Shown here in pieces: positions 1 to 64,000 of a DNA stretch of 64,000 nucleotides (positions within the stretch are counted from its first letter, which is position 1; each line of letters begins with the position of its first letter). The DNA comes from Microbacterium sp. zg-B96. Lineage in GTDB: Bacteria > Actinomycetota > Actinomycetes > Actinomycetales > Microbacteriaceae. The notes under the pieces are model-generated. The model was not told where the DNA came from, searched no databases, and saw nothing but the letters and a program-made list of their open reading frames with translations. Location of the stretch: positions 930,001 through 994,000 of the forward strand of contig NZ_CP126738.1 of the NCBI RefSeq assembly GCF_030246865.1, written 5' to 3'. A program made the translations under genes and the position numbers.

Positions 1-299
1 GCCACGACGACGTCCCAGTCCAGCTTCTCGCCGATCACGTACGCGTAGCCCAGCGTGGGATCGGTGGCAGCGGAACCGTACGTCCACGAGTCGCCGAACA
101 CCAGCACCCGCGGTGTCGCGGGGAGGGCGAGGGCTGCGGGGGCGACCACGGCGGGGGCTCCGGCCGCTCCGGCGGACGGTGCCGAGGTGGTCTGCCAGGG
201 CCGCCAGATCGTCAGGATGCACACGGCGGCGACCGCTGCGGCGAGCACGACGATCGGCCACGCCGTGCGGCGGGTTCGCGTGCGCGCGTGAAGCATCAC
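1..299 (-). CDS. SGNH/GDSL-type hydrolase, N-terminal part (cut by window edge)
   Basis: Only the first 99 or so codons are present; the gene runs off the left edge. The protein begins with a basic stretch and one hydrophobic segment (roughly residues 12-30), then a linker rich in Ala and Pro, then the block VLVFGDSWTYGSA, which is the catalytic-serine block I of the SGNH hydrolase superfamily (GDS motif). This indicates a membrane-anchored or secreted esterase/lipase-like or carbohydrate deacetylase-like enzyme acting outside the membrane; the substrate cannot be told. The start is taken as GTG at 299, which is followed directly by an in-frame ATG at 296. The sequence TACCCT lies six bases before the GTG, so a leaderless message is plausible. 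The remaining catalytic His/Asp block lies outside the window. Confidence 0.75.
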   Translation of the reverse strand, partial: MMLHARTRTRRTAWPIVVLAAAVAAVCILTIWRPWQTTSAPSAGAAGAPAVVAPAALALPATPRVLVFGDSWTYGSAATDPTLGYAYVIGEKLDWDVVV

Positions 300-305
300 G
301 CTTTG

Positions 306-311
306 AGGGTA
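306..311 (-). promoter_or_regulatory. Putative -10 element (TACCCT) for the SGNH hydrolase gene
   Basis: The hexamer TACCCT on the minus strand fits TANNNT and ends six bases before the GTG start. It is one of a series of similarly placed hexamers in this window. No clear -35 is visible. Confidence 0.35.
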
Positions 312-403
312 GATCACTGTGAGCCACTGCCAGAACGCGACTTCGCGGCGGCGCCCGTGCGCGCCGGTCCAACGCGCCCGCGATGGCATGCGAGGATAGC
401 TCG

Positions 404-1240
404 GTGCAGCGCAAAGTGACCGCCGAACTCGACCTGGAACTGGGGTCTTCGGTGGACCTCATCCTTCAGATCGCGGTGGCCCGCGTGGTGCCCATCGTGC
501 ACGAGCGGCTGAGCTTCACCCAGGGCGATCAGGTGCGCACCGCCACCGAGATCCTCGACCCGGCCGGCAGCCGGCTGCACCGCCTGCAGGGCGAGGCCGG
601 TCCGCTGCACGTGCGGTACGAGGCGGTCGTGGCCGACGCGGCCCCGACCGGGCCGGCCAGCGAACTGGAGACGATCGCGTATCTGCGGCCGAGCCGCTAC
701 TGCCAGTCCGACGAGGTGTTCGCCCAGGCGCGGCGGCAGTTCCGCGGGCTCTCCGGACGCGAGCTCCTCGCCGCCGTCGATGACTTCGTCGCCACGAGCA
801 CGACCTATACCCTGGGCCTCAGCCAGGGGACCGACTCAGCCGTCACCACCCTCAACACCGGTCAGGGCGTCTGCCGGGACTACGCCCACCTGGTGATCGC
901 GCTGCTGCGCGCCATGGATGTGCCGGCCCGCTACACCGCCTGCTACGCACCGGGGCTCCGGCCGATGGACTTCCACGCCGTCGCTGAGGCCTACCTCGAC
1001 GGCGCCTGGTACGTCGTGGACGCCACCCGCCTGGCCAATCGACGCTCGCTGGTGCGGATCGCGTCGGGGCGGGATGCCGCCGACTGCGCATTCCTCAGCT
1101 TCTACGGCGGCTACGTCGGGCTCGACCGCATGCAGGTGGACGCCTGGGTGCTCTCCGAGGACCCCGCCGATACCGCCGCGGCAGCCGCGGCATCCGACCC
1201 CGCCGTGGAGGACCCGTCGCTGCTGCTGCAGTTGGCTTGA
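404..1240 (+). CDS. Transglutaminase-like cysteine peptidase family protein
   Basis: The N-terminal ~110 residues form a beta-rich region typical of proteins that carry a bacterial transglutaminase N-terminal domain, followed by a transglutaminase core. The catalytic triad is visible: Cys157 in GVCRDYAH, His191 in DFHAV and Asp206 in YVVDATR. Proteins of this type act as isopeptidases, amidases or cross-linking enzymes; the substrate is unknown. There is no signal peptide, so the protein is probably cytoplasmic. An in-frame ATG exists at 383, but GTG at 404 is preferred because GAGG (392-395) lies eight bases before it and the protein then starts directly with the beta-rich domain. It is followed by argS after a short gap and shows no functional link to it. 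Confidence 0.75.
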   Translation: MQRKVTAELDLELGSSVDLILQIAVARVVPIVHERLSFTQGDQVRTATEILDPAGSRLHRLQGEAGPLHVRYEAVVADAAPTGPASELETIAYLRPSRYCQSDEVFAQARRQFRGLSGRELLAAVDDFVATSTTYTLGLSQGTDSAVTTLNTGQGVCRDYAHLVIALLRAMDVPARYTACYAPGLRPMDFHAVAEAYLDGAWYVVDATRLANRRSLVRIASGRDAADCAFLSFYGGYVGLDRMQVDAWVLSEDPADTAAAAAASDPAVEDPSLLLQLA

Positions 1241-1263
1241 CCGGGCTCACACAGGGCCGCCCG

Positions 1264-1269
1264 TAGACT
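1264..1269 (+). promoter_or_regulatory. Putative -10 element (TAGACT) for argS
   Basis: TAGACT lies nine bases before the argS ATG. With a normal 6-8 base distance from -10 to the start of transcription, the message would begin at or next to the ATG. A TTGACC at 1237-1242 is present but 21 bases away, too far for a standard -35. Confidence 0.45.
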
Positions 1270-1278
1270 TGACGGGCT

Positions 1279-2946
1279 ATGGATCCTGAAGCCCTCTCCA
1301 CCCTGCTGCTCGACGTCGTCCGCCCGCTTGCCGAGGCGCGACGCCAGGGCGCCACCGAGGGGCTGACGCCGGCGGATCTGCCGCTGGACCGGCCGAAGAA
1401 CCGCGACCACGGTGACTGGGCCTCCAATGCCGCGCTGAAGCTGGCCAAGGCCGTGGGCGCGAACCCCCGCGAGTTCGCCGCCGAGATCGCCGACGCACTG
1501 CGCTGCGCCCCCGGCATCGCGTCGGTAGAAGTCGCCGGACCCGGCTTCATCAACATCCGGCTGGATGCCGCCACCGCCGGTGCCCTGGCCCGGACCATCG
1601 TCGACGCCGGTGCCGCCTTCGGCAGCAACGACAGCCAACACGGCAACACGATCAACCTCGAGTTCGTCAGCGCCAACCCCACCGGCCCCCTGCACATCGG
1701 TCACACCCGCTGGGCCGCCCTGGGCGACGCGATCGCCCGCCTGCTGCTGGCCAGCGGGGCGACCCTGGTGCGCGAGTTCTACATCAACGACGCCGGCGCC
1801 CAGATGGACCGCTTCGGCCACTCTGTGCTCGCCGGGATCAAGGGGGAGCCGACACCGGACGGCGGCTACGCCGGTGCCTACATCGACGAACTCGCCCGCC
1901 GCGTCCACGCCGCCGAACCCGGCATCTTGGACCTTCCTGCCGACGAGCAGCTGGTGACGGCGCGCGACCGCGCCTATGAGCTGCAGCTGGGCGAGCTGCA
2001 GGCGTCGCTGGCGGCATTCAACGTGCACTTCGACGTGTTCTTCAGCGAGCGGGTGCTGCACGCCGCCGGCAGCGACGGTCGGCCGAGCCTGGTCGAAGAG
2101 GCGGTGGACCGCCTTCGGGCCCAGGGTCACGTGTTCGACGAGGAAGGCGCGGTGTGGGTGCGCACCACCGACTTCGGCGACGACAAGGACCGCGTCATCC
2201 GCCGCTCCAACGGCGAGTTCACGTACTTCGCCGCCGATGCGGCGTACTACCTCAACAAGAGCGACCGCGGCTTCAAGCACAAGATCTACCTGCTCGGCGC
2301 CGACCACCACGGCTACGTGCATCGCCTCAAGGCGCTCGCCGGTGCCGCCGGGGACGACCCCGAGAAGGACATCGAGGTGCTCATCGGCCAGTTGGTGTCG
2401 ATCAACGGCGCCCGGCTGTCCAAGCGCGCCGGCAACATCATCGAGCTCGACGACCTGCGGGAGTGGCTCGGCACCGACGCGCTGCGGTACTCGCTGGCGC
2501 GCTACCCGGCCGACTCGCCGCTGACGCTGGACCCCGAGATCCTGCGCAAGCGCACCAACGACAACCCGGTGTTCTACGTGCAGTACGCCCACGCCCGCAC
2601 CCACAACGTGGCCCGCAACGCCGCCGATTCGGGCGTGGACCGCTCGGCGTTCGCGCCGGAGCTGCTCGACCATGAGACCGAGTCGGCGCTGCTGGGGGCG
2701 CTGCAGGAGTTCCCCCGCACGGTGGCGTTCGCGGCGGAGGTGCGCGAGCCCCACCGCGTGGCCCGCTACCTCGAGGAGCTGGCGAGCCTGTACCACCGCT
2801 GGTACGACAACTGCCGTGTCATCCCGCTCGGCGACGACCCGGTGACCGATCTGCACCGCACGCGCCTGTGGCTCAACGACGCCACCGGGCAGGTGCTGCG
2901 AAACGGTCTGGATCTGCTCGGCGTGAGCGCGCCCGAGCGGATGTGA
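1279..2946 (+). CDS. argS: Arginyl-tRNA synthetase
   Basis: Class I aminoacyl-tRNA synthetase that charges tRNA-Arg with arginine using ATP. The length of 555 residues is normal. An N-terminal Add-1 domain (about 1-110) is followed by the Rossmann catalytic core with the HIGH signature at 139-142 (PLHIGHTRW) and the second signature, here ARLSKRAGN near 378, in place of a full KMSKS, as is common in ArgRS. The C-terminal part, with DALRYSLARYP and the helical DALR anticodon-binding domain, is complete. No ribosome-binding site is obvious upstream, which agrees with a leaderless start. The stop codon is one base before the start of the LmeA-like gene. The argS-lysA neighbourhood is conserved across Actinobacteria. 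Confidence 0.97.
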   Translation: MDPEALSTLLLDVVRPLAEARRQGATEGLTPADLPLDRPKNRDHGDWASNAALKLAKAVGANPREFAAEIADALRCAPGIASVEVAGPGFINIRLDAATAGALARTIVDAGAAFGSNDSQHGNTINLEFVSANPTGPLHIGHTRWAALGDAIARLLLASGATLVREFYINDAGAQMDRFGHSVLAGIKGEPTPDGGYAGAYIDELARRVHAAEPGILDLPADEQLVTARDRAYELQLGELQASLAAFNVHFDVFFSERVLHAAGSDGRPSLVEEAVDRLRAQGHVFDEEGAVWVRTTDFGDDKDRVIRRSNGEFTYFAADAAYYLNKSDRGFKHKIYLLGADHHGYVHRLKALAGAAGDDPEKDIEVLIGQLVSINGARLSKRAGNIIELDDLREWLGTDALRYSLARYPADSPLTLDPEILRKRTNDNPVFYVQYAHARTHNVARNAADSGVDRSAFAPELLDHETESALLGALQEFPRTVAFAAEVREPHRVARYLEELASLYHRWYDNCRVIPLGDDPVTDLHRTRLWLNDATGQVLRNGLDLLGVSAPERM

Positions 2947-2947
2947 C

Positions 2948-3784
2948 GTGACCGGCGACACGCACCCCACCCAGCCGCTGCCCGACCCGGCAGCGCAGTG
3001 GGTGCTGTCGCAGCCCGATGCCGCGCCGCGCCGCCGGCGCCGCTGGCTGCCGTGGCTGATCGCCGGGGTGATCGTGGTGGTCCTGGCGATCGTCGCGTGG
3101 TTCGCCGCCGAGGCGATCGCCCGCAACCTGGTCGTGACCACGGTGCGCCAGCAGATCATCTCGACACTGTCGCTGCCGGAGGACCAGCAGATCGACGTTC
3201 AACTCACCGGCGCGGTGATCCCGCAGCTCATCGGCGGGTCACTGAGCAGCATCCGCATCGCCACGGACGACGTCGAGCTCGGCCAGTTCGCCGGTGACGT
3301 CGCCGTCGAAGCACACGACGTGCCGGTGCGCGGCGACGGCCCGATATCGGCTGGACGGGCGACCGTGACGGTCGACCAGGCCCAGCTGCAGCGCCTGATG
3401 ACGGCCGTCGACGGGTTTCCGGTCGACTCGCTCGGCATCGCCGAGCCCGACATCACCGCCTCGATGGACCTGATGCTGTTCGGCGCGACGATCCCGGTGG
3501 GGCTGTCGCTGACGCCCAGCGCCGACGAGGGTCAGCTCGTGCTGACGCCGTCGGGGATCCGGATCGCCGGCTCGGACATCACCGCCGACGAACTGCGCCG
3601 CCAGTTCGGCATCGTCTCCAATGCCGTGCTGCGCGACTGGCCGGTGTGCATCGCCGAGCACCTGCCGGCCGGGCTCACTCTCACCGATGTCACGGTCGAC
3701 GGCGACGTGCTGCGCGCCCGGTTCGACATCGCCGACGCGATCCTGGTCGATCCTGCGCTGCAGGCGGACGGCACGTGCGCCTGA
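2948..3784 (+). CDS. LmeA-like (DUF2993) membrane-anchored lipid-binding protein
   Basis: The 278-residue protein has a Pro-rich cytoplasmic tail, a basic RRRRR stop-transfer cluster near residue 30, one transmembrane helix (about 37-57) and an extracytoplasmic beta-rich domain of the DUF2993 type. In mycobacteria the DUF2993 protein LmeA binds phospholipid and supports lipomannan maturation in the periplasm; a related envelope-glycolipid role is an inference here. The GTG start is one base after the argS stop, so the two genes are almost certainly co-transcribed and translationally coupled. Two cysteines (near 225 and the penultimate residue) could form a disulfide. Confidence 0.75.
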   Translation: MTGDTHPTQPLPDPAAQWVLSQPDAAPRRRRRWLPWLIAGVIVVVLAIVAWFAAEAIARNLVVTTVRQQIISTLSLPEDQQIDVQLTGAVIPQLIGGSLSSIRIATDDVELGQFAGDVAVEAHDVPVRGDGPISAGRATVTVDQAQLQRLMTAVDGFPVDSLGIAEPDITASMDLMLFGATIPVGLSLTPSADEGQLVLTPSGIRIAGSDITADELRRQFGIVSNAVLRDWPVCIAEHLPAGLTLTDVTVDGDVLRARFDIADAILVDPALQADGTCA

Positions 3785-3860
3785 GCGGCATCCGCACCCG
3801 CGCCGACATGCGCACGATCTGCCGCGAGGTGGTGGCCTAGACTGCTTGCAACGTCGGCTC

Positions 3861-3938
3861 GTGAGTGATCCGCCCGACGTCCTGCCGCTGATCCGCCAGG
3901 GTCGGTTCCCCTGCAACCCCACCCGATTGGTCCGCTGA
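3861..3938 (+). CDS. Possible 25-residue upstream peptide ending at the lysA start codon
   Basis: A short frame begins with GTG, encodes 25 residues and stops with TGA at 3936-3938, immediately followed by the lysA GTG at 3939. A TAGACT hexamer at 3838-3843 could start transcription just upstream. lysA itself has no obvious ribosome-binding site, so translation of this small frame could deliver ribosomes to it by reinitiation. The peptide has no run of Lys codons, so it is not an obvious lysine attenuator. It may equally be chance; conservation would be needed to accept it. Confidence 0.25.
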   Translation: MSDPPDVLPLIRQGRFPCNPTRLVR

Positions 3939-5351
3939 GTGTCCGCCTCACCCGCCCGCCCGTCCGTTCCCGAGTGGCTCGTGAAACCGGATGCCGCCGA
4001 TGCGCTCATCGACGGGCTGTGGCCCGCCTCCGCCGCCCGCGGCGATGACGGCGTGGTGCGGATCGCCGGTGTGCCGGTGACGCAGCTGCAGGAGCAGTTC
4101 GGCACCCCGCTGTACGTCTTCGACGAGGCCGAGGTGCGCGCCCGCGCGCGCCGCGCCCGCGCCGCGTTCGACGCGGCGGCCGCCGCTCATGGCACCACCG
4201 CCCACGTCTACTTCGCGGGCAAGGCGTTCCTGTCCACCGAGGTGGTGCGCTGGGTGACCCAGGAGGGGCTCGGCGTGGACGTGGCCACCGGCGGCGAACT
4301 GGCCGTCGCTCTCGCCGGCGGTGCGGACCCGAAGCGCATCGGGTTCCACGGCAACAACAAGAGCACCGCCGAGATCGCCCGCGCCGTCGAGGTCGGCGTC
4401 GGATCGATCATCGTCGACAGCGACATCGAGATCACCCGGGTCGCTGCAGCCGCCGCCGCGCGCGGCGTCGTGCAGCCGGTGCGGGTGCGGGTCAACAGCG
4501 GCGTGCACGCCGAGACGCATGACTTCCTCGCCACGGCGCACGAGGACCAGAAATTCGGCTTCCCGCTCGGGCGCGCCGCCGACGTCGTCGCGCGCATCCG
4601 CGAATTGCCGAGCCTGGACTTCGGCGGGCTGCACTGCCACATCGGCTCCCAGATCTTCGGGACGGCGGGCTTCCGCGAATCAGCCGCGCGCCTGGTCGAG
4701 GTGCACGCGCAGCTGCTGGCCGGTGGCGCGGTGCCCGAGCTCAACCTCGGCGGCGGCTTCGGCATCGCCTACACCGCAGCAGATGACCCCACGCCCATCG
4801 AAGAGCTGGCCGACGGCATCGTCACCGCCGTCGCGGACGAGTGCGCCGCACGCGGCATCCCGATCCCGGTCGTCGCCTTCGAACCGGGCCGCGCGATCGT
4901 CGGCACCGCGGGCATCACCCTCTACGAGGTCGGCACGGTCAAGCCGGTGCAGGCCAGCGAGGAACTGCAGCGGCTGTACGTCAGCGTCGACGGCGGCATG
5001 AGCGACAACGCCCGGCCCGCGCTGTACGGCGCGCACTATTCCGCCCGTGTCGTCTCCCGCAGCAGCGCTGCCGACCCGATCCTCGCGCGCGTCGTGGGCA
5101 AGCACTGCGAATCAGGCGACGTCGTCGTCGATGCCGAGTATCTGCCGGCAGACGTCGCCCCGGGTGACCTGCTGGCCGTCCCGGCGACGGGCGCCTACTG
5201 CTTCTCGCTCGCGAGCAACTACAACTACGTGCCCCGCCCGCCCGTGGTGGCAGTCGCCGACGGCTCGGCCCGCGTGATCGTGCGCGGCGAGACGATCGAC
5301 GACCTGCTGTCGCGCGATGCGGGGGTCACACCGACGGAGGGAACTGCATGA
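3939..5351 (+). CDS. lysA: Diaminopimelate decarboxylase
   Basis: PLP-dependent fold-type III decarboxylase that converts meso-diaminopimelate to L-lysine, the last step of the lysine pathway. The expected PLP lysine is Lys95 in YFAGKAF, and further family motifs are visible: HGNNK (PLP phosphate region), GLHCHIGSQ, LNLGGGFGI, the glycine-rich loop EPGRAIVG, and CESGDVV near the C-terminus with the substrate-binding cysteine. At 470 residues it is of normal actinobacterial length. The GTG start follows an in-frame stop directly, so no longer form is possible. The end overlaps hom by four bases (ATGA), linking lysine and threonine/methionine branches of aspartate-family synthesis in one transcript. 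Confidence 0.96.
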   Translation: MSASPARPSVPEWLVKPDAADALIDGLWPASAARGDDGVVRIAGVPVTQLQEQFGTPLYVFDEAEVRARARRARAAFDAAAAAHGTTAHVYFAGKAFLSTEVVRWVTQEGLGVDVATGGELAVALAGGADPKRIGFHGNNKSTAEIARAVEVGVGSIIVDSDIEITRVAAAAAARGVVQPVRVRVNSGVHAETHDFLATAHEDQKFGFPLGRAADVVARIRELPSLDFGGLHCHIGSQIFGTAGFRESAARLVEVHAQLLAGGAVPELNLGGGFGIAYTAADDPTPIEELADGIVTAVADECAARGIPIPVVAFEPGRAIVGTAGITLYEVGTVKPVQASEELQRLYVSVDGGMSDNARPALYGAHYSARVVSRSSAADPILARVVGKHCESGDVVVDAEYLPADVAPGDLLAVPATGAYCFSLASNYNYVPRPPVVAVADGSARVIVRGETIDDLLSRDAGVTPTEGTA

Positions 5352-6697
5352 CCGACTACCGCCGCCTGCGCGTTGCACTGCTGGGAGCGGGCGCTGTGGG
5401 CTCGCAGGTCGCCGGCCTGCTGCTCAAGCACGGCGACGAACTCGCCGACCGCGCCGGTGCCTCGCTGGAGCTGGCGGGCATCGCCGTGCGCGACCTGGAC
5501 GCGCAGCGCGACGTCGATCTGCCGCGGGAGCTGTTCACCACCGACCCGGAGTCGCTCATCGTCAGCAGCGACATCGTCATCGAACTGATCGGCGGCATCG
5601 AGCCCGCCCGCACGCACATCCTGCAGGCGATCAACTCGGGCGCCGACGTCGTCACGGGCAACAAGGCACTGCTGGCCACACACGGTCCGGAGATCTTCGA
5701 CACCGCGGACCAGGTGGGCGCGTCGGTGTACTACGAGGCCGCCGTCGCCGGTGCCATCCCGATCATCCGGCCGCTGCGCGACTCCCTCGCCGGCGACCGA
5801 GTGCACCGCATCATGGGCATCGTCAACGGCACCACCAACTACATCCTCGACCGGATGGACACCGAGGGCGCCGAGTTCGAGGACGTGCTCGCCCAGGCGC
5901 AGGCGCTCGGCTACGCCGAAGCCGACCCGACCGCCGACATCGAGGGCTACGACGCCGCCCAGAAGGCCGCGATCCTCGCCAGCCTGGCGTTTCACACCGC
6001 CGTCCCACTGGACGCGGTGCACCGCGAGGGCATCGTCGGCATCGACAAGCCGATGATGGATGCCGCCCGCCACGCGGGCTACGTCATCAAGATGCTCGCG
6101 GTGTGCGAGCGTCTGGAGGGCGAGGCCGACGCATCGCCGACCGGCGAAGCCATCTCGGTGCGGGTGTACCCGGCACTGGTGCCTCGCACGCATCCGCTGG
6201 CGACCGTGCACGGGGCGAACAACGCCGTGTTCGTGCAGGCCGAGGCCGCCGGGGACCTCATGTTCTACGGCGCCGGCGCCGGCGGCGTGCAGACCGCATC
6301 CGCCGTGCTCGGCGACGTCGTCTCTGCCGCCCGCCGTCACATCGCCGGCGGCGTCGGGGTGGGGGAGTCCACCCGCGCGAACCTCCCGGTCGTGGCGATC
6401 GGCCGGGTCACCACCCGCTACCAAATCACCCTCGAGGTCGACGACCTGCCGGGTGTGCTGGCGACCATCGCCGGCATCCTCAGCGAAGGCCGCGTATCGA
6501 TCGCGACCGTCGAGCAGAACATCCTCACCGGGGCCGACCCAGCCGTCCCCGGAGCGGAACACGAGACCGGCGTCGCCCGTCTCGTCATCGGAACTCACAC
6601 GGCACGTGAGCAGGACCTGAGCGAGACGGTCGACCGCCTCGCTGCGAGCGGCGTGGTCGAACGCGTCGTGTCCGTGCTGCGCGTGGAAGGAGACTGA
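5348..6697 (+). CDS. hom: Homoserine dehydrogenase with C-terminal ACT domain
   Basis: NAD(P)-dependent reduction of aspartate semialdehyde to homoserine, the branch point to threonine and methionine. The N-terminal Rossmann fold ([15 protein letters not shown], residues 10-24) is followed by the catalytic domain with the [29 protein letters not shown] and [11 protein letters not shown] motifs. Residues from about 355 ([21 protein letters not shown]) form an ACT domain, the usual site of threonine feedback inhibition in Gram-positive homoserine dehydrogenases. Start overlaps the lysA stop by four bases and thrC follows after one base, so expression is coupled. Confidence 0.96.
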
Positions 6698-6698
6698 C

Positions 6699-7784
6699 AT
6701 GGCACACCTCTGGCGCGGAGTACTCCGCGAATACGCCGACCGCCTCGGGGTCACCGACGCCTCGACGGTGGTCACCCTCGGTGAGGGCGGCACGCCGCTG
6801 CTGCCCGCTCCGGCGCTGTCGCAGATGACCGGCGCGGACGTCTGGGTGAAGTACGAGGGCATGAACCCGACCGGGTCGTTCAAAGACCGCGGCATGACCG
6901 TCGCGCTCTCGCGAGCGGTCGAGCACGGCGCGAAAGCGGTCATCTGCGCGTCGACGGGCAACACCTCCGCCTCCGCCGCCGCCTACGCCGCGCACGCCGG
7001 CATCACCGCCGCCGTGCTGGTGCCCGAGGGCAAGATCGCGATGGGCAAGCTCAGCCAGGCCGTCGCGCACAACGGGCGGCTCATCCAGATCCGCGGCAAC
7101 TTCGACGACTGCCTCGAGATCGCCCGGGAGCTGGCAGACCACTACCCGGTGCACCTGGTCAACTCGGTCAACCCCGACCGCATCGACGGGCAGAAGACCG
7201 CCGCGTACGAGATCGTCTCGCAGCTGGGCGATGCGCCCGATTTCCACTTCATCCCGGTCGGCAACGCCGGCAACTACACCGCCTACTCGCGCGGCTACCG
7301 GGAGGAGGCCGCGCGCGGCGCGTCCACCCGCGTGCCCCGCATGTTCGGCTTCCAGGCCGAAGGCTCCGCACCACTGGTGCGAGGTGAGATCGTGAAGAAC
7401 CCCGAGACGGTGGCCAGCGCCATCCGCATCGGCAACCCGGCATCGTGGGAGCTCGCCCTCGAGGCGCGCGAAGCGACCGACGGCTGGTTCGGTGCCATCG
7501 ACGACGAGCGGATCCTGGCGGCGCAGAAGCTGCTGGCATCCACTGTCGGCGTCTTCGTCGAGCCCGCCTCCGCGATCAGCGTCGCCGGGCTCCTCGACCG
7601 CGCCGCCGCCGGGGTCGTCCCCGCCGGCGCTCGCGTCGTGCTCACCGTGACCGGCCACGGCCTGAAGGACCCGCAGTGGGCGCTGCGGGCCGCCGACGGC
7701 TCGCAGGTCACCCCGACCGTCGTGGACGCGACCACGAGCGAGGTGGCGTCGGTGCTGGGCCTGGCGGTAGGGGCCACCGCGTGA
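6699..7784 (+). CDS. thrC: Threonine synthase
   Basis: PLP enzyme that converts O-phosphohomoserine to threonine. The Schiff-base lysine is Lys62 in PTGSFKDRG, followed by the [17 protein letters not shown] phosphate-binding region and the [10 protein letters not shown] loop. At 361 residues it is the short, fold-type II bacterial form common in Actinobacteria. The gene begins one base after the hom stop, with AAGGAG as ribosome-binding site inside the end of hom (about 6687-6692). Its stop overlaps the thrB start (GTGA), the classic hom-thrC-thrB arrangement. Confidence 0.96.
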
Positions 7785-8749
7785 CCACACCTTCACCGAC
7801 CGGGGCGTCGGCTTCCCCGTCGGGGGAGTCGCGCACCGTCGCCGTGCGGGTGCCGGCCACCAGCGCCAACCTCGGACCGGGCTTCGACACGCTCGGGCTC
7901 GCGCTCAGTGTCTACGACGAACTGACCGTGACGGCGCTGCCTGCCGGTGAGCTGGACATCGAGGTGACCGGCGCGGGTGCCGAAGACGTGCCGCGCGACG
8001 GCTCGCACCTGGTCATCCGCGCCATGGCGTATGCGTACGAAGCGTGCGGACGGCGGATGCCGGGCGTGCGGCTGCGCGCCCACAACGTCATTCCGCACGG
8101 CCGCGGGATGGGTTCCTCCGGCGCTGCGGTCGTGGCGGGCCTGCTCTCGGCGAAGGGACTGCTCGCCGGCGACGTCGAGCTCGGCCCCGACACCCTGCTG
8201 CGCCTGGCGACCGAGCTCGAGGGTCACCCCGACAACGTCGCGCCGGCCCTGTTCGGCGGCCTGACGATCGCGTGGCTGGACGAGTCGGGTCCGCAGCACA
8301 AGAAGCTGATCGTGCACCGGGGCGTGGCGCCCCTCGTCCTTGTGCCGGAGTTCACCATGTCGACCTCGCTGGCACGCAGCCTGCAGCCGCTGCAGGTGCC
8401 GCGAGAGGATGCCGTCTTCAATGTGTCGCGCTCGGCGCTGCTGATCGCGGCGCTCACGCAGAGCCCCGAGCTGATGCTGGCAGCCACTGAGGACAAGCTG
8501 CACCAGTCGTACCGGGCGCAGGCCATGCCCGAGACCGATCGGCTCGTGCGGGCGCTGCGCGCCGAGGGGTTCGCTGCCGTCGTATCGGGTGCGGGGCCCA
8601 GTGTGCTCGTGCTCGCAGACGGCCCGGGTGGGCGTCTGCAGGCCGCCGATATCGCCGCCCGCGCGACGGACACTCCGTGGGAGCCCCTCATGCTCGCCGT
8701 CGATGTCAAGGGTGGTACAGTGAGGGACCATACGGAGGGTTCCACGTAA
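7781..8749 (+). CDS. thrB: Homoserine kinase
   Basis: GHMP-family kinase that phosphorylates homoserine with ATP, supplying the substrate of ThrC. The N-terminal motif [20 protein letters not shown] and the ATP-binding loop [17 protein letters not shown] are clear, and a C-terminal GAGPSVLVL motif 3 is present. The frame is open further upstream inside thrC, but the GTG at 7781 gives the normal 322-residue length and a four-base overlap with the thrC stop. Transcription of rho probably begins within or just after its end. Confidence 0.96.
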
Positions 8750-8907
8750 CCCGTGAATCTGGCCTCCGTCGCAATTCTGCGAACTGCCGCATCCATCCCG
8801 ATCTGATCGCGCTGCGCCGGTCCCCGAGCCCATCGAGGGGAACGGACGCCCGAACGCGACGATCGAACGCGATCCGGCATATCCATTCACACGCAAAGGG
8901 AGAACTC

Positions 8908-11097
8908 GTGGAGTCCATCTCCGAGATCCACACCGACGGCGACACCGAGCGCGACAACGCGCCGGTCGACGAGACCGTCACCACAGCATCCGCCGCGGCG
9001 GACGCTCCGGACGAGGCGCCCGTCGCCGAGGACGCGGCGGCCGACGAGTCGGCCGAGGCGCCCCCGGAGGGCGAGCCCGCGCCGAGCGAACAGACGCCTG
9101 CCGAGGCCGAGATCGCCGCTGTCGTCGATTCCATCGCCGCCACCGAGGCACCAGCCGCCGAGGCCGTCGCAGAGAAGCCGGTCAAAGCGCCGCGCAAGCG
9201 CGCACCTCGCCGGGCAAAGAGCTCCGACATCGTCGAGAAGCCCGCTGAGGCGCCGGTCGAGGCTGCCGCTGAGGCGCCGGTCGAGGCATCCGCTGATGCA
9301 CCGGTCGAGGCTGCCGCTGACGCACCGGTCGAGGCTGCCGCTGACGCACCGGTCGAGGCACCTGCTGACGCACCGGTCGAGGCATCCGCTGACGCACCGG
9401 TCGAGGCATCTGCTGACGCACCGGTCGAGGCGCCTGCCGCCGACGCCGTGAGCGACGACAAGCCCACCACGGGCCGTGGCCGAGGCGCCGGCCGTGGCCG
9501 GGGCGCCGGTCGCGACAAGGCTCCCGAGGTCGACAAGACCGCCGAGGCAGACAAGCCCGCCGAGGCCGAGACGGCCGCTGAAGGCGACGCGCAGGGCGAG
9601 GGCCGCGGCAACGCCGCCGGTCGTGGCGCTGCCGCCGAGGGCGACGAGTCCGCCGAGGGCGAGACTCCTTCGCGCAGCCGCAGCCGTTCGCGCAGCCGCA
9701 GCCGCAACCGCAACAAGGACGGCGCGACGGGCACCCAGGGCGGCCAGAACGCTCAGGCTGTCCAGAGCACGCCGGACGTCGCCGAGAAGCCGCAGCCTGC
9801 CGAGTCCGATGACGAGTCGGGCCAGGGCGCCGGCCGTGGCCGCCAGCGCAACAAGCGCCGCCCGCAGGGTGGCACCGGCGACGAGTTCGACACCGAGATC
9901 GGCGAGGACGACATCCTCATCCCGATCGCCGGCATCCTCGACGTGCTCGACAACTACGCTTTCGTGCGCACCACCGGTTACCTTCCCGGCACCAGTGACG
10001 TCTACGTCTCGCTCGGCCAGGTGAAGAAGTACAACCTGCGCAAGGGTGACGCCGTCGTCGGCGCGATCAAGCAGCCGCGCGAGAACGAGCAGTCCGGTCG
10101 CCAGAAGTACAACGCGCTGGTCAAGGTGGATTCGGTCAACGGCCTGTCCGTCGAGGATGCCGCCAACCGTGTCGAGTTCGGCAAGCTCACCCCGCTGTAC
10201 CCCCAGGAGCGCCTGCGCCTGGAGACTGCGCCGGAGAAGCTGACCCAGCGCATCATCGATCTGGTCGCACCCATCGGCAAGGGCCAGCGCGGCCTGATCG
10301 TCGCGCCCCCCAAGGCGGGCAAGACGATCGTGCTGCAGCAGATCGCCAACGCCATCGCGACGAACAACCCCGAAGTGCACCTGATGGTCGTGCTCGTGGA
10401 CGAGCGGCCCGAAGAGGTCACCGACATGCAGCGCACCGTCAAGGGCGAGGTCATCGCGTCGACCTTCGACCGTCCGGCAGAGGACCACACCACCGTCGCC
10501 GAGCTCGCCATCGAGCGTGCCAAGCGCCTCGTGGAGCTCGGTCGCGACGTCGTGGTGCTCTTGGACTCGATCACGCGTCTGGGTCGTGCCTACAACATCA
10601 CCGCTCCCACATCCGGCCGCGTTCTCACCGGTGGCGTCGACGCGTCGGCGTTGTACCCGCCGAAGCGCTTCTTCGGAGCCGCGCGCAACATCGAAAACGG
10701 CGGATCGCTCACGATCCTTGCCACGGCGCTCGTGGAGACCGGGTCCAAGATGGATGAGGTCATCTTCGAGGAGTTCAAGGGCACCGGCAACAGCGAACTG
10801 CGCCTGAGCCGCCAGCTGGCGGACAAGCGCATCTTCCCGGCCGTCGACGTCAACGCGTCGAGCACGCGCCGCGAAGAGATGCTGCTCTCGGCCGACGAGG
10901 TCAAGATCACGTGGAAGCTGCGCCGCGCCCTCGCCGGGCTCGACACGCAGCAGGCGCTGGAGGTCGTGCTCGGCAAGCTCCGCGAGACGCAGTCCAACGT
11001 CGAGTTCCTCGTGCAGATGCAGAAGTCGATGCCCGCGCCCAGCCGTGACGGTAACGCCGCCGGCAACAGCAACGCGCACGACAACAGCATCCGCTGA
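8908..11097 (+). CDS. rho: Transcription termination factor Rho with long N-terminal insertion
   Basis: Hexameric RNA-dependent ATPase that ends transcription. The C-terminal ~420 residues are canonical: the RNA-binding OB fold ([25 protein letters not shown] region), the Walker A APPKAGKT (466-473), Walker [12 protein letters not shown], and the Q/R-loop region ([20 protein letters not shown]). The N-terminal ~330 residues are low complexity: an acidic Ala/Glu-rich part, eight 8-residue repeats of the type DAPVEAx[11 protein letters not shown] boxes and a Ser-Arg run. Such insertions occur in actinobacterial Rho and add RNA contacts in M. tuberculosis and Micrococcus. GTG at 8908 is chosen because AAAGGGAGA lies five bases upstream, although the frame stays open to 8677. 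The 158-base leader after thrB could be a site of Rho autoregulation. Confidence 0.95.
9247..9438 (+). repeat. Eight tandem 24-bp repeats inside rho
   Basis: Eight back-to-back 24-bp units encode (E/D)APVEA(A/S/P)A. The unit starts fall at 9247, 9271, 9295, 9319, 9343, 9367, 9391 and 9415. The third to eighth units are nearly identical at the DNA level, which points to recent expansion by slippage or unequal recombination; the reading frame is kept because the unit is a multiple of three. Confidence 0.9.
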
Positions 11098-11108
11098 GCG
11101 GGACCCGA

Positions 11109-12203
11109 GTGTCCGACGCCGGCATGTTCGAGTCCGTCCGCGGGCTGATCGACGAGCACCGCGCGGTGCAGGAGGAACTCTCCGACCCCGCGGTGCACGC
11201 CGATGCCGCGCGCGCCAAGCGCGTGAACCGTCGGTATGCCGAGCTTTCGCGCATCGTCGCGGCCCACGATGCGTGGGTCGCGGCGGCGGATGACCTCGAG
11301 GCCGCGCGCGAGCTGGCCAAGGAGGACACCGCCTTCGCGGAAGAGGTGCCCGCGCTGGAGGAACAGGTCGCGACCGCTCAGGAGCGGTTGCGGCGCCTGC
11401 TCATCCCGCGCGACCCCGACGACGCCCGTGACGTGATCATGGAGATCAAGCAGGGCGAGGGCGGCGCTGAGAGCGCGCTCTTCGCGGCTGATCTGCTGCG
11501 GATGTACATGCAGTACGCGGCATCCAAAGGGTGGAAGACCGAGCTGCTGGAGCGCAACGAGTCCGACCTGGGTGGCTACAAGGACGTCCAGGTGGCGATC
11601 AAGGGCTCCTCGAGCGACCCCGCGCAGGGCGTCTGGGCGCACCTGAAGTACGAAGGCGGCGTGCACCGCGTGCAGCGGGTGCCGGCGACGGAGTCGCAGG
11701 GGCGCATCCACACCTCCACCACCGGCGTGCTGGTGTTCCCCGAGGTCGACGAGCCCGAAGAGATCCACATCGATCCGAACGACCTGAAGATCGACGTGTT
11801 CCGCTCCTCGGGCCCCGGCGGCCAGTCGGTCAACACGACCGACTCCGCGGTGCGCATCACGCACGTGCCGACCGGCATCGTCGTGTCGATGCAGAACGAG
11901 AAGTCGCAGCTGCAGAACCGGGAAGCCGGCATGCGAGTGCTGCGCGCCCGGCTGCTGGCTCGCCAGCAGGAGGAACGCGACGCCGCGGCATCCGATGCCC
12001 GCCGCTCGCAGATCCGCGGCATGGATCGCTCGGAGCGCATCCGCACCTACAACTTCCCCGAGAACCGCATCGCCGACCACCGCACCGGGTACAAGGCCTA
12101 CAACCTCGACCAGGTGATGGACGGCGCTCTGGAGCCGATCATCGAGTCGGCGATCGCCGCCGACGAAGAAGCGCAGCTGGCGGCCCTCGGCTCCGACGCG
12201 TAA
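11109..12203 (+). CDS. prfA: Peptide chain release factor 1
   Basis: Recognises UAA and UAG stop codons and triggers peptide release. The tripeptide anticodon region [14 protein letters not shown] and the catalytic GGQ loop ([17 protein letters not shown]) mark it as RF1 rather than RF2. The 364-residue length is normal. The GTG start is only 11 bases after the rho stop; in M. tuberculosis and many relatives rpmE lies between rho and prfA, but there is no room for it here. The usual downstream partner prmC, which methylates the GGQ glutamine, is found about 4.7 kb further on. Confidence 0.97.
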
Positions 12204-12218
12204 CGCGTCCTCGCGCGC

Positions 12219-12224
12219 TATGGT
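12219..12224 (+). promoter_or_regulatory. Putative -10 element (TATGGT) for the holin-like gene
   Basis: TATGGT ends six bases before the ATG at 12231, the same spacing as several other hexamers in the window. No clear -35 is visible. Confidence 0.3.
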
Positions 12225-12230
12225 CGGCGC

Positions 12231-12641
12231 ATGATCATGTTCCTGCTGCGCGCGCTGATCTTCCTGGCATCTGCGGCGCTCGGCCTCATCGTCGCCGATC
12301 TGATCCTCAGCGGTTTCCAGATCGACTGGTCCGACTGGTGGGGGTTCGTGCTGTGCATCGTGATCTTCGCGATCCTGCAGAGCGTGCTTGCGCCGTGGAT
12401 CGCCAAGATCGCCCGCCGGTACGCGCCGGCGCTGCTGGGCGGCATCGGCATCATCTCCACGCTCGTGGCGCTGCTGATCGTGGTGCTGCTGCCCATCGGT
12501 GGGCTGCGGATCACCAACGCGCTGTCGTGGGTGTTGGCGCCGGTGGTGGTGTGGGTGGTCACGGCGGTAGCGACCGTGTTGCTGCCGATGGTGTTCATCC
12601 GGCGGAAGGTCGATGAGCGCCGCGACGAGCGCCGCGCGTAG
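12231..12641 (+). CDS. Phage-holin-family-like small membrane protein
   Basis: The 136-residue protein is almost entirely hydrophobic, with four predicted helices (about 4-24, 34-54, 66-90, 97-124) and a basic, charged C-terminal tail RRKVDERRDERR. It matches the pattern of the four-helix 'phage holin family' membrane proteins that are chromosomally encoded in many Actinobacteria and usually have no known phage link. Nothing near it resembles phage lysis genes, so the holin name should not be read as function. It follows prfA by 27 bases on the same strand. Confidence 0.6.
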   Translation: MIMFLLRALIFLASAALGLIVADLILSGFQIDWSDWWGFVLCIVIFAILQSVLAPWIAKIARRYAPALLGGIGIISTLVALLIVVLLPIGGLRITNALSWVLAPVVVWVVTAVATVLLPMVFIRRKVDERRDERRA

Positions 12642-12660
12642 CGGCCGCCGCGGGCGCGTA

Positions 12661-12722
12661 ACTCAGGAAGAACGGGATCCCGGCCGGGGTTTCAGGATGC
12701 CGGGGCTCGGTTCTTCCTGAGT
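12661..12722. repeat. 62-bp palindromic element with perfect 13-bp arms
   Basis: The left arm ACTCAGGAAGAAC (12661-12673) is the exact reverse complement of 12710-12722. Partial complementarity continues inward (GATCCCGGC against GCCGGGGCTC). There is no T-run, so it is a poor standard terminator. Its place between the holin-like gene and the DUF222-HNH gene, in a region that breaks a conserved cluster, makes a dispersed palindromic repeat a reasonable alternative to a Rho-independent terminator. Confidence 0.7.
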
Positions 12723-12785
12723 CATCGTCCGGCGCGGTGGGGTGGGGATCGGTGGCGTTTCCTCCCCGGGCGGGGATGTGGTGAG

Positions 12786-12794
12786 TTATTCACA
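12786..12794 (+). other. DnaA-box-like 9-mer TTATTCACA
   Basis: The 9-mer differs at one base from the strong DnaA box TTATCCACA. It lies 63 bases before the HNH gene start. A single site is not evidence for an origin; it may simply be an AT-richer promoter patch. Confidence 0.25.
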
Positions 12795-12857
12795 ACCCCA
12801 GGTCAGGCGTTGTTTCCGCGGCCGTCAATGTCGGAGGGGGTCGGCAGGATTGGGGGT

Positions 12858-14201
<1,344 letters not shown>

Positions 14202-14235
14202 CAGGTGTCAGCCGGCGGCCCGCGCCGAGACGAAG

Positions 14236-14829
14236 CTAGATGATGTACTCCGGCGCGGTCAGCGACGCGCGGGTCTCCTCGCCGGTGGCACGCTGACGCG
14301 CCTTCGCGGGTACCCCCACCAGCACGCTGTCGCCCGGGGCGTCCTTGGTGACGACGGCATTCGCACCGATCGTCGTGCCGGCGCCGATGCGGATGGGGCC
14401 GAGCACCTGGGCGCCCGCGCCGACGACCACGCGGTCCTCGAGGGTGGGATGCCGCTTGCCGCCGCTGCGGGTGCGCCCGCCGAGGGTGACCCCGTGGTAC
14501 AGCATGACGTCGTCGCCGACCTCGGCGGTCTCACCGATGACCACGCCCATGCCGTGGTCGATGAAGAAGCGGCGCCCGATGACGGCGCCGGGGTGGATCT
14601 CGACGCCGGTGAGCCAGCGCGAGATCTGCGAAATGGCGCGGGCGGGGAAGCGTGCCCCCCGCACCCAGAGGGCATGGGCGACGCGGTACGACCACACCGC
14701 GTGCAGGCCGGGGTAGAGCAGGGCGATCTCCACGCCGCCGCGCGCGGCGGGATCGCGCAGCTTCGCTGCCGCCACGTCCTCCCGGGCGCGCGAGAAGAGG
14801 GTTGCGGCACCACGCAGCACACCGCTCAC
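14236..14829 (-). CDS. cysE: Serine O-acetyltransferase
   Basis: Acetyl-CoA:serine acetyltransferase, the first committed step of cysteine synthesis. The short 197-residue form has an N-terminal helical region and a left-handed beta-helix of hexapeptide repeats with the catalytic region [21 protein letters not shown] and [18 protein letters not shown]. The C-terminus ends PEYII; a terminal Ile is the residue by which CysE binds the CysK active site to form the cysteine synthase complex, so pairing with the adjacent CysK proteins is likely. The GTG start overlaps the stop of the preceding cysK (GTGA). Confidence 0.95.
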
Positions 14830-15779
14830 GCGCGGGGCTCCTCGTCCTCGCGCAGGTGCGCGTACAGGGCCGTGGAAAGGTAGCGCTCACCGGCATCCGG
14901 CACGATCACCACGATGCGCTTCCCGGCCGCCTCGGGGCGGGCGGCGATCTGCAGTGCCGCCCATACCGCGGCGCCTGCCGACATGCCGCCGAGGATGCCC
15001 TCGTCGGTGGCGAGCGAGCGGGCGGTGCGGATGGCGTCGTCGAACTCGACGTCGAAGATCTCGTCGACCACCGAGCGGTCCAGCACGTCCGGCACGAAGT
15101 TCGGTCCGATGCCCTGAATGCGGTGGCCGCCTGCGCGACCCTCGCTGAGCACGGGGGAGTCCTTCGGCTCCACGAGCACCACCTGCACGTCGGGATTGCG
15201 TTCCTTCAGCACCTGGCCGACACCGGTGATGGTGCCGCCGGTTCCCGAACCGGCGACGAACCAGTCGACGTGGCCGTCGGTGTCACGCCAGATCTCCTCC
15301 GCCGTCGTGCGACGGTGGATCGCCGGGTTCGCCTCGTGCTCGAACTGCCGGGCCAGGATCGCCCCCGGCGTCTCGGCCGCGATGCGCCGTGCGGTCTCGA
15401 CCGCCTCGGCCATGCCCTTGTGCGGGTCGGTGAGCACGAGCTCGGCGCCGTATGCCTTCAGCAGCAGGCGCCGCTCCTTCGACATCGAGGCGGGCATCGT
15501 GAGGATGACCCGGTAACCGCGGGCGGCGCCGATGAGAGCCAGCGAGATGCCGGTGTTGCCGCTGGTGGACTCCACGATCGTGCCGCCCGGCTGCAGTTCA
15601 CCCGACTCCTCGGCCGCCTCGACAAGGGCGTAGCCGAGCCGGTCCTTCACGCTCGAACCCGGGTTGTAGAACTCGAGCTTGGCGAGCACCTCCGCGGCGA
15701 GCCCCGCCGTGAGCGCGTTGAGACGCACGAGCGGGGTCTGGCCGAAGGCGGTGGTGATGTCGGGATGGATGCCGGGCAC
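14826..15779 (-). CDS. cysK: Cysteine synthase (O-acetylserine sulfhydrylase), copy next to cysE
   Basis: PLP fold-type II enzyme that replaces the acetyl group of O-acetylserine with sulfide. Lys45 in GSSVKDRLG carries [15 protein letters not shown] is the substrate-binding asparagine loop, GTGGTITG the phosphate loop, and the C-terminal [10 protein letters not shown] loop is present. The frame extends upstream, but the GTG at 15779 aligns exactly with the start of the neighbouring copy (xxGIHPDIT) and has AAGAAAG upstream. The 317-residue protein is about 70% alike the other copy by eye, mainly differing in surface loops. It is translationally coupled to cysE. Confidence 0.93.
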
Positions 15780-15841
15780 GCGTATCTGCTTTCTTGGGGG
15801 GTGAAAGGCGCAGGCAGCGTGGATCGCCCGCGCCTGGCCGG

Positions 15842-16780
15842 TCACTCTTCGCGCAGGTGCTCGTACAGCGGCGTCGAAAGGTACCGCTCGCCGAACGACG
15901 GGATGATCACGACGATGTTCTTGCCGGCCGCCTCGGGGCGCGCGGCGACCTGCAGGGCGGCCCACAGTGCCGCACCCGACGAGATGCCGGCGAGGATGCC
16001 GTCCTTCACGGCGACCTCGCGCGCCGTGGCGATGGCGTCGGGGAACTCCACATCGATGACCTCGTCGATGACGCCGCGGTCGAGGATCGCCGGGATGAAG
16101 TTGGGGCCGATGCCCTGGATCTTGTGCGGGCCGGGGGTGCCCTTGGTCAGCAGCGGCGAGTCGGCCGGCTCCACAGCGACGACCGTCGCCGTGGGCACTC
16201 GCTCCTTCAGCACCTGGCCGACGCCGGTGATGGTGCCGCCGGTACCGATGCCGGCGACGAAGTAGTCGACCTTGCCGTCGGTGTCGCGCAGGATCTCCTC
16301 CGCGGTGGTCTTGCGGTGGATCTCGACGTTCGCCTGGTTCTCGAACTGCCGGGCCAGGATTGCGCCGGGGGTCTGTGCGACCAGCTCCTCGGCCTTCGCG
16401 ATCGCGCCCTTCATGCCGCCGGCGGGGTCGGTGAGGACCACCTCGGCGCCGTAGGCCTTCAGCAGCAGCCGGCGCTCGATCGACATCGACGACGGCATCG
16501 CCAGGACGACCTTGTAGCCGCGGGCAGCGCCGACCATCGCCAGTGCGATGCCGGTGTTGCCGCTGGTGGCCTCGACGATGGTGCCGCCGGGAGGCAGCTC
16601 ACCGGAGGCCTCGGCGGCGTCGACGATGGCGACACCCAGGCGGTCCTTGACGCTGGAGGCGGGGTTGTAGAACTCGAGTTTGGCGAGCACCGTACCGGGG
16701 AGACCCTCGGTGATGCGGTTGAGCTTCACGAGGGGAGTGTTGCCGAATGCGCTCGTGATGTCGGGATGGATGCCGGACAT
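15842..16780 (-). CDS. cysK: Cysteine synthase (O-acetylserine sulfhydrylase), upstream copy
   Basis: Same reaction and fold as its neighbour. The PLP lysine is Lys45 (ASSVKDRLG), with [24 protein letters not shown] and the [10 protein letters not shown] loop. It has 312 residues and a good ribosome-binding site (GAAAGGCAG) before ATG. It is first in the minus-strand operon, 62 bases before the second cysK. The two copies are collinear from the first residue to the last, which indicates a tandem duplication. One copy might have shifted to another sulfur donor or to a cystathionine beta-synthase-like role, but both keep the standard motifs. Confidence 0.94.
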
Positions 16781-16837
16781 GGTCTGCCTTTCGTGCGGGT
16801 CGGAGGACCTCCCGGCTACGCGGGAGATCGTCGCCCC

Positions 16838-16843
16838 AGCCTA
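16838..16843 (-). promoter_or_regulatory. Putative -10 element (TAGGCT) for the cysK-cysK-cysE operon
   Basis: TAGGCT on the minus strand lies about 57 bases before the first cysK start. A small hairpin (CTCCCG at 16809-16814 with CGGGAG at 16821-16826) would lie in the resulting leader. No Cys-rich leader peptide was found in it. Confidence 0.3.
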
Positions 16844-16911
16844 TGTCGCCACCGTTGCGGGGTGGCTTTTGTGACGACCTTTGCAGGCGTGCACCCAGCA
16901 TGCCGGGCGTC

Positions 16912-16917
16912 TAGGCT
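16912..16917 (+). promoter_or_regulatory. Putative -10 element (TAGGCT) for prmC
   Basis: TAGGCT lies 11 bases before the prmC ATG, giving a very short leader or none. It indicates that prmC and the genes after it have their own promoter, separate from rho-prfA. Confidence 0.4.
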
Positions 16918-16928
16918 GGAGCCCGCTC

Positions 16929-17816
16929 ATGCCCGATTCCCGCCCTGCATCCCAAGCCCGCAGCGTCACCGAGACGCTGCGCGCCGCCACCGCCCTCCTC
17001 CAGCGCGCGGGGGTGCCCTCCGCCGACGTCGACGCGGAGCTGCTGCTGGCGCACGTGCTCGACCTGCGACGCGGCGAACTTCACGCCGCTGCGGTGCGCG
17101 GGGACGTCGTGACGGATGCCGCTGCATCCGTCTTCGCCGACCTGCTCGCCCGCCGCGCCGCGCGTGAGCCGCTGCAGCACCTGACCGGCCTCGCCCCCTT
17201 CCGTCACCTCGAACTGCGGGTCGGACCAGGCGTGTTCGTGCCCCGCCCGGAGACCGAGACCGTCGCGCAGATCGCAATCGACGCGCTCACTGCCGCGGCC
17301 GCGGCAGAACCGGTCGCCGTGGACCTCGGCACCGGCAGCGGGGCGCTCGCGCTGGCGATGGCGACCGAGGTGCCCCACGCGCGGGTGTACGCGGCGGAGA
17401 ACTCCCTCGACGCATTCGTGTGGGCCAAGGAGAACTTCCGCGTCGTGGGCGCGGCGAACGCCCACATCGCGTTCGCCGACCTGGCCGACGCGTTCCCCGA
17501 ACTCGACGGCACCGTGTCGGTCGTCGTCTCCAACCCGCCCTATGTGCCCGACGCGGCGATCCCGCGCGATCCGGAGGTGCGTGACTGGGATCCGCCGGCA
17601 GCGCTGTACGGGGGAGCGGACGGGCTGGATGTCGTACGCGTCATCAGCGGCGTCGCGGCTCGGCTGCTTCATCCGGGCGGAACCCTCGTGCTCGAGCACG
17701 GCGAGTGGCAGGGCGAACCCATCCGCGAACTGCTGACCGCAGACGGGTGGCGGGCGGCGGCGACCCATCGGGACCTGACGCTGCGCGACCGCGCGACCAC
17801 CGCCGTGCGGGCGTAG
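16929..17816 (+). CDS. prmC: Release factor glutamine N5-methyltransferase
   Basis: SAM-dependent enzyme (HemK family) that methylates the glutamine of the GGQ loop of release factors. The N-terminal helical substrate-binding domain is followed by the methyltransferase fold with DLGTGSGALALA and the diagnostic SNPPYVPD motif. It has 295 residues from the ATG at 16929; an in-frame ATG at 16881 exists, but the promoter-like hexamer at 16912 lies between them. Its substrate RF1 is encoded upstream (prfA). tsaC follows by 38 bases. Confidence 0.93.
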   Translation: MPDSRPASQARSVTETLRAATALLQRAGVPSADVDAELLLAHVLDLRRGELHAAAVRGDVVTDAAASVFADLLARRAAREPLQHLTGLAPFRHLELRVGPGVFVPRPETETVAQIAIDALTAAAAAEPVAVDLGTGSGALALAMATEVPHARVYAAENSLDAFVWAKENFRVVGAANAHIAFADLADAFPELDGTVSVVVSNPPYVPDAAIPRDPEVRDWDPPAALYGGADGLDVVRVISGVAARLLHPGGTLVLEHGEWQGEPIRELLTADGWRAAATHRDLTLRDRATTAVRA

Positions 17817-17839
17817 CCGGGACCTTCCGCCGGCGCCGG

Positions 17840-17845
17840 TAGACT
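17840..17845 (+). promoter_or_regulatory. Putative -10 element (TAGACT) for tsaC
   Basis: TAGACT ends nine bases before the tsaC ATG, matching the argS arrangement exactly and giving a leaderless or almost leaderless message. Confidence 0.4.
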
Positions 17846-17854
17846 GGTTCGGTC

Positions 17855-18565
17855 ATGTCCCCTGTTTTCGACAGTCGCGACGATGCCCAGCTGCTGCCCG
17901 GACTGCGCCAGGCACGCCAGGCGATCGCCCGCGGTCAGCTCATCGTGCTGCCCACCGACACGGTGTACGGCGTCGCTGCCGACGCCTTCAGCCCGGCCGC
18001 CGTCGCGCGGCTGCTGGCGGCGAAGGGCCGTGGCCGCCAGTCGCCGCCACCCGTGCTGGTCCCGGGATTGTCCACCCTGCGTGCCCTCGCGGCGGAGGTC
18101 CCGGAGGCAGTGGAACGACTCGTCGAGGAGTTCTGGCCCGGCGGACTGACGATCGTGCTTCCCGCCCAGCCATCGCTGTCGTGGGACCTCGGCGACACAT
18201 TCGGCACGGTGGCCGTTCGGATGCCCGCGGACCGCATTGCGCTGGAGATGCTCGAGGAGTGCGGCCCGCTTGCGGTGTCCAGCGCCAACCTGACCGGCAA
18301 GGCGGCCGCCGTCGCGATCGACGAGGCCATCGACATGCTCGGCGACAGCGTCGCGGTGTATCTGGATGCCGGCACGCGTGAGAACGGCATCCCCTCGACC
18401 ATCGTCGATGCGACGGGGCTCGTGGGGGAGGGTGAGCCGGTCGTGCGGGTGCTGCGCGAAGGCGTCATCGACCGCGCGCGACTTCGCGCGGTGCTCGGCG
18501 ACCTGCTGGAAGCGGACCCCGACGAGGCGAACGACCCCGGCGCGGCGGTCGGCGGCACGGCGTGA
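17855..18565 (+). CDS. L-threonylcarbamoyladenylate synthase (Sua5/YwlC/TsaC family)
   Basis: Makes threonylcarbamoyl-AMP from threonine, bicarbonate and ATP for t6A37 modification of ANN-decoding tRNAs. The 236-residue protein is a single YrdC-type domain with the LPTDTVYGVAADAF motif, KGRGRQSPPPVLV (substrate loop) and PLAVSSANLTG. It lacks the extra Sua5 C-terminal domain, apart from a short acidic tail. Its place between prmC and the wecA-like gene is conserved in Actinobacteria. The stop overlaps the next start (GTGA). Confidence 0.92.
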   Translation: MSPVFDSRDDAQLLPGLRQARQAIARGQLIVLPTDTVYGVAADAFSPAAVARLLAAKGRGRQSPPPVLVPGLSTLRALAAEVPEAVERLVEEFWPGGLTIVLPAQPSLSWDLGDTFGTVAVRMPADRIALEMLEECGPLAVSSANLTGKAAAVAIDEAIDMLGDSVAVYLDAGTRENGIPSTIVDATGLVGEGEPVVRVLREGVIDRARLRAVLGDLLEADPDEANDPGAAVGGTA

Positions 18566-19716
18566 AGCAGTACATCTTCATCATCATCCTCACCGCGGCT
18601 CTCGCATTCGTCTTCACGTGGGCGGTGTGGCGGCTGAGCCTGCGGTTCAAGCTGTATCCCGGCATCCGCGAGCGTGACGTGCACAAGACGCCGACCCCGC
18701 GCCTGGGTGGCATCGCGATGTTCCTCGCGATCGTCGTGGCGTTCGCCGTCTCGTCGTTTCACCCGGACCCCCGATTCGCGAGCTTCTGGTCCGATCCCGC
18801 GCCGTGGGCGGTGCTCGCCGCGACGACGCTCATCGTGATCGTCGGTGTCGCCGACGACCTGTGGGACCTTGACTGGACCATCAAGCTCGGGGCGCAGTTC
18901 CTCGCCGCCGGCATCGTCGCCTGGTTCGGGGAGCTGCAGATCTACACGCTGCCGATCGGCGGCATCACCGGGTTCTCCTCCACCGTCAGCTTCGTGCTCA
19001 CGATCTTCTCCATCGTGATCGTCATGAACGCGGTCAACTTCATCGACGGACTCGACGGGCTCGTCGCCGGCGTCGCCCTCATCGCCAACGCCGTCTTCTT
19101 CGCCTACGCCTACCTGCTCATGCGCGACACCGGCCAGGCGACCTACTTCACGATGGCATCCTTCATCGCGGCGGTGCTCATCGGCGCGTGCATCGGCTTC
19201 CTGCCGCTGAACTGGAGTCCGGCGAAGCTGTTCATGGGGGACTCGGGCGCCCTCATGATCGGTCTGCTCATGGCGTGCTCGGCCGTGTCGATCACCGGAT
19301 CGCTGGACCCCGCGCTGCTGACCGACCCCGACCAGTTCGGCAGGTCGCAGCTGCTGGGTGCGTTCATCCCGATCCTGCTGCCGGTGGTGGTGGTCATGCT
19401 GCCGCTGCTCGATTTCGGCATGGCGGTGCTCCGCCGGATGCGCGCTGGAAAGTCCCCGTTCTCACCCGACCGCAAACACCTGCACCACCGCATGCTCGAC
19501 ATGGGCCATTCCGACCGTGACGCCGTCGTCATCTTCTATGCATGGACCGCGGTGGTGAGCCTTTCCGTGCTGCTGATGTACATCGGCACCACCGCGGATT
19601 GGCCCGGCCAGTACCTGCCCGGTGTCGTCTTCGGTCTCATCGGCGGCGCGGCCTGCCTCGTCGTCACCCTCACCCCCGCCCGCCGCGTCTCACGCGCGAT
19701 TCAGGAGTCACCATGA
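18562..19716 (+). CDS. Polyprenyl-phosphate HexNAc-1-phosphate transferase (WecA/MraY family)
   Basis: Integral membrane enzyme with about 10-11 helices that transfers a HexNAc-1-phosphate from UDP-sugar to polyprenyl phosphate, starting a cell-wall glycopolymer. Family motifs are DVHKTPTPRLGG (near 38), VADDLWDLDW, NAVNFIDGLDGLVAG, and FMGDSGALMIG, plus the HHRMLD loop. The position before the atp operon matches WecA (Rv1302) of M. tuberculosis, which transfers GlcNAc-1-P; the sugar used here is inferred from that. Start overlaps the tsaC stop and the end overlaps the next gene by four bases. Confidence 0.9.
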   Translation: MKQYIFIIILTAALAFVFTWAVWRLSLRFKLYPGIRERDVHKTPTPRLGGIAMFLAIVVAFAVSSFHPDPRFASFWSDPAPWAVLAATTLIVIVGVADDLWDLDWTIKLGAQFLAAGIVAWFGELQIYTLPIGGITGFSSTVSFVLTIFSIVIVMNAVNFIDGLDGLVAGVALIANAVFFAYAYLLMRDTGQATYFTMASFIAAVLIGACIGFLPLNWSPAKLFMGDSGALMIGLLMACSAVSITGSLDPALLTDPDQFGRSQLLGAFIPILLPVVVVMLPLLDFGMAVLRRMRAGKSPFSPDRKHLHHRMLDMGHSDRDAVVIFYAWTAVVSLSVLLMYIGTTADWPGQYLPGVVFGLIGGAACLVVTLTPARRVSRAIQESP

Positions 19717-20201
19717 CCCCCAGCCCGGTATCCAGCACCCCGCTCCTGCGCACCACCCTGGTGTGGTCCGCGGCCGTCACGGGGGTTCTCGCCGTCATCG
19801 GTGCCTTCATCGGCTACGCCGTGGGTGGCGCCGAGGGACTGTGGAGCGCTCTGGGCGGTATCGTCCTGGCGTTCGTCTTCCTCGGCATCACCGGAGCGAG
19901 CATCCTCATCGCCAACCGCTGGTACGGCGACGCCCTCTACGTGCCGATCTTCTTCGCCATCGTGCTCGGCGGGTGGATCGTGAAGTTCGGCGTGTTCATC
20001 GTGGTGCTGCTGGTGCTGCGGGGCCAGCCGTGGCTGAATCCGACCGTCTTCTTCGTCGCGCTCATCGTCGGAATCATCGCGTCGCTGATCATCGACGTCA
20101 TCGTGATGTTGCGCATGCGGATCCCGCACGCGAGCGACGTCAGGCTGCCGAATGCCGGTGAGATCGACGACCCGGCCGACGGACCCGCCGAGCGGATTTG
20201 A
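19713..20201 (+). CDS. AtpI-like small membrane protein
   Basis: A 162-residue protein with four hydrophobic segments (about 13-35, 40-63, 73-97, 105-125) and a polar C-terminal tail. It occupies the place of AtpI, the poorly conserved first gene of atp operons that aids c-ring assembly or cation supply; Rv1303 has the same position. Start overlaps the wecA-like stop (ATGA). Identification rests on position and topology, not on strong motifs. Confidence 0.65.
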   Translation: MTPSPVSSTPLLRTTLVWSAAVTGVLAVIGAFIGYAVGGAEGLWSALGGIVLAFVFLGITGASILIANRWYGDALYVPIFFAIVLGGWIVKFGVFIVVLLVLRGQPWLNPTVFFVALIVGIIASLIIDVIVMLRMRIPHASDVRLPNAGEIDDPADGPAERI

Positions 20202-20229
20202 GTCCGCCCTAAGTTTGATAGTGTTGACA
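20198..20229 (+). promoter_or_regulatory. Possible promoter region of the atp structural genes
   Basis: TTGAGT (20198-20203) and TAGTGT (20219-20224) lie 15 bases apart, and an exact TTGACA follows at 20224-20229, but no TANNNT lies 16-18 bases after the latter. The region is the only AT-richer patch between the atpI-like gene and atpB. Assignment is tentative. Confidence 0.25.
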
Positions 20230-20326
20230 AGCGCCCGCCCCGCCCCTCACGGAGTTCTTGCGGAGTGACGCTCATCGACCATCGTCGCACCGGCCCTGTG
20301 CCGGCGCCCCGAAGCTGGAGCCCGCG

Positions 20327-21133
20327 CTGTTCATTCACGCTGCGACACTGATCGCCCCCACCGCTGACGAAGGCGGATTCCACGGACCCTCGATCGACGA
20401 GTTCTTCCCGGATGCCGTCTTCCAGTTCGGTGACCTCGTCATCAACCGGATCCACCTGATCCAGTTCCTCGCCACCATCGCGATCGTCCTGATCCTCTGG
20501 CTCGGCACCCGTCGCATGACAGTGGTCCCCGGACGGTTCCAGAGCATCGTCGAGATGGGCCTGGACTTCGTTCGCGTCAACATCGCCGAAGACCTGCTGG
20601 GCAAGAAGGACGGCCAGCGGTTCCTGCCGATCCTGACCACCATCTTCTTCATGGTGCTGTTCATGAACATCACGGGAATCATCCCGTTCCTGAACATCGC
20701 CGGCACCGCCATCGTCGCTGTCCCGATGCTGCTGGCCGTGGTCAGCTACGTGACCTTCATCTACGCCGGCATCAAGAAGAGCCCGAAGAACTTCTTCAAG
20801 AACGCCCTCTTCCCCTCCGGCGTGCCGTGGCCGATCTACATCATCGTCACGCCCATCGAGCTGATCTCGACCTTCATCATCCGGCCGGTCACGCTCACGC
20901 TCCGACTCCTCATGAACATGATGGTCGGGCACCTGCTGCTGGTGCTGTTCTTCGCAGCGACGCAGTTCTTCCTGCTCGACATGGGTGGCTGGTGGTCGGC
21001 ACTGGCAGCGGGTTCGCTCGCCTTCGGCTTCGTCTTCACCCTGTTCGAGATCCTGGTGGCTGTCCTCCAGGCCTACGTCTTCGCCCTCCTGACCGCTGTC
21101 TACATTCAGCTTGCGGTCGCGGAAGAGCACTAA
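20327..21133 (+). CDS. atpB: ATP synthase F0 subunit a
   Basis: Membrane subunit that forms the two proton half-channels against the c-ring. It has five to six helices. The essential arginine lies in the helix following STFIIRPVTLTLRLLMNMMVGHLL, where the Arg in LTLRLLMN is the invariant one. The conserved N-terminus HGPSIDEFFPD is present. No ATG or GTG fits: in the open frame the candidates are TTG at 20258, CTG at 20315 and CTG at 20327. I choose CTG at 20327 because CTGGAG lies six bases before it and the mature start matches the usual short tail before HGPSIDEFF. The TTG at 20258 would add 23 unusual residues. Confidence 0.9.
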   Translation: MFIHAATLIAPTADEGGFHGPSIDEFFPDAVFQFGDLVINRIHLIQFLATIAIVLILWLGTRRMTVVPGRFQSIVEMGLDFVRVNIAEDLLGKKDGQRFLPILTTIFFMVLFMNITGIIPFLNIAGTAIVAVPMLLAVVSYVTFIYAGIKKSPKNFFKNALFPSGVPWPIYIIVTPIELISTFIIRPVTLTLRLLMNMMVGHLLLVLFFAATQFFLLDMGGWWSALAAGSLAFGFVFTLFEILVAVLQAYVFALLTAVYIQLAVAEEH

Positions 21134-21146
21134 GCGGGTCGGCTGA

Positions 21147-21413
<267 letters not shown>

Positions 21414-21441
21414 TCGCCCCCACCAGACCTAAGGAGACAGG

Positions 21442-21993
21442 ATGCTGAATGCTCTTGTCGCGTACGCCGCGGAAGAGGGCGCTGCGCCCAACCCTCTCAT
21501 TCCCGCGTGGTACGACATCATCTGGTCGGCCGTCTGCTTCGTCGTCATCCTCTTCGTCGTGTGGAAGGTCGCCCTTCCCAAGATGAAGACGCTGCTCGAT
21601 GAGCGTGCTGCCGCGATCGAGGGAAACATCGCCCGTGCGGACGAGGCCCAGCGCAAGGCGGAGGCTGCTCTCGAGCAGTACACCGCTCAGCTGGCCGCGG
21701 CCCGCAAGGAAGCCGGCGAGATCCGCGACGCCGCCCGCGAGGACGGCAAGAAGATCGTCGCCGAAGCGAAGGATGCCGCCTCCTCGGAGGCAGCACGGCT
21801 GACCGCCGCCGCGCACTCGCAGATCGAGGCAGAGCGCCAGACGGCTCTGGTTTCGCTCCGCAACGAGGTGGGCACTCTCGCCCTCGACCTCGCTGGCGGT
21901 GTGATCGGCGAAACGCTGTCCGACGACGCGAAGGCTCAGGCTGTCGTTGACCGCTTCCTGGCCGACCTCGAATCCTCTGAGGCGTCCAAGTAA
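21442..21993 (+). CDS. atpF: ATP synthase F0 subunit b
   Basis: Peripheral stalk subunit: one N-terminal helix in the membrane (about 24-45) and a long charged, Ala-rich coiled coil that reaches the top of F1 and binds delta. The 183-residue length is normal. AAGGAG precedes the ATG by seven bases. Its stop shares one base with the atpH start (TAATG), so the two stalk subunits are translated in a coupled way. Confidence 0.95.
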   Translation: MLNALVAYAAEEGAAPNPLIPAWYDIIWSAVCFVVILFVVWKVALPKMKTLLDERAAAIEGNIARADEAQRKAEAALEQYTAQLAAARKEAGEIRDAAREDGKKIVAEAKDAASSEAARLTAAAHSQIEAERQTALVSLRNEVGTLALDLAGGVIGETLSDDAKAQAVVDRFLADLESSEASK

Positions 21994-22784
21994 TGGGCAG
22001 CGCGACCACTCAGGCCCTCGCGGCGACGACGTCGGCGCTCAGCGCCGCGTCGGCGGTCGACCTGGGCGTGGCCCGCGAGCTGTTCGTCGCGGCGCGCACG
22101 CTCGGCGACTCGTCGCAGCTGAGCGGCGCGCTGGCGGACTCCTCCGCGGCACCCGCCGCGCGGGCGAACGTCGTCTCGCACGTGTTCGGGTCGTCGTTCC
22201 AGCCCACCACGGTGTCGCTGCTGACCACGGCTGTCCAGCAGCGGTGGTCGTCGGCTTCGGATCTCGTCGACGGGATCGAGGAGCTCGGCATCCGAGCCGC
22301 CGCGATCGCGGAGCCGGGCACCGACATCGACGGTGAGCTGTTCGGGGTGTTGCGCACAGTCGCTGCGAACCCCGAACTGGAGCTCGCCCTGGGCAGTCGC
22401 CTCGGTGATGCATCGGCGAAGGGCGCGCTCATCGAGACCGTCCTCGCCGGGCACACCAGCGAAGCGACCACCCTCATCGTCTCCGCAGCTGCGCAGCAGC
22501 CGCGGGAACGTCGGGTGCGTCAGCTGCTCGGCCGGGCCATGCGCCTGGTGGCGCAGCAGCGGGGGCGCACGGTGGCCACGGTCATCGCGGCACGGCCGCT
22601 GGGCGCGGCCCAGACCGAACGACTTTCCGTTGCACTGGCGGGGCGCTACGGCACCGAGGTCTCGCTCAACGTCGTCATCGACCCTTCGGTCGTCGGCGGC
22701 GTGCGCATCGAGATCGCGGATGACGTCATCGACGCCAGCGTCGCCAGCCGACTGCACGACCTGCGCCAGAAGCTGGCCGGATAG
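21993..22784 (+). CDS. atpH: ATP synthase F1 subunit delta
   Basis: Connects the peripheral stalk to the alpha3-beta3 head. At 263 residues it is longer than the ~180-residue E. coli protein, because of an N-terminal extension typical of Microbacteriaceae, but shorter than the mycobacterial b-delta fusion. The C-terminal domain with VSLNVVIDPSVVGGVRIEIADDVIDASV is the diagnostic OSCP/delta signature. It follows atpF with a one-base overlap. Confidence 0.93.
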   Translation: MGSATTQALAATTSALSAASAVDLGVARELFVAARTLGDSSQLSGALADSSAAPAARANVVSHVFGSSFQPTTVSLLTTAVQQRWSSASDLVDGIEELGIRAAAIAEPGTDIDGELFGVLRTVAANPELELALGSRLGDASAKGALIETVLAGHTSEATTLIVSAAAQQPRERRVRQLLGRAMRLVAQQRGRTVATVIAARPLGAAQTERLSVALAGRYGTEVSLNVVIDPSVVGGVRIEIADDVIDASVASRLHDLRQKLAG

Positions 22785-22847
22785 AGCTTGCCGCTTTTCT
22801 AAGCGGAGATTTCGGGGCTGAACGGCCCCATGACACGAAGGAAGACC

Positions 22848-24488
22848 ATGGCAGAACTCTCCATCAGCCCCGACGTCATCCGTGACGCGCTGAAGGACTT
22901 CGTCGCCGCGTACGAGCCCACCGGGGCCGCGGCGACCGAGGTCGGCACCGTCATCGACGCCGCCGACGGCATCGCCCACGTCGAGGGACTTCCCGGCGTC
23001 ATGGCGAACGAGCTCGTCCGCTTCGGCGACGGCACGGCCGGCCTCGCGCTCAACCTCGACGAGCACGAGATCGGTGTCGTCGTCCTCGGCGACTTCTCCG
23101 GCATCGAGGCCGGTCAGCAGGTCACCCGTACCGGTGAGGTGCTCTCGGTGCCCGTCGGCGACGGCTACCTCGGCCGCGTCGTCGACCCGCTCGGCAACCC
23201 GATCGACGGCCTCGGCGCCGTCGCTGCGGAAGGCCGTCGCGCCCTCGAGCTGCAGGCGCCCGGCGTCATGCAGCGCAAGAGCGTGCACGAGCCGATGCAG
23301 ACGGGCATCAAGGCGATCGACGCCATGATCCCCGTCGGCCGCGGTCAGCGTCAGCTGATCATCGGTGACCGCCAGACCGGCAAGACGGCCATCGCGATCG
23401 ATACGATCATCAACCAGAAGGCCAACTGGGAGTCCGGCGACGTCAACAAGCAGGTGCGCTGCATCTACGTCGCCATCGGCCAGAAGGGCTCCACGATCGC
23501 CTCTGTGAAGGGCGCGCTCGAGGATGCCGGAGCGATGGAGTACACCACCATCGTCGCCGCACCCGCGTCGGACCCCGCCGGCTTCAAGTACCTCGCCCCG
23601 TACACCGGCTCGGCCATCGGCCAGCACTGGATGTACGGCGGCAAGCACGTCCTGATCATCTTCGACGACCTGTCGAAGCAGGCTGAGGCCTACCGCGCCG
23701 TTTCGCTGCTGCTGCGCCGCCCGCCGGGCCGTGAGGCTTACCCGGGCGACGTGTTCTACCTGCACTCCCGTCTGCTCGAGCGTTGCGCGAAGCTCTCCGA
23801 TGAGCTCGGTGCCGGCTCCATGACGGGCCTGCCGATCATCGAGACGAAGGCCAACGACGTGTCGGCCTACATCCCGACCAACGTGATCTCGATCACCGAC
23901 GGCCAGATCTTCCTGCAGTCGGACCTGTTCAACGCGAACCAGCGTCCGGCCGTGGACGTGGGCATCTCGGTGTCCCGCGTCGGTGGTGATGCCCAGGTGA
24001 AGTCGATCAAGAAGGTCTCCGGCACGCTGAAGCTCGAGCTGGCGCAGTACCGCTCGCTCGAGGCGTTCGCGATGTTCGCGTCCGACCTCGACCCGGCTTC
24101 GCGTCGTCAGCTGGCCCGCGGTGCGCGCCTGACCGAGCTGCTCAAGCAGCCGCAGTACTCGCCCTACCCCGTCGAGGAGCAGGTCGTCTCGATCTGGGCC
24201 GGAACCAAGGGCAAGCTCGACTCCATCGAGGTCGAGGACGTGCTGCGGTTCGAGCGCGACCTGCTCGATTACCTCAAGCGCAACACGTCGATCCTCGACA
24301 CCCTGCGCGAAACCAACGTCCTCGACGACGACACGGCGGCTGAGCTCGAAAAGCTCACCGACGCGTTCGTGCTCGAGTTCCAGTCCGGCAAGGGCCTGGC
24401 GATCGACCACCCGGGTCACGAGGAGTTCGCTGCTGCGGACGCCGAAGACGTGAACCAGGAGAAGATCGTCAAGGGTCGCCGGGGCTGA
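22848..24488 (+). CDS. atpA: ATP synthase F1 subunit alpha
   Basis: Non-catalytic nucleotide-binding subunit of the F1 head. Walker A is GDRQTGKT (173-180), followed by the long beta-barrel and helical domains. The alpha signature [14 protein letters not shown], which includes the arginine finger, is present. The length from the ATG at 22848 is 546 residues; an in-frame ATG six codons upstream is rejected because GAAGGAAG lies just before the chosen start. A 63-base gap separates it from atpH. Confidence 0.96.
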
Positions 24489-24508
24489 CGACTCAGTAGG
24501 GATAGCCA

Positions 24509-26877
<2,369 letters not shown>

Positions 26878-26878
26878 C

Positions 26879-27139
26879 ATGGCGCTGACCGTCAGTCTCG
26901 TCTCCGCTGAGGCGGAGGTCTGGGCAGGTGAGGCGAGCCTCGTCGTGGCCAAGACCGTCGAGGGTGAGATCGGCTTCATGACCGGCCACGAGCCCGTGCT
27001 CGCGATGCTGGCCGAAGGCCAGGTGCGCATCACGACCGTCGATGGAACCAAGATCGTCGTTGACGCGCGCGAGGGCTTCCTCTCGATGGAGGGCGACGAC
27101 CTTTCGATCGTGGCCGGCCACGCCGCAATGGTCTCCTGA
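26879..27139 (+). CDS. atpC: ATP synthase F1 subunit epsilon, short form
   Basis: Rotor subunit that joins gamma to the c-ring. The 86 residues cover only the N-terminal beta-sandwich (ALTVSLVSAEAEVWAGEASLVVAKTVEGEIGFMTGHEP). The C-terminal helical hairpin that blocks ATP hydrolysis in many bacteria is missing; the coding sequence ends naturally with TGA and a strong terminator follows at once. Short forms of this type are seen in related genera, so this is probably genuine rather than a frameshift. Hydrolysis control must then depend on other features. Confidence 0.93.
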   Translation: MALTVSLVSAEAEVWAGEASLVVAKTVEGEIGFMTGHEPVLAMLAEGQVRITTVDGTKIVVDAREGFLSMEGDDLSIVAGHAAMVS

Positions 27140-27149
27140 CCGCTGTCAC

Positions 27150-27194
27150 CGCACGAATGCACCGAATGAGCATGCTCTTCGGTGCATTCGTGCG
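27150..27194 (+). terminator. Strong hairpin terminating the atp operon
   Basis: The arm at 27150-27165 is the exact reverse complement of 27179-27194 (16 bp), and the loop holds a further palindrome, GAGCATGCTC, so the whole forms one long stem. It begins ten bases after the atpC stop. The following TTCT is too short for a classical U-tract, which is common in high-GC Actinobacteria. Confidence 0.85.
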
Positions 27195-27218
27195 TTCTCC
27201 CGCGGATCGGGCCGCCGC

Positions 27219-27971
27219 ATGCTGATCCTGCTGCCACCCTCGGAGACCAAGCGGGCAGGCGGCGACGGTGCGCCGATGGAGGCCGCCACGCTCGCCCTGC
27301 CGCAGCTGGCACCCCAGCGCGCTGCGGTGGCCGATGCGCTCATCGCCCTGTCGGCCGACGAGGACACCGCGGCGCGCGTGCTCAAGCTCAGCGCGAGGCA
27401 GCGCGGCGAGGTGGCCGTCAACGCCGGCCTGTGCACCTCTGCGGCCATGCCCGCGATCGACCGTTACACCGGCGTGCTGTACGACGCACTCGATGCGGCA
27501 TCCCTCGACGGACCCGCCCGGCGCTGGCTGGGCGCACACGTGCTCATCCACTCGGCACCCTTCGGCCCGGTTTCCGCGCTGGACCCGATCCCCGCCTACC
27601 GGCTGGGTGCGCAGGCCTCGCTCCCCGGGCTGCCGGCGCTGCGGCGCGTGTGGGCGGTGCCGGTGTCGGCCGCGCTCGCGGATGCCGCGCCGTCGTTCGT
27701 GCTCGATCTGCGGTCCGAGGCCTACGTCGCGCTCGGTCCGGTGCCCGCCGGGGTCGACAGCGCGTACGTGCGTGTCGTCTCCGCCGGCGCTGACGGCACC
27801 GTGCGGGCGCTGAACCACTTCAACAAGCGTGCGAAGGGCGACCTCGTCCGCCGCCTCGCGCTGGACCGGCCGCGGATCGCCTCCCGCGCGGGTTTCCTGC
27901 GCTGGGCGCAGGACGCGGGACTTCGGACAACAGCCGGCGGCGGCACCGGCGAGCTGGAGCTGTTCGCCTAA
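27219..27971 (+). CDS. yaaA: YaaA family (DUF328) protein
   Basis: The N-terminus MLILLPPSETKR and the C-terminal block HFNKRAKGDLVRRL are the hallmarks of the YaaA/DUF328 family. In E. coli YaaA lowers intracellular iron and limits Fenton damage under peroxide stress, and the fold binds DNA; the same role here is inferred. The 250-residue protein is of usual length. The start at 27219 lies directly after the atp terminator, and the family N-terminal motif begins exactly there. Its stop overlaps the stop of the convergent DUF4282 gene by a few bases. Confidence 0.88.
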   Translation: MLILLPPSETKRAGGDGAPMEAATLALPQLAPQRAAVADALIALSADEDTAARVLKLSARQRGEVAVNAGLCTSAAMPAIDRYTGVLYDALDAASLDGPARRWLGAHVLIHSAPFGPVSALDPIPAYRLGAQASLPGLPALRRVWAVPVSAALADAAPSFVLDLRSEAYVALGPVPAGVDSAYVRVVSAGADGTVRALNHFNKRAKGDLVRRLALDRPRIASRAGFLRWAQDAGLRTTAGGGTGELELFA

Positions 27972-28468
27972 CGCCCCAGGTGCTCCGCGGTGCGCTGGGT
28001 GTTCTCCGCGATCGCGATGAGTGCGACGACCGCCTCGATTGCGAACCGCAGCACGACGACGGCCAGGAACGCGGCGATCGGCACCACGATCAGCGTGGAG
28101 ACGATCAGCGCCACGCCGCCGCCGACGTTGACGAACGGCGGCACGAGCATGCCGATGCCGAGGATCAGGCCGCTGAGGAAGTAGTACACGAAGCCGATCG
28201 CGATGGCGATCAGCCCCACCACGTAGAACGCGCTTGCGAGCCGGCGCGTGATGAACGTGCGGAACGAGATGTCGAACAGGGCGCGAAGGAAGCCGCGGCC
28301 CGCGTCGGCGGGGGCTGCGGCGGACGTCGGCACGCCGGTGTCGTCGGGGTCGGCTGCCGGGTCGTAGCCTGCCGTGCCGGTCGGCCTGGTGGATGCTTGA
28401 GCCGCCGCCGCAGCGGCGGCGGGCTGGGTGGGGCGCGGGGGCACGGGTGGCAGTTCGGCGTCGCTCAT
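27968..28468 (-). CDS. DUF4282-type small membrane protein
   Basis: 166 residues: a Pro/Ala-rich disordered N-terminal half (about 1-60) followed by FLRALFDISFRTFITRRLASAFYVVGL and two to three helices, with a conserved-looking C-terminal helix AIEAVVALIAIAENTQRTAEHLGR. This matches DUF4282 proteins, whose function is not known. It is divergent from the next membrane protein gene, with which it shares a 138-base spacer. Its own -10 may be TAGCCT on the minus strand at 28501-28506. Confidence 0.7.
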   Translation of the reverse strand: MSDAELPPVPPRPTQPAAAAAAAQASTRPTGTAGYDPAADPDDTGVPTSAAAPADAGRGFLRALFDISFRTFITRRLASAFYVVGLIAIAIGFVYYFLSGLILGIGMLVPPFVNVGGGVALIVSTLIVVPIAAFLAVVVLRFAIEAVVALIAIAENTQRTAEHLGR

Positions 28469-28606
28469 CGGGCTCTCCTGGTTCGTCGGTGGCTGGCGCC
28501 AGGCTAGCGCGGCGTCGCATGGGGGGGCGCGCGCCTCGCTAGCATGTGACCGCAGGACACTTGTCCCGCTGGCGCCGTAGGCGCCACATCTCGACGGAGG
28601 TCGACC

Positions 28607-29428
28607 ATGAGTCCCTACGACACAGACGGCGGTATGCTCGCGCTCATCGCCGTATTCGGCTTCATCTGGCTGCTGTTCGGCATCGCCGGCTACGTCCTGA
28701 CGTCGCTGTTCATGATGAAGCTGTTCGACAAGGCAGGGGTTCAGGGCAAGTGGCGCGCCTGGGTGCCCGTCTACAACACCATGATCTTCGCCAAGCTGGG
28801 CGATCTGAACCCGTGGTGGCTGCTGATCGCCTGGGTCGCCGGTGGCGTGCTGTCCGGCGTCGGCATCGGCTGGCTGTTCCTGGTCGCCGCCAGCGTCTAC
28901 ACCGTGCTCGCGGCCTACCGCGTCGGTCTCAAGCTGCAGAAGGAGCCGGTCTGGCTCGTGCTGTACATCTTCCTGACGATCGTGTGGTTCGGCATCGTCG
29001 CCTTCGACAAGTCCCGTTGGAACCTCGCCGTCCCGCCGGCGCCCTGGGCGAACTCGTTCCTCAAGGACACCACCGTGTGGGCGGGGATCCCGGCGCAGAC
29101 CGCGGTCGGCGGTTACCCGGCAGCCCCCGGCTACCCGGGCTACCCGCAGCAGCCGACCGGCTACCAGCCGCCGGCAGCTCCCGCCGGCTACCAGCCGCCG
29201 GCAGCTCCGGCCGGCTACCAGCCGCCGGCACCGCCGGCTGGCTACCAGCCGCCCGCGGCTTACCAGCCGCCCGCCGGCTACCAGCCGCCCGCGGCCACTC
29301 AGCCGCCGCCCTACCAGCCGCCGGCAGCGCCCACCACGCCGCCCACGGAGCCGCCTGCCGCTCCCCAGCCGCCGACCGAGCCGCCGACGACCGAGCCGCC
29401 TGCTGCCACGGAGCCTCCGAAGCAGTAG
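28607..29428 (+). CDS. DUF5684-like membrane protein with GYQPP repeats
   Basis: The N-terminal ~145 residues hold four hydrophobic segments and the block KLFDKAGVQGKWRAWVPVYNTMIFAKLG, typical of the small DUF5684 membrane proteins often found beside signal peptidases. The remainder (about 165-273) is a cytoplasmic or exposed tail of Pro, Ala, Gln and Tyr with repeated GYQPPAAPA units. Function is unknown; such tails often bind other proteins or the cell wall. ACGGAGG precedes the ATG. A 7-bp hairpin (28570-28586) lies in the leader, and a TAGCAT at 28540 may be the -10. Confidence 0.65.
   Translation: MSPYDTDGGMLALIAVFGFIWLLFGIAGYVLTSLFMMKLFDKAGVQGKWRAWVPVYNTMIFAKLGDLNPWWLLIAWVAGGVLSGVGIGWLFLVAASVYTVLAAYRVGLKLQKEPVWLVLYIFLTIVWFGIVAFDKSRWNLAVPPAPWANSFLKDTTVWAGIPAQTAVGGYPAAPGYPGYPQQPTGYQPPAAPAGYQPPAAPAGYQPPAPPAGYQPPAAYQPPAGYQPPAATQPPPYQPPAAPTTPPTEPPAAPQPPTEPPTTEPPAATEPPKQ
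29159..29292 (+). repeat. 27-bp tandem repeats encoding GYQPPAAPA
   Basis: Three nearly exact 27-bp units start at 29159, 29186 and 29213, followed by shortened variants. They are in frame and code for the Pro-rich tail of the membrane protein. Confidence 0.8.
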
Positions 29429-29437
29429 TCACACGAC

Positions 29438-29473
29438 CACAAGAGCCCTCCGCCCGCGCGGGGGGCTCTTGTG
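29438..29473 (+). terminator. Intrinsic-type hairpin after the GYQPP membrane protein
   Basis: A 16-bp stem (29438-29453 with 29458-29473, one G-T pair) with a 4-base loop lies ten bases after the stop codon. There is no U-tract. The next gene has its own -10 hexamer directly after the hairpin. Confidence 0.75.
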
Positions 29474-29480
29474 TGCGCGC

Positions 29481-29486
29481 TAGCGT
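29481..29486 (+). promoter_or_regulatory. Putative -10 element (TAGCGT) for the aldo/keto reductase
   Basis: TAGCGT ends six bases before the ATG, after the upstream hairpin; the gene would be leaderless. Confidence 0.35.
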
Positions 29487-29492
29487 GGGGGC

Positions 29493-30482
29493 ATGACCGC
29501 TCTCGCATCGCGCCGCGTCGGCTCGTCCGGCCTCGTCGTCTCCGCTGCCGGCCTCGGCTGCAACAACTTCGGGCGGGTAGGCACCGCCACCGAGACGCTG
29601 AAGGGAACGCGTGCGGTGCTGGATGCCGCGATCGACGCGGGCATCACGTTCCTGGACACCGCGGACATGTACGGCAAGCAACCCGGCCTGTCCGAGACGC
29701 TGATGGGGCAGGCGCTGGGTTCCCGCCGCGATGAGGTGGTGCTGGCGACCAAGTTCGGCCATGCCGGCTTCGCGATGACGGGGCTGCCGGCGGACGCGAA
29801 GGGGTCCCGCTCCTACATCCGCCGGGCCGTTGAGGGGTCGCTGCGGCGGCTGCAGACCGACTGGATCGATCTGTACCAACTGCACACCCCCGATCCCGGC
29901 ACGCCGATCGAGGAGACCCTCGATGCGCTCGGCGACCTCGTCCGCGAGGGCAAGGTGCGCTACATCGGGCACTCCAACCTGACCGGCTGGCAGATCGCCG
30001 AGGCCGACTTCGTCGCGCGCGGGCGCCACGGCGTGCCGTTCATCTCGGCGCAGAACCATTACAGCCTGCTGGCCCGCGCCGCCGAGCGCGACGTGCTGCC
30101 GGCGGTCGAGCGCTTCGGGCTGGGGTTCTTCCCGTACTTCCCGCTTCACAACGGGCTGCTCACCGGCAAGTTCTCCCGCGACGCTGCGCCCACCGACACC
30201 CGCATCATGCGGCAGCGCCGGCACGTGTACGACGACGCCCCGTGGGACGCGCTGGAGGAATACCGGGCGTTCTGCGACGCACGCGGCATCACGATGCTCG
30301 AGGCCACATACGGCTGGCTGCTGGCCCGGCCCGCGCTGTCCAGCGTCATCGCCGGCGCAACGACCCCCGAGCAGGTGCGCGCCAACGCAGCGGCAGCCAG
30401 CGCCTGGTCGCCGAGTGCCGACGACCTCGCCGCGATCGACGCGCTGTTCCCGCTGGTCGAGGACCCCGCTGCGCGCGTGTGA
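29493..30482 (+). CDS. Aldo/keto reductase
   Basis: NADPH-dependent oxidoreductase with a TIM barrel. The catalytic tetrad is visible: Asp and Tyr in FLDTADMYG, Lys in VLATKFGHAG and His in LYQLHTPD. The C-terminal cofactor region SSVIAGATTPEQVRANAAA is present. The 329-residue length and sequence resemble the YghZ/YdhF-type group acting on small aldehydes and ketones; the substrate is not known. It stands alone, between a terminator and the ABC exporter operon. Confidence 0.88.
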   Translation: MTALASRRVGSSGLVVSAAGLGCNNFGRVGTATETLKGTRAVLDAAIDAGITFLDTADMYGKQPGLSETLMGQALGSRRDEVVLATKFGHAGFAMTGLPADAKGSRSYIRRAVEGSLRRLQTDWIDLYQLHTPDPGTPIEETLDALGDLVREGKVRYIGHSNLTGWQIAEADFVARGRHGVPFISAQNHYSLLARAAERDVLPAVERFGLGFFPYFPLHNGLLTGKFSRDAAPTDTRIMRQRRHVYDDAPWDALEEYRAFCDARGITMLEATYGWLLARPALSSVIAGATTPEQVRANAAAASAWSPSADDLAAIDALFPLVEDPAARV

Positions 30483-30592
30483 GGCGCGTTCGCCGAGGGC
30501 GCACCGGGCGCTCGTCGGCTCTCTGGCAGAGGATGTGACGCTGGCGTAGCGTCGGATCCCGTGCGTCGTGCTCGGCGCAGAAAGGAACGCCC

Positions 30593-32323
30593 GTGCTCGG
30601 GAAGCTTCTGGTGCGGTACGCCACGCCGATGTGGCCGCTCATCGTCGCCGTCGTGGTGTTCCAGCTGGCGCAGTCGGTGGCATCCCTCATGCTGCCCACC
30701 CTCAACGCCGACATCATCGACAAGGGCGTGGTCACCGGCGACATCGAGGTGATCTGGTCCACCGGCGGCATCATGCTCGTGGCCAGCGCCGTGCAGATCG
30801 TGTGCGCCATCATCGCCGTCTGGTTCGGGTCGCGCCTGGCCACCGCCGTCGGGCGCGACCTGCGCGCCGACCTGTTCCACCGCGTCGTGGCCTTCTCGCA
30901 GCGCGAAGTGGGGCAGTTCGGGGCGCCGTCGCTCATCACCCGCAACACCAACGACGTCCAGCAGGTGCAGATGCTGGTGCAGGTGTCGGCCACGCTGATG
31001 ATCTCCGCCCCCATGCTCGCCATCGGCGGGGTGGTCATGGCGGTCCGCCAGGATGCCGGGCTGTCCTGGCTGATGGCGGTGTCGGTGCCGCTGCTGCTGG
31101 TGATCGTGGGGCTCATCGTCGTGCGCATGGTGCCGGCGTTCACGCAGATGCAGCAGCGTATCGACCGCGTCAACCAGATCCTGCGCGAACAGCTCACCGG
31201 CATCCGCGTCATCCGCGCGTTCGTGCGCGAACGCCAGGAGCACGACCGGTTCTCCCGCGCCAGCGAAGACGTCATGGACACGGGGCTGCGAGCCGGAAAC
31301 CTCATGGCGCTGATGTTCCCCGCCGTCATGCTGGTGATGAACCTGTCCAGCGTCGCGGTGATCTGGTTCGGCGCCGGGCAGGTGCAGGATGCCGGAGTGC
31401 AGGTCGGCACGCTGTTCGCATTCTTGAACTACATGATGCAGATCCTCATGGGCGTCATGATGGCCACCTTCATGTTCGTGATGATCCCGCGAGCCGCCGT
31501 GTGCGCGACCCGCATCGGCGACGTGCTCGACGCGGAACCGTCGGTGAAGGCGCCCGCCGCCGCGGCCCCGGTGCCGCCGGCGTCGGGGCGGATCGACTTC
31601 GACCACGTCGACTTCGCCTACCCGGGCGCGGATGAGGCGGTGCTGCACGACCTCACCTTCACCGTCGCCCCCGGTACGACGACGGCGATCATCGGATCGA
31701 CCGGATCGGGCAAATCCACCCTCGTCGGCCTCGTCCCGCGGCTGTTCGATGCCACCGGCGGCGCAGTCAGGGTCGATGGGGTCGACGTGCGTGCGTACGA
31801 TCCCGACGACCTGTGGAAACGGATCGGGCTCGTGCCGCAGCGGGCGTTCCTGTTCTCCGGGACCGTCGCGTCCAACCTGCGCTACGGCAACGCCGAGGCC
31901 ACCGAAGACGAACTGTGGCAGGCGCTGGAACTGGCGCAGGCGAGGGACTTCGTGCAGGCCATGCCCGAGCAGCTCGCCGCCCCCATCGCACAGGGCGGCA
32001 CCAACGTCTCCGGCGGGCAGCGCCAGCGCTTGGCGATAGCGCGGGCACTGGTGAAGAACCCCAGCATCCAGATCTTCGACGACTCGTTCTCGGCGCTGGA
32101 TCTGCGCACCGATGCGGCGCTGCGTCGGGCGCTGGACGAGCAGCTCCCCGACACGACCCGGCTGGTCGTCGCACAGCGGGTCTCCACGATCCAGGGCGCC
32201 GATCAGATCATCGTGCTCGAACACGGCCGCATCGTCGGCATCGGCAGGCATGACGAACTCCTCGAGACGTGCCAGACGTACCGCGAGATCGTCGGTTCCC
32301 AGCTCGCAGCGGAGGCGGCATGA
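30593..32323 (+). CDS. Heterodimeric ABC exporter, subunit with degenerate catalytic site
   Basis: Half-transporter with six helices (about 1-310) fused to a nucleotide-binding domain. Walker A is GSTGSGKST (368-376), the signature is canonical VSGGQ (472-476), but Walker B ends in two aspartates, D496-D497, with Asp in place of the catalytic Glu, and the switch histidine is Gln528 (VAQRVST). This is the pattern of the TM287/LmrC-like half of asymmetric exporters. Substrate is unknown, probably a lipid or drug. GTG start with AGAAAGGA upstream. A small palindrome (GACGCT-5-AGCGTC, 30537-30553) overlaps a TAGCGT -10 candidate and might be an operator. The end overlaps the partner gene by four bases. 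Confidence 0.93.
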   Translation: MLGKLLVRYATPMWPLIVAVVVFQLAQSVASLMLPTLNADIIDKGVVTGDIEVIWSTGGIMLVASAVQIVCAIIAVWFGSRLATAVGRDLRADLFHRVVAFSQREVGQFGAPSLITRNTNDVQQVQMLVQVSATLMISAPMLAIGGVVMAVRQDAGLSWLMAVSVPLLLVIVGLIVVRMVPAFTQMQQRIDRVNQILREQLTGIRVIRAFVRERQEHDRFSRASEDVMDTGLRAGNLMALMFPAVMLVMNLSSVAVIWFGAGQVQDAGVQVGTLFAFLNYMMQILMGVMMATFMFVMIPRAAVCATRIGDVLDAEPSVKAPAAAAPVPPASGRIDFDHVDFAYPGADEAVLHDLTFTVAPGTTTAIIGSTGSGKSTLVGLVPRLFDATGGAVRVDGVDVRAYDPDDLWKRIGLVPQRAFLFSGTVASNLRYGNAEATEDELWQALELAQARDFVQAMPEQLAAPIAQGGTNVSGGQRQRLAIARALVKNPSIQIFDDSFSALDLRTDAALRRALDEQLPDTTRLVVAQRVSTIQGADQIIVLEHGRIVGIGRHDELLETCQTYREIVGSQLAAEAA

Positions 32324-34308
32324 GCGGCCCCGGTCCCCGCGGCCCCGGCGGCATGAGCGGCCCCGGCCCGCGCGGCCCCGGCGCAGTCGCCCTGCCCGTG
32401 CAGAAGGCGCAGAACTTCGGCCCCAGCGCGAAGCGCCTGTTCGGGATGCTGCGGGTGGACATGCCGCAGCTGATCGCCGTGCTGCTGCTGGGAGTGCTGA
32501 GTGTCGCGCTGTCGGTGACCGGCCCGAAGATACTCGGCGAGGGCACGAACGTCGTCTTCGCGGGATTCATCTCACTGCAGGCACCCGCCGGTGCCACCCA
32601 GCAGCAGGTGGTTGACGGCCTCATCGCGGCCGGCGACCAGGAGCAGGCCGACATGCTCGCCGCGATGGACTTCGTGCCGGGGGCGGGAATCGATTTCGAC
32701 CGTCTCGCGTGGATCCTGGCCGCAGTGCTGGCGGTGTACCTGTTCTCGGCTGTCTTCGGCTGGCTGCAGGCGCGGATCCTCAACGGCATCGTGCAGCGGG
32801 CGATGCATCGGCTGCGCATGCAGGTCGAGGACAAGATCCACCGCCTGCCGCTGTCGTACTTCGACCGGGTGCAACGAGGCGAACTGCTCAGCCGGGTGAC
32901 CAACGACGTCGACAACATCGGCCAGACCATGCAGCAGACGCTGTCCCAGGTGATCGTGTCGCTGCTGACGGTCGTGGGCGTGCTGATCATGATGTTCGTC
33001 ATCTCGCCGCTGCTCGCGCTGATCGCGCTGGTGACGATTCCGCTCACGATCGTCATCACGGTGCTCATCGCCCGTCGCTCGCAGCGGCTCTTCGTCGCGC
33101 AGTGGACGGCCACCGGCGTGCTCAACGCGCGCGTCGAGGAGACGTTCTCCGGCCACTCGATCGTGAAGGTGTTCGGTCACCAGCGAGAGGTGGAGGAGGA
33201 CTTCCGAGCCGAGAACGAGGAGGTGTACCGAGCCACCTTCGGCGCACAGTTCCTCTCCGGCATCATCATGCCCGCGATGATGTTCGTCGGAAACCTCGTG
33301 TACGTCGGCATCGCCGTCGTCGGCGGACTGCAGGTGGCAGGGGGGCGGCTGTCCATCGGCGACGTGCAGGCCTTCATCCAGTACTCGCGCCAGTTCACCC
33401 AGCCGCTGAGTCAGCTGGGGTCGATGGCGAACCTGCTGCAATCGGGCGTCGCCAGCGCCGAGCGGGTGTTCGAGCTGCTCGACGAGCAGGAGCAGAGCCC
33501 CGACCCCGATCCGGCCCAGACCGTGGACGAGCAGGCCAGCGACCTCGACTTCGAGGCGGTGTCGTTCCGCTACACCGCCGACAAGCCGCTCATCGAGGGC
33601 CTCGACCTGTCGGCGCGGCCCGGGAGCACCGTCGCCATCGTCGGGCCGACCGGGGCGGGCAAGACGACGCTGGTGAACCTCATCATGCGCTTCTACGACA
33701 TCGACGCCGGCCGGATCACGCTGGACGGGCTCGACATCCGGGCGATGACGCGCGACGATCTGCGGTCGCGCACCGGAATGGTGCTGCAGGACACGTGGCT
33801 GTTCGCCGGCACGGTCCGCGAGAACATCCTCTACGGCCGCCCCGACGCCAGCGAGCAGGAGATGGTGGATGCCGCCTCCGCGGCGTACGTGGACCGGTTC
33901 GTGCACGCCCTCCCGGACGGCTATGACACCCTGCTGGACGATGAGGCGACGAACCTCAGCGTGGGGGAGCGGCAGCTGGTGACGATCGCACGGGCATTCC
34001 TGGCCGACCCGCGACTGCTGATTCTCGACGAGGCCACGAGTTCGGTGGACACCCGCACCGAGTTGCTCATCCAGCGGGCCATGTCGCGGCTGCGCCAGGA
34101 CCGCACCTCGTTCGTCATCGCGCACCGGCTCTCCACGATCCGCGACGCCGACCTCATCCTCGTCATGGAGCAGGGCGCGATCGTCGAACAGGGGACCCAC
34201 GACGAGCTGCTGGCGGCCAAGAACGCCTACTGGCGGCTGTACAACGCGCAGTTCGAGGCGCCGCTGGACGATGACGGCGCACCGAGCGGTGTCGAGGCTG
34301 TCCACTAG
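32320..34308 (+). CDS. Heterodimeric ABC exporter, catalytically canonical subunit
   Basis: Partner half-transporter. Walker A is GPTGAGKTT (442-450), Walker B LDE with catalytic Glu571, and the switch His602 is intact (IAHRLST), but its signature motif is LSVGE (546-550) in place of LSGGQ. In a heterodimer this signature faces the degenerate Walker site of the partner, so one composite site is fully degenerate and the other fully canonical. An extra loop after the first helix (about 60-105, QAPAGATQQQVVDGL) is seen in related actinobacterial exporters. The N-terminus is a direct duplication of an 11-residue Gly/Pro unit, so Met12 is an alternative start. ATG overlaps the partner's stop. Confidence 0.93.
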   Translation: MSGPGPRGPGGMSGPGPRGPGAVALPVQKAQNFGPSAKRLFGMLRVDMPQLIAVLLLGVLSVALSVTGPKILGEGTNVVFAGFISLQAPAGATQQQVVDGLIAAGDQEQADMLAAMDFVPGAGIDFDRLAWILAAVLAVYLFSAVFGWLQARILNGIVQRAMHRLRMQVEDKIHRLPLSYFDRVQRGELLSRVTNDVDNIGQTMQQTLSQVIVSLLTVVGVLIMMFVISPLLALIALVTIPLTIVITVLIARRSQRLFVAQWTATGVLNARVEETFSGHSIVKVFGHQREVEEDFRAENEEVYRATFGAQFLSGIIMPAMMFVGNLVYVGIAVVGGLQVAGGRLSIGDVQAFIQYSRQFTQPLSQLGSMANLLQSGVASAERVFELLDEQEQSPDPDPAQTVDEQASDLDFEAVSFRYTADKPLIEGLDLSARPGSTVAIVGPTGAGKTTLVNLIMRFYDIDAGRITLDGLDIRAMTRDDLRSRTGMVLQDTWLFAGTVRENILYGRPDASEQEMVDAASAAYVDRFVHALPDGYDTLLDDEATNLSVGERQLVTIARAFLADPRLLILDEATSSVDTRTELLIQRAMSRLRQDRTSFVIAHRLSTIRDADLILVMEQGAIVEQGTHDELLAAKNAYWRLYNAQFEAPLDDDGAPSGVEAVH

Positions 34309-34365
34309 GATGTGAAACGCGTTCCTTTTCCGGAGCGCATCCGCTGACACGGGAAGGCTGCAAGC

Positions 34366-35250
34366 GTGCCCGAGGCCACCACCCAGACGCGCGTCGTCGC
34401 GGTGCCCGGTGGGGAACTGACGCTGTCGTGGGCCGCGGTCACCGACGTCGGCCGCCGCCGTGAGGTCAACCAGGACGCGCTGCTCGCCCACTACCCGCTG
34501 TTCATCGTCGCCGACGGCATGGGCGGTCACATCGGCGGCGAGATCGCCAGTGCGCGGACGATTGAGCGACTGACCACCGTGGCCGAGAAGGACACCGTCT
34601 CGACCAAGGCCATCGAGAAGGCCCTCTCCCGCGCCGTCGAGGACATCGCCAAGCATCCCGGAGCCACCGACGATGGCACCGGCACGACGGTGACCGGCGT
34701 GTTCCTGGACGTCTCCGGCGACGAGGCCACCTGGGTCACGCTCAACATCGGCGACTCGCGGGTGTATCTCATGCGCGACGAGAGCCTCATGCAGATCACG
34801 ACGGACCACTCGGTCGTGCAGGAACTCGTCTCCGCGGGCCGGCTGAGCCCGGAAGAGGCCGAGAACCACCCCTACGGCAACGTCATCACCCGGGCCGTCG
34901 GCCCCACCGAGAGCGTCACGCCCGATTACGTGCGCCTGGACATCGTCGACGGCGACCGCTTCGTCATCTGCAGCGACGGGCTCACCAAGGAACTGACCGA
35001 CTACGGCATCCTGCACTTCCTCCTGGAGCACGCCGACCCCGCCGAGGCGGTGGATGCCATGCTGCGCGCTGCCGTCGAGAACGGCGGTCGCGACAACATC
35101 TCGATCATCGTGCTCACCTCGGAGCTGTTCGTCGACGACATCGACGGCGATACCGCCGAACGGCCGCAGACCGCCGCGACCCACGTGATCCAGACGGTGC
35201 CGCCGCAGGACGACGCGAACGGCGCAGCGTCCTCCACAGCCTCCGACTGA
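34366..35250 (+). CDS. PP2C-family serine/threonine phosphatase
   Basis: Metal-dependent phosphatase domain over residues ~18-258 with the expected motifs: DVGRRREVNQDAL, VADGMGGHIGGEIAS, GTGTTVTGVF, NIGDSRVYL, TTDHSVVQELV, CSDGLTKEL and GGRDNISIIVL, which include all metal-binding aspartates. Unlike the mycobacterial PstP it has no transmembrane helix; the tail after 258 is polar and Thr/Ala-rich. No kinase is encoded here. It is followed by the EccC/FtsK-like ATPase, and phosphatases of this kind occur in actinobacterial type VII-like secretion loci, so a regulatory link is possible. GTG start with GGGAAGG nine bases upstream. Confidence 0.88.
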   Translation: MPEATTQTRVVAVPGGELTLSWAAVTDVGRRREVNQDALLAHYPLFIVADGMGGHIGGEIASARTIERLTTVAEKDTVSTKAIEKALSRAVEDIAKHPGATDDGTGTTVTGVFLDVSGDEATWVTLNIGDSRVYLMRDESLMQITTDHSVVQELVSAGRLSPEEAENHPYGNVITRAVGPTESVTPDYVRLDIVDGDRFVICSDGLTKELTDYGILHFLLEHADPAEAVDAMLRAAVENGGRDNISIIVLTSELFVDDIDGDTAERPQTAATHVIQTVPPQDDANGAASSTASD

Positions 35251-35316
35251 CTCGCAGCATCCGCACTGGGCCGATCCGGCGCTGCGGGCAGGCGGCGGGT
35301 GCGGTGTGCTGGGAGC

Positions 35317-38088
35317 ATGGCCGCCACCGACCCCGTCGCCGACGAACCGCTGACGCTGCCGGTTGCCGCGGAGCCCGCGCCGCGGCCGGCACTGCCTGTG
35401 GTCTCGGCACTGCTGCCCGTCGCGGCAGCGGTCGGGTTGTGGGCGGTTACCGGGTCGGTGTTCTCGCTGTGGTTCGCCGCGCTCGGACCGCTGCTGGCGG
35501 GGGGTGCGGCGCTGGACGGCCTGCGCTCGGCCCGCCGCGACCGCCGCCGCGCACGGCAGCGCCATGAACGCGCCCGCGCCGAGACGATCGACGCCCTCGA
35601 GGCCCGTCACGCCGGAGAGCGGGCGCGGCTGCACGGCATCCACCCCGACGTGGCCGCCTACCTCGCGGCGCCGCAGGAGATCTGGCGCACCGTGCCGGGG
35701 CGGCCGGGCCACCTCGTGGTCGGCGTGGGGGAGCGGACCAGCGCGGTGCGTGTCGGCGGCGGCACCACCCGCGCCGATGCGGCGCTGCGGGCACGAGCGG
35801 CCGTGCTCGCCGACGCGCCGCTGACGGTGCCCGCCGCCGCCGGCATCGCCGTCGTGGGCCCGCCGGTCGCCGCGGCGGCCGTCGCACGCGGGCTCGTGCT
35901 GCAGCTGTGTCTGACGTCCCCACCAGGCGATGTGCGCGTCGTGGGTGCCGCCGCCACGGACGGCGGCTGGAGCGCCGCTCTGCCGCATCGGCAGGCGCTG
36001 ACCGGCATCGCGGTGCAGCTGCGCACTCCCGGAGAGGCGATCGAGCGCGGGGTCGACGCCCTCGTCGCCGTCGTGGCGCCGGGGACCCCGCCACCGCCGC
36101 GCTGCGCGGCCGTGCTCACCCTCACCGGCCTGACCACCGCGCGGCTGGACCACGGGGGTCTTGCCCGCGACGTGACGGTGGAGCCGGTGGGGAGGGCACA
36201 GGCGGCCGCGATCGCCGATGCGCTCGACACCCGCGCCGGCCAGGTGGCCGGCGGCGCCCCCACCCCGTCGGGGGACCTGGCCGACCTGCTCCCGCTGGTG
36301 CCCGCGGCCGCACCGGGCACCCTTCCGGCGATCATCGGGCGCGACGGCGGCGAACCGGTCGTGGTGGATCTCGTCGTGGACGGCCCGCATGCGGTGGTCA
36401 CCGGCGTCACGGGAGCAGGGAAGAGCGAGCTGCTCGCCACGTGGATCGCGGGACTGTGCGCCACGCACACGACCGCCCAGGTGGCGTTCCTCCTCGCCGA
36501 CTTCAAGGGCGGCCGCGCCTTTGACCGGCTGGCCACGCTGCCGCACGTCACCGGTGTGCTCACGGACCTCGACGAGGCGACCGCGCACCGCGCGATCGAG
36601 AGCCTTCGGGCGGAGCTGCGCCATCGGGAGCGGGTGCTCGCCGACCGCGGCGCGCGCGACGTCGATGAGGCGGCGGGCGCGCTGCCCAGGCTCGTGATCG
36701 TCGTGGACGAATACGCCGCCCTGGTGGGGACGCAGCCGGGTCTGCACGACGTGTTCGCCGACATCGCCGCGCGCGGGCGCGCCCTGGGCATGCACCTGAT
36801 CCTGGCCGGACAGCGCGCCGGCGGGGTGTTCCGTGACGCGTTGCTGGCGAACTGTCCGCTGCGCATCTGCCTGCGGGTGACGGATGCCGCCGACTCGCGA
36901 TTGGTCATCGGCACCGACGACGCGGCGTCGCTACCAGGCGACCCGGCCGCCCGCGGGCTCGCGCTGGTGCGCCGGGCCGCCGACCGCGTCCCGCGCACCG
37001 TGCGCGTCGCGGTGTGTGCGCCGCCGACCCTCGCCGCTCTCGCCGCCGCCGACGCCGGCCCGCCGCCGCGACGGCCCTGGTTGCCGGAACTGCCGGCCGT
37101 GCTGCCGCTGGCGTCGCTGACCGCGTCGGCGGACCCGGGCGGGGGCACGCTCCTGCTCGGCCTCGCGGATGAGCCGCAGCGGCAGCGGCAGCGGGCAGTC
37201 GCGCTGCTGCCCGCCGATCGCGGCCTGCTCGTGGTGGGAGGACCTGCGTCGGGCAAGACCGGCGTGCTGTGGGCGGCGGCCGCGCAGCACGACCCGGCAC
37301 GCACCGTCACCGTGCCGCGTGACCCGGAAGCCGCCTGGGACACGATCGACGCATTCAGCGACCTGCCGCCGGGAACGCTCGTGCTGCTGGACGACGTCGA
37401 CGCCCTGGTGGCTCCGTTCGGACCCGACCACCAGGCGTTGATCGTCGACCGCGTCGAAGCCCTCGCACGTGACTGCGGCCGGCGCGGCATCCGCGTCATC
37501 GCCACCGCGCAACGCCCCACCGGCCTCGCCGGCCGCCTGGCGCCGCTGCTGCCCCGGCGGGCGCTGCTGGCACTGCCCACCCGCGCGGATCACGTCGCGG
37601 CGGGCGGGGAGGCATCGGCGCACCGCCGTGACCTGCCGCCGGGGCGCGGCACTCTGGACGGCGTCACGGTGCAGTTCGCGCTCGCCGCAGGCCCCGCCGA
37701 GCCCCCGCCGCCACCGGTGCCGCTGTTCGAACCGGCGGGGCTCACCGCTGTGGTGGCGCCCGCCTCGCCCGCCGCCCGTGCGGTGCGTGTGCGATGGGCC
37801 GCCGCGGGCATCGACGTGCGCGAGCTCGGACAGCATGCCGGCTCCGGATCCCCGGTGCCCGAAGCCGGGCCGACGGTGCTGTGGGGCGAGGCGGAGGTCT
37901 GGCTGCGCGAATGGCGCACCCTGCAGGCGGTGCGCGGTTCGGGGACGCTCGTCATCGACGCCGCCTGCGCCGGCGAGGTGCGTGCGGTGACCGGGTCGCG
38001 CACGCTGCCGCCCTATGCGGCACCGGCCCGCGCGCGGGCGTGGGTGTGGGACGCCACATCGGCCGCCCGGCGCGTGCGTCTGGAATGA
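35317..38088 (+). CDS. FtsK/SpoIIIE-domain ATPase, EccC-like
   Basis: A 923-residue protein with two N-terminal hydrophobic segments (about 25-70), a basic RRDRRRARQRHERAR stretch, and tandem RecA-like domains. Domain 1 has Walker A GVTGAGKSE (from 363) and Walker B LVIVVDEYAAL (from 459). Domain 2 has Walker A GGPASGKT (from 640) and Walker B LVLLDDVDAL. The last ~130 residues resemble a third domain without nucleotide motifs. Topology and domain number match EccC/EssC-type motor ATPases of type VII secretion rather than FtsK (no gamma DNA-binding domain). No WXG100, EccD or EccB gene is in the window. The start is ATG 35317, with GTG 35299 as alternative. Confidence 0.8.
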   Translation: MAATDPVADEPLTLPVAAEPAPRPALPVVSALLPVAAAVGLWAVTGSVFSLWFAALGPLLAGGAALDGLRSARRDRRRARQRHERARAETIDALEARHAGERARLHGIHPDVAAYLAAPQEIWRTVPGRPGHLVVGVGERTSAVRVGGGTTRADAALRARAAVLADAPLTVPAAAGIAVVGPPVAAAAVARGLVLQLCLTSPPGDVRVVGAAATDGGWSAALPHRQALTGIAVQLRTPGEAIERGVDALVAVVAPGTPPPPRCAAVLTLTGLTTARLDHGGLARDVTVEPVGRAQAAAIADALDTRAGQVAGGAPTPSGDLADLLPLVPAAAPGTLPAIIGRDGGEPVVVDLVVDGPHAVVTGVTGAGKSELLATWIAGLCATHTTAQVAFLLADFKGGRAFDRLATLPHVTGVLTDLDEATAHRAIESLRAELRHRERVLADRGARDVDEAAGALPRLVIVVDEYAALVGTQPGLHDVFADIAARGRALGMHLILAGQRAGGVFRDALLANCPLRICLRVTDAADSRLVIGTDDAASLPGDPAARGLALVRRAADRVPRTVRVAVCAPPTLAALAAADAGPPPRRPWLPELPAVLPLASLTASADPGGGTLLLGLADEPQRQRQRAVALLPADRGLLVVGGPASGKTGVLWAAAAQHDPARTVTVPRDPEAAWDTIDAFSDLPPGTLVLLDDVDALVAPFGPDHQALIVDRVEALARDCGRRGIRVIATAQRPTGLAGRLAPLLPRRALLALPTRADHVAAGGEASAHRRDLPPGRGTLDGVTVQFALAAGPAEPPPPPVPLFEPAGLTAVVAPASPAARAVRVRWAAAGIDVRELGQHAGSGSPVPEAGPTVLWGEAEVWLREWRTLQAVRGSGTLVIDAACAGEVRAVTGSRTLPPYAAPARARAWVWDATSAARRVRLE

Positions 38089-38100
38089 GCGGGCCGCGAC

Positions 38101-38127
38101 TTGACGCGACCGGTCGGCAGGCATACT
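38101..38127 (+). promoter_or_regulatory. Promoter of the APC permease gene
   Basis: TTGACG (38101-38106) and CATACT (38122-38127) are spaced 15 bases apart (16 if the -10 is read as ATACTT), the best -35/-10 pair seen among these gene starts. The GTG start follows nine bases later, so the message would be almost leaderless. Confidence 0.5.
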
Positions 38128-38136
38128 TTCGGCTCT

Positions 38137-39696
38137 GTGACGACGACGCCCATCGATCTCAGCCGACCCGACGGCAAGGGCCTCGCAGCAGGAACACTCG
38201 GTCTGTGGGGCTCAACGGTCATCGGACTGGCCTCCACCGCGCCCGTCTACTCGCTGGTGGCGACCCTCGGCTGGGTCGTGCTCGCGGTGGGCGGGCAAGC
38301 GCCGATCGCCTTCGTGCTCGCGTTCATCCCGATGCTGTTCATCGCCTTCGCCTACCGCGAGCTCAACAACGCCGTACCCGACTGCGGCACCACGTTCACG
38401 TGGGGGACGAAGGCCTTCGGCCCCTGGGTGGGGTGGATGGGCGGGTGGGGTGTCGCCGTGGCCGGGATGGTCGTGCTCGCCAATCTCGCCCAGATCGCGT
38501 CGATCTACTTCTGGTCGCTGCTGGGTCTGGAGTTCGAGAACAACGACTGGCGCATCATGCTGATGGCCGTGGCGTTCATCGCCGCGATGACCTGGGTCAG
38601 CTGGCGGGGTGTGGAGATCGGCGAACGCATCCAGAACGTGCTGCTGGGGCTGCAGTACCTCGTGCTGGCGATCTTCGTCGTCGCGGCGCTGTGGCACTAC
38701 TTCGCCGGCACCGCGCCGGCGCCGACCGCGTTCGACTGGGCCTGGTTCAACCCGCTCGCGTTCGTCACCGACACCGGCGCGTTCAACGAATCCGGCTTCG
38801 CCGAGGCGGTGCTGCTGGCACTGTTCATCTACTGGGGCTGGGACACCTGCCTGGCGCTGAACGAGGAGACCAAGGACCCCAAGCACATCCCGGGCCGGGC
38901 CGCGCTGCTGACCACCGTCATCCTGCTGGTGACTTACGTCGGTGTCACCGTCGCCGCCATGATGTACGCCGGCATCGGGGAGGCCGGGTCGGGCCTGGGT
39001 AACGAGGCCAACGCCGACGACTTCTTCCTTGCGATCAAGGACGGCCTGCTCGGGCCCGTCGGTTGGCTGCTCGTGGTCGCCGTGCTGGTCTCGGCCGTCT
39101 CCTCCACCCAGACCACGATCCTGCCCACCGCCCGCGGCACCCTCGCGATGGCCGCCTACAAGGCGCTGCCGCGCCGGTTCGCTGCCGTGCACCCGACCTA
39201 CAAGACGCCGTCCTTCTCCACCCTGGTGATGGGGGTCGTCGCGTCCGTCTACTACGTGTGCATGTCGCTGATCAGCGACAACATCCTGCAGGACTCGATC
39301 CTCTCCCTCGGGCTCGCGATCGCGTTCTACTACGCCATCACCGGGTACTCGTGCGTCTGGTACTTCCGCCGCGAGCTGTTCACGTCGGCGCGCTCGTTCT
39401 TCTACCGAGGGCTCCTGCCCCTGCTGGGTGCCGCCATGCTCACGTGGGCGTTCGTCCGCTCCGCAATCGACATGTGGGATGTCGACTACGGCTACACCGT
39501 GGTGTGGGGCATCGGCGGGACGTTCGTGATCGGCGTGGGCTCGCTGGCGTTCGGTATCGTGCTCATGCTGATCTGGTACGCCTTCCCCCGCGCCAAGCCC
39601 TTCTTCCGCGGTGAGAGCCTCAATCGCGACACGCCCGTCCTGGTCCCTGAGGATCCCGCCGACTATGGCCGCTCGGTCGACGGCGGACTGGCCTGA
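38137..39696 (+). CDS. APC-superfamily amino acid permease
   Basis: 519 residues with about 12 helices. The N-terminal signature GLWGSTVIGLASTAPVYSLVATLGWV matches the APC fold's first helix, and YRELNNAVPDCGTTFTWGTKAFG is the conserved loop after helix 2. A substrate cannot be assigned; the neighbour, a saccharopine-dehydrogenase-like enzyme read from the same transcript 7 bases later, suggests an amino acid, polyamine or related amine. TTG at 38101 would give a longer form but lies in the -35 element, so GTG at 38137 is used. Confidence 0.88.
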   Translation: MTTTPIDLSRPDGKGLAAGTLGLWGSTVIGLASTAPVYSLVATLGWVVLAVGGQAPIAFVLAFIPMLFIAFAYRELNNAVPDCGTTFTWGTKAFGPWVGWMGGWGVAVAGMVVLANLAQIASIYFWSLLGLEFENNDWRIMLMAVAFIAAMTWVSWRGVEIGERIQNVLLGLQYLVLAIFVVAALWHYFAGTAPAPTAFDWAWFNPLAFVTDTGAFNESGFAEAVLLALFIYWGWDTCLALNEETKDPKHIPGRAALLTTVILLVTYVGVTVAAMMYAGIGEAGSGLGNEANADDFFLAIKDGLLGPVGWLLVVAVLVSAVSSTQTTILPTARGTLAMAAYKALPRRFAAVHPTYKTPSFSTLVMGVVASVYYVCMSLISDNILQDSILSLGLAIAFYYAITGYSCVWYFRRELFTSARSFFYRGLLPLLGAAMLTWAFVRSAIDMWDVDYGYTVVWGIGGTFVIGVGSLAFGIVLMLIWYAFPRAKPFFRGESLNRDTPVLVPEDPADYGRSVDGGLA

Positions 39697-39703
39697 TCGC
39701 ATC

Positions 39704-40924
39704 ATGCGCATCCTCATCATCGGCGCCGGCGGTGTCGGCTCCGCCGCCGCCCGCATCGCGGTGCGCCGGGACTTCTTCGACGCCCTCGTCATCGCCGATT
39801 ACGACCCCGCCCGGCCGCAGGGGCTGGTGGACGACCTGGGCGATGACCGCCTCGCGGCGGCGCAGGTCGACGCTTCGGATGCCGACTCGGTGGCATCCCT
39901 CATCCGCACCCACGGCGCGACCCACGTGCTCAACGCGGTTGATCCGCGGTTCGTCATGCCGATCTTCGACGGCTGCTTCGCGGCGGGGGCCACCTACCTC
40001 GACATGGCCATGAGCCTGTCGCGGCCCCACGCCGATAAGCCCCACGAGCTGCCGGGGGTCAAGCTCGGCGACGAGCAGTTCGCGCAGGAGCAGCGCTGGG
40101 CCGACGCCGGGCTGCTGGCGCTGGTGGGCATCGGCGTGGAGCCGGGGCTGTCCGATGTCTTCGCCCGTTACGCCGAGGACGAGCTGTTCGACGAGATCGA
40201 CGAGTTGGGCGTGCGGGATGGCGCGAACCTCGTCGTGGCGGGGTACGACTTCGCGCCGTCGTTCTCGATCTGGACCACGATCGAGGAATGCCTGAACCCG
40301 CCGGTGATCTTCGAGCGCGACCGCGGCTGGTACACCACGGCACCGTTCAGCGAGCCGGAGGTGTTCGACTTTCCCGAGGGCATCGGCCCGGTGGAGTGCG
40401 TCAACGTCGAGCACGAGGAAGTGCTGCTGATGCCGCGGTGGACCAAGGCGAAGCGGGTGACGTTCAAGTACGGACTGGGGGACGAGTTCATCCAGGTGCT
40501 GCAGGTACTGCACAAGGTGGGACTGGACCGCACCGAGCCGATCGCGGTGAAGGGCGTGCAGGTGTCCCCGCGCGATGTCGTGGCCGCGGCCCTGCCTGAC
40601 CCGGCGACCCTCGGCGACAGGATGACGGGAAAGACCTGCGCCGGGGTGTGGGTCACCGGTACCGGCAAGGACGGGCAGCCGCGGTCGACGTATCTGTACC
40701 ACGTAGCCGACAACGAGCAGACGATGCGGGAGTACAACTCGCAGGCCGTGGTGTGGCAGACCGCGCTGAACCCGGTGATCGCCCTGGAACTGCTCGCCGC
40801 GGGCGTGTGGTCCGGTGCCGGGGTGCGGGGGCCGGAGTCGTTCGACGCCCGCCCGTTCCTCGACCTGCTCGCCGCGCCCGCGCCCGGCGGCTACGGCTCG
40901 CCCTGGGGCATCAAGGAACTCTGA
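39704..40924 (+). CDS. Saccharopine dehydrogenase-family oxidoreductase
   Basis: The N-terminal Rossmann motif ILIIGAGGVGSAAARIA and the later NAVDPRFVMPIFDGCFAAGATYLDMAM and GVEPGLSDVFARYA blocks are typical of the saccharopine dehydrogenase/carboxynorspermidine dehydrogenase superfamily. At 406 residues it is close to the single-domain enzymes that act on lysine-glutamate or polyamine-aldehyde imines. Precise substrate is open. It is seven bases after the permease stop, so uptake and metabolism of one compound are probably linked. The ATG at 39704 coincides with the first beta-strand; the frame upstream inside the permease gene is not used. Confidence 0.8.
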   Translation: MRILIIGAGGVGSAAARIAVRRDFFDALVIADYDPARPQGLVDDLGDDRLAAAQVDASDADSVASLIRTHGATHVLNAVDPRFVMPIFDGCFAAGATYLDMAMSLSRPHADKPHELPGVKLGDEQFAQEQRWADAGLLALVGIGVEPGLSDVFARYAEDELFDEIDELGVRDGANLVVAGYDFAPSFSIWTTIEECLNPPVIFERDRGWYTTAPFSEPEVFDFPEGIGPVECVNVEHEEVLLMPRWTKAKRVTFKYGLGDEFIQVLQVLHKVGLDRTEPIAVKGVQVSPRDVVAAALPDPATLGDRMTGKTCAGVWVTGTGKDGQPRSTYLYHVADNEQTMREYNSQAVVWQTALNPVIALELLAAGVWSGAGVRGPESFDARPFLDLLAAPAPGGYGSPWGIKEL

Positions 40925-40949
40925 AGCCGGGCATCCGTCGGCATCCGTC

Positions 40950-40968
40950 CTCTCCTGTCGCCAGGAGG
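40950..40968. terminator. Possible small bidirectional hairpin between convergent genes
   Basis: CTCCTG (40952-40957) and CAGGAG (40962-40967) can form a 6-bp stem with a 4-base loop in the 70-base gap between the saccharopine-dehydrogenase-like gene and ald. No T-run is present on either strand. Confidence 0.3.
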
Positions 40969-40994
40969 CCGGCGCCCGCCGCCCGCCGGAGCGG

Positions 40995-42110
40995 TCAGGC
41001 CAGGGCGCCTGCCAGCGGTGCGAGTGGCAGGGCATGCGCGGTGGCCACCCCGGCGTTGACGACGGCGCCGGCGTGGGTGTTCAGCCCCTCCGCGAGCGCG
41101 GAATCGGCGCGCATGGCCTCCTGCCAGCCCAGTGCCACGATGCGGCGGATATAAGGCATGGTGGCGTTGGTCAGTGCCGACGTCGAGGTGTTCGGTACGG
41201 CTCCCGGCATGTTCGCGACGCAGTAGAAGACGCTGCCGTGCACCGTGAAGGTGGGATCGGCGTGGGTCGTGGGACGGGTGTCCTCGAAGCAGCCGCCCTG
41301 GTCGACGGCGATGTCCACGAGCACCGACCCGGGCCGCATCCGCGCGACCATCGCATTGGTCACCAGCTTGGGCGCCTTCGCCCCCGGGATGAGCACCGAC
41401 CCGATCACCAGATCGGACGACACCACGGCGGCATCGAGGTCAAGCGGGTTGGATGCCGCGGTCTTCACCCGGCCCTGGAAGTGGTCGTCGAGGAACCGCA
41501 GCCGTTGCACGTTGGTGTCGAAGATCGTGACGTCCGCGCCCATGCCGGCCGACAGGTACGCCGCGTTGGCGCCGGCGACCCCGCCGCCGATGATCGTGAC
41601 CCGGGCGGGCCGGGTGCCGGGCACCCCGGACATCAGCAACCCGAGACCACCCGCCGAGCGCATCAGCGTCGACGATCCCACCATCGGCGCCAGGCGCCCG
41701 GCGACCTCGCTCATGGGCGCCAGCAGCGGCAGCGTGCCGCTGGGCAGCTGCACCGTCTCATAGGCGATCGCCGTCACCCCGGCGGCGACGAGCCGCTCGG
41801 TCAGTGGCCGGTCCGCGGCCAGGTGCAGGTAGGTGAACAGCACCAGGTCCTCGCGGAAGTACCCGTATTCGCTGGCGATCGGCTCCTTCACCTTCAGCAG
41901 CAGCTCGGCCCGGGCCCACACCTCCGCCGGGTCGTCGAGAAGCGTCGCACCGGCGGCGAGGTATTCGGCATCCGTCATCGATGATCCGTTGCCGGCGCCG
42001 GTCTGCACGAACACCTCGTGTCCGGAGGCGACGAGGTCGTGCACCCCGGCGGGGGTCAACGCCACCCGGTACTCGTTGTTCTTGACCTCGGCTGGTACGC
42101 AGATCCTCAC
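40995..42110 (-). CDS. ald: Alanine dehydrogenase
   Basis: NAD-dependent interconversion of L-alanine with pyruvate and ammonia. The catalytic residues expected from characterised enzymes are present: Lys75 in LLKVKEP and His96 in YLHLA. The dinucleotide fold IIGGGVAGANAAYLSAGMGADVTIFD and the C-terminal VDIAVDQGGCFEDTRPTTHADP region with the catalytic Asp follow. 371 residues is normal. GTG start with AAGGAG eight bases upstream. It lies 37 bases after the asparaginase on the same strand, so the two form an amino acid catabolic operon. Confidence 0.96.
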   Translation of the reverse strand: MRICVPAEVKNNEYRVALTPAGVHDLVASGHEVFVQTGAGNGSSMTDAEYLAAGATLLDDPAEVWARAELLLKVKEPIASEYGYFREDLVLFTYLHLAADRPLTERLVAAGVTAIAYETVQLPSGTLPLLAPMSEVAGRLAPMVGSSTLMRSAGGLGLLMSGVPGTRPARVTIIGGGVAGANAAYLSAGMGADVTIFDTNVQRLRFLDDHFQGRVKTAASNPLDLDAAVVSSDLVIGSVLIPGAKAPKLVTNAMVARMRPGSVLVDIAVDQGGCFEDTRPTTHADPTFTVHGSVFYCVANMPGAVPNTSTSALTNATMPYIRRIVALGWQEAMRADSALAEGLNTHAGAVVNAGVATAHALPLAPLAGALA

Positions 42111-42147
42111 TGATCGCTCCTTTTCCGCGCCCGGGGTGTGGGCGCCG

Positions 42148-43137
42148 CTACACCGTCGGGCGGATGGCTCCGACGTCTTTGCCGCCGCCGCTGACTGTCA
42201 GCGGGAGCGCACCGAGCACCTGCGCGACCTGCCCCGCGGGCAGGGCGCCGGCACGCACCAGCAGTGTGAGGGCGACGACGGTCGCCGCCCGCGAGCTGCC
42301 GTCGAGCACTTTCAGCGCCACGGTCGTGCCGTCGGGGGCGGCCATGACCAGTACGCCTTCGGCGCCGGTCTTGGCGAACACGTCGAGTTTGTCGATGACG
42401 ACGGAGTCGGGTCGCCCCTCGCCGTCGATCGTCCACGGGTTCTCCTTCACCGCGCGGACGAGCGTGGCCGCGTGGCGGTGCAGGGCGAAGGGGGAGCGTT
42501 CGGACGAGGTGACGATGCGCTGGATGCCGCGCGCGAGCGCCGCCAGGGTCATGCCGTAGACGGGAGCCCCGCACCCGTCGACCGCGGTGATGGACACCTT
42601 CGTGCCGCTGAGGCGTTCGATGACCTCGCGGATGTGCATCTGCAGCGGGTGGTTCACGTCGAGGTACGTCGCGGTGTCCCACCCGTTGACGGCGCACGCC
42701 AGCATCATCGCGGCGTGCTTGCCGGAGCAGTTCATGCGGATGCGCGAGGGCGCGCCCAGTTCCCGGACGAGCTCATCGCGCGTCGCGGTGTCGCCGGGCC
42801 ACGCGGGCGGGCAGCCGAGGTCGTCCTCGCCGACACCGGCGCGGTGCAGGATGCCGCGGACGACGTCGACGTGGCGGTCGGTGCCGGCGTGGCTCGCGGT
42901 GGCAAGACCCAGGCTCTCGCCGTCGAGGTCGGCTCCGGCGGTGAGGCACGCAAGTGCCTGCAGCGGCTTCAGGGTGGAGCGGGGGAGGATCGCGGTGTCG
43001 ATGTCTCCCAGCGCGGTGCGCACCGAGCCATCGGGGGCGAGCACCACGGCGCTGCCGGTGTGTCGCGACTCGACGAAGCCACTGCGCTCGACGACAGCGA
43101 GCTCCACGGCATCCTTGGCGGAGAACGTCTGCGGCAC
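42148..43137 (-). CDS. Asparaginase of the thermolabile Rhizobium-type family
   Basis: The 329-residue protein belongs to the asparaginase II family represented by the Rhizobium etli enzyme (class 3), unrelated to E. coli AnsA/B. Visible blocks are LPRSTLKPLQALA (Ser-x-x-Lys), SHAGTDRHVDVVRGIL, RMNCSGKHAAMML and VDGCGAPVYGMTLAALARG, which hold the Ser-Lys pairs and the Cys residues thought to bind zinc. It would release ammonia from asparagine. TAGGCT lies six bases before the GTG, so it appears leaderless and first in the operon with ald. Confidence 0.87.
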   Translation of the reverse strand: MPQTFSAKDAVELAVVERSGFVESRHTGSAVVLAPDGSVRTALGDIDTAILPRSTLKPLQALACLTAGADLDGESLGLATASHAGTDRHVDVVRGILHRAGVGEDDLGCPPAWPGDTATRDELVRELGAPSRIRMNCSGKHAAMMLACAVNGWDTATYLDVNHPLQMHIREVIERLSGTKVSITAVDGCGAPVYGMTLAALARGIQRIVTSSERSPFALHRHAATLVRAVKENPWTIDGEGRPDSVVIDKLDVFAKTGAEGVLVMAAPDGTTVALKVLDGSSRAATVVALTLLVRAGALPAGQVAQVLGALPLTVSGGGKDVGAIRPTV

Positions 43138-43143
43138 GCCTCC

Positions 43144-43149
43144 AGCCTA
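43144..43149 (-). promoter_or_regulatory. Putative -10 element (TAGGCT) for the asparaginase-ald operon
   Basis: TAGGCT on the minus strand ends six bases before the GTG start. It is divergent from the CAGACT before osmC; the two lie 28 bases apart. Confidence 0.45.
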
Positions 43150-43177
43150 CCGGCGCTCAGCCCCGCAGCCCGCGTGC

Positions 43178-43183
43178 CAGACT
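43178..43183 (+). promoter_or_regulatory. Putative -10 element (CAGACT) for the OsmC-family gene
   Basis: CAGACT ends six bases before the ATG, with the same spacing as the TAGRCT hexamers elsewhere. The first base departs from TANNNT. Confidence 0.3.
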
Positions 43184-43189
43184 GACGGC

Positions 43190-43663
43190 ATGTTCGGCGA
43201 GCACACCTACCAGGTGCAGACGCAGTGGACCGGCGACCGCGGCACCGGCACCAGCGGGTACCGCGACTACGACCGGTCGGTCACGATCACGATCGACGGG
43301 AAACCGGCGCTGGCAGCATCCGCCGACAAGCCCTTCCGTGGCGACCGGGACAAGTGGAACCCGGAGGATCTGCTCGTTGCGGCGCTGTCGGAGTGCCATC
43401 TGCTGTCGTACCTGCACGCCTGCGTCCAGGCGGGGGTCATCGTCACCGGTTACCGCGACGCGGCGACCGGGGTCATGGTGGAGGACGGCCGTGGCGGGGG
43501 AGCGTTCCGCGAGGTCGTGCTGCGACCGCAGGTGACCGTCGCGGATGCGTCGATGGTGGATGCCGCGCGCGAGGCGCACACGCAGGCGCACCAGTGGTGC
43601 TTCATCGCGAACTCGGTGAACTTCCCGGTGCGGCACGAGCCGGTCATCGACGTCGCAGGCTGA
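43190..43663 (+). CDS. OsmC/Ohr-family peroxiredoxin-like protein
   Basis: The 157-residue protein has the OsmC fold pattern: a beta-rich N-terminal half, WNPEDLLVAALSECHLLSYLHACVQAG with the first reactive Cys on the central helix, and the second Cys in HTQAHQWCFIANSVNFPVRHEP near the C-terminus. Members reduce organic hydroperoxides or protect against osmotic and oxidative stress. The frame is open far upstream, antisense to the asparaginase gene, but the ATG at 43190 gives the family length. It converges with plsC, with only 14 bases between stops. Confidence 0.85.
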   Translation: MFGEHTYQVQTQWTGDRGTGTSGYRDYDRSVTITIDGKPALAASADKPFRGDRDKWNPEDLLVAALSECHLLSYLHACVQAGVIVTGYRDAATGVMVEDGRGGGAFREVVLRPQVTVADASMVDAAREAHTQAHQWCFIANSVNFPVRHEPVIDVAG

Positions 43664-43677
43664 CGCGGCGGCCCGCT

Positions 43678-44454
43678 TCAGCGGCGCTCGTGCGGCAGGA
43701 CCTGCTTGATGCGCTCGACGGGGTTCTGCGCCGGCGCCTCGTTGTAGGCGTTCGCGAGCTCCTGACCGGACAGCGCATGGATGGCCGCCATGATCTCGTC
43801 CGTGGCGAGCCGTCGCGCGCGGCCTGAGGTCGCCGGGCCGTGGTGGGACAGGTCGATCGGCTCGCCGAAGCGCACGGTCACGCGCGGGCGCAGCCGCGGG
43901 AACTTCGCGCCCACCGGCATGATCTCGTTCGTGCCGACCAGGCCCACCGGGACCACGGGGGCGCCGGTCTGCAGTGCGAGGAAGGCCACGCCGGTGCGTC
44001 CCTTGTACAGGCGTCCGTCCAGCGAACGGGTGCCTTCGGGGTACAGCGCCGTTGCCGCGCCGGCCTCGAGCATGCGCTTCTGCTGGTCCAGGGCGTCCAA
44101 TGCCGCCTGGCCGGCACCTCGCTGGACCGGGAAGGCGCCGAGGGCGTAGAAGAACTCGCGGGAGAACCAGCCCTTGATGCCCTTGCCGTCGAAGTAGCTG
44201 GCCTTGGCCAGGAATCGCACTGCACGGGGGGATGCCATCGGGATCACGAACGAGTCGATGAACGACAGGTGATTGCTCGCGAGGATCACCGGGCCCTTGC
44301 GCGGCACATTCTTTCGTCCCTCGATCCGGGGGCGGTAGAACATGCGCATGAGCGGAGCGAGCACCCACCGCCCGATGACGTAGGCGGCTCCGATGCCCGG
44401 TACGGGTGCGGAGTCGCTCGTCTGCTCGTCGGGCGCGGGCTGCTGGACAGTCAC
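43678..44454 (-). CDS. 1-acyl-sn-glycerol-3-phosphate acyltransferase family protein
   Basis: PlsC-type acyltransferase that would acylate lysophosphatidate or a similar acceptor at the inner membrane face. Motif I NHLSFID holds the catalytic His and Asp, motif III YPEGTRSLDG and motif IV VPVGLVG follow, and ALGAFPVQRG is block II. The 258-residue length is normal. It is a single gene, transcribed divergently from the FKBP lipoprotein with 123 bases between them. Confidence 0.9.
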   Translation of the reverse strand: MTVQQPAPDEQTSDSAPVPGIGAAYVIGRWVLAPLMRMFYRPRIEGRKNVPRKGPVILASNHLSFIDSFVIPMASPRAVRFLAKASYFDGKGIKGWFSREFFYALGAFPVQRGAGQAALDALDQQKRMLEAGAATALYPEGTRSLDGRLYKGRTGVAFLALQTGAPVVPVGLVGTNEIMPVGAKFPRLRPRVTVRFGEPIDLSHHGPATSGRARRLATDEIMAAIHALSGQELANAYNEAPAQNPVERIKQVLPHERR

Positions 44455-44577
44455 TCAACGAGGTTACTCCCGTTCGCATGCGTGCCCGGGCATGGCGGTA
44501 TGGGCCCGTTCCCAGGCGCCCGGGAGCGGAGTGCGACAAGATGGGGGAGTCCGTTGTCACCCGCCGTGAGGATCCCC

Positions 44578-45537
44578 GTGCGCTTCCGCCCACTCGTCGC
44601 CCTGTCCGCTGCCGCCGTTTCGGTGGTCCTGTTCGCCGGTTGCACCGGCTCGCCGCAGCCCACGGACACCACGGACACCGCCTCTCCCAGCGCCGGTGAA
44701 CTCTGCGATGCGAAGCTGCCCTCGGGCGCGGCATCGGACGCGGTGACGGCCGATGGTGCAGTGGGCGAGGCGCCCAAGGTCACCTTCTCCGCCCCGCTGG
44801 AGATCGAAGGGATCCAGAGTTCGGTGCTGGTCGAAGGCGACGGCGACGAGGTCGCCGAGGGTGACTTCGCGCACGTTGCGTTCGTGGGCGTGGATGCCGA
44901 GACCGCCACAGAACTCGGTGCAGTCGGCTACGCCGAGGCGGAGATCCTGCCGCAGCAGATCGGTGCCGGCACAGGTCTCGGCCAGTTCCTCGGCTGCGCC
45001 ACCGTCGGCACTCGCGTCGCCGTCACCCTGCCCGCCGACCAGGCAAGCGGCACCGGGGCGCAGGTGTACGTGCTCGACCTGCTCGACGTCGCGCCCGGCG
45101 CCGCATGGGGCGACGAGCAGGAACCCGTCGACGGGATGCCTGCCGTGGAGCTCGCCGACGACGGTGCCCCCACGGTGACGATCCCCGAAGCCACCGCGCC
45201 GACAGACCTGCAGATCTCGGTGTTGAAGAAGGGTGACGGCCCCGCCGTCGCCGCCGGTGACACCACGCTGCTGCACTACTACGGCGTCGACTGGGAGACC
45301 GGCGAGTCGTTCGACTCGTCGTGGAGCCGCGGCGCCCCCTACTCCATCCCCGGCAACCAGTTCGTCGAGGGGTTCGTGCAGGCGCTGGCGGGTCAGCCGG
45401 TCGGCTCACAGGTTCTCGTCGTGATCCCGCCGGCGCTCGGCTATGGCGAGGCCGGCAGCAGCGACCACGAACTGGCGGGGAAGACCCTCGTCTTCGTCAT
45501 CGACATCCTGGCCACGCAGCACGCCCCCGCGGCGTGA
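44578..45537 (+). CDS. FKBP-type peptidyl-prolyl isomerase lipoprotein
   Basis: An N-terminal signal peptide with lipobox LFAGC (Cys22) predicts a membrane-anchored extracytoplasmic lipoprotein. Residues ~215-319 form a complete FKBP domain: [54 protein letters not shown] and LVFVIDIL. Residues ~65-170 look like a second, degenerate FKBP-like repeat without the aromatic active-site residues. A thiol-free folding role for exported proteins is inferred. GAGG six bases before GTG 44578 supports this start over GTG 44566. dxr follows 16 bases after the stop. Confidence 0.9.
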
Positions 45538-45540
45538 CCG

Positions 45541-45546
45541 TAGGCT
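45541..45546 (+). promoter_or_regulatory. Putative -10 element (TAGGCT) for dxr
   Basis: TAGGCT ends seven bases before the GTG start of dxr, giving a leaderless message separate from that of the FKBP gene. Confidence 0.4.
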
Positions 45547-45553
45547 GAGTCGC

Positions 45554-46639
45554 GTGCGTCGCGTCCTCATTCTCGGTTCCACCGGCTCCATCGGCACCCA
45601 GGCGCTGGACGTCATCCGCGCCAACCCCGGTCGGTTCGAGGTCGTCGGCCTGTCGGCCGGGTCCCAGCGCGATGCGCTGGACCGGCAGGCGGCGGAGTTC
45701 CACGTCGAGCACACCGCGCTGGGCGCGGTCGAAGCCGAGCAGCTCGTGCGCGACGTCGAAGCCGATGTGGTGCTCAACGGCATCACCGGATCGGTAGGCC
45801 TCGGCCCCACGATCGCCGCGCTGGAAGCGGGCCGCACGCTGGCGCTGGCCAACAAGGAATCGCTGATCGTCGGCGGCGACCTCGTCACCGCGCTGGCGGC
45901 TCCCGGTCAGATCGTCCCGGTGGACTCCGAGCACTCTGCGATCGCGCAGGCGCTGCGCTCGGGGGAGCCAGGGGAGGTGCGCCGGCTGGTCCTGACCGCG
46001 TCGGGCGGACCGTTCCGGGGTCGCACCCGCGACCAGCTGGCATCCGTCACCCCGGCCGAGGCGCTCGCCCACCCCACCTGGGACATGGGCCGGATGGTCA
46101 CCACCAACTCCGCCACGCTCGTGAACAAGGGCCTGGAGGTCATCGAGGCGCACCTGCTGTTCGGTGTCGACTACGCCGACATCGACGTCGTGGTGCACCC
46201 GCAGTCGATCGTGCACTCGATGGTGGAGTTCGTCGATGGATCCACCATCGCGCAAGCATCGCCGCCGGACATGCGGCTTCCGATCTCACTGGGGCTCGAT
46301 TGGCCGCATCGGATCTCCGGGGTCGGCCGTCCGCTGGATTGGACGACCGCGTCGACGTGGACGTTCGAGCCGCTGGACGAGCAGGCGTTCCCCGCGGTCG
46401 CGCTGGCCAAGCAGGTGGGCAGGGCGCGCGGGACCTACCCGGCGGTGTTCAATGCCGCCAACGAGCAGGCCGTCGACGCGTTCCACGACGGAGCGCTCGG
46501 GTTCACCGGCATCCTGGACACCGTGCAGCGCGTCGTGGACGCGCACGAGGCGCCGGACACCCTCACCCGCGAGAGCCTCGCGGAGGCCGAAGAATGGGCG
46601 CGCCGCACGGCAGACCGGATGATCGCGCTCAGTAGGTGA
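45554..46639 (+). CDS. dxr: 1-deoxy-D-xylulose 5-phosphate reductoisomerase
   Basis: Second step of the MEP isoprenoid pathway, converting DXP to MEP with NADPH. Motifs are the N-terminal [14 protein letters not shown] dinucleotide fold, [23 protein letters not shown] with the metal-binding Asp and Glu, [10 protein letters not shown], and [16 protein letters not shown]. The 361-residue length from GTG 45554 begins directly at the Rossmann strand; the frame is open further upstream in the FKBP gene but is not used. In M. tuberculosis dxr is followed by a site-2 protease and ispG; here those lie about 10 and 13 kb downstream. The end overlaps the convergent pflA by 11 bases. Confidence 0.96.
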
Positions 46640-47441
46640 CCAGGCCCCGGGCGCGGAAGTGCTCGCGGGCCGCCTCGACGGCATCCGCCTCGGGCGGCTG
46701 GGTGTCCGCCAGCGGATAGGGGATGTCCAGGCGCTCCCACTTGGACGTGCCCATCTGGTGGAAGGGCAGCACCTCGACGCGGGCGACGTTCGGCCAGCGC
46801 GAGACGATCTCGGCGACCGCCTCGATGTTCTCGGGGGAGTCGGTGAGCCCTGGTACCAGCACGAAGCGGATCCACACCGGCACCCCGTGGGCGGCCAGCC
46901 GGTCGCCGAAGTCGAGCGTCGGCTTGAGCTCCCGCCCGGTGACCTCGCGGTAGAGGTCGGGCAGGCCCGACTTCACGTCCAGCAGCACCAGGTCCAGATC
47001 CTTCAGCAGGGCGTCGGAGGCGTTGCGCCCGAGGTTGCCGGAGGTGTCGAGAGCGACATGGATGCCGAGCTTCGACGCCTCCGCGGCCAGTCGCGTCACG
47101 AATGCCGGCTGCTGCATGGGCTCGCCGCCGGAGATGGTGAGTCCACCTCCGGTGGCCTGGAACACCGGCAGGTACCGGCGCAGGCGAGCGAGGATGTCGT
47201 CGATGTCGGTCTTGGCGCCGTCGCGCTGCTGCCAGGTGTCGGGGTTGTGGCAGTACTGGCAGCGCAGCGGACAGCCGGCGAGGAAGAGCGTCATCCTGGT
47301 GCCGGGACCGTCCACGGAAGTGACGAGCTCCCAGGAATGCACGCTCGCGACGCGACCCGTCCGCATGGCTTCGAGGCGGGCGTGATGTCCGTCGGAGTCA
47401 GGGCGTGTGACGTTCGGTGCCGGCACCAGGATGTCGGACAC
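46629..47441 (-). CDS. pflA: Pyruvate formate-lyase activating enzyme
   Basis: Radical SAM enzyme that installs the glycyl radical on PflB. The [4Fe-4S] cluster motif CxxxCxxC is Cys57, Cys61 and Cys64 ([15 protein letters not shown]), followed by [14 protein letters not shown] and [18 protein letters not shown]. 270 residues is close to the usual 246 with a short N-terminal extension. It starts five bases after the pflB stop and so depends on pflB transcription. Function requires low oxygen, since the glycyl radical is destroyed by O2. Confidence 0.93.
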
Positions 47442-47446
47442 GGGAG

Positions 47447-49717
47447 TCAGATTCCCGTGTGGAACGTGCGGCTGATCACGTCGAGCTGCTGCTCGCGGGT
47501 CAGGCGCACGAAGTTGACCGCGTATCCGGAGACACGGATGGTCAGCTGGGGGTAGTCCTCCGGGTGCGCCATGGCATCCTCGAGCGTCTCGCGCGTGAGC
47601 ACGTTGACGTTGAGGTGGAAGCCGCCGGAGATCATCTGGGCATCGAGCAGACCGACCAGGCTCTGCACACGCTCGGACTCGGTGCGTCCGAGACCCGACG
47701 GCACGACCGTGGTGGTGAGCGAGATGCCGTCCTGCGCCTGCTCGAAGGGGAGCTTGGCGACGGACAGCGCCGCGGCCAGCATGCCGTGGGTGTCTCGTCC
47801 GTTCATCGGGTTGGCGCCCGGGGCGAACGGCTGACCGGCACGGCGGCCGTCGGGGGTGTTGCCCGTCTTCTTGCCGTACACGACGTTGGACGTGATCGTC
47901 AGCACCGACTGCGTGTGCACGGCGCCGCGGTACGTCTCGTGCCGGCGGAGCATCTCCATGAACTCGGTGACGAGCTCCCGGGCGATGTCGTCGACGCGGT
48001 CGTCGTCGTTGCCGAAGCAGGGGTACTCGCCTTCGACGGTGTAGTCGACCACGAGGCCGGTCTCGTCGCGCACGGGGTGGACCGTGGCGTACTTGATCGC
48101 CGACAGCGAGTCGGCCGCGACCGAGAGCCCGGCGATGCCGCAGGCCATGGTGCGCAGGACATCCCGGTCGTGCAGCGCCATCTCGAGACGCTCGTAGGCG
48201 TACTTGTCGTGCATGTAGTGGATGCAGTTGAGCGCATCGACGTACGTCTCGGCGAGCCACTCCATCATGACGCGGAACTTGGCCCGCACGTCGGCGTAGT
48301 CCAGCACGTCACCGGCCACGGCGGGCATGACCGGCGCGATCTGCTTGCCGCTCACCTCGTCGCGGCCACCGTTGACGGCGTACAGCAGGGTCTTGGCGAG
48401 GTTGACGCGGGCGCCGAAGAACTGCATCTGCTTGCCGACGGTCATGGGGGACACGCAGCACGCGATGGCCGCGTCGTCGCCGCAGAGCGAGCGGATGTGG
48501 GCGTCGGATTCGTACTGGATCGACGAGGTGTCGATCGACACGCGGGCGCAGAACTCCTTGAACCCCTGGGGCAGGTCGTTGCTCCACAGCACCGTCAGGT
48601 TCGGCTCCGGCGCGGGACCGAGGTTGTAGAGGGTCTGCAGGAAGCGGAAGGCAGTCTTGGTGACCAGCGTGCGTCCGTCTTCGCCGGTGCCGCCGATCGA
48701 CTCGGTGACCCAGGTGGGGTCGCCGGAGAACAGCGCGTCGTACTCGGGGGTACGCAGGAACCGAACGATCCGCAGCTTGATGACGAGGTCGTCGATGAGC
48801 TCCTGCACGTCCTCTTCGGCCAGGATGCCGCGGGCGAGGTCGCGCTCGATGAAGATGTCCAGGAACGCGGTGTTGCGCCCGAAGCTCATCGCCGCGCCGT
48901 TCTGCTCCTTCACCGCGCCGAGGTAGGCGAAGTAGAGCCACTGCACGGCCTCGCGGGCCGTCGAGGCGGGGCGGGTGATGTCGTAGCCGTAGCTCGCTGC
49001 CATCTGGGCGAGCTCCTGCAGCGCCCGGATCTGCTCGGCGTTCTCCTCGCGCTGGCGGATGATGTCCTCCGTCGAGAAGTGCATGTCCAGCTCGGCGCGC
49101 TCGGTCTTCTTCGCGGCGATGAGGCCGTCGGTGCCGTACAGCGCGACGCGGCGGTAGTCGCCGATGATGCGGCCGCGACCATAGGCATCCGGAAGCCCCG
49201 TGATGATGTGGCTGCTGCGTGCGCGGCGGACCGCCGGCGGGTACACGTCGAAGACGCCGTCGTTGTGGGTCTTGCGGTACGTCGTGAAGATCTTCTCCAG
49301 GTCCGGGTCGACGTCGTACCCGTAGGTCTCCAGCGCGCCCTTGACCATGCGCCACCCGCCGTACGGCATGATCGCGCGCTTGAGGGGAGCGTCGGTCTGC
49401 AGGCCCACGATCAGCTCGTCGTCCTCGGCGATGTAGCCGGGGGCGTGGGCGGTGATGCCGGCGGGGGTGAGGGCGTCGACGTCGTAGACGCCGCGTTCGC
49501 GCTCGGCCGGGAACATGTCGACGATCCGCTGCCACACTCGCTTGGTGCGCTCGGTGGGGCCGGCGAGGAAGCCGGCGTCACCGGTGTAGGGCGTGTAGTT
49601 GGCCTGGATGAACCCGCGGACGTCGATGCCGTCCTGCCACGGGCCGGGGGTGAAACCGTCCCAGGCGTCGGGCATCGCGTCGGGGCCGGTGAGAGGGGAG
49701 GGGAACAGAACGGTCAT
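47447..49717 (-). CDS. pflB: Formate C-acetyltransferase (pyruvate formate-lyase)
   Basis: Glycyl radical enzyme that splits pyruvate with CoA into acetyl-CoA and formate. The active-site pair is Cys420-Cys421 in AIACCVSPM and the radical site is Gly731 in RVSGYAVNF, both spaced as in E. coli PflB. 756 residues is normal. The ATG is preceded by AAGGAAG. Clear Cys-Cys and the absence of a diol or glycerol signature support true PFL over other glycyl radical enzymes. The upstream region carries two pairs of palindromes, which suggests control by pyruvate/lactate-type or redox regulators. No formate transporter is adjacent. Confidence 0.94.
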
Positions 49718-49797
49718 GGTCGCTTCCTTACGTCGTCGCGATTGCGTCGCTGCCGGGGGAGGTCTCGTCCAGGCCTCTCGGGGCGTATTTGTTCGTG

Positions 49798-49840
49798 ACG
49801 CTAGTCCCGTGCACGGCGCCCGCACGGATCGTGCACGGGA
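49798..49840 (-). promoter_or_regulatory. pflB core promoter with two GTGCAC palindromes
   Basis: TAGCGT on the minus strand (49803-49798) is a -10 candidate, about 80 bases before the pflB ATG. Just upstream lie CCGTGCACGG (49807-49816) and CGTGCACG (49830-49837), 22 bp between centres, that is, two helical turns. They also form the arms of a larger 10-bp inverted repeat (49805-49814 with 49831-49840). Their place across the -10/-35 interval suggests binding sites for a repressor; the protein is unknown. Confidence 0.5.
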
Positions 49841-49851
49841 GGTCACAACAG

Positions 49852-49891
49852 GTGGTCGGACCACGGCACATCTTTGTGGTCTGACCACAAA
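49852..49891 (-). promoter_or_regulatory. Two GTGGTCnGACCAC operators upstream of pflB (GntR/FadR-type)
   Basis: GTGGTCGGACCAC (49852-49864) and TTTGTGGTCTGACCACAAA (49873-49891) are perfect palindromes around a single central base, with centres 24 bp apart. The core TGGTnnnACCA is the consensus of the FadR subgroup of GntR regulators (for example PdhR and LldR, which sense pyruvate or lactate). Control of pflBA by such a regulator is an inference; no gntR gene lies in the window. Confidence 0.6.
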
Positions 49892-50138
49892 AGGATACAA
49901 CAACGGCAGACAGGAGGCGCGGTCCGTTGCGAGGGGATCTGCCGGGCTGCGGTCCTGTGGGGGGATCGGGGCCGCATGCGGGCAGATCTCCGCATTTTCG
50001 GGGGACGAATGCCGGCGGGTGGGCCGCGCACGGGTGCGGGGCGGGTGCCGGGTGCGGGTGCGCCGCCCGGGCGGATGCTGGGTGCGGGTGCTCCGTCCGG
50101 GCGGATGCCGGGGAGAACGGACGCGGGAACCCGGCGGG
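49892..50138. other. Intergenic region without a supported gene; contains a 30-bp tandem repeat
   Basis: Between the pflB operator region and the stop of the MurE-like gene lie about 250 bases without a credible gene on either strand; the open frames are low-complexity Gly/Arg/Ala. A 30-bp unit occurs twice in tandem (50050-50079 and 50080-50109) with a few substitutions, in a G-rich GGGTGC context. I see no promoter or terminator that I can support. Confidence 0.6.
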
Positions 50139-51758
50139 TCAGTCCGGGTAGGGAACCGGCCAGCTGGGCTCGGGCACGGGCCAGCCGGCGTCGCGCAGCG
50201 CGCGGCGGGCGAGTTCGCGGGCCGAGTACGGCGTGCGCTGCCCGCGGATGTCGCGGTAGTCCTGGTGCCCCGGTCCCGCCCACAGGATCGCGTCGCCCTC
50301 GCCGACGAGCTTCACCGCTTCGACGATGGCCCGCTCCGGCGGCGAATACTCGTGGATCTCGGCATCCGGCCGCGCCCGCCGGGCGCCCTCGATGAGCGTC
50401 GCCCGGATCGAATCGGGGTCCTCGAAGCGCGGGTGGTGGTCGGTCACGACGAGGATGTCGCTGCCGAGCACGGCGGTACGCCCCATGTCGTGGCGCTTGG
50501 TGGCATCGCGGTCGCCGTCAGCGCCGAACAGCATGAGCACCTTGCCGGGGGTGACGCGCCGCACCGCGGCGAGGGTCTTCTCGAACGCGTCGGGGGAGTG
50601 GCCGAAGTCCACGAACACCGCGGGACCCTGTTCGCCCGAGACGCGCTGGGTGCGACCGGGGAGGTGAGCCCGGATGCCGCCGTCGCGCTGGAGCGCCGCG
50701 ACGATGGTGTCCCAGGCGTAGCCGCCCTCGAGCATCATGACGATCGCGAGCCCCGCGTTGGCGGCCATGTGTCGACCGATGACGGGCACGACGGTCTGCA
50801 GCGACTGCCCGTCGGGTCCGGTGAGGCGGAACTCGGTGCCGGACTGTCGCTCGTCGACGATGTCGACGATCCAGTCCGCACCGGCGGCGACGGCGGGGTC
50901 GGCGGCGATGTCGGGTGTCCCGACCGTCGTGACGGGGACTTCGGAGCGCGCGACGACCTCCAGCCCCGGCCCGGAGTCCAGCGAGACGACCGCGCGACGC
51001 GACCGGTCGGCGCGGAACAGCGGCAGCTTCGCCTCGAAGTACTCGCGCATGTCGGCGTAGTCGTCGAGGTGATCGTGGGTGAGGTTCGTGAACGCGGCCA
51101 CGTCGAACACGATGCCGTCGACGCGGTGCCGAGACAGCGCCTGCGCGGACACCTCCACGGCGACCGCCTCGACACCCCGCTCGCGCATCAGGGCGAGGAG
51201 GGCGTGGAACTCGGATGCCTCGGGCGTGGTCAGCCGCGACACGATCACGTGCCCGGCGATGTGCCGCTCGGCGGTCGAGGACAGCCCGGTGACGGCGCCG
51301 ACCTGCTCGAGGATGCCCTCCAGCAGGTGCGAGACGCTCGTCTTGCCGTTGGTGCCGGTGGTGGCAAGCAGCAGTGGCAGGTCGTCGCCCGGCCCGGTGC
51401 CGTACACCCAGGCCGACAGGTCGCCCAGCCGTGCCCGGGGGTCGTCGACGACCACGATCGGCACGCCGGCGTCGGCGGCGATGTCGGCCCCGGCGGCATC
51501 GGTGATGACGGCGACGGCGCCCTTGTCCGCGGCGGCCCGGGCGAACTCGGCCCCGTGGCGCACGGCGCCGCGGATGGCGACGAACGCTTCGCCGGCGCGC
51601 AGGTCCGCGGTGGCCAGCGTGATGCCCGATAGCGTCACGCCGGCGACATCGCCGCGCACGTCGGTGCCGAACCGGCGGGCGAGTTCGTCCAGCGCGCGCA
51701 CGGGCGGCCGCTCGGGTCGCAGGACGGGCGGGAGGTTGGTGGGGGCATCAGTGGGCAT
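50139..51758 (-). CDS. Mur ligase family protein, MurE-like (UDP-MurNAc-tripeptide synthetase type)
   Basis: ATP-dependent amide ligase of the MurE group: an N-terminal UDP-binding domain (about 25-120), a central ATPase with TGTNGKT (134-140) and [12 protein letters not shown], and a C-terminal domain. The motif that recognises the third amino acid in DAP-adding MurE is DNPR; here the aligned place reads DHHPRFEDP (440-448), so meso-DAP is unlikely to be the amino acid, or the role differs. Microbacterium cell walls carry Lys, Orn or related residues at this place. No other dcw genes are near, so this may be a paralogue or the relocated main enzyme. ATG preceded by GGGAG. Confidence 0.85.
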
Positions 51759-51809
51759 AGCGCTCCCATCCTCTCATCCAGCGTGGTCGAGACCTCCACC
51801 CCGCACACA

Positions 51810-51849
51810 GATCTGCGGTCGCGGCGCCGATGCGCCGCGACCGCAGATC
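51810..51849 (-). terminator. Perfect 18-bp hairpin after gadC
   Basis: The arms at 51810-51827 and 51832-51849 are exactly complementary with a 4-base loop. It begins ten bases after the gadC stop on the minus strand and lies 52 bases before the start of the MurE-like gene. No U-tract follows. Confidence 0.75.
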
Positions 51850-51859
51850 ACTGCCGGAC

Positions 51860-53431
51860 TCACGCCGGTGGCGGCGCCGATCCGCTCGCCGGCGGCGCCG
51901 ATCGCCGCGGCGGTGCCGACCCGGCCGCGGGAGCCGCGGCCTCATCTTCGTCGTGCGTACCGTGCATGGCCTTCTCCGCCGCACTGCGGCGATCCCAGCC
52001 GGGTTTGCGCAGCGCATAGAAGATCAGGGGAGGCGCCCCGAGCACGACGATGACGAGGCCCACGATCCACGGATACGCCGCGACCGGGAACGCCGTGAAC
52101 CCGTCAGGCGGGACGAAGGTCAGGACGAACGCCGCAAGGCAGGCGAGGAAGCCGATCCCGGCGACGAAGTTCAACGCCGGCACCCGGTAGGTGCGCTTGA
52201 CGTTCGGCTCCTTGCGTCGCAGCATGATCGCCGCTGCGAACATCAGCATGTACATGATGAGGTACAGCGCTGCCGCCATGTCGATGAGCGCGACGAACGC
52301 CGCGCTCACGTTCGGCACGATCACGAAGATCGCCGCCAGGATCGTCACGATGGTGCCCTGCAGCATCAGAATCCCCGACTGCACGCCCGCCTTGTTCCGC
52401 TTCTGCAGGGCAGGCGGCAGCAGTCCGGTCTCGGCTGCGGCGAGCAGGCCCTTCGACGGGCCGGCGATCCAGGTGATCACCGAGGCGAGCGCACCGGCGG
52501 CGATGAGCGCCGACACCACCGCCGTCGCCCACCCCAGACCCCACTTGTCGAAGTAGGCCTGGAAAGCGAGCATGATGCCGTTGGTGAGCCCGAGATCCTT
52601 CTCCGGCACGGCGAGCGCGATCGCGATCGTGGGCAGGATGAACACGAGCAGGATCAGGATCGACGCCAGCAGCACCGACCGCGGATACCCGCGCCCGGGG
52701 TCCTTCATCTGGTTCACGTGCACCGCGTTGACCTCCATGCCCGCGTAGGCGAGCACGTTCGAGACGATCAGCACGATGGAGGCGATACCGGTGAACGGCG
52801 GGATGACGGTGGACGGATCCAGGGAGGTCTCGCTCCTCTCCCCGGTGCCGAGCCAGATGAACCCGAACACGATGAGCAGCACCGCCGGCAAGAGGGTGCC
52901 GAGGATCCCTCCCCACGACCCGAGCTTGGCGAAGAGGTTGCCGCCGCGCAGCGTGATGAGCGTGGAGCCCCAGTAGAGCACCAGGATCACGATGGCCGTG
53001 TACAACCCGGAGTTGGACAGCGTGGGATCGAGGAAGACGAACGCGAGAGCCGCCGCGATGAAGGCCATCTGCAGCGGGTACCACACCACGTTCTGGATCC
53101 ACTGCAGCCAGACCGCCGTGAACCCCCATCTGTTGCCGAACGCCTCACGCACCCAGACGTAGACGCCGCCCTTCCATCCCGTCGCCAGCTCCGCGGCGAC
53201 CAGCGCCGTGGGGATGAGGAACAAGATGGCCGGGATGATGTAGAGCGTGATGCTGCCGAGGCCGTACACCGCCATGGCTGGCAGCGAGCGCAGGCTCGCG
53301 ACCACCACGAGGGTCAGCATCGCGAGCTGGCCGACTCCGAGGAAGCTCGTCACGGCCTTGCGTGACGTTAGCGGATGATTGGACGCCGCCTTTGCGGCAT
53401 CCGCCGCCTGATTCGATGTGTTGGTCGACAT
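51860..53431 (-). CDS. gadC: APC-superfamily transporter, probable glutamate/GABA antiporter
   Basis: 523 residues with about 12 helices, a soluble N-terminus and a Pro/Ala-rich C-terminal tail. The GGVYVWVREAFG block and VVSNVLAYAGMEVNAVHVNQMKDPGRGYPRSV region resemble the glutamate:GABA antiporter group of the APC superfamily. The function is supported by its position directly after glutamate decarboxylase: export of GABA with import of glutamate completes the acid-resistance cycle. ATG preceded by GGGGGAG; eight bases separate it from gadB. Confidence 0.85.
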   Translation of the reverse strand: MSTNTSNQAADAAKAASNHPLTSRKAVTSFLGVGQLAMLTLVVVASLRSLPAMAVYGLGSITLYIIPAILFLIPTALVAAELATGWKGGVYVWVREAFGNRWGFTAVWLQWIQNVVWYPLQMAFIAAALAFVFLDPTLSNSGLYTAIVILVLYWGSTLITLRGGNLFAKLGSWGGILGTLLPAVLLIVFGFIWLGTGERSETSLDPSTVIPPFTGIASIVLIVSNVLAYAGMEVNAVHVNQMKDPGRGYPRSVLLASILILLVFILPTIAIALAVPEKDLGLTNGIMLAFQAYFDKWGLGWATAVVSALIAAGALASVITWIAGPSKGLLAAAETGLLPPALQKRNKAGVQSGILMLQGTIVTILAAIFVIVPNVSAAFVALIDMAAALYLIMYMLMFAAAIMLRRKEPNVKRTYRVPALNFVAGIGFLACLAAFVLTFVPPDGFTAFPVAAYPWIVGLVIVVLGAPPLIFYALRKPGWDRRSAAEKAMHGTHDEDEAAAPAAGSAPPRRSAPPASGSAPPPA

Positions 53432-53439
53432 GTCTCCCC

Positions 53440-54816
53440 CTAGTGGTGGAACCCGGCGTGCTGGCCCTCGACCGGCATGGCCGATTCGAGCGCGTCGAGG
53501 TAGGCCGTCTCGGTCTCGATGTCGGCCAGGAGTTCAGCGGCGAGGTCCATGCTGAGGCCGTTGCGCACCACGATGCGCTGCACGGTGAGGTTCGCGAGGT
53601 CATCGGGCATGGGATACGCCGGGACGAGCCAGCCCTTCATGCGCAGCCGGTCCTGCAGGTGGTAGAGGTTCCAGTTCTTGGTGTGCCCCTCCTTCAGGTA
53701 CCACGCGAAGACCGGGATGTCGCTGCCGTCGTTCCACAGCTCGAACGCGTCGAGCTTCCCGATGCCGGCCGACAGATACTTCGCGACATCCTGCGACGCC
53801 TGCTGCACAGCGCGGTATCCCTCGAACCCGAGCCTGAGGAACATGTAGTACTGCAGCAGCACCTGCGCGCCGGGGCGTGAGAAGTTCAGCGCGAACGTCG
53901 GCATCTCCCCGCCCAGGTAGCTCACCTTGAACACGAGGTCCTCGGGCAGCCACTGCGTGTTGCGCCAGACGACCCAGCCCAGGCCCGGGTAGACCAGGCC
54001 GTACTTGTGCCCCGAGGTGCTGATGGAGTGCACCCGTTCGAGCCGGAAATCCCACACCAGATCGGGTTGCAGGAACGGTGCGATCATGGCACCGGAGGCG
54101 CCGTCGACGTGGATCGGGATGTCCAGTCCCGTCTTGGCCTGGATCTCATCCAGTGCCTTCGCGATCTTCGCGACGGGTTCGTACATGCCGGTGTAGGTGA
54201 CGCCCAGGATCGCGACGACCCCGATCGTGTTCTCGTCGACGTACTTCTCGAGGTCGTACCCGTCGAGCGTCTTGTGCTCGAGGCTGATGGGCACGAAGCG
54301 AGGCTCGACGTCGAAGTAGTTGCAGAACTTCTCCCAGCACACCTGGACCGCTGAGGACATCACGAGGTTCGGCTTGGACGTGTCCTTGCCCGCGACGCGA
54401 CGGGACTGCTGCCAGCGCCGCTTGAAGGCGAGGCCGCCGAGCATGCAGGCCTCCGAGGACCCGATCGTCGACGTGCCGATGCTCTGCGAGGCCTCCGGCG
54501 CGTTCCACAGATTCGCCAGCATGTGCCAGCAGTTGTCCTCGATCGCAGCGGTCTGGGGGTATTCGTCCTTGTCGATCATGTTCTTGTCGAAGGAGGCCTC
54601 ATAGACCTGCTTGGCGTCCTCGTCCATCCACGTCCCCACGAAGGTCGCCAGGTTCAACCGCGAGTTGCCATCGAGCATCGTCTCGTCGTCGACGATCTGC
54701 TTGGCGGTGTCCGGCAGGGACTCCTGCTGGGGGATGACATGTCGTGCGGCGACGGTCGCCTCGCCTCGCCGTGCGAATCGTGGCGTCAGTTCGTCGTCGG
54801 CGTTCGCTGCGTTCAT
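53440..54816 (-). CDS. gadB: Glutamate decarboxylase
   Basis: PLP enzyme converting glutamate to GABA and CO2 and consuming a cytoplasmic proton. The Schiff-base lysine is Lys271 in SISTSGHKYGLVYPG; HVDGASGAMIAPF holds the PLP-pyridine aspartate, and TSTIGSSEACMLGGLAFKRRW is the substrate-binding region. The length of 458 residues is normal. A GGGAG ribosome-binding site precedes the ATG at 54816. First gene of the gadB-gadC operon. Confidence 0.95.
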   Translation of the reverse strand: MNAANADDELTPRFARRGEATVAARHVIPQQESLPDTAKQIVDDETMLDGNSRLNLATFVGTWMDEDAKQVYEASFDKNMIDKDEYPQTAAIEDNCWHMLANLWNAPEASQSIGTSTIGSSEACMLGGLAFKRRWQQSRRVAGKDTSKPNLVMSSAVQVCWEKFCNYFDVEPRFVPISLEHKTLDGYDLEKYVDENTIGVVAILGVTYTGMYEPVAKIAKALDEIQAKTGLDIPIHVDGASGAMIAPFLQPDLVWDFRLERVHSISTSGHKYGLVYPGLGWVVWRNTQWLPEDLVFKVSYLGGEMPTFALNFSRPGAQVLLQYYMFLRLGFEGYRAVQQASQDVAKYLSAGIGKLDAFELWNDGSDIPVFAWYLKEGHTKNWNLYHLQDRLRMKGWLVPAYPMPDDLANLTVQRIVVRNGLSMDLAAELLADIETETAYLDALESAMPVEGQHAGFHH

Positions 54817-54915
54817 CAGCTTCTCCCGGTCCTCGTTGAAATCTGGCGCCCGCCTTGCGCGAGGCGCCGATGCTCTGGCGCGACGCGCGAGGCGCGCCGG
54901 CATGCATCTGGGGGG

Positions 54916-54945
54916 AAGCTACGTCGGTACGCGAGGCACTCACAA
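54916..54945 (-). promoter_or_regulatory. Possible gadB promoter
   Basis: On the minus strand TTGTGA (54945-54940) and TAGCTT (54921-54916) are 18 bases apart, about 100 bases before the gadB ATG. The leader in between contains GGCGC-rich inverted repeats (around 54845-54900). Tentative. Confidence 0.35.
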
Positions 54946-54999
54946 GGGGTCTTGACGGAGACTGTCGCAGGTGCAACCGTCGCCGGGCACCACGGCGCG

Positions 55000-55026
55000 G
55001 GGGCGCCGCCGTCGTGACGGCGCCCC
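55000..55026 (-). terminator. Hairpin after ycnI
   Basis: GGGGCGCCG (55000-55008) pairs with CGGCGCCCC (55018-55026) across a 9-base loop, six bases after the ycnI stop on the minus strand. Confidence 0.6.
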
Positions 55027-55032
55027 GTCGGC

Positions 55033-55719
55033 TCAGCTGCGGCGCGTGCGGCGCAGGGCGACGAGACCTGCTGCCAGACCCGCGGCACCGAGGGCGAGAC
55101 CACCGGCACCGAGCACGATCGGGAGCACCGTGCTGTCGGTGCTCCCGGTGGCGTCCTGCGCTGCACCATCGGCATCGTCGTGGTGATCGCCGCCGTGTGC
55201 GTCATCCGCCGGTTCGCCCACGGTCACCAGCGGCGCGGGGGAGTCGAGGTCGTGCGGGTCCTCACCCTCGTCGGCGATCTGGGACCAGTCGGTCGAGGCG
55301 TCGACGCATTCCTGCAGCACCGGGAAGGCGACCTGCTCGCCGGCGAGGTCGTCGGCGAAGGTGACCTGCATCGAGACGGTCGTCAGCAGCCCAGACTCAA
55401 TCGGCTCGTCGGCGGAGAACACCACCTGCGTCGGCACGCCCGCGTCGGCGCCGACCCGCTCGATCGTCCAGCCTGCCTGAGCGTGCGGCGCGATGCCGGC
55501 GATGCCCTCGGGGATGTCGATCGTGAAGCCCGTGGTCGGCGACGCGTCGCAGCCGTGGCTGGAGGAGAAGGTCAGCACGGTCGTGCCGCCTGCGGCGGCA
55601 TCGGACGGGTCGACATGGACGTGTGCCGATGCCATCGCCGGGACGGCGACGAGGGCGATGCCGGCGACGACGCCGGCGGTCAGACGCGCGCGGCGGCGCG
55701 CGGAAACAGTTGTGGTCAT
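55033..55719 (-). CDS. YcnI-family copper-binding envelope protein
   Basis: Signal peptide with predicted cleavage after ASA (residue 32), which leaves His33 as the first residue (HVHVDP); in YcnI-type (DUF1775) proteins the N-terminal histidine and a tryptophan contact copper. The beta-sandwich DUF1775 domain (FTIDIPEGIAGI, AGWTIERV, VFPVLQECVDAS) spans to ~165, followed by a His/Asp-rich linker (HGGDHHDDADG) and a C-terminal membrane anchor with basic tail. 228 residues. It follows the adjacent membrane protein by 75 bases; together they probably handle copper at the cell surface. Confidence 0.88.
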   Translation of the reverse strand: MTTTVSARRRARLTAGVVAGIALVAVPAMASAHVHVDPSDAAAGGTTVLTFSSSHGCDASPTTGFTIDIPEGIAGIAPHAQAGWTIERVGADAGVPTQVVFSADEPIESGLLTTVSMQVTFADDLAGEQVAFPVLQECVDASTDWSQIADEGEDPHDLDSPAPLVTVGEPADDAHGGDHHDDADGAAQDATGSTDSTVLPIVLGAGGLALGAAGLAAGLVALRRTRRS

Positions 55720-55794
55720 GGAAGCTCTCTCGATCGGGGGACGGCTCGTGCCGTCGGAGAAGGGCGCGGACGCGCCGGGTGACGAAGTGTCGTG

Positions 55795-56367
55795 TCAGCC
55801 GGCGAGCACCGGCGGACCCCGGCGGGAGAGAGCGCAGTCGAGGAGGAGCGAGCGGCGCACCGGTGCCACACGCACGGTGAGCGACGGCCGGCGCACGAGC
55901 GGAGCGGGCGGCGCCGCGGCGGTGCGCGCGGCGAGGTGGCGGATGCCGCGCCCCAGCCGCTGCAGCAGCTGCTCGCCATGGCGGACGGCCAGGATCGTCA
56001 CGAGCGCGGCGATGACGTGGCCGACGATCATCACCGGATCGATGTCCGTCGAGGCTGTGACGGTGCCCGCCGGCCGCTGAGGTGACAGGTGGGCGTGGCC
56101 CGCCGAGAGGGGGAGAGCGTCGCCGGCGAAGGCGAACGCGCCGTGGAACAGCGCCTGGGCGCCGGTCACCACGAGCGCGGTGCGCCACCACGCGGGCCTG
56201 CGCCCGGTCAGCCACACCGCCAGGGGGGCGGCCAGCGCGGCGACCGAGACCACCAGGAGCGGATGAGGGGCGCCGCCACCGGAGAGCGTGTGAGCGGTCG
56301 CTGCCACGAGCGTCGCGATCACCGCCGCCGCGGTGCCCCGCAGCGCGCGCACCTGCCGTGTGGCCAC
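55795..56367 (-). CDS. Membrane protein of unknown function upstream of ycnI
   Basis: 190 residues with four to five hydrophobic segments and histidines at membrane boundaries (ATAHTL, LFHGAFAF, SAGHAHLSP, IVGHVIAAL, AVRHGEQ). The C-terminus ends CALSRRGPPVLAG. No family is recognised with certainty. Histidine pattern and the ycnI neighbour suggest metal (copper) handling. GTG at 56367 is chosen because GGGGAGG lies six bases upstream; TAGGCT at 56392-56387 could be its -10. Confidence 0.6.
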   Translation of the reverse strand: MATRQVRALRGTAAAVIATLVAATAHTLSGGGAPHPLLVVSVAALAAPLAVWLTGRRPAWWRTALVVTGAQALFHGAFAFAGDALPLSAGHAHLSPQRPAGTVTASTDIDPVMIVGHVIAALVTILAVRHGEQLLQRLGRGIRHLAARTAAAPPAPLVRRPSLTVRVAPVRRSLLLDCALSRRGPPVLAG

Positions 56368-56386
56368 CGCGCACCTCCCCGATCTC

Positions 56387-56392
56387 AGCCTA
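56387..56392 (-). promoter_or_regulatory. Putative -10 element (TAGGCT) for the membrane protein-ycnI operon
   Basis: TAGGCT on the minus strand lies about 20 bases before the GTG start and is followed by a clear ribosome-binding site. It is divergent from the site-2 protease hexamer at 56430. Confidence 0.35.
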
Positions 56393-56429
56393 GAGTGCCA
56401 CGCCTCGGCGAATTCAAAGCCGATGACGG

Positions 56430-56435
56430 TAGCCT
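56430..56435 (+). promoter_or_regulatory. Putative -10 element (TAGCCT) for the site-2 protease
   Basis: TAGCCT ends eight bases before the GTG start. The short distance points to a leaderless message. Confidence 0.4.
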
Positions 56436-56443
56436 GACCCGCT

Positions 56444-57748
56444 GTGACCGTCATCGCCTTCATCGTCGGGGTGGTCGTCCTCGTCGTAGGACTGGCCGTC
56501 TCGATCGCACTGCACGAACTGGGGCACCTCCTGCCCGCGAAGAAGTTCGGCGTGCACGTCGGCCAGTACATGATCGGGTTCGGCCCGACGCTGTGGTCGC
56601 GCCGGCGCGGCGAGACGGAGTACGGCTTCAAGGCGATCCCGCTCGGGGGCTACATCTCGATGTCGGGCATGTACCCGCCCTCACCCACGCGCGGTGACCG
56701 CAGCGGTCGTGCCGGCGGCGGCTTCTTCGCCACGATGGTGCAGGACGCGCGCACCGCCAACGCCGAGACGATGGCTGACGTCGACGAGAACCGGCTGTTC
56801 TACAACCTGCCGGTGTTCAAGCGCATCATCATCATGCTCGGCGGTCCGGTGATGAACCTGCTGCTGGCGATCGTGCTGTTCACGATCATGCTCAGCGGCA
56901 TCGGCGTGCAGACGGCGACGACGACGGTCGCGAGCGTCAGCGAGTGCATCGTCTCCGGCACCGCCGCGCAGACCGACTGCACCGAGGCTGACCCGGCCTC
57001 TCCCGCCGCCGCCGGCGGCATCCGGCCCGGTGACGTACTGATCTCCGTCGACGGCACCGAGGTGGCCACCTTCGCCGAGGCATCCGAGATCATCCAGGAC
57101 TCTCCCGGGCAGCAGCTGCCCATCGTGGTCGAGCGCGACGGCGTGCAGCAGACCCTGCAGGTGACGCCCGTGCTCGCCGAACGCGAGATCGTGGATGCCG
57201 AGGGCGAGGTCACCACCGCCGAGGTCGGCATGGTCGGCATGACCGCGCAGTCCGAATACGTGCCGCAACCGCTGTGGGCGGGCCCCGAGATGACCCTCGA
57301 GAGCCTCGAGCGGGTCGTGGGCGTCGTGGTGCAGCTGCCGGTGCGGGTCTATGACACCGCGGTGAGCCTCTTCACCGGGACCGAACGCGATCCCAACGGA
57401 CCGCTGTCGGTCGTCGGTGCCGGCCGGATCGCGGGTGAAGTGGCATCCGTCGACGCCCCCGTCCTCAACCGCGTCGCGGGGCTGGTGGGGCTGCTTGCCT
57501 CGCTGAACCTCGCGCTGTTCGTCTTCAACCTGATCCCGCTGCTGCCGCTGGACGGCGGACACGTGGCGGTGGCGCTGTGGGACGGGATCAAACGGGCATG
57601 GGCGAAGATCTTCCGCCGACCGCCGCCACGCCCGGTGGACACCGCGCGGCTGGTGCCGGCGACCTTCGTGGTCGTGGTGCTGCTGATCGGCATGGGCGGC
57701 ATCCTGATCCTCGCGGACCTGTTCAACCCCATTTCCGTCTTCGGCTGA
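56444..57748 (+). CDS. M50-family site-2 metalloprotease (RseP/Rip1-like)
   Basis: Intramembrane zinc protease that cleaves anti-sigma factors or other membrane proteins. The HELGH zinc motif is at 24-28 in the first helix, the third ligand Asp370 lies in PLDGGH near the C-terminus, and a PDZ domain (about 170-260, ASPAAAGGIRPGDVLISVDG) sits between. At 434 residues it is the size of Rip1 of M. tuberculosis, which also lies between dxr and ispG. GTG start agrees with the hexamer eight bases before it. The expected neighbours are both displaced by inserted genes. Confidence 0.93.
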   Translation: MTVIAFIVGVVVLVVGLAVSIALHELGHLLPAKKFGVHVGQYMIGFGPTLWSRRRGETEYGFKAIPLGGYISMSGMYPPSPTRGDRSGRAGGGFFATMVQDARTANAETMADVDENRLFYNLPVFKRIIIMLGGPVMNLLLAIVLFTIMLSGIGVQTATTTVASVSECIVSGTAAQTDCTEADPASPAAAGGIRPGDVLISVDGTEVATFAEASEIIQDSPGQQLPIVVERDGVQQTLQVTPVLAEREIVDAEGEVTTAEVGMVGMTAQSEYVPQPLWAGPEMTLESLERVVGVVVQLPVRVYDTAVSLFTGTERDPNGPLSVVGAGRIAGEVASVDAPVLNRVAGLVGLLASLNLALFVFNLIPLLPLDGGHVAVALWDGIKRAWAKIFRRPPPRPVDTARLVPATFVVVVLLIGMGGILILADLFNPISVFG

Positions 57749-57779
57749 CAGCCGGGCGCCGGACGCGCCGCGCCCCGCG

Positions 57780-59741
57780 TCAGGACAGCGCGTGGGCGAC
57801 CAGTCGCTCCAGGGTGCGCATGCCGTCGCGCGACAGGATCGACTCCAGGTGACCCTGCACCGAGGCGAACCCGGGGCCGCGGAGGGCGTACACATCGCCC
57901 GATTCCGGATCCGCGGCGACCTGCGCCTCGCCCACGCGGTCGGTGCCCGGTGCGACGCGTGCGGTGAAGGTGTTGTAGAAGCCGATCGAGGCGCGCTCGC
58001 CGAAGACGTCCACCGTCCGCTGCAGCCCCTGATGCGGGGACGCCAGTGGCGCCAGGTCGATGCCGAGCGCATCGGCGAGGATCTGGTGGCTGAGACACAC
58101 CGCCAGCAGGGGTCGTCCGTCGGCCAGCCGGTGCTGCACGACGTCACGCATTCGCCGCAGGCGGGCACTGTCGGGGTCGCGGGGGTCGCCCGGTCCGGGG
58201 CCCGCCACGACCAGGTCGACGCCGTCCAGCTGCGCGTCCGACACCTCGGACCACGGCGCGATGGTGACGTCCAGGCCGAGGTGGCGCAGCTGGTGCGCGA
58301 GCATCGTGGTGAAGCGGTCCTCCGCGTCGACCACGAGCGCCGAGCGCCCGGCGAACGGGCCGGCGACGGCTTCGGTCGGCTGCGGGTTCAGCCAGAACTC
58401 CGCCAGTCGCCCGTTGCGCGAGGCCAGCAGCGCGGCGATCTGCGGATCGTCGGCGAGACTGCGAGACACCGATGCCGGGGCGTCGGTGTCCTGCTCCCCG
58501 CCGACGGCCACGCCCACGTGCGCGTCCGCGGCGTCCGCCGCTTCCGCGGCGAGGTCACGGGGGATCGCCCCGATCGCGCCGAGCACGCCCGCAGCCTTGC
58601 CGTGGGTCTCGCCCACCTCGCCGGCGGGGTCGGAGTGGCGCACGAGGGTCGCGCCCACCGGGACGCGCAGCCGGCCGTCCACGAGATACGCGGTGCGGAT
58701 GAGGATCGGTGCGTCCAGGTCGTGGGTCGTGCCGGCACCGGCATCCGCGTCCTTCGCGGCATCCGTGTCGCCGTTCGGGGTGAACAGCGCCGCCACGCCG
58801 GAGTAGTAGCCGCGGGGGGTCGTCTCGTGCCGGGCGATGACGGTGCACGCGTTCTGCATGGGGGAGCCGGTGACGGTGGGGGCGAACATCGTCTCGCGCA
58901 GGATGTCGCGCGGATCCAGCCGACTGCGACCGCGCAGCACGTACTCGGTGTGGGTCAGCCGCGACATCTCCTTCAGATGCGGGCCGGTGATGCGCCCGCC
59001 GTCGGAGCAGACGGCGCTCATCATCTTGAGCTCCTCGTCGACGACCATGAACAGTTCCTCGGTCTCCTTCGTCGACTCGAGGAACGCGCTGAGGGTCTCG
59101 GCGGTGGCACCGCCCGCGGGGTGGCGGAAGGTGCCGGAGATCGGGTTCATCGTGACGACCCCGCCCTGCGCGCTGACGTGGGCCTCGGGGCTCGCGCCGA
59201 CGGCGATGTGACCGGGGGTGACGATCGCGAACGTCCAGTAGGCGCCCCGTTCGTGCTCCAACAGGGCGCGAAACCAGGTCAGCGCCGCGACGCGGGGATC
59301 CGCGTCGACACCGGCGGTGAAGTCCCGCCGGATCACGAAGTTGGCGCCCTCGCCGCGGCCGATCTCCTCGGCGATGACGCGGCGCACGATGGCGGCGTAG
59401 TCGTCGTCGGCGATGTCGAACCCGGCATCCGTCAGTGCGATCGGGTCGACGGGCAGCTCGGCGAGGACCTGTGCACGCGGCAGGGCGGTGTGGGAATCCA
59501 CCACCAGGCAGCGCAGCGGCGCGCCGTCGTCGTGGCAGGCGAAACCGCGTTCCCGCACCTGGCGGTACGGCACCAGCGCGAGCACTTCGCGCGGTGTGCC
59601 GTCCGCGTCGGTCAGCGGGATGTCGGCGAGCAGGTCGACGTCGACGACGTCGCCGGTGAGCAGCTCGACGGTGTCGGCATCGCGCGCGATGAGGGCGAAC
59701 GCCGGCAGGTCGGCCAGCGTGGCGGGAAGTGACGCGGTCAT
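57780..59741 (-). CDS. Anthranilate synthase, fused TrpE-TrpG (TrpE(G)/PhzE-like)
   Basis: A fusion of a chorismate-using domain (about 60-440; FVIRRDFTAG, NPISGTFRHPAGG, FMVVDEELKMMSAVCSDGG, GSPMQNACTVI) with a glutamine amidotransferase (about 465-653; triad Cys in AVCLSHQ, His and Glu in VQGHLESI). A spacer of acidic Ala-rich residues joins them. It makes anthranilate (or, if PhzE-like, aminodeoxyisochorismate) from chorismate and glutamine. The presence of a tryptophan attenuator upstream favours anthranilate for tryptophan. No phenazine or other trp gene is adjacent. ATG at 59741 with GAAAG upstream. It separates the site-2 protease from ispG, on the opposite strand. Confidence 0.9.
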   Translation of the reverse strand: MTASLPATLADLPAFALIARDADTVELLTGDVVDVDLLADIPLTDADGTPREVLALVPYRQVRERGFACHDDGAPLRCLVVDSHTALPRAQVLAELPVDPIALTDAGFDIADDDYAAIVRRVIAEEIGRGEGANFVIRRDFTAGVDADPRVAALTWFRALLEHERGAYWTFAIVTPGHIAVGASPEAHVSAQGGVVTMNPISGTFRHPAGGATAETLSAFLESTKETEELFMVVDEELKMMSAVCSDGGRITGPHLKEMSRLTHTEYVLRGRSRLDPRDILRETMFAPTVTGSPMQNACTVIARHETTPRGYYSGVAALFTPNGDTDAAKDADAGAGTTHDLDAPILIRTAYLVDGRLRVPVGATLVRHSDPAGEVGETHGKAAGVLGAIGAIPRDLAAEAADAADAHVGVAVGGEQDTDAPASVSRSLADDPQIAALLASRNGRLAEFWLNPQPTEAVAGPFAGRSALVVDAEDRFTTMLAHQLRHLGLDVTIAPWSEVSDAQLDGVDLVVAGPGPGDPRDPDSARLRRMRDVVQHRLADGRPLLAVCLSHQILADALGIDLAPLASPHQGLQRTVDVFGERASIGFYNTFTARVAPGTDRVGEAQVAADPESGDVYALRGPGFASVQGHLESILSRDGMRTLERLVAHALS

Positions 59742-59776
59742 GGTCGGTCTTTCGTCAAGGGAGCGGCCAACCCAAC

Positions 59777-59802
59777 AAAAAAGACCGCCCCGGGGGCGGT
59801 CT
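59777..59802 (-). terminator. Tryptophan attenuator terminator
   Basis: On the minus strand a GC-rich stem (AGACCGCC... with ...GGCGGTCT, up to 10 bp) is followed directly by six T residues, the only clear classical intrinsic terminator in the window. It lies between the leader peptide and the TrpE-TrpG gene. Its 5' arm can instead pair with GGCGGT just after the leader stop codon, giving an antiterminator. Confidence 0.85.
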
Positions 59803-59817
59803 GTCGTCACACGAACA

Positions 59818-59833
59818 CACCGCCTATGCGGTG
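59818..59833 (-). promoter_or_regulatory. Leader (1:2) hairpin of the tryptophan attenuator
   Basis: CACCGC and GCGGTG (six pairs, four-base loop) overlap the leader peptide's last codons and stop. A ribosome stalled at the Trp codons would block this stem and free GGCGGT to pair with ACCGCC of the terminator, preventing termination. Confidence 0.65.
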
Positions 59834-59859
59834 AGCCACCAGGTGAGGTTCGCGGACAT
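59824..59859 (-). CDS. trpL: Tryptophan leader peptide, MSANLTWWLTA
   Basis: An 11-residue peptide with two adjacent Trp codons (residues 7 and 8) ends with TAG 21 bases before the terminator stem. It has no ribosome-binding site; the hexamer TAGTTT lies six bases before its ATG (minus strand 59871-59866), so it is probably translated from a leaderless message. With the hairpins downstream it forms a complete ribosome-mediated attenuator for the fused anthranilate synthase. Comparable leaders are known for trp genes of Corynebacterium and Streptomyces and for trpE(G) of rhizobia. Confidence 0.85.
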   Translation of the reverse strand: MSANLTWWLTA

Positions 59860-59865
59860 GGGCCG

Positions 59866-59871
59866 AAACTA
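59866..59871 (-). promoter_or_regulatory. Putative -10 element (TAGTTT) for trpL-TrpE(G)
   Basis: TAGTTT on the minus strand ends six bases before the trpL ATG. It is divergent from the ispG hexamer at 59930, with 58 bases between. No clear -35 is visible. Confidence 0.4.
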
Positions 59872-59929
59872 CCACACCGCACCGCCGCGCGCGGAGTCCG
59901 TGCACAGCCCGCCCGCAGGCCCCCCGGCG

Positions 59930-59935
59930 TAGGCT
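59930..59935 (+). promoter_or_regulatory. Putative -10 element (TAGGCT) for ispG
   Basis: TAGGCT ends six bases before the GTG start of ispG. Confidence 0.45.
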
Positions 59936-59941
59936 GGGGGT

Positions 59942-61093
59942 GTGCCAGCAGTCAATATCGGGATGCCGCGTGTGCCGGAGGTTCTCGCCCCTCGTCGCAA
60001 GACCCGTCAGATCAAGGTCGGCAAGGTCCTCGTCGGTGGTGGCGCTCCTGTCAGCGTCCAGTCGATGACGACCACCAAGACCACCGACATCAATGCCACC
60101 CTTCAGCAGATCGCCGAGCTGACGGCATCCGGTTGCGAGATCGTGCGCGTGGCGGTGCCGTCGCAGGACGACGCCGATGTGCTGCACATCATCGCCAAGA
60201 AGAGCCAGATCCCCGTCATCGCCGACATCCACTTCCAGCCGAAGTACGTCTTCCAGGCCATCGACGCCGGCTGCGCTGCGGTGCGTGTCAACCCGGGCAA
60301 CATCCGCCAGTTCGACGACAAGGTCGGCGAGATCGCGAAGGCGGCCAAGGATGCCGGGGTGTCGCTGCGCATCGGCGTGAACGCGGGGTCGCTGGATCGC
60401 AGGCTCCTGGAGAAGTACGGCAAGGCGACCCCGGAGGCACTCATGGAGAGCGCCGTCTGGGAGGCCTCGCTGTTCGAGGAGCACGATTTCCACGACTTCA
60501 AGATCTCGGTCAAGCACAACGACCCGATCGTGATGGTCAAGGCGTACCGGCTGTTGTCCGAGCGGGGCGATTGGCCGCTGCACCTCGGGGTCACCGAGGC
60601 AGGGCCCTCGTTCCAGGGGACCATCAAGAGCGCCACCGCGTTCGGCATCCTGCTGTCTGAGGGCATCGGCGACACCATCCGCGTCTCGCTGTCGGCGCCG
60701 CCGGCCGAAGAGGTCAAGGTCGGCCACCAGATCCTGCAGTCGCTGAACCTGCGGGAACGCAAGCTCGAGATCGTCTCCTGCCCGTCGTGCGGGCGCGCGC
60801 AGGTCGACGTCTACACCCTCGCCGACGACGTGACCGAGGGGCTCAAGGACATGACCGTGCCGCTGCGGGTGGCCGTGATGGGCTGTGTCGTCAACGGCCC
60901 GGGCGAGGCCCGCGAGGCCGACCTCGGCGTGGCATCCGGAAACGGCAAGGGGCAGATCTTCGTCAAGGGCGAGGTCGTCAAGACCGTGCCCGAGGCCGAC
61001 ATCGTCAAGACGCTGATCGAAGAGGCCAACCGCATCGCCGCCGAGATGGGCCCCAGCGCACCGCTGGGCACCGCGCAGGTCATCACCGCCTGA
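59942..61093 (+). CDS. ispG: 4-hydroxy-3-methylbut-2-en-1-yl diphosphate synthase
   Basis: [4Fe-4S] enzyme (GcpE) of the MEP pathway that reductively opens the cyclic diphosphate MEcPP to HMBPP. The N-terminal TIM-barrel part begins [15 protein letters not shown]; the C-terminal domain has the cluster cysteines in [11 protein letters not shown] and [11 protein letters not shown], with the ligating Glu. 383 residues is the short bacterial form. GTG start, probably leaderless. It shares the pathway with dxr, 13 kb upstream. Confidence 0.96.
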
Positions 61094-61125
61094 CCCGCCT
61101 CCCCGACACAGGCGATCTCACCGGT

Positions 61126-61154
61126 ACAGGACGTTTACCGGCGAATCGTCCTGT
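61126..61154 (+). terminator. Possible hairpin after ispG
   Basis: ACAGGACG (61126-61133) pairs with CGTCCTGT (61147-61154) over a 13-base loop, between the convergent ispG and acyltransferase genes. No T-run. Confidence 0.4.
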
Positions 61155-61184
61155 TCTCGGGAGTCTTCCTGTTTCCGGGAGTCG
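61149..61184. repeat. Two tandem 18-bp direct repeats
   Basis: TCCTGTTCTCGGGAGTCT is followed directly by TCCTGTTTCCGGGAGTCG (15 of 18 identical). The pair ends four bases before the stop codon of the convergent acyltransferase gene and partly overlaps the hairpin. Confidence 0.7.
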
Positions 61185-61187
61185 GCC

Positions 61188-62240
61188 TCAGCCGCGAGCA
61201 GCCGCGGCCCGGTCGCGCGACAGCCACGCGGGGGCGACGTACAGCAGCCGCAGCACCGGCACCCGCGCGGCGCCCGCAGCGATCAGCAGGCTCAGCGGGA
61301 TCGCGATCGCCGTCATGAGGATCGGCATCACCGGCCGCAGCCCCGCGAGGGCGGGCGCGTCGGCGAACGGCATCAGGATGCTGGTCATGGTCGACAGCAG
61401 CAGGATGTGCGTGACATACACCTGCAGGGTGCGCTGCCCGAGGTGCTCCAGCGGCCGCGACAGCGGGGTGCGCCCCAGATTGCGCGCCAGGCACAGCCCG
61501 AAGCCGACGGCGATCAGCCCGACCGGGATCGCGGTGACGGCGTCCACGAGCCAACCCGTCGCGCCGCGCAGCACGATGAATGCCGCGGATGCCACCAGCA
61601 GCGCCGCCGTGGCCAGCCACCGGCGGCGGTGCACGAAGCGCACGATGTCCTCGCGGAAGTACAGACCGATGAGGAAGAACACGAAGTACCGCACGATGCC
61701 GTCGTAGGCGACGTTGTCGAAGGTCCCGCCGCCGTACATGACGGCGGATGCCACGGCGGTGATCCCCACGGCGACCCACCGGTTCACCCTGCCGTGGAGC
61801 GCCTTCGCGGCGATGAGGAACAGCGCGAGTGCGAAGAGGAACCACAGCCCATTTGAGGGGCGGACGACGGACAGGACGAAGTCCCCCCAGCTGGACTGGT
61901 TGAGATCGATCGGCTCCGGGATCACCTGGTAGTAGGCGAAGCGCAGCACCGTCCACACCAGGAACACCCACACCAGCACCGCCAGCCGCGTGCGCCACAG
62001 CGTCGGCCACGAACGCTCGACCGCTCCGACGGCGAGCATGCCCGCAACGAGGAAGAACAGCGGCATGCGCATGAGGGCGAAGACGAGATTGAGCGAATCC
62101 CACCAGGGCGACGCGAGCCCGGTGGGGACGGTGAACATGCCGGCGTGGAAGAGCACGACGAGCACGATCGCGATGCCGCGGGCGCCGTCGATCCAAGTCA
62201 GGCGGCCATAGCCGGGTGCGGCGGGAGGAGGGGTCTGCAT
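61188..62240 (-). CDS. Acyltransferase family 3 (OafA-like) membrane protein
   Basis: 350 residues with about ten helices. The N-terminal signature WIDGARGIAIVLVVLFHAGMF, with the His of the first helix, and RMPLFFLVAGML are typical of Acyltransferase_3 enzymes that O-acylate sugars in cell-surface polysaccharides. Last gene of a minus-strand operon with a hexapeptide acetyltransferase and a GH16 enzyme, which supports a role in modifying an exported polysaccharide. Start 49 bases after the preceding stop; AAGGAAC precedes the ATG. Confidence 0.87.
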   Translation of the reverse strand: MQTPPPAAPGYGRLTWIDGARGIAIVLVVLFHAGMFTVPTGLASPWWDSLNLVFALMRMPLFFLVAGMLAVGAVERSWPTLWRTRLAVLVWVFLVWTVLRFAYYQVIPEPIDLNQSSWGDFVLSVVRPSNGLWFLFALALFLIAAKALHGRVNRWVAVGITAVASAVMYGGGTFDNVAYDGIVRYFVFFLIGLYFREDIVRFVHRRRWLATAALLVASAAFIVLRGATGWLVDAVTAIPVGLIAVGFGLCLARNLGRTPLSRPLEHLGQRTLQVYVTHILLLSTMTSILMPFADAPALAGLRPVMPILMTAIAIPLSLLIAAGAARVPVLRLLYVAPAWLSRDRAAAARG

Positions 62241-62289
62241 GAGGTTCCTTGTGGGCGAGTCGGAAGAGACGGATCGGGCCGCGAGCGCT

Positions 62290-62850
62290 TCAGTCGGGAA
62301 GCGCGGCCGGCTCCTCCGCCAGCGTGCGGATCAGCCGGGCGGGCACGCCGCCGTACACCGCGCCGCCGGGCAGGTCGCGGGTGACCACGGCGCCCGCGGC
62401 GACCACGACGTCATCGCCGATCGTCACACCGGGGAGCACCGTGACGTTCGCGCCCAGCCAGCAGCGGTCGCCGATGGTGACACCGGCGCTGTCGCGGTCC
62501 TTGGACACGCCCGCCGGCCCCACGTCGTGGAAGCTCGTGACGACGGTGACGAACATCGCCAGCTGGCAGTCCCGGCCGATCCGGATCGGGGCGACGGCCT
62601 CGAAGTAGCATCCGACGTTGACGAACGTGCCCTCGCCGATGCGGATGTCCCGGCTGCCGGTGAAGGTGCACTTCGGGGAGAGGTTCGCGGTGCGCACGTC
62701 GAAACCGCGCACCCGGAGGATGCCGTAGCGCACCGCCCGAGGGCAGAGCACGGATCCGGCGACGCTGTTGGTGACGAACGACCGCCACCCCCACGACGCG
62801 TCCTCGGCGAGGCTGCGCAGCAGCGCGCCGACACGGCCCGGCCCGCTCAC
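62290..62850 (-). CDS. Hexapeptide-repeat acetyltransferase (WbbJ/maltose O-acetyltransferase-like)
   Basis: 186 residues; the C-terminal two thirds form a left-handed beta-helix with repeats such as IGEGTFVNVGCYFEAVAPIRIGRDCQL and CWLGANVTVLPGVTIGDDVVVAAGAVVTRDLPGGAVYGGVPARLI. TSFHDVG carries the usual catalytic His. It would transfer acetyl from acetyl-CoA to a sugar precursor or polysaccharide. GTG overlaps the GH16 stop (GTGA). An open frame runs far upstream, but only this part shows the family. Confidence 0.85.
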   Translation of the reverse strand: MSGPGRVGALLRSLAEDASWGWRSFVTNSVAGSVLCPRAVRYGILRVRGFDVRTANLSPKCTFTGSRDIRIGEGTFVNVGCYFEAVAPIRIGRDCQLAMFVTVVTSFHDVGPAGVSKDRDSAGVTIGDRCWLGANVTVLPGVTIGDDVVVAAGAVVTRDLPGGAVYGGVPARLIRTLAEEPAALPD

Positions 62851-63746
62851 GGCACGATGCTCTCGGTCTGGTCGGCGGGGGTGTACGCGAGCCAGTCGAT
62901 GACCATCTCGTTGACCTCGGGGGTGGTGGCATCCGGGTCCCCGGGCCAGTTTCCGCCGACGGCGAGGCTGAAGAGGGCATGGGTCGGCTGGTCGAACACC
63001 CAGCGACCGGTCAGCGGCACGTCCCACTCCTCGACGTCCATTACGACCTGGTCGTCGATCGCGAGGATGATCCGGCCAGGCTGCTTCTCGACGGTGTAGA
63101 TGTGGAAATCGTCGGCCAGCGGCGCAGGCATGTCCACGCCTTCGTTGATGGCCCAGTGCTCGGTCCACCCGATCGGCCCGTGCAGGTGATGCCGGCTGCG
63201 GGACGTGTCGTTGGGCGTCTCGATGATGTCGATCTCGCCCGCGTTCGGCCAACCGACCCGGTCGATGTCATCGCCGAGCAGCCAGAATGCCGGCAGCAGT
63301 CCCTGGCCCTCGGGCAGCTTCACCCGTGCCGAAAGCTGACCGAACTCGAACGACCACTTGTTGTGGGTCGTGATGCGGCCGGAGGTGGGGGTGCCCCCGT
63401 CTGCCGGCACGGTCGCGGTGATGACCAGGTTGCCCTCGCCGTCCAGCGCGACGGCGTCCTCGGTGTACTCCTGCAGCTCGTTGTTGCCCCAGCCGCCGCC
63501 ACCGGTCTGGATGCTCCAGAACGCGGGATTGGGTTTGGCGCCGGCCGTGCCGTCGAAGTCGTCGAAGAGGGCCTGTTTGTCGTCGTAGCGGGGCATGAGG
63601 AAGGAGAAGCCGGTGAACCACCACACGCCACCGACCGCCAGCAGGATCACGAGGATGCCGGCGGGGATGCCGAGGGTGAGCCAGCGCCGCCGGCGCTTGC
63701 GGCGGGGCGGGGTGGCCTCGGTGGGGGGTGGGGCGGTGGTGGTCAC
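62847..63746 (-). CDS. Glycoside hydrolase family 16 protein, membrane anchored
   Basis: 299 residues: a short cytoplasmic Pro/Arg-rich tail, one helix (about 24-45) and an extracellular GH16 beta-jelly-roll. The catalytic signature ExDxxE is present as NAGEIDIIETP; WGNNELQEYT, FEFGQLSARVKLPEGQGLLPAFWLL and the C-terminal PTHALFSLAVGGNWPG complete the family pattern. GH16 enzymes cut or transfer beta-1,3 or beta-1,4 glucans/galactans. Within this operon it may trim or release the polymer made by neighbouring genes. GTG overlaps the preceding stop. Confidence 0.9.
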   Translation of the reverse strand: MTTTAPPPTEATPPRRKRRRRWLTLGIPAGILVILLAVGGVWWFTGFSFLMPRYDDKQALFDDFDGTAGAKPNPAFWSIQTGGGGWGNNELQEYTEDAVALDGEGNLVITATVPADGGTPTSGRITTHNKWSFEFGQLSARVKLPEGQGLLPAFWLLGDDIDRVGWPNAGEIDIIETPNDTSRSRHHLHGPIGWTEHWAINEGVDMPAPLADDFHIYTVEKQPGRIILAIDDQVVMDVEEWDVPLTGRWVFDQPTHALFSLAVGGNWPGDPDATTPEVNEMVIDWLAYTPADQTESIVP

Positions 63747-64000
63747 GGCAGCAGTCCTTCCGGGTCGCGGCAGAGCAGTTCGCAGGCGGCGGCGATGGTG
63801 TCGCGGTCGTACAGCGAGCCGTCGAAGCTCACCGAGATGTTGAGGCGGCGTTTGAGTACCGCCGTGAGTGCGGTGATCCCGTTGCGGCCGGCCGGATCCA
63901 CCGACACGCGCACGACGCCCTCGCCGGACCAGGGGAGTGGCTCGAGGGCGCGCAGGAACCCCATGTCGCTCACGATCGCCTTCGCGGCGGCGGGCACCTC
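63743..64000 (-). CDS. C-terminal part of an unrecognised protein (cut by window edge)
   Basis: The last ~85 residues are visible (for example EPLPWSGEGVVRVSVDPAGRNG and DTIAAACELLCRDPEGLLP). No motif allowed a family assignment. An in-frame GTG at 63997 exists, but the frame stays open at the window edge, so the true start is probably outside. It is co-transcribed with GH16 by a four-base overlap and so probably belongs to the polysaccharide operon. Confidence 0.6.
   Translation of the reverse strand, partial: EVPAAAKAIVSDMGFLRALEPLPWSGEGVVRVSVDPAGRNGITALTAVLKRRLNISVSFDGSLYDRDTIAAACELLCRDPEGLLP

Follow-up and report, generated by a model that had tools for sequence, protein, structure and literature searches.

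The window, a 64,000-nucleotide stretch of the genome of Microbacterium sp. zg-B96, carries on its minus strand a gene for a fused TrpE-TrpG (PhzE-like) anthranilate synthase (57780..59741, 653 amino acids, ATG at 59741), assigned from its domains, a structure search and a tree of relatives. Upstream of this gene and on the same strand lies a compact leader. Starting from the promoter side, the -10 box TAGTTT (59866..59871) is followed, after six bases, by the ATG (59859) of a short leader open reading frame (ORF; 59824..59859), 11 codons and a TAG stop (59826-59824), which reads ATG TCC GCG AAC CTC ACC TGG TGG CTC ACC GCA TAG, encodes the peptide MSANLTWWLTA and is probably leaderless. The two adjacent Trp codons, TGG TGG (59836..59841), recognised by direct reading and from relatives, are the putative sensor. 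A perfect 6-bp hairpin, CACCGC/GCGGTG (hairpin 1:2, 59818..59833, fold -9.2 kcal/mol), spans the stop codon as CACCGC-ATAG-GCGGTG, and region 2, GGCGGT (59819..59824), has its GCGG beginning 12 nt past the last Trp codon. Region 3, ACCGCC (59795..59800), is computed to partner either region 2, giving an antiterminator, or region 4, giving a terminator. The terminator hairpin 3:4 (59782..59802), located by scan and fold, has 9 bp, a 3-nt loop and ACCGCC in its 5′ arm, and six T in a row (59777..59782) follow, seen both by direct reading and in the scan. Direct reading finds each of these elements, from TAGTTT to the six T, in the order that the original prediction gave, which is correct to the base. 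Divergent from the leader, the ispG ORF occupies 59942-61093 on the plus strand; 71 bases separate its listed start from the -10 box, leaving what would be a short spacer common to both promoters.

Within its own genome the element is singular: the pattern TGGTGG, nine bases, TAGGCGG has one exact match, the leader locus itself, and with one mismatch it occurs at 7 places, fewer than the 29 of a backwards-read control. Rfam at gathering scores gives no match in the window. The terminator scan finds one terminator in the window versus a shuffle mean of 0.3; the fold of this hairpin is -16.8 kcal/mol and that of the complete 84-nt leader -41.6 (z -4.4), values that 0 of 200 shuffles equal in either case.

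The free leader RNA folds into a long hairpin of the 1:2 type together with the terminator. The two alternative forms that the original prediction envisaged are obtained by computation under assumed ribosome footprints: with nt 1-34 hidden, as by a ribosome whose A site is occupied by the second Trp codon, and the RNA made to the middle of region 3, the antiterminator CGGU:ACCG forms (-10.4), and with nt 1-46 hidden, as by a ribosome at the stop codon, the terminator alone forms (-17.1). When all the RNA is made and region 2 is free, the terminator is still preferred (-19.7), so antitermination must win by timing, region 2 pairing first. The 1:2, 2:3 and 3:4 pairings are, by computation, mutually exclusive.

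With a leader ORF bearing tandem Trp codons, exclusive computed pairings, a terminator with a T tract and comparative support (below), the full attenuation layout of the original prediction is borne out, and we read the element with high confidence as a classical ribosome-mediated transcription attenuator of a fused trpEG that encodes a Trp-pathway enzyme. Transcription would begin with the A of the leader ATG or an adjacent base, and a ribosome would load on the bare 5′ AUG. When tRNA-Trp is short, the ribosome would wait at TGG TGG, its footprint on the message reaching roughly as far as the last of the leader codons; region 2, left free, would pair with region 3 as it emerges, the pairing being the one computed above, and RNA polymerase would read into trpEG. 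When Trp is plentiful, the ribosome would run on to the stop codon, where region 2 begins, and cover region 2, allowing the 3:4 terminator to form. If no ribosome has loaded, hairpin 1:2 would form and termination would be expected as well.

In the single-contig genome of the strain (3.41 Mb), the trp genes are dispersed: the genes for indole-3-glycerol phosphate synthase (IGPS, trpC) and trpD score over their cut-offs, and TrpB and TrpA, read from translations, adjoin trpC. Such dispersal would suit a terminated leader RNA, or a leader peptide, with a second role in trans at the distant trpD and trpCBA in the manner of rnTrpL, and S. meliloti, with three trp operons, provides a precedent in the action of rnTrpL on trpDC mRNA (PMC7298713, in excerpt). 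However, against the start regions of trpC, trpB and trpA, and of the gene for a membrane protein that precedes trpC, the leader pairs no better than controls do (ranks 46-76 of 100 controls), and we consider an additional role in trans improbable. In the 14-kb stretch around trpCBA there is no leader with adjacent Trp codons (hereafter WW leader) before trpC; such short WW ORFs as occur there sit within another gene, a long way upstream. A TGGTGG upstream of trpD was rejected as a leader of the trpEG kind, lying outside any leader ORF of that kind. At trpD, TAGGAT stands eight bases before the ATG (L187:1454-1470), and by its sequence this gene may itself be leaderless.

The attenuator in cis can be followed through relatives of the fused gene. 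The leader survey comprises 170 loci: 80 named loci, which are the best of 567 confirmed candidates, 30 further loci that came as such from the class matches listed, and 60 fetched regions, a chosen subset of those matches. Leaving out L025 and L062, which have too little upstream DNA, and L177, whose coordinates were wrong, gives 167 testable upstream regions. A comparison of these upstream regions, in line with a check put forward with the original prediction, shows adjacent Trp codons in a leader in 147/167, a count not of independent species because the named and further loci partly overlap (two pairs are identical), and the three-part motif GGCGG/CCGCC/GGCGG in 126/147. By group, the WW leader occurs in 55/55 loci counted as named Microbacterium (including a few bins labelled only Microbacteriaceae, Actinomycetes or Actinomycetota), in all 13 further genomes of the genus (the strain's own included), in 12/12 other Microbacteriaceae and in 67 of 87 others. 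All 80 loci counted as Microbacteriaceae, a few bins among them being less precisely labelled, have the compact form (start, WW, 2-4 codons, stop), which is found in 105/167 upstream regions versus 8/2414 control windows of 500 nt from the same loci. Leader-bearing loci extend to Agromyces, Plantibacter, Jiangella, Blastococcus, Kutzneria, Embleya, Yinghuangia and Kitasatospora, and to a large family, f24, with leaders such as MFAHSTQNWWWTAHPAAH; because that peptide is one residue from the S. lividans trpL1 peptide as given in an excerpt of PMC8079986, this family is labelled Streptomycetaceae-type in the counts below. Upstream of ordinary trpE, a short WW ORF within 700 bases was found in 0 of 20 chosen genomes from families f24 and f25. 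On this comparison, the attenuator is real, old and widely conserved.

The same set of leaders bears on where transcription begins. Each leader start was taken as the nearest in-frame ATG (else GTG) before WW, picked blind to the promoter. Measured from this start, the TANNNT box has a spacer of 6 bases in 61, of 7 in 65 and of 8 in 2 of the 147 leaders (128/147), whereas no other spacer between 0 and 44 has it in more than 3; among those listed of the remaining 19, the box precedes a start further up, which is no independent test, the start having been chosen by the box. A Shine-Dalgarno (SD)-like motif precedes the leader start in 4/147. This spacing and the rarity of SD-like motifs fit a transcription start at the first base of the leader ORF, and the window leader is likely leaderless. 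It is also conceivable that the attenuator works with a start some bases upstream and a ribosome that binds a short 5′ untranslated region: the start is predicted from sequence, and in the window only the -10 box is visible, with no -35 box and no promoter in a sigma-70 scan, which needs a -35 box too. Against such an upstream start stand the sharp preference for spacers of 6-8 bases, the near lack of SD-like motifs and the S. lividans TK24 trpL1, reported as leaderless from RNA-seq (PMC8079986, in excerpt); we regard it as quite improbable. The leaderless start of the original prediction is thus retained as probable, but its description as a notable variant was overstated: a leaderless Trp leader as such is not new, having been published for S. 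lividans trpL1 and for S. meliloti, whose rnTrpL begins with the ATG of trpL (PMC7298713, in excerpt).

The identity of the controlled enzyme is less obvious from the protein itself. It combines a chorismate-binding domain (PF00425) with a glutamine amidotransferase domain (PF00117), and its nearest named proteins are from Microbacterium. Its best solved relative, at E 1e-153, is 3r74, entitled anthranilate/para-aminobenzoate synthases component I, which we take to be a PhzE; with such a closest structure, it was right to raise the phenazine alternative. The protein reaches 142.6 bits with TIGR01815 (fused TrpE-clade3) against a cut-off of 739.15, it is far under the cut-off of every TrpE model among the families listed (25 of 42), and the names among the 120 relatives listed include phenazine biosynthesis protein PhzE, borne by several, phenazine-specific anthranilate synthase and anthranilate synthase family protein. 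All this would be expected if a genuine attenuator controlled a PhzE-type ADIC synthase feeding a phenazine-like pathway. However, the genome of the strain holds three chorismate-binding genes and, beside the fused gene, no other TrpE candidate: one is PabB-like (best models PabB, 327.6 bits, just under the pabB cut-off of 328.4), and the other is an isochorismate synthase gene, over its subfamily cut-off and adjoining genes that read from their translations as menD and menA. Of 99 Microbacterium genomes, 98 carry the fused gene, one gives a TIGR00564 match at E 1e-100 or better and none a match over the cut-off of that model; since this cut-off is strict (5/14 control genomes pass, though 14/14 match), the E-value figure is relied on as well. 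G469 has both a TIGR00564 match (8.8e-147, 488.8 bits, under the cut-off of 517.7) and the fused gene, and G481, 90% complete, has neither the fused gene nor a match at E 1e-100 or better. In a search confined to the phenazine family PHZA_PHZB (PF03284), the strain and 14 named control genomes have no match, whereas two phenazine records, which served as positive control, do.

The tree of fused enzymes separates the leader-bearing genes from PhzE. The tree set has 172 rows, with L066, L078 and L177 left out and five PhzEs added, these being chosen among 25 listed of 220 plasmid records with a match; 119 rows were used, with Microbacterium thinned to 15. The quick maximum-likelihood tree gathers all 94 leader rows into a single group of 105 (SH-aLRT 98) and places all five PhzEs, which come from annotated phenazine or phenazine-like clusters, outside it; we read the tree as a split only, because the method gives no bootstrap, the PhzEs as outgroup do not form one clade and several of the outside rows sit on long branches. 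None of the five PhzEs has a leader of this kind: in 520 bases upstream, four lack TGGTGG, and the one copy of L189, at -130, belongs to the gene upstream. Furthermore, the S. venezuelae relative, TrpEG, is reportedly an anthranilate synthase and not an ADIC synthase, going by the title of Ashenafi et al. 2008 as cited in PMC3111181. Genome content and tree together uphold the tryptophan role that the original prediction preferred to a phenazine-like one, and we hold a phenazine-type enzyme at this locus to be very unlikely. From genome content we infer that the fused enzyme makes anthranilate for tryptophan, probably as the only anthranilate synthase of the strain. The PhzE names in public databases are probably a mis-annotation across the genus. 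The leader supplies independent evidence that a set of genes in actinobacteria, for which PhzE and phenazine-specific anthranilate synthase are common names, encodes the tryptophan enzyme, in Microbacterium apparently the only one.

The loci without a WW leader number 20 of 167, ten of them inside the trpEG group of the tree together with one artefact row. These 11 rows are nine of family f30, L133, whose leader holds only one of the Trp codons, and the artefact L183, whose reading frame was off by one base; outside the group of 105 there are nine more rows that lack a WW leader. Among the nine f30 rows in the tree, eight (L159, L162, L164-L167, L170 and L171) have TANNNT 6-8 bases before an in-frame start codon of the fused gene, a pattern that, from sequence, would fit loss of the attenuator and a fused gene that has itself turned leaderless. 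L157, L158, L160, L161, L163 and L168 keep the WW leader, with GGTGG or GGAGG replacing GGCGG in the hairpin and weak 2:3 pairing. In three Agromyces-like genomes of the same family (G081, G101 and G266), an ordinary TrpE (E 1e-156 to 1e-160) coexists with a leader-bearing fused TrpEG. Set beside Microbacterium, which nearly always has only the fused gene, they point to gene displacement at different stages.

Within the leaders, the geometry of the switch is widely shared. Counted from the last Trp codon, the first GCGG starts 12 nt on in 117/147 leaders and 13 nt on in 11/147, whereas 0.75% of shuffles have it at 12 nt; in four more loci it falls at 9 nt inside GCGGCGG, hence with a second one at 12 nt. 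It makes no difference to this distance whether the stop codon comes after 3 codons (67/68 Microbacterium and 12/12 other Microbacteriaceae) or after 7 to 13 (40 other loci). Hairpin 1:2 has a stem of at least 5 perfect pairs in 110/147 leaders versus 11.7% of shuffles. The position that follows GGCGG in regions 2 and 4, taken with the region-3 base that pairs with it, reads T-A-T in 55 of the 61 Microbacterium loci with the motif and C-G-C in all 27 Streptomycetaceae-type loci with it, so that this one position changes together in the three regions. The 2:3 pair beside the core is lost in 14/14 Jiangella-group loci, 11/11 other Microbacteriaceae and 6/61 Microbacterium, in all 31 of the 126 motif loci, plus one odd row. 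A simpler search finds a region-2 match of at least 5 nt in 134/144 loci. Shuffles reach or exceed the real match length in 14% of cases on average, so any one locus says little by itself, and the strong evidence is the geometry common to the set. Although GC-rich sequence yields many hairpins and, at a single locus, chance matches of that length, the probability that the leader ORF and hairpins are a chance arrangement is negligible, because conservation across the class, measured against controls, covers the WW leader, the TANNNT spacing, the 12-nt distance and hairpin 1:2.

The T tract is more variable. At least 5 T in the 10 nt after the core are present in 60/61 Microbacterium loci, 2/11 other Microbacteriaceae, 2/14 of the Jiangella group, 6/27 Streptomycetaceae-type loci and 0/13 other loci. 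In the T-poor lineages, termination may need more than the hairpin.

A more speculative proposal, which we put forward as a possibility short of an expectation, is that leaderless initiation is a working part of the switch, with a single ribosome that loads on the bare 5′ AUG and reads the Trp codons throughout the clade, the fixed 12 nt corresponding to the front edge of that ribosome, and the element acting as a one-shot sensor and the main transcriptional control of the only anthranilate synthase in Microbacterium. The leaders form a compact, conserved natural set for testing leaderless initiation in attenuation and the use of the ribosome footprint as a ruler.

Among the matches listed in the literature on the Trp leader, trpE or PhzE of Microbacterium, no title concerns the leader. 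A trp attenuator of S. venezuelae was reportedly described by Lin et al. in 1998, and Korolev et al. in 2015 are said, by a title cited in PMC4833913, to treat Trp attenuators in Actinobacteria and may cover more genera, Microbacterium possibly included. Similar to PhzE, the phenazine ADIC synthase and its closest solved structure, the window enzyme is a fusion of chorismate-binding and glutamine amidotransferase (GATase) domains, but its gene has a Trp leader, falls on the other side of the tree split and has no phenazine genes noted beside it. It also differs from the rhizobial TrpE(G), which we take to be TrpE-clade3 (TIGR01815), the model whose cut-off the window protein falls far below. 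The S. meliloti trpL-trpE(G) system (rnTrpL, peTrpL) combines a leaderless Trp leader, a fused gene and attenuation (PMC7298713, in excerpt), as the window probably does. The actinobacterial trp attenuators predicted by Seliverstov et al. 2005 likewise have a triple of complementary segments, a GC-rich terminator and double or triple Trp codons; the trp section of that paper, as excerpted, names Corynebacterium and Streptomyces, whereas the window is from Microbacterium (PMC1262725).

The closest counterpart is Streptomyces trpL1-trpE/trpEG, which, going by an excerpt of the S. lividans report, shares with the window tandem Trp codons, a short leader, leaderless in S. lividans, and a terminator before the anthranilate synthase gene (PMC8079986). 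The leader peptide of L144 is one residue from that of S. lividans trpL1 and the L144 gene lies in the same tree group as that of the window, from which we infer that the S. lividans gene is itself fused. The clade controlled is the same, the fused trpEG of the single group of 105 in the quick tree. The details differ: the window peptide has 11 amino acids and two Trp codons versus 18 and three in S. lividans (same excerpt), its stop codon lies at region 2, whereas the Streptomyces-type ORF runs through region 2, and T tracts are richer in Microbacterium. The Microbacterium element is thus a member of the Streptomyces trpL-trpEG kind and its mechanism is not new; what is new here is its genus-wide reach, the fixed distance from the Trp codons to region 2 and the case against the PhzE annotations.
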